Source: Gloeopeniophorella convolvens (Eukaryota; Basidiomycota; Agaricomycetes; Russulales). Taken from it: DNA of 14,109 nt. Below, one piece after another: positions 1 to 14,109 of this stretch. The number at the start of each line of letters is the position of its first letter. Position 1 is the stretch's first letter. A program made the translations under genes and the position numbers. Location: positions 1 through 14,109 of the forward strand of contig WTXD01000267.1 of assembly GCA_022496205.1 (NCBI GenBank), written 5' to 3'. The notes beneath the pieces were generated by a model. The model ran no database searches. It had not been told where the DNA came from and saw only the letters and a program-made list of their open reading frames with translations.

Positions 1-167
1 GCACCACTCTGTTGCGATCGGATCGCGCGCACAGCGCGTGTGCGTGAGCTCTCCCCACACTCGCTCGGAAAGTCGGCGTTGTGCGCGCATGGTTTCAAGC
101 TTGCGCGGCTGCCAATCAAAATAGGTTTATTATGGACTCTAAGTAGCATAAAAGCGATGTACTTACG

Positions 168-749
168 ATGCGCAAATGCTGCGCGTTTGCCGAGAATCGA
201 CCGTACATTCAACACACTCTTCCCTTGCCCACCCTACGAGTCCTCTCTCTTGACCTTCCTTTTGACAGGTGGGACCTCTCACAGTGGTGTGACATCTCAC
301 GGAATCTTCCAGGGGTCGAAAGGCTGATGGTTACGGGAGACCTTGCTACTTCATTTCTGACGCAGTGTACCCCCTATGAGCTAGGTGGTTGGAGGTCTCT
401 CCGAACTATATGGGTGGGTCTGGGAGAGGAGTATAGCTGCGCCATGCCGGAGATCATTGCGGAGGCATCTATAACATGGTTGAGATTATACAAGAAAAGC
501 CCATTACATCCTCTGATAATCTGGCTCGATGACATAGATGGATACTTGGATTTGGGTTGGGTTGACCAGGCGAGGGCATATACTGAGGTTAAGTTCCACG
601 CACGAAGCTCAAGTTTTAAATGTTATATAGTCACTTCTCGGGATGTTTCTGGTCGACGCGTGCGTTCTCCGTCCTCTATTCTGGTATCGCCTAATGACAG
701 CACTCCAGATTTTTGTAGAAAGAATGGGCCCAAGACCAATGGAGGATGA
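168..749 (+). CDS. Hypothetical leucine-rich (F-box/LRR-like) protein fragment
   Basis: An open frame of 193 codons begins at an ATG, with an in-frame TAG eight codons upstream (144-146). The first two thirds have the spacing of leucine and aromatic residues seen in the leucine-rich tails of Agaricomycete F-box proteins: LPTLRVLSLDLPF, then NLPGVERLMV, then WRSLRTIWVGL. No F-box is visible, so this could be the 3' part of a larger gene whose first exons lie left of the window, or a decayed fragment. The last 40 or so residues are basic, serine-rich and unlike the rest, which suggests the true end was lost or an intron is misread. No mobile-element motif is seen. The family assignment is inference from composition only; function unknown. 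Confidence 0.35.
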   Translation: MRKCCAFAENRPYIQHTLPLPTLRVLSLDLPFDRWDLSQWCDISRNLPGVERLMVTGDLATSFLTQCTPYELGGWRSLRTIWVGLGEEYSCAMPEIIAEASITWLRLYKKSPLHPLIIWLDDIDGYLDLGWVDQARAYTEVKFHARSSSFKCYIVTSRDVSGRRVRSPSSILVSPNDSTPDFCRKNGPKTNGG

Positions 750-1088
750 TTGGGACTGGGAACACAACCCTGTTTCATAAGTCATCCACTTCCCGAAATC
801 ACACACACCTGGGAGTCGTCAAGTAGGAGGCTTGTCGCATGTTCTTGCAATCCCAGGTCGTTGCACTGGTGTCTCAGGGTCTCGATCCGATTGTATGTTA
901 TGTACACCTGTTGAACTTCGAATGACCATTACATCCAAGTTATACCATGACACACAGAGCACCGCCCAGTGCAATATACCTACGGTTGATCTAGCCGGAT
1001 GCGCTTGAGATTTGGGACAGTCTAAGAGACATACATTTGTTGCTATGGTTGTCAATAGGTATCGTACGCGATTGCGAATGGTATAAGA
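750..1088. other. Flanking DNA without a recognisable gene
   Basis: No convincing coding frame or RNA gene is seen here. Short open frames exist on both strands but lack family features. The last bases before the LTR are GGTATAAGA. There is no purine-rich tract directly before the LTR start, so this is not the inside edge of a 3' LTR. Confidence 0.5.
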
Positions 1089-1346
1089 TGTTGAGACGGA
1101 CAGTGTCCTGGCGGCTCTGATTAGATTAGATATGGACCTAATGATCAAGGACTATCTTATCTTGTGTACATAATGTTCTAGACTTAAGGCTGTGTTCAGC
1201 CCCACATTCGTTTCCATAATTCTGGACTATTCTAGGGCATTCCATGACCCACCTTGTACTCCGGTACCCACTCTTACTCCGTTTCATGTGGGTCTCCTAG
1301 GCTTTCTAAGCAGTGTTTATCACATGCTATCTGTCGCTCCTTACTG

Positions 1347-1386
1347 TATATAAGGACCTCTTTCTTCGCCTCTGTAGCCTCAGTCT
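1347..1386 (+). promoter_or_regulatory. LTR1 core promoter (TATA box plus initiator)
   Basis: TATATAAG lies at 1347-1354 and a CCTCAGTCT initiator-like motif has its A at 1382, 35 bp from the start of the TATA box. The same spacing recurs in the other LTR families of this window. Sense orientation agrees with the copia pol attached to the homologous LTR at the right end. Confidence 0.65.
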
Positions 1387-1543
1387 TTTGACCTTCTCTG
1401 ACTGAGGCAAGTACACTACCGCTCCTTTCACTTCTACCTTATGCTTACCCTACCTTGTAGCGTCACTCTGTGTCCTTCAGGTATTGCACTAATGTATAAG
1501 TCTTTTGACCTTCTCTGACTGAGCGTCACTCTGTGTCCTTCAG
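1382..1543 (+). repeat. Partial tandem duplication inside LTR1
   Basis: A 25-bp block beginning AGTCTTTTGACC occurs at 1382-1406 and again at 1499-1523. A 20-bp block, CGTCACTCTGTGTCCTTCAG, occurs at 1461-1480 and again at 1524-1543. The first pair has a 117-bp period. The LTR at 13571-13939 carries only one copy of each block, joined as in the second unit here, so one form derives from the other by recombination between the 25-bp repeats. Confidence 0.85.
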
Positions 1544-1683
1544 TTGTCACTCCACCCTCTGCTGCGCTTCAACATAAGGCTGTGCTCAGCCCCACATTCG
1601 TTTCCGTGTTCCGGACTCTTCTAGGGCATTCCATGACCCACCCTGTACTCCGGTACCCACTCTTACTCCGTTTCATGTGGGTC

Positions 1684-1688
1684 TCCTA
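1684..1688. repeat. Target site duplication, left copy (TCCTA)
   Basis: TCCTA directly precedes the solo LTR start TGTCACG. Removing the solo LTR and one TCCTA restores a sequence identical to the uninterrupted region of LTR1 around 1300, which proves the insertion point. Confidence 0.93.
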
Positions 1689-2340
1689 TGTCACGAACAC
1701 TAGGGCTTCAAGGAGGTCAAACTGCTCAGAACACTAGAGCGAACCCAGCCCTACTGGTAAACACCTTACACGTCGCCCACAATGCGACGCGTATCACTCA
1801 CATTACGACTACAAGTCAAAATGCATCACATGACCCCTCACCCTCATTCCTCGCCCTACTCCCTAATGGCCAATTAACCCTGGAATACCCCCAAGATCCC
1901 GGACTAGGGATCTCTCAGAATGGCCATATTACTCATCCCAAAGTAACCAGAACCTTGATCAAGGTGAAACACTTCATGCATCCTCTTTGGGACTCTGATC
2001 ATCAAGAACTCCATGGGGCCTCAAGCCCCACTTTGCGATGGAATCTAAGAAGCGCATCAGAGAGGAGAGGTTATGGGGAATCCCCTCTGGAATCCCCATC
2101 AGTAATTAAACCAGATTTGTCTGGGGGGTCTCCAGTAGTATATAAGACCCCATGTATCGCCCAGTGGTCCTCAGACTGTCCATCTGTGGCACTCTCATCT
2201 GTACCTAGCACTGCAATCCAGCACTGTTAGTGTGTTCCCCTCCGCTCCTGCTATCGCAGCTCATCTTCTGTTCTACCCCCTTAACGCTCTCCAAATACCT
2301 GCTATCCTCTCTGCGCGCACTCCGCAAGTGAGTCCTGACA
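1689..2340 (+). repeat. Solo LTR of the TGTCACG...CTGACA family
   Basis: The 652-bp block begins TGTCACGAAC and ends CCTGACA (5-bp terminal inverted repeat TGTCA/TGACA). It is flanked by TCCTA on both sides and is closely related along its whole length to the 654-bp block at 9351-10004. Many differences between the two are C/T or G/A changes at CpG, in both directions. A TATA box at 2139-2146 and a CTCAGACT motif near 2173 give it plus orientation. No internal region is present, so it is the remnant left by recombination between the two LTRs of a full element. The 180-codon open frame crossing it is not a gene. Confidence 0.93.
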
Positions 2341-2345
2341 TCCTA
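2341..2345. repeat. Target site duplication, right copy (TCCTA)
   Basis: This TCCTA follows the solo LTR end CCTGACA and continues directly into the remaining part of LTR2. Confidence 0.93.
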
Positions 2346-2615
2346 GGCTTTCTAAGCAGTGTTTATCACATGCTATCTGTCGCTCCTTACAGTATATAAG
2401 GACTCCTTTCTTCGCCTTTGTAGCCTCAGTCTTTTGACCTTCCTTGACTGAGGCAAGTACACTTATGCTCCTTTCTACTTTCTTATACTTACACTACCTT
2501 ACAGCGTCACTCTGTGTCCTTCAGGTATTGTTGTAATCCAGTCTTTTGACCTTCCTTGACTGAGTGTCACTCTGTGTCCTTCAGTTGTCACTCCACCCTC
2601 TGCTGCGCTTCAACA

Positions 2616-2859
2616 TGTAGTCTTCCTCTGTTGGTCCCATATCGTTCGGAGTCGGCCTTGGCTCCGGCGAGTAGGGGTTGCCGTCCGAGTCAACATGGAA
2701 GGAGGGAGGGGGCGATGGACGATGGTGGGCTTCTTCGAACACTTCAATCTCTTCTTGCGTCGGGAGGGTGAGGTGTCCACTGCTGGGGTTCTTGGGGGAC
2801 ACTACCTCGTACTCGGGCAAGGGGGAGGCGGTCTTGACGGTGACTTGGTGGGTCGACAT
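2616..2859 (-). pseudogene. 5' fragment of a second gypsy-type gag (gag B), cut by LTR2
   Basis: An open frame starts at an ATG in good context (CACCATG, 2857-2859) and runs 81 codons before entering LTR2, where LTR sequence adds 11 foreign residues and a stop at 2581. The peptide is hydrophilic and rich in P, S and E, as in the N-terminal part of basidiomycete gypsy Gag proteins. No zinc knuckle is reached. It lies downstream, in minus-strand sense, of the 3' end of the chromovirus, so it could be the start of a second tandem copy sharing that LTR, or of a related element. I see no clear similarity to the N-terminal part of gag at 9349, which may itself be incomplete. The Gag assignment is inference from position and composition. 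Confidence 0.5.
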
Positions 2860-2998
2860 GGTGCAGTAGAGGGAGTAAGTGATTCAACGAGAGAGAGAGG
2901 TCCAAAGGGCTTGTCTGGCGAGCGGAGAGTACGTCGTGGTAGAACTAGGGGTTCTGGTCTTCACAGTGGCGGTCTTGTCTTGCTTTTAAGGACAATCG
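2860..2998 (-). other. Probable untranslated leader of gag B
   Basis: No coding frame is seen. The stretch lies between the gag B start codon and the terminal TGTCA of the adjacent LTR-like block. It contains purine-rich GAGAGAGA on the plus strand. I see no tRNA-type primer site starting TGG directly after the LTR edge. Confidence 0.4.
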
Positions 2999-3129
2999 TG
3001 TCACGGACGCGTCTTTTCGAAGGATTCCTGGACCACCTAGCAGGCTTGAGCCTTCACTGCTAGATGAGTAATCAAAGAAGTGCTAAAAGTACATATTCCA
3101 CGGAATTATTTCCTTTGCGTTAGGTGCAG

Positions 3130-3257
3130 GCTTACGTAAGCTGCATATGATGACACGTGACTCGTCTTGTGACTCATCCCGTGGGATACTAGGGTTAGAA
3201 TGGGCCGGAAGGGCCTAGAGGCCATGGACTTTGGGTTGTGACGTCATGGTGACGTCA
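3130..3257 (+). promoter_or_regulatory. Cluster of bZIP/bHLH-type palindromic sites in the putative U3
   Basis: Within 130 bp are TTACGTAA (3132-3139, inside the 12-bp palindrome GCTTACGTAAGC), CACGTG (3154-3159), TGACTCA (3170-3176), and two TGACGTCA sites at 3239-3246 and 3250-3257, one helical turn apart. These match the known sites of Yap1-type, bHLH, Gcn4/AP-1 and ATF/CREB factors. Degenerate relatives follow near 3281 and 3301. All lie upstream of the plus-strand TATA box at 3411. Confidence 0.55.
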
Positions 3258-3410
3258 GTAGTCTAGATTGTGCTGCGCATGATGTCATCGCTGAGTGAGC
3301 ATGACGTAGTGTGGGAAACTGGCTTAGTGAGTGTGAGTAAGGTGCATCAGTCAGCACCAAGTCGCTCAGTCAGCAGCTGTGGAGTCGCTTAGTAAGCGCT
3401 CCTCTAATAG

Positions 3411-3450
3411 TATATAAACCCATGTAGTTGCGCACTTAGGTCCTCAGACT
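3411..3450 (+). promoter_or_regulatory. Core promoter of the 2999 LTR-like block
   Basis: TATATAAA lies at 3411-3418. CCTCAGACT has its A at 3446, exactly 35 bp from the start of the TATA box, as in the 1089 and 9351 LTRs. It points right, away from gag B. Confidence 0.6.
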
Positions 3451-3467
3451 TTCCTCTTGAGGACCAG

Positions 3468-3525
3468 GTAAGAGTGCCAACAAGCCTCTCTGTAGTAGTA
3501 CTACAGTTCTAATCTTGAGGACCAG
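3468..3525 (+). other. Possible 58-nt intron in the LTR leader
   Basis: ACCAG|GTAAGAG is a strong fungal donor. TTCTAAT is a fair branch site, followed by an acceptor ending CCAG at 3525. The length is typical of basidiomycete introns. The 13-mer TCTTGAGGACCAG stands at the end of the upstream exon (3455-3467) and again at the 3' end of the intron (3513-3525). Confidence 0.4.
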
Positions 3526-3582
3526 ATTCTTCTACAGTTTGACTCCGTCGTCGCTGCCTTGCACAAAGGTGGTCAAGTTGAC

Positions 3583-3820
3583 GATCGCTCCTGTGTTTCT
3601 GGTTGGCGCAAGACTCTGCTCTGCGCGAACGCCTCGCCGGTTGTCTCAACAACCTTCCTTTTGACCGTACTGGTGTTGTGCGGAGTTGGAGCTCCCACCA
3701 CAAATCGCTCCAATGGTTACTCCGGTGATGATCAGGATGCTGAGAATCCCACTTGCGATCAATCTGATGGTGAAAGGGGACAAGGACATGGCAGAAAGGG
3801 GCAGTGAAATGATGAAATTA
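3583..3820 (-). other. Probable U3 edge of the chromovirus 3' LTR
   Basis: In minus sense this stretch follows the polypurine tract directly and begins TAATTTCATC. If the expected TGTCA start has changed to TTTCA, the LTR would begin at 3817. No second copy exists in the window to confirm it. The plus-strand open frame here (3559-3807) has no support. A GGTTGT/ACAACC hairpin lies at 3639-3654. Confidence 0.4.
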
Positions 3821-3831
3821 CCCCCCCTTCA
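3821..3831 (-). other. Polypurine tract of the chromovirus, overlapping the pol stop
   Basis: On the minus strand the pol stop TGA (3831-3829) runs straight into AAGGGGGGG. A purine run directly before the 3' LTR is where plus-strand DNA synthesis starts in LTR elements, so this fixes the 3' end of the internal region. Confidence 0.8.
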
Positions 3832-4347
3832 AGAGTAGCGTCGTCCCCGATGATTCAGCGGTCCGACTGCCTCCGAAGAGGATCCAGCGGCTCCAGGATG
3901 AGCCGAATGATAAGCTAAGATTAGCTCAGGGGCATGGATGCCGGAGGCTTTGAGCCATTGATTTTCCGCTTCTGGGTATCTCAGCCACTTGACCAGGTAT
4001 TCCAGACTTCGTCGGCCTCGTCCAGACCATCTGGAGTTCCGTATCGCTTTAACTTCGTATTCTTCTTCATCTTCTACAAGTTCCGGGGGTGGTCGGGTGT
4101 AGTTCGGGCCGTGTTCCCTTGTTTCCTTGTAGGGGGAGAGAAGCGACGCATGGAACACGTTGTGGATCTTCATGTGACTCGGAAGACCCAGTTGAAACGT
4201 TACTGGTGAGAGTTTCTGCTCTATCTTGAATGGACCGTAGCGGTGAGGGGCTAGTTTTGCGGTGGGAAAGGCTGTGCGGAGATTTGTGCCTTCGAGCCAG
4301 ACCTCTTCTCCTCTGAGAAGGTCGGTAGCTGTCCACCTGCCTTCCGC
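3829..4347 (-). pseudogene. Pol C-terminus: GPY/F module and chromodomain
   Basis: This frame carries the end of the integrase. It has the GPY/F signature HRYGPFKI, followed by the conserved HNVFHASLLSPY, then an acidic linker, then a chromodomain with YEVKAIRNSR and LEYLVKWLRYPEAENQWL. Chromodomains at this place define the chromovirus branch of Ty3/gypsy elements and steer integration to marked chromatin. The aromatic residues of the binding cage appear partly kept (Y of YEV and W of VKW; the usual E-N-T-W is E-N-Q-W). It ends in TGA at the polypurine tract. A one-base loss near 4347 puts this part out of frame with the integrase core upstream. Confidence 0.88.
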
Positions 4348-5291
4348 TTCATCATCGATGCTGTCCATTCTAGAGCCTTCCTTGTGTTCCGTCGGAGCTC
4401 CTTGATGTGGTCTAGGTGTTCTGTGATTCGGGGTATTGCTGAGACGGTTCCTATCGGCCAATCATCAACAGGATGATACCCCATCAGTGCTTTGAAGGGG
4501 GACCGGCCGATGGCTGAATGTTCCCAGGAGTTGTGGGTGAACTCCGCAAAGGCCAGCCAGTCCGCCCAGTCATCTTGTCGCCCATTGACCCAGAAGCGAA
4601 GGTACTGCTCCAGCTGCTGGTTCACTCGCTCAGTCTGTCCGTCCGTCTGTGGGTGGTACGCTGTGCTGATGCTCTGACTGATCCCCAGACGCTTGCAGAG
4701 CTCCCTAGCGAACGCTGATGTGAACTGAGGGTCCCTGTCCGAGATGATGCGACGGGGGAGCCCATAGTGTCGAAAGACATGGTCCAGGTAGAGCTTTGCC
4801 ACTCCTTCAGCCGAGATCGTCTCTTGACAGGGGATAAAGACCGCCCCTTTTGTGCAGTCATGGTCAACAACCACCAGGATTGAGTCGTATCCTTGCGAGG
4901 GTGGTAGTTTGACAATGAGGTCCATGGAGACTACCTGAAAAGGTCTGGCGTCTGGATTGGCATGGAGGGGCATGAGCTCAGGTCTTGGACGGTTTGTCTT
5001 CACCTTCATTGCTTGACAATCAACACATTCTGACATGTACTTCTTGACAAAGTCATTGAGACCGCTCCAGTCCCAGTGTCTCCTTAGGAGTTCCATCGTT
5101 TTTGCTACTCCTGGGTGTCCTGCAGTTGGTCGATCATGGTAAGCCTTCGTTAGATCGCGTCGTAGTTCCTCCTCCTCTGGTACCCATATCTTCCCTCGTA
5201 GCGTTACCCAAAGTCCGTCTGGTCGTCTTTCATATCCGCTTGGTATCTCCTTTGCTGCGTCCTGCGCTTTTCTAATTCGTTCCTCTATGGT
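4347..5291 (-). pseudogene. Pol integrase (zinc-binding domain and D,D35,E core)
   Basis: The zinc-binding domain has the HHCC residues (AYHDRPTAGHPG, then CVDC). The catalytic core shows the triad: D in VVSMDLI (codon 4922-4920), D in RIISDRDPQF, and E in DGQTERVNQ, with exactly 35 residues between the last two. GYDSILVVVDH and AYHPQTDGQTER are typical of Ty3/gypsy integrases. The domain would insert element cDNA into the genome. It stays in the same frame as RNase H but is separated from it by TGA at 5292-5294. All catalytic residues are kept, so the element was probably active in the fairly recent past. The core is open from 5291 to the frameshift near 4347. Confidence 0.93.
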
Positions 5292-5915
5292 TCATGTTCC
5301 TTCTAGCATCGTTGCATGGACGAACATTGATTCTGGTAGCAGTACGATGTCCTCATTGTCCTTTGATCCATCATCATGGTCCGGCCGTCTTGAGAGCGCA
5401 TCAGCGGGGGTATTGGTCTTCCCAGGGACGTGTTGAAGTACGTACTCGAAGGGGGATAGGTCCTCATGCCAGCGAGCTTGTCGCCTCGAGAGTTTTCGAG
5501 GGTCCTTGAAGTAGAGGAGGTTGCGATGGTCTGTGAGGACGGTGACCGTGTGTTTTGCCCCTTCAAGGTAATGTCTCCATTCCTTAAACACGTTGACGAT
5601 GGCTAAGAGTTCCCGGTCGTAGATGTCATAGTTCCATTCTGCTGAAGAGAAGGACTTGGAGTAGTAGGCTACTGGGTGACGCTTTCCATTGTCTCCTGGC
5701 TGCGATAATACTGCTCCAGTGGCAAAGGCTGACATGTCCGCTTCCATGAAGAAGGGTCGTTTATGGTCCACATGTCGAAGGACTGGTTTGGATGCGAACG
5801 ACTCCTTGAGCTTCTCAAAGGCGGCCTGTTGCTCCGGCCCCCAGCGCCAGGGGACGTCGTCCTTGGTGAGATCGTTGAGTGGTCGAGCGATCTTGCCAAA
5901 GTCCTTGATGAAGTG
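5292..5915 (-). pseudogene. Pol RNase H
   Basis: The frame shows the RNase H acidic residues in order: D in FFMEADMSAF, E in DRELLAIVNVFKEW, D in VLTDHRNL, and D in TPADALSRRPD. Conserved flanking motifs are AYYSKSFSSAEWNYDIYDRE and PFEYVLQHVPGKTN. This domain removes RNA from the RNA-DNA hybrid made by the neighbouring RT. The part before FMEAD includes the RT-RNase H tether with PLNDLT and PWRWGPEQQAAFE. It is bounded by two TGA stops: at 5916-5918, where other gypsy elements have arginine (FYR), and at 5292-5294. Frame is unbroken across both, so simple base changes explain the damage. Confidence 0.92.
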
Positions 5916-6895
5916 TCAGTAGAAGTTGCCAAAACTGAGGAAGGATCGTACATCCTTCACCTTGCGAGGTACTGGCCAGTCCTGAATGCCTGCGAGTTTG
6001 ACTGGGTCCATCTCCACTCCTCCATCCTTGAGGATCATGCCGAGGTATTCTACCGCTGATTGCTCGAATTGACACTTCTCCAGCTTGAGATACAGGTCGT
6101 TCGCCTCGAGCTTGTCCAGGATCCTGTGTACGATCTTGTGATGTAGTTGGAGGTTGTCTACTGTTGCAATGAGGATGTCGTCCATATAGATAATCACCAG
6201 TCCACTGTCAATTTCCTCCTTGAACAGGGCGTTCATCATAGTCTGGAATGTTGCCGGGGAGTTGGTGAGGCCGAAGAACATGACCAGAGGCTCAAACAAG
6301 CCTTGATTTGTTTTGAAGGCGGCCTTCTGCTGGTCTCCTTCGCGGATACGAATGTTATTGTACCCCATCGCACGTCGAACTTGGTGAAGATCTTCGCATG
6401 GCATACTTGATCGATGAGTTCTTCAATCAAGGGCAGTGGATAGTGATTCTTCACGGTGTACTTGTTCAGCTGGCGATAGTCTTGGACCGGGCGGAGCTTT
6501 CCATCCTTCTTTTTGACAAAGAAGAAGGGGGATACGTAGGGCGAGTTCGAGGGACGTATATAGCCTTTGTCAAGATGCTCCTTTAGGAACTTGTCCAATG
6601 CTTCCTGCTCCAGGGGTGACAATGGGTAGACCTTGCAGTTGAGCTCTTGTGGGGCGTCCTCCTTGAGATCTATGGGGTGATCCCAGGGTCGAGGCTCAGG
6701 GAATCGCTGAGCCGCTTCCTCGCTGAACACCTTGGCGTGTCATTGGTATTCCTTGGGTACCATCTCCTCGAAGGTACGCTCCTTTTTATCCGCTGCCACC
6801 TCCGCCATCTGTTGTGCTTGAGTAGTTCTTCTAACAGTAACCTTGGGGACCAGTCGAACGTGGATTTCATCACCTTCTTCTATATCTAGGGGTCC
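5916..6895 (-). pseudogene. Pol reverse transcriptase
   Basis: The reading frame covers the RT fingers, palm and thumb. In order it shows [14 protein letters not shown] and [25 protein letters not shown], the first catalytic D in [20 protein letters not shown], the YMDD box (6188-6177) and the thumb motif VRSFLSFGNFY. It copies element RNA into DNA. Two defects are internal: TGA at 6740-6742, before HAKVFSE, where relatives have arginine; and a one-base loss in the TGGGG run near 6364, which shifts frame between VRWG and YNNIRI. A further frame change near 6890 separates it from the protease. The catalytic aspartates are all intact. The domain ends at TGA 5916-5918. Confidence 0.93.
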
Positions 6896-7499
6896 AGCCC
6901 TTGGTCATGCAGTAGACGTTTTGCGCCGCCTCTTGATGCCATTCTTGTGGTGCGTACACCTCCAAGACTCAGATTCCTCCCTTTCTTTGTGCTGGTCGTG
7001 GTTTCCAGTACATTGCCCTGGGGGCAGTGAGCGAGATGGGATAGAAGTTGTCTGTGATCTTCCGTTCCTTCCACTGGATGAGTGGCTCAAAGTAAGCCAG
7101 CCAGGGATATCCGAGGATGATTCGTTCGCCCCCTATACTGGAGACATAGAATCGCTGCATCGTAGTTCGAGTTCCTGCCTCAATGGTGAAGTCGGTGAAG
7201 TGGGTGATGTCCCCTGCCTTGTTTCGGGTTCCATCCACGTTGCGAATGATGCGCGGATTTTCTAGTTTCTGGACTGCAAGTCCTCGTTGTTTGACCACCT
7301 TCCAGTCGATGATGTTGTCGGTTGCTCCGCTGTCGATTAGGGCAATGTCGTCGACCCGTTTTCGTTCGCTTCGAATGTAGACTGGTACTCGAATAGCATT
7401 GGTAGTGTCTACAAATACATCTTTAGCGAACAGTGCCTGAGGGAGGGTCGTATTCCTCAGGCTAACAGAAAATCCGGGTCGTCTTGCATCAACTTGCAA
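6896..7499 (-). pseudogene. Pol protease (retropepsin) and linker to RT
   Basis: The frame overlaps the end of gag by 43 nt in the -1 frame. The active-site motif ALIDSGATDN has its aspartate about 56 residues in, and a later IILGYPWL is the conserved retropepsin flap/C-terminal glycine motif. A single aspartate motif is expected, since these enzymes work as dimers and cut Gag-Pol. The first codons of the overlap use TTG, not ATG, so entry should be by -1 frameshift from gag. TGA at 6969-6971 breaks the frame, which continues (VYAPQEWHQ) to about 6895, where a +1 change leads into the RT frame. Whether the gag/protease offset is programmed or a mutation cannot be told from one copy. Confidence 0.88.
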
Positions 7500-9349
7500 A
7501 AGGCTTCTTTTTCTTCGACTGAGGCCTGGCGGATAACGGCTGCCGCTTCTGTTATGCCAAGCTTGGGGGGCGTCGTAGGGGTAGAGGAGGACGCCTCCTT
7601 CTTGTCCGCATGGGTGAGATTGATCGTGATCTCCGTTTTTCTCTGCCTTCCATTGTTCTGGCCACTCGTCGGCCTTCCCCCTTGACCTTGTCGCTGAGGA
7701 CAGTTGCGGACAATGTGGCCTTGCTTATCACATTCGAAGCACCTTCCTTCGCTCCTGAACTTCTCTCTTTCGGCTGCGGGGAGCTGCTTGCGCGTATAAG
7801 TCGTATTTTGGCGCGTTTTGACCCCTTCTTCATCCTCCATGTAGAGGTGATCGACGTCCATCGCGTTGTGTCGGTGGTATTGATTTTGAGGACGGACTTG
7901 GAGCTTGTACTTGGGCTGGAAGCGATCCTCAAAGATTTTGTTCATCCAGCCATGGGTGTCGTTCTGTTTGAGTAGCTCAGTTCGCCACTTGTCGAAGGAC
8001 CAGGGCTGTGGTCCAAAGGGGGTGCCAGTTCGAGCCGTAGAGAGGACTAGAGAGCAAGGGAGTCCCTTGAGGAACCATTTGAGGACTTCATCGCGATTAA
8101 TGTCTTCTCCAGCGTTGCTTACAGTGGTCCTGAAGCGTCCAATGTACTCTTCGATTGTTTCGCCTTCAGTCCCCTTCCTGCTATCCCTCCGGATCATCTC
8201 AAAGGTCTCGAGAAGCTTCTTCGCCTTCCGAGCGGCCTCGTGGTCCGTGAAGTGGGCGTCTGCGTCGTCTCTAAAGGTCTTCCAGACATCTGCGATGCTG
8301 ATCGTTTGGTCCTTGACCTGGCGGAGCCACTCTTGCTCATCTTGTACCCGCTGATTGATGATGGGTCCCTCCATGAGGTTGAGCATGAGTGCGACCTTGC
8401 GGATGGGGTTTACCATCGCGTCATGTCCATCATTGAGGAAGCACCAGTTGTCGAACTTTCTGGTGAACTCCTTGTAGTGCTTACTTGCTCCGTCGAACTT
8501 TGTGGGGGTGTCCCCATCAAGTCGCCCCTGTCTTCCAGCAGGAGGGGGAGGAGGCGGCTGTTGGGCTGCTTGCTGCGCCAGCTGAGTGGTTTGCGTCGCT
8601 CCTACCACTGTTGTTCCCTGCCCCTGCTGTGGGGGTGGGTTTTGCAGGTTTTGTGCTGGTCCGGACATACTTGCAGTGTGGATTCGGATGTCGGAGAGTC
8701 GCTGAGTGATTTCCTCAACTTGCTGTTTGTCTAGGTGTTCTTCAGCCTTTAGGAGATTGGTGAGGGCATCTCCAAGGATCGGGAAGTTGAGGGCTTCGTA
8801 GTATTCTCTGATCTGCTGCCTGGTGGGGACACCATCTTCTCTAACTGGGGTGTGATACTCCCACCCTCCTCCTAGGCGAGGATCGAGGTATCTCCACTGG
8901 TAGTTGACTAGTACAACTCGGTAGAGGCTGGTCTGGGGTTGTTCGTTTTCTTCCCAGTCAACCTGGACGTGATACCCTAGTTCCTGGTTCCAAAGTATTC
9001 ATGGTCCTTTAACCTCTTCTGGTAGGTCGTCAGGAGTCGGTGCGGTCCTCGGGTCAGCTGTGGGCTCTTCAGAAGCTTGTTCTAATGTCACGGGTGGAGT
9101 AGAGGCGACTCCGAGCGACGAGGGTCTCGAGGTGTGACCCACTGAGAGCCGAAGCTGACTTGTCTCGAGATCGGTGAAGTCGTGGTTCAAAGGGAGGCAA
9201 TCGGCCTCGGGTACATCGATAGAGAGCTGAAGTCCGTCACCTTGCTTGGGAGCGAATCCCTCAGGTGGTATCCTTGTAACCTCATCGATTGACAAAGGAG
9301 AACAAGCTTAGGGCCCGTCTCTGGTATCGAGTGTGTTTAAATACAGGCG
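7457..9349 (-). pseudogene. Gag polyprotein of the chromovirus, 5'-truncated, with premature stops
   Basis: One minus-strand frame runs from 9349 to the stop at 7457, broken only by TGA at 8999-9001 and TAA at 9308-9310. In order it shows a P/S/T-rich N-terminal part, a segment with VQVDWEENEQPQTSLYRVVLVNY, a P/Q-rich stretch near 8600, the conserved Gag core (KFDGASKHYKEFTRKFDNW, then IEEYIGRFRTTVSNAG), and a CCHC zinc knuckle (CFECDKQGHIVRNC) near 7710. Gag forms the particle that packages element RNA. No ATG in good context is seen at the upstream end, and the frame runs into the LTR at 9351, so the true start was probably separated by that insertion. The knuckle is followed by a basic stretch as usual. 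Confidence 0.9.
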
Positions 9350-9350
9350 G

Positions 9351-10004
9351 TGTCACGAACACTAGGGCCTCAAGGAGGTCGAACTGCTCAGAACACTAGA
9401 GCAATCCAGCCCTACCAGTAAATACCCTACGTGTCGCTCACAATGCGACGCGTACCACTCACATTGCGACTACAAGTCGAAATGCATCACATGACCCTTC
9501 ACCCCCATTCCTCGCCCTACTCCCTAATGGCCAATTAACCCTGGAATACCCCCAAGATCCCGGACTAGGGATCTCTCAGAATGGCCATATTACTCGTCCC
9601 AAAGTAACCAGAACCTTGATCAAGGTGAAACACTTCATGCATCCTCTTTGGGACTCTGATCATCAAGAACTCCATGGGGCCTCAAGCCCCACTCTGCGAT
9701 GGAATCTAAGAAGTGTATCAGAGAGGAGAGGTTATGGGGAATCCCCTCTGGAATCCCCATCAGTAATTAGACCAGATTTGTCTGGGGGGTCTCCAGTAGT
9801 ATATAAGACCCCCATGTATCGCCCAGTAGTCCTCAGACTGTCCATCTGTGGCACTCTCATCTGTACCTAGCACTGCAATAGCACTGTTAGTGTGTTCCCC
9901 CTCGTATCTGCAATACTCGCAGCTCATCTTCTGTTCCCCCTCTGTGACGCTCTCCAAACCCTCTGCTATCCTCTCTGCGCGCACCCCGCGAGTGAGTCCT
10001 GACA
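9351..10004 (+). repeat. LTR of the TGTCACG...CTGACA family; probable 5' LTR of the ORF-bearing unit
   Basis: The 654-bp block starts TGTCACGAAC and ends CCTGACA, matching the solo LTR at 1689-2340 along its length. Flanking pentamers are GGCGG and TTTGG, so it is not a simple solo LTR. It is directly followed by TTTGGACAGTC, where a primer-binding site of TGG type would be expected after a 5' LTR. Together with its TATA orientation this suggests it begins a plus-strand element whose 3' LTR lies beyond the window. It separates the chromovirus gag from its start. Confidence 0.88.
9800..9840 (+). promoter_or_regulatory. Core promoter of the 9351 LTR
   Basis: TATATAAG (9800-9807) and CCTCAGACT with A at 9835 are 35 bp apart. 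Transcription would start near 9835 and run into the ORF-bearing unit. The last ATG before this point is at 9813, upstream of the predicted start; the next is at 10304. Confidence 0.6.
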
Positions 10005-10107
10005 TTTGGACAGTCTCTTACACCCTCTGATCAGCTGCGACCCCAGTGTCTTACTCTTACTCTGGAATCACTGCACCCCGGACTGCGCTCCTCTCGGACC
10101 GTACTAA
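10005..10107 (+). other. Leader after the LTR, with a possible primer-binding site
   Basis: TGGACAGTC begins three bases after the LTR end (10007). LTR elements usually place a tRNA-complementary site starting TGG here, but I cannot name a matching tRNA. The rest is pyrimidine-rich, with no ATG and no convincing coding frame, and ends at an in-frame TAA (10105-10107). Confidence 0.4.
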
Positions 10108-11569
10108 CCTCAGGCACTGATTCGCCCCTCGTCCTATCTTGACCTTGACGCTCCCACCTCTGGACCGTCCAACCCCCTTGACTACGGCACTCCCACTCGT
10201 GGACTGTCTCCTGAACTCCAGTACCCTCCTCTCGTCTCCACTCCTCATCCTCCGCCTACGCCTCGTTCTCCATCATATCATCCGCGCTCCCCATCCCCAA
10301 TCGATGTCGAACCAGGACAAATCCTTGACATTCTCACAGTACCACCTCGCTCTCCCTCTCCTCATCATTCAGCCTTCGACTTTCTAGTCCGCCTCAGAGC
10401 TCAATAGGTGCAAGAACGCTTTGCAGAAATAGTACGCACTTCAGCCATCCCTCAGTCTCCCACTCCTGGCCCCTCTCGCACTGGTGAACAAGCTCCCAGC
10501 CCCTTGGTCGAGCCTACTCCAGCCTCTCCTGTCGTATCCACTCCCCAGCCTCGCTTGTCGCGTTTTTCGCCTCTTTACTCCCCTTTGCATCTCTCTATCC
10601 TTGCCCCTTCTCCTCATCCTGCATCGTCGACGCATACTCCTGCGCTCGGTCCTGCTCCTGCTCCTACTCCTCATCTTGTACCAACTCCCATACCCTCACG
10701 AGCAGCGACGGTATCCCCTTTAATCTTCGCTCCCAATCCAGCACCTGCTCCTGCCCTTGAAATCCTAGTCGACGTCGCAGTCGAGCAAATCCCAGACCAC
10801 GCACCTCCTCCATACCAGGCTCCACCTCGTCGCTCTCCCTCCATCTCTGAGTTCAGTGAGGACCTCACTGACTACGCCGAGAACCACTTCGTTCTCCCTC
10901 GCCGTGCACCATCCCCTGACTGCGCTCACACCAACCACTACTACCACGAGTGCATCGCCCAAGTCCTACACGGTTATCCAGCAGCAACCGGCAACCATCA
11001 CCAGCCTTTCCACGTCCCTCGCATCAGCAGCGCCCTTTACTACCTCACCCACTTCGATGAATTCCTCCCTGAAGTACGCCCCTTCAGGTCGATCATCCTC
11101 CCCAAGCACTACATCACCATCCCTTCCATGCGCGTGAACAGAGACGGTCCACCATACGCACCACAACATATCTGTGCCGTTACTGTGTACGTTCCCCCCT
11201 GTCGAGCACTCCCACTTGGTGCCATCCGTTACGACTTCACCTACCACCTCATACATACCTTCAACAAACTTGCCTTCGGCACCCAACGACTCTACGAAGG
11301 AGCAAGAATTCCCCTTGCCATATCGACTTCCTCGACGGCCGCGTCCTCACCACTGAAGGCAACCTCCACTTCAACCACGGTTGCCTCATCCGATCGACAA
11401 CCGGTACTCCATCGTGAATGACGCCTGCAGCCTCTATCCCCACCTTAAACTCTTCACCACCTACGCCCGCGTTCCCAACAACATCAAGGAGATAGGCGAC
11501 GACCCCTTCCTTGCCCTCGACCTTAACCTCATCGCCATCGTTCAAATTCCGGTAGAAGAGTTCCTGTAA
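10108..11569 (+). pseudogene. ORF1 of the plus-strand LTR unit, unknown protein, frame-damaged
   Basis: A frame opens after TAA at 10105 and continues past TAG at 10405-10407 to about 11318. It then continues in a second frame (IDFLDGRVLTTEGNLHFNHG) and, from near 11390, in a third (DNRYSIVNDACSLYPHLKLF) to TAA at 11567. Both shifts fit one-base losses. The whole is about 485 codons. The first half is rich in P, S and T with PAPAPTP-type runs. The second half looks globular, with HYYHECIAQVLHGYPAATGN, PRISSALYYLTHFDEFLP and LPKHYITIPS. I recognise no family: there is no zinc knuckle, protease, RT or integrase motif. By position it could act as Gag, but nothing proves it. It has one in-frame ATG (11128) and no ATG near its start. 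Confidence 0.6.
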
Positions 11570-11594
11570 ACCAAGTCGAATACTTGTACCTGTA

Positions 11595-11652
11595 AATAGT
11601 ATCTGCCCAATTACTTTCTAGAGTGCGTAGCACCTCTGTGGGAGATACTATT
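11595..11652 (+). other. Inverted repeat between ORF1 and ORF2
   Basis: AATAGTATCT (11595-11604) is the exact reverse complement of AGATACTATT (11643-11652), with 38 nt between. The loop holds a smaller stem, AGAGTGC-GTA-GCA with CTCT after one bulged base. The structure fills the gap between the ORF1 stop (11567) and the first open codons of ORF2 (11655). In RNA it could mark a translation or splicing signal; this is inference. Confidence 0.45.
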
Positions 11653-11654
11653 GA

Positions 11655-13150
11655 CTCAGACTCGACTCAGTGGAAGCACCACCCCAAGTATTGCTTGAAG
11701 GACTCCACCTTATTCCTTACAACGACGACAATCGCCTAACCTTTGACCAAGCCTATCGACGCTTCTTCGACAAATACTATCAAGTCCTTCATCGTATTAT
11801 CCGACTCCAGTTCTACGACCCTCGCGCTCGTGTCCACGACTTTTCTACCGACACTCTAGTTCGCTCTGACTCTTGGCTCACTCCGGTTCTAACAAGACTT
11901 CGACGATCTCTCCCATTCGGACAACTCTTTGACAACGATCTATATCTCAGTCACTGGTTCAACGCTGAAAGGAACATTGTCCAAAGTGCTGTAGAAGAAC
12001 AGCACCTCTTTTGGTTCCTTCAACGACCTAGCGGTGTACGCTGGGAACCCATCCAAACCACCAACCTCTGGCTCGAACTCGAGCTCTTCTGGTGGAACAT
12101 CGTCCAAGTCCACAAAGAACATCTCATCGAGAAAATCCTTACCGGCCATCGAATTTACTATCTTGAACGCTTCATCACTACTCCGTACCAGACTCGTCTC
12201 CACTTCGCTCAACTTGTCCTACTTCAAGAAAACCCTCTAGTACCTCTCTACTCTATCCGCTCCGGCCCCTTCTGCAACTATACTTTGCACCTGCAAGACG
12301 CACATTGGATCATAAGTAATCCCTTGACCTCGACCTTGTCCAATCAAACAACGACTTCTTATATCCTATACCACGACGACCTCCTCTTATTCCTCCAGCA
12401 ACCCCTGAATCAGACATCGGAGAAAACAGTTGGAACAACGCCCCAAGCATCGTCAGCAACTTCAGCCTTGACGAAGAACAAGAAGCAACAGACAACGACG
12501 TCCCCAGCATCCACACTATCAGCGACCTCGACCTACAAGACACCAGTGACCTTACCGACACCCAGTATTTAGAGATCTAGTCAGATCCTCCTGTACCCTG
12601 TATTTTAGACTATCAGAGTCTTTCTGTCGCAATCCTGGCATCCAGACCTAATCGTTGACGGTCTCCCAGACACCATCCTCCGACACCACTACCCCAAGTA
12701 GCATTACCACCAGTACAACGTACGCCGACCCCTGAAGACCCAAGAAACCTCAGTAGAACCCGACTCATCGACATCCAACGTGATAACATTGCGCACCACC
12801 CAGAAATCATCTACATCAGCCAAACCTTGCCTACCCAAAACTACCTTGGTTTTCACAACTTCCGACGCTGGTGCAGAGAAGAATACAATCGTCGCCAACT
12901 CCGTATCATCAGTTTCCCCCACAATCTCCACGAACTCGCCAACTTTACTAGCGATCCTCTGCACTTTGAAGGCTATCTGTGGAAGCGATCTACAAGAATC
13001 TTTCGCGACCACATCAAAGAAGACTACGCCCACATCGAACGCCATTCTATTGATCGACGTCGTCCCATCCTTAACCACACTTTCACCATCACATATCATC
13101 ACAACGTCAACACCTACACTGTGCAAGTTGTAGGACTCCCTATCGTCTGA
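11655..13150 (+). pseudogene. ORF2 of the plus-strand LTR unit, about 500 codons without methionine
   Basis: One frame runs from after TGA 11652 to about 12322. There a one-base loss in ATCCC moves coding to the next frame, which then continues through TAG (12578-12580) and TGA (12656-12658) to a TGA at 13148. Its parts are: a globular, W/F/Y/L-rich region (LWLELELFWWNIVQVHKEHL); a P-rich then acidic S/D-rich tail (SNFSLDEEQEATDNDVPSIH); a P-rich linker; and a basic region (FHNFRRWCREEYNRRQLRI, HFEGYLWKRSTRIFRDHIKE). None of these matches a family I know. There is not a single ATG in any frame in this stretch, so any start must be non-AUG or by readthrough or splicing from upstream. It may have been two proteins; continuity of frame favours one. 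Confidence 0.6.
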
Positions 13151-13160
13151 ATCACTCTTT

Positions 13161-13598
13161 ATGAGTACCGAATTCCAAAGATACATCAAAGAGAACAATT
13201 GGAACGACCCTAGCCCAGAAGAAATCACTGACATCTCCCGACATCTACCTCCCGGAAGCATTATTAGGAAAATCAGACTTGACGAAGAAAGCGGACACGT
13301 CTATGCCATCGCCACAGTCCTTGGACGAACTCTCATCCTCGACGAGGCAACCAAGCAAACAGTTTTTACCACTTATCAAGTACCAGTCCTCGACGCACTC
13401 AACGCTTACTATCCACACGCCGATCAACTTCAAGGTTACGCCTGGGCGTCCTTAGAAGGACTTTACAAAGACAAGAAGGTCCGTTGGAACGAAGGAAGGA
13501 AGCGGTGGCAATACTTCAACAACCAACCAGTATACTTCGACCCTCCTAAACAAACACGTGTTGTACCACCTGTTGAAGCGCAGCAGAGGGTGGAGTGA
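13161..13598 (+). CDS. ORF3 of the plus-strand LTR unit, truncated by a copia LTR
   Basis: The frame starts at a true ATG (13161), the first ATG on this strand after 11418, ten bases past the ORF2 stop. The context (CTTTATGAG) is weak at position -3. About 136 codons are native. The frame then crosses into the copia LTR at 13571, which adds eight foreign residues and a TGA at 13596. The native part is hydrophilic and looks globular, with charged and aromatic residues (FQRYIKENNWNDPSPEE, GYAWASLEGLYKDKKVRW, RKRWQYFNNQPVYFDPP). Methionine occurs only at the start. No known family is recognised. The rest of the protein should lie beyond the copia element, outside the window. It is the only undamaged frame of the unit up to the insertion. 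Confidence 0.6.
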   Translation: MSTEFQRYIKENNWNDPSPEEITDISRHLPPGSIIRKIRLDEESGHVYAIATVLGRTLILDEATKQTVFTTYQVPVLDALNAYYPHADQLQGYAWASLEGLYKDKKVRWNEGRKRWQYFNNQPVYFDPPKQTRVVPPVEAQQRVE

Positions 13599-13939
13599 CA
13601 ACTGAAGGACACAGAGTGACGCTCAGTCAGAGAAGGTCAAAAGACTAAGGCTACAGAGGCGAAGAAAGAGGTCCTTATATACAGTAAGGAGCGACAGATA
13701 GCATGTGATAAACACTGCTTAGAAAGCCTAGGAGACCCACATGAAACGGAGTAAGAGTGGGTACCGGAGTACAAGGTGGGTCATGGAATGCCCTAGAATA
13801 GTCCAGAATTATGGAAACGAATGTGGGGCTGAACACAGCCTTAAGTCTAGAACATTATGTACACAAGATAAGATAGTCCTTGATCATTAGGTCCATATCT
13901 AATCTAATCAGAGCCACCAGGACACTGTCCGTCTCAACA
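13571..13939 (-). repeat. Copia 3' LTR, short form (LTR3)
   Basis: In minus sense it runs TGTTGAG...TTCAACA (369 bp) and begins directly after a GGGGGGA tract and the end of a copia pol. Its first 290 bp are almost identical to LTR1. It lacks the 117 bp between the 25-bp direct repeats of LTR1. The TATA box TATATAAG is at 13681-13674. Its outer edge interrupts ORF3 after ACCACC at 13570, so the target duplication should be CCACC; the partner copy lies outside the window. Confidence 0.93.
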
Positions 13940-13947
13940 TCCCCCCG
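13940..13947 (-). other. Polypurine tract of the copia element
   Basis: The minus strand reads CGGGGGGA directly before the LTR start TGTTGAG, the expected place for plus-strand priming. It lies 15 nt after the pol stop. Confidence 0.8.
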
Positions 13948-13962
13948 TGATCAAGACATCCA

Positions 13963-14109
13963 TCATCCTACTAAACCCATTTGCCCAGAGAGCAGGGAGT
14001 GGCGCGATTTGGCAAGTGATTTTGTTAAGCCATCTGCTACCATGTCCTCTGTCTTGGTGCAAACCAGATCTACGACGTTGTTTTGCATATACTCGCGGAT
14101 CTTATGGTG
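13963..14109 (-). CDS. Copia Pol C-terminus (end of RNase H), partial
   Basis: The last 48 codons of a Ty1/copia Pol enter from the right edge and end in TGA at 13963-13965. The peptide holds HHKIREYMQNNVVDLV, then TEDMVADGLTKSL, the hallmark C-terminal block of copia RNase H (usually H-x-R-E, then T-x-x-x-x-A-D-x-x-T-K-x-L), followed by a short tail. No defect is seen in this part. With the polypurine tract and LTR right after it, it defines the 3' end and minus orientation of an element that extends beyond the window. Confidence 0.93.
   Translation of the reverse strand, partial: HHKIREYMQNNVVDLVCTKTEDMVADGLTKSLAKSRHSLLSGQMGLVG

Follow-up and report, generated by a model that had tools for sequence, protein, structure and literature searches.

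A putative polycistronic leader kept free of AUG in a fungal Ty3/Gypsy chromovirus, and its possible translation by leaky scanning

Introduction

To our knowledge, polycistronic leaky scanning through long coding open reading frames (ORFs) is known only from plant pararetroviruses. The Caulimoviridae have neither LTRs nor integrase and encode a movement protein. Plant Ogre elements carry an ORF1 located upstream of gag. In rice tungro bacilliform virus (RTBV), the start codon of ORF I is AUU, and ORFs I and II, being AUG-free, permit scanning over 900 nt (PMC5902531). Fungal Ty3/Gypsy elements can be longer than 13 kb, and one figure legend mentions a further ORF of unknown function (PMC2864245).

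Here we analyze a window of 14,109 nt from Gloeopeniophorella convolvens and the genomic copies of an LTR element that it contains. Like RTBV and badnaviruses, this element has successive coding ORFs without internal AUG ahead of its gag-pol gene, where those viruses have a coat-pol gene, and a weak start in between; however, the AUG-free distance is 3.3 kb (4.1 kb to the canonical gag start) as opposed to about 900 nt in RTBV (PMC5902531). It further differs from these viruses in being an LTR retrotransposon with integrase and a chromodomain, and because its leader has no AUG it also has no AUG-started short upstream ORF for a shunt. With fungal Ty3/Gypsy chromoviruses it shares RT, RNase H, integrase and chromodomain, together with a putative gag and protease, but the cited part of that source mentions neither leaders devoid of AUG nor ORFs with non-AUG starts ahead of gag (PMC2864245). 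Gammaretrovirus glyco-Gag offers a parallel for staggered starts that yield two Gag forms and has a CUG start in its leader; there the extended form starts at that CUG, whereas here the start is a weak AUG, and distinct ORFs lacking Met precede it (PMC5778647). Plant Tat/Ogre elements likewise have extra coding sequence between the 5' LTR and gag, but this is one ORF (an extra RNase H in the Tat elements of moss and clubmoss), and the cited sections report no AUG avoidance (PMC10508981). A literature search found no LTR element with such an AUG-free polycistronic leader.

Results

Identity of the element

As judged from its sequence, the stretch summarized in Table 1 forms the 5' leader, putatively polycistronic, of a Ty3/Gypsy chromovirus some 10 kb long, with the order LTR, ORF1, ORF2, ORF2b, ORF3-gag, pol, chromodomain, LTR. 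As in chromoviruses, the LTR has TG...CA ends and a short target duplication: LTR copies elsewhere are single insertions with 5-bp target duplications, and nested LTRs are flanked on both sides by GATTA (L009) and GAAGC (L014). Directly 3' of the 5' LTR, where a primer-binding site would be expected, lies TGGACAGTC. A second LTR follows the chromodomain in C47. In the copy L013, the domains RVT_1, RT_RNaseH, Integrase_H2C2, rve and Chromo exceed their Pfam cut-offs, which gives the chromovirus order of RT, RNase H and integrase with a C-terminal chromodomain. The gag and protease matches in this copy fall below the Pfam cut-offs (Retrotrans_gag, 19 vs 24.1 bits; gag-asp_proteas, 25 vs 28.2 bits), and the L013 frame at 4962-5447 shows a CCHC motif.

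A non-autonomous element without RT was our initial idea, which was dropped because ORF3 runs on into gag and pol. Kinship with the Caulimoviridae was likewise rejected, given the LTRs, integrase and chromodomain and the absence of any Pfam match for ORF1, ORF2 or ORF2b. Alternative leaders were sought at four places that have RT without a nearby ORF2: the element match ends before gag in two (L038, L039), and the other two extend to contig ends (L036, L037).

Table 1. Features of the leader and its flanks, in window coordinates
Feature	Position	Strand	Remarks
5' LTR	9351..10004	+	654 nt, TGTCACG...CTGACA; repeat of 1689-2340; many LTR copies
TATA box	9800..9806	+	TATATAA at 9800
ATG desert (R/U5 and putative polycistronic leader)	9817..13160	+	0 ATG in four copies; 4 in window vs shuffle mean 26.6
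ORF1	10030..11559 (approximate)	+	509-513 codons in L016, L017, L019; broken in window copy
ORF1/ORF2 junction block with first codons of ORF2	11612..11705	+	near-invariant; L016:4317-4410 mapped through 4360 = 11655
ORF2	11655..12580	+	308 codons in L016, L022; window frame broken near 12300
Second conserved block, ORF2 stop and ORF2b start	12548..12667	+	L016:5254-5373 mapped through 5287 = 12581
ORF2b	12581..13150	+	189 codons, in frame with ORF2 past the ORF2 stop
ORF3: gag N-terminal module, with a start AUG in weak context (TTTATGA)	13161..13570	+	homologues P0003-P0017

Depletion of ATG in the leader

Within 9835-13163, plus-strand ATG occurs only at 10304, 11057, 11128, 11418 and 13161; our recount agrees with the first-pass annotation in these positions, in the lack of any ATG in 11421-13160 and in the 33 CAT of that interval. 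Over 2000 dinucleotide shuffles, the interval 11421-13160 had a mean of 13.3 ATG (minimum 5), and 9835-13160, with 4 ATG in the window, had a mean of 26.8 (minimum 14). Shuffled controls had been suggested in that annotation as a check; zero ATG in the leader was reached by no shuffle, and the depletion holds over three kinds of shuffle. CAT is at or somewhat over expectation (33 vs 29.6 in 11421-13160; 70 vs 59.7 in 9835-13160). The leader ORFs have no off-frame ATG, where synonymous shuffling leads one to expect 12.9, an avoidance beyond codon usage; the earlier view had also been that more than a Met-poor protein is at work. For the element's gag-CA, RT and integrase, off-frame ATG is at expectation. 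Other trinucleotides are also odd, namely CCG (z -4.8) and ATC (z +6.3). Weaker structure of the leader as a cause found no support, the mean MFE per nt being -0.165 in the leader vs -0.172 in gag-pol.

The depletion thus stood, but the boundaries assigned to it at first did not: its natural edges are the ATG at 9814 and the canonical gag ATG beyond the weak one at 13161. The former is the last ATG of the LTR and is present in 27 of the 29 LTR matches. ATG density falls from 1.96 per 100 nt before 9817 to 0.13 after it, and this edge coincides with the expected transcription start, which the TATA box would place about 30 nt downstream of itself, just past 9814.

Intact and decayed copies

Between the last LTR ATG and the ORF3 ATG, a distance of about 3,340 nt, four of the 27 copies have no ATG at all, and these four belong to two diverged leader subfamilies. 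The first-pass annotation had held that undamaged copies with normal ATG frequency would count against its reading; what we find is 0-4 ATG over 2.6-4.1 kb in 11 of the 27 copies and 17-35 in the six most diverged. The remaining 10, the window copy included, have 5-12 ATG, and that they are dead is unprovable from sequence alone. Decayed copies regain ATG, with 177 of 244 aligned ATG at ACG sites. Compared with L013 over the aligned part, the window copy has five ATG besides 13161 (10304, 11057, 11128, 11418 and 13303), all at an ACG of L013 (ACG to ATG, 5/76; other ATG gains, 0), and they are therefore attributed to CpG decay, in line with the earlier remark that such decay creates ATG. In younger copies, ACG to ATG changes (71/1438) are only moderately below CGT to CAT changes (78/1043). 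AUG avoidance, its strand specificity and its decay in old copies are evident from the sequences, and we conclude that selection acts against AUG in the leader.

Coding constraint and junction blocks

The substitution pattern reveals coding constraint on ORF1, ORF2, ORF2b and the N-terminal part of ORF3. With pN/pS of 0.26 for ORF1 (26 copies), 0.13 for ORF2 and 0.26 for ORF2b (24 copies), the copies establish that the three leader ORFs are under purifying selection, and all three are without Met in the copies translated. ORF1 and ORF2 had been named in the first-pass annotation, but with extents too short, both being longer in intact copies, and its ORF set lacked the third leader ORF, ORF2b. 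The TAG stop of ORF2 (12578-12580) is the same in the 26 other copies displayed; the 189 codons of ORF2b are found in L010, L011, L012, L013, L016 and L021, and the window copy has an additional stop at 12656-12658. Several copies have an open frame of 206 codons that overlaps ORF1, but in the other frames of ORF1, taken as a whole, purifying selection was not found.

The block at the ORF1/ORF2 junction, where the ORFs are about 95 nt apart, is conserved at all codon positions and is a candidate cis element for ORF2 initiation. Unchanged near-cognate codons, candidates only, are a GTG in ORF2 (26 of 26 covering copies) and a CTG in ORF1 (24 of 24).

ORF3, gag and relatives

The window copy ends at 13570, where an LTR of another family, in inverted orientation (13571-13946), interrupts ORF3, and this truncated copy lacks the canonical gag ATG. 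Other copies run past ORF3 to the canonical gag AUG and pol; what had been annotated as ORF3 is a gag N-terminal module, and the unit as a whole is the leader of a gag-pol chromovirus. The ORF3 AUG, 10 nt downstream of the ORF2b stop, is kept in 19 of the 20 other copies covering the site. The desert had been thought to end there; one weak AUG does stand at that point, but the desert resumes beyond it, and in five copies the next ATG is 807 nt on, in frame, in better context, and is that of canonical gag.

Fifteen distant relatives (P0003-P0017) keep a Met-poor gag N-module (14/3576 vs 41/2175 residues). A protein search with ORF2 gave one relative, 97% identical, on a 1.4-kb contig; viral contigs gave no match for ORF2 or the gag part, and genome contigs none for the gag part. 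Among PDB sequences ORF2 had a single match at E 0.91 and the ORF3 module none. An AlphaFold2 model of ORF2 was unusable (pLDDT 32.5); for the ORF3 N-module (pLDDT 65), the fold search against PDB gave no match at E under 0.001, the best having E 0.23.

Discussion

Leaky scanning of the RTBV type requires upstream coding ORFs free of internal AUG, as is found here, and scanning of that type with non-AUG initiation is, in our judgment, probably the best reading of the leader. The first-pass annotation had proposed the same plan, and the depletion, the coding constraint and the decay fit it, with non-AUG initiation and scanning as its putative steps. The distance to be scanned, 3.3-4.1 kb and thus far above the 900 nt of RTBV, counts against it, as do the other odd trinucleotides, a leader structure no weaker than that of gag-pol, and the copies with 5-12 ATG. 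Transcripts would start inside the LTR, just 3' of its last ATG, and 40S subunits would scan from the cap across about 3.3 kb kept AUG-free in every frame by selection. A minority would initiate at near-cognate codons to give Met-less ORF1, ORF2 and perhaps ORF2b proteins, although ORF2b may instead arise by readthrough of the ORF2 stop. Remaining subunits would come to the weak ORF3 AUG and there make a Gag extended at its N terminus, or they would bypass it, cross a further 807 nt free of AUG and start canonical Gag at its own in-frame AUG, which is better placed. We infer the RNA start, the non-AUG start codons, scanning and functions for the leader proteins, which match no known Pfam family.

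Splicing would alter this picture if introns dropped the leader from the gag mRNA, or if longer frames arose by joining an upstream AUG exon and the leader ORFs. The ORF1/ORF2 junction does have an intron-like stretch (GTAAAC...CTCAG, about 100 nt), read by eye and kept in the copies displayed, that would join the two frames. However, that join brings in no AUG, as R/U5 and leader share none, and no fetched copy has cleanly lost the stretch. The upstream AUG exon was a possibility already raised in the first-pass annotation; there is no conserved AUG between the expected transcription start and ORF3, and therefore no AUG exon inside the predicted transcript. Splicing would also leave the off-frame ATG avoidance unexplained, and we consider it unlikely. 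Only slightly less probable is termination-reinitiation, by which the same ribosomes would translate ORF1, ORF2-ORF2b and gag in turn. The proximity of the ORF2b stop to the ORF3 AUG favors it, and reinitiation past long ORFs is known for CaMV with a transactivator (PMC5902531), but it needs no AUG-free coding interiors, its first ORF would still require a non-AUG start, and the gap between ORF1 and ORF2 speaks against it.

Alternatively, the two near-invariant junction blocks (ORF1/ORF2 and ORF2/ORF2b) might be RNA elements for internal entry or shunting that place ribosomes there and at gag without scanning of the whole leader. Such entry gives no reason to shun AUG within ORF1, ORF2, ORF2b and the N-terminal part of ORF3; moreover, the fold z-scores of the blocks are unremarkable (-1.4 for ORF1/ORF2, -1.0 for the other) and 9351-13570 has no Rfam match up to E 1, which leaves this quite improbable. 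Finally, the desert could be a by-product of composition, with a strand rich in C and poor in G and proteins rich in Pro/Ser and poor in Met, or of an avoided DNA motif, given that G is about 16% on the plus strand of the region and the N-terminal half of ORF1 is Pro/Ser-rich. Both the dinucleotide and the synonymous shuffles contradict composition as the cause, which we reject; ATG in gag-pol of the same copy is near expectation (62 vs 60.5), decayed copies recover ATG, and CAT is normal, so no double-strand motif is avoided. This explanation is scarcely credible.

Carried to its full extent, leaky scanning would mean that one capped RNA yields three Met-less leader proteins (some 1,000 codons in all), with non-AUG codons as their sole starts, and that 40S subunits scan as much as 4 kb to reach two gag AUGs in staggered positions. 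Such scanning would have arisen independently of the plant pararetroviruses and across a distance several times that of RTBV; we lean toward this fuller view with some reserve. If true, leaky scanning across long coding ORFs would make an LTR retrotransposon polycistronic, and fungi would offer an extreme natural example both of long scanning and of genes whose starts dispense with AUG altogether. An AUG desert combined with coding constraint may also offer a way to find genes missed by annotation that requires ATG.

Identity and copies of the element

The ORFs between 10005 and 13570 lie in the leader of a roughly 10-kb chromovirus, because in other copies the sequence continues past 13570 through gag, protease, reverse transcriptase (RT), RNase H, integrase and a chromodomain to a second LTR, and because ORF2 and RT are regularly spaced. 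Of the same-strand ORF2-RT pairs that share a contig, 14 are separated by at most 12 kb: 12 by 4.3-5.5 kb (for one of these the ORF2 start was extrapolated from an incomplete match) and the remaining two by 8.2 and 11.1 kb. RT, RNase H, integrase and the chromodomain pass Pfam cut-offs, with gag and protease matching under cut-off only. Searching the genome (36.7 Mb, 404 contigs) with ORF2 DNA gave at least 42 matches, 30 of them full length; the 27 copies analysed comprise the window copy and 26 fetched copies (L numbers), with the full-length matches C285, C192 and C123 left out. The minus-strand Gypsy element in the window is a different element, and, unlike that of the reported element, its pre-gag stretch contains ordinary sense-strand ATG (9285, 9216, 9002, 8835, 8769).

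Features in and around the reported element
Feature	Position	Strand	Remark
Second LTR family, copy	1087-1688		
Lone LTR belonging to the reported family	1689-2340		nested inside another copy of the second LTR family
Second LTR family, copy	2341-2616		
Second Gypsy chromovirus	3829-8998	minus	pol split across several frames
Frame overlapping ORF1	10727-11331		206 codons; open in L012, L019, L021, L029, L030 and L031, decayed copies included
TAG between ORF2 and ORF2b	12578-12580		unchanged in 26/26 other copies displayed
Second LTR family, copy	13571-13946		inverted; 99% complementary over 320 nt; breaks the window copy of the reported element at 13570

Extent of the ATG-free leader

A recount of the window sequence reproduced the ATG positions of the first-pass annotation, its zero-ATG interval at 11421-13160 and its CAT count of 33. 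Dinucleotide shuffles of that interval (2000) average 13.3 ATG and never fall below 5, so none reaches the observed zero. Over 9835-13160 there are 4 ATG against a shuffle mean of 26.8 and minimum of 14, while CAT equals or somewhat exceeds its shuffle expectation. ATG is the lowest of the 64 trinucleotides in 10006-13160 (z -5.2); others that deviate are CCG (z -4.8), CAC (z -4.0) and ATC (z +6.3).

The least damaged copies extend this stretch. ATG is absent from 303 to 3642 of L013, and L010, L011, L013 and L021 agree in the position of a gap of 3,333-3,344 nt between neighbouring ATG; L014 has a run of 2,965 nt, and those of L017 (3,129 nt) and L019 (2,957 nt) are ended by contig ends. The upstream edge is sharp: across the 29 LTR matches 400 nt or longer, ATG density falls from 1.96 per 100 nt through position 9816 to 0.13 per 100 nt thereafter. 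The last common LTR ATG (9814, in 27/29 matches) starts 14 nt after the TATA box begins (9800) and would thus precede the expected transcription start. Downstream, the first AUG is that of ORF3 (13161), which is kept in 19 of the 20 other copies covering the position and has neither a purine at -3 nor G at +4. It is followed by 807 nt free of ATG in all frames in L011, L012, L013, L021 and L027, ending where the canonical gag domain begins with an in-frame AUG that has A at -3; the 804-nt piece taken alone also lacks ATG in 1.4% of 1000 shuffles. ORF1 of L011, L019 and L021 is clearly distinct from that of L016, with pS of 0.21-0.32 where L010 and L013 have 0.08. The ATG-free state has therefore outlived this split.

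Avoidance on the RNA and its decay

It is on the RNA that AUG is avoided. With synonymous codons shuffled in place, ORF1 (from L017, picked for being ATG-free), ORF2, ORF2b and the N-terminal gag module of ORF3 together hold 0 off-frame ATG against 12.9 expected (minimum 3 in 5000). Individual P values are 0.005 for ORF1, 0.003 for ORF2, 0.02 for the ORF3 module and 0.04 (L016) or 0.06 (L013) for ORF2b; for ORF1 of L016 the count is 2, with 4.1 expected (P 0.17). Elsewhere off-frame ATG is at expectation (RT 15 vs 15.3, integrase 13 vs 13.3, gag-CA 7 vs 6.3).

Counted from the expected transcription start to canonical gag, ORF3 ATG included, the lack of ATG recurs across genomic copies: 11 of 27 have 0-4 over an aligned 2.6-4.1 kb, 10 have 5-12 (the window copy 6), and six old copies (L029-L034, grouped post hoc once identities had been seen) have 17-35. 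The count does not follow from divergence alone; L019 is 9% from L013 with 0 ATG and L020 13% with 5. The 26 copies compared with L013 have 244 aligned ATG, of which 177 fall on L013 ACG sites and 19 are the ORF3 start. In the 20 younger copies, 10 ATG were gained relative to L013 outside ACG sites, against 147 gains of CAT; in the old copies the corresponding figures are 38 and 119. Across 9351-13570 and its copies, CpG decay is strong on both strands of old copies (ACG to ATG, 71/1438 in younger and 113/384 in old; CGT to CAT, 78/1043 and 61/260; both relative to L013), as would be expected from cytosine methylation of repeats. None of these copy counts are independent, since the copies share ancestry.

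Coding constraint in the leader and gag

By their pattern of substitution, the ORFs of the leader resemble genuine genes. ORF1 is open at 509-513 codons in L016, L017 and L019, ORF2 at 308 in L016 and L022, and ORF2b at 189 in L010, L011, L012, L013, L016 and L021; Met is absent from translated ORF1 (L016, L017), ORF2 (L016) and ORF2b (L016). Pooled, treeless comparisons against one reference copy, decayed copies included, give pN/pS of 0.26 for ORF1 (26 copies), 0.13 for ORF2 (26), 0.26 for ORF2b (24), 0.24 for the ORF3 N-module (19) and 0.11 for gag (13), with 0.64-1.77 in the two alternative frames; no selection was seen on the alternative frames of ORF1 taken whole. Variable-column counts also give the three-base pattern, except in the ORF1 part L016:3214-3393 (19, 15, 12 by phase, without third-position excess); it is weak at L016:3514-3633 (7, 8, 12).

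Protein searches with the N-module and gag, the second scoring the best 7991 candidates, gave 16 proteins, P0002 at 99% identity and P0003-P0017 at 25-47%. In the latter, Met makes up 14/3576 residues in the stretch that separates the first Met from that of gag versus 41/2175 downstream of the gag Met (Fisher P 5.5e-8, kinship ignored), a sample in which P0011 alone contributes 4, P0012 is a fragment and P0016 and P0017 stop short of gag. Because aligning L013 with 12 of these 15 relatives shows an invariant first Met and the stretch behind it is Met-poor, the two-start gag with its intervening module seems to be old.

Initiation in the leader

Candidate near-cognate starts are GTG and CTG in ORF1 (each unchanged in 24/24 covering copies), GTG in ORF2 (26/26) and ATT in ORF2b (25/26); none of them can be singled out as the start. 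Near-invariant blocks occur at both junctions, ORF1/ORF2 and ORF2/ORF2b; junction folding energies are ordinary (z -1.4, -1.0, 0.0) and Rfam gave zero matches. ORF2 and ORF2b share one frame, with purifying selection on both sides of the TAG. Since ORF2b follows ORF2 in frame behind a single conserved stop, readthrough, possibly regulated, is a possible alternative source of ORF2b.

Searches of open-licence PMC full text, Ogre and glyco-Gag topics included, listed no LTR retrotransposon described as having an AUG-free coding leader; an earlier description in subscription papers or Repbase is possible. The leader can be likened to rice tungro bacilliform virus (RTBV) and badnaviruses, whose leaky scanning through ORFs is outlined in PMC5902531. 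Spliced retroviral mRNAs such as SIV rev/env also use leaky scanning (PMC5902531). The first-pass annotation had proposed such a plan. Because AUG is avoided in every frame of a single strand, from the expected transcription start to gag and across coding-constrained genes, scanning 40S subunits are the simplest account of the avoidance. Subunits would pass through the leader ORFs by leaky scanning, as in these viruses, and ORF1, ORF2 and ORF2b would therefore need non-AUG starts.
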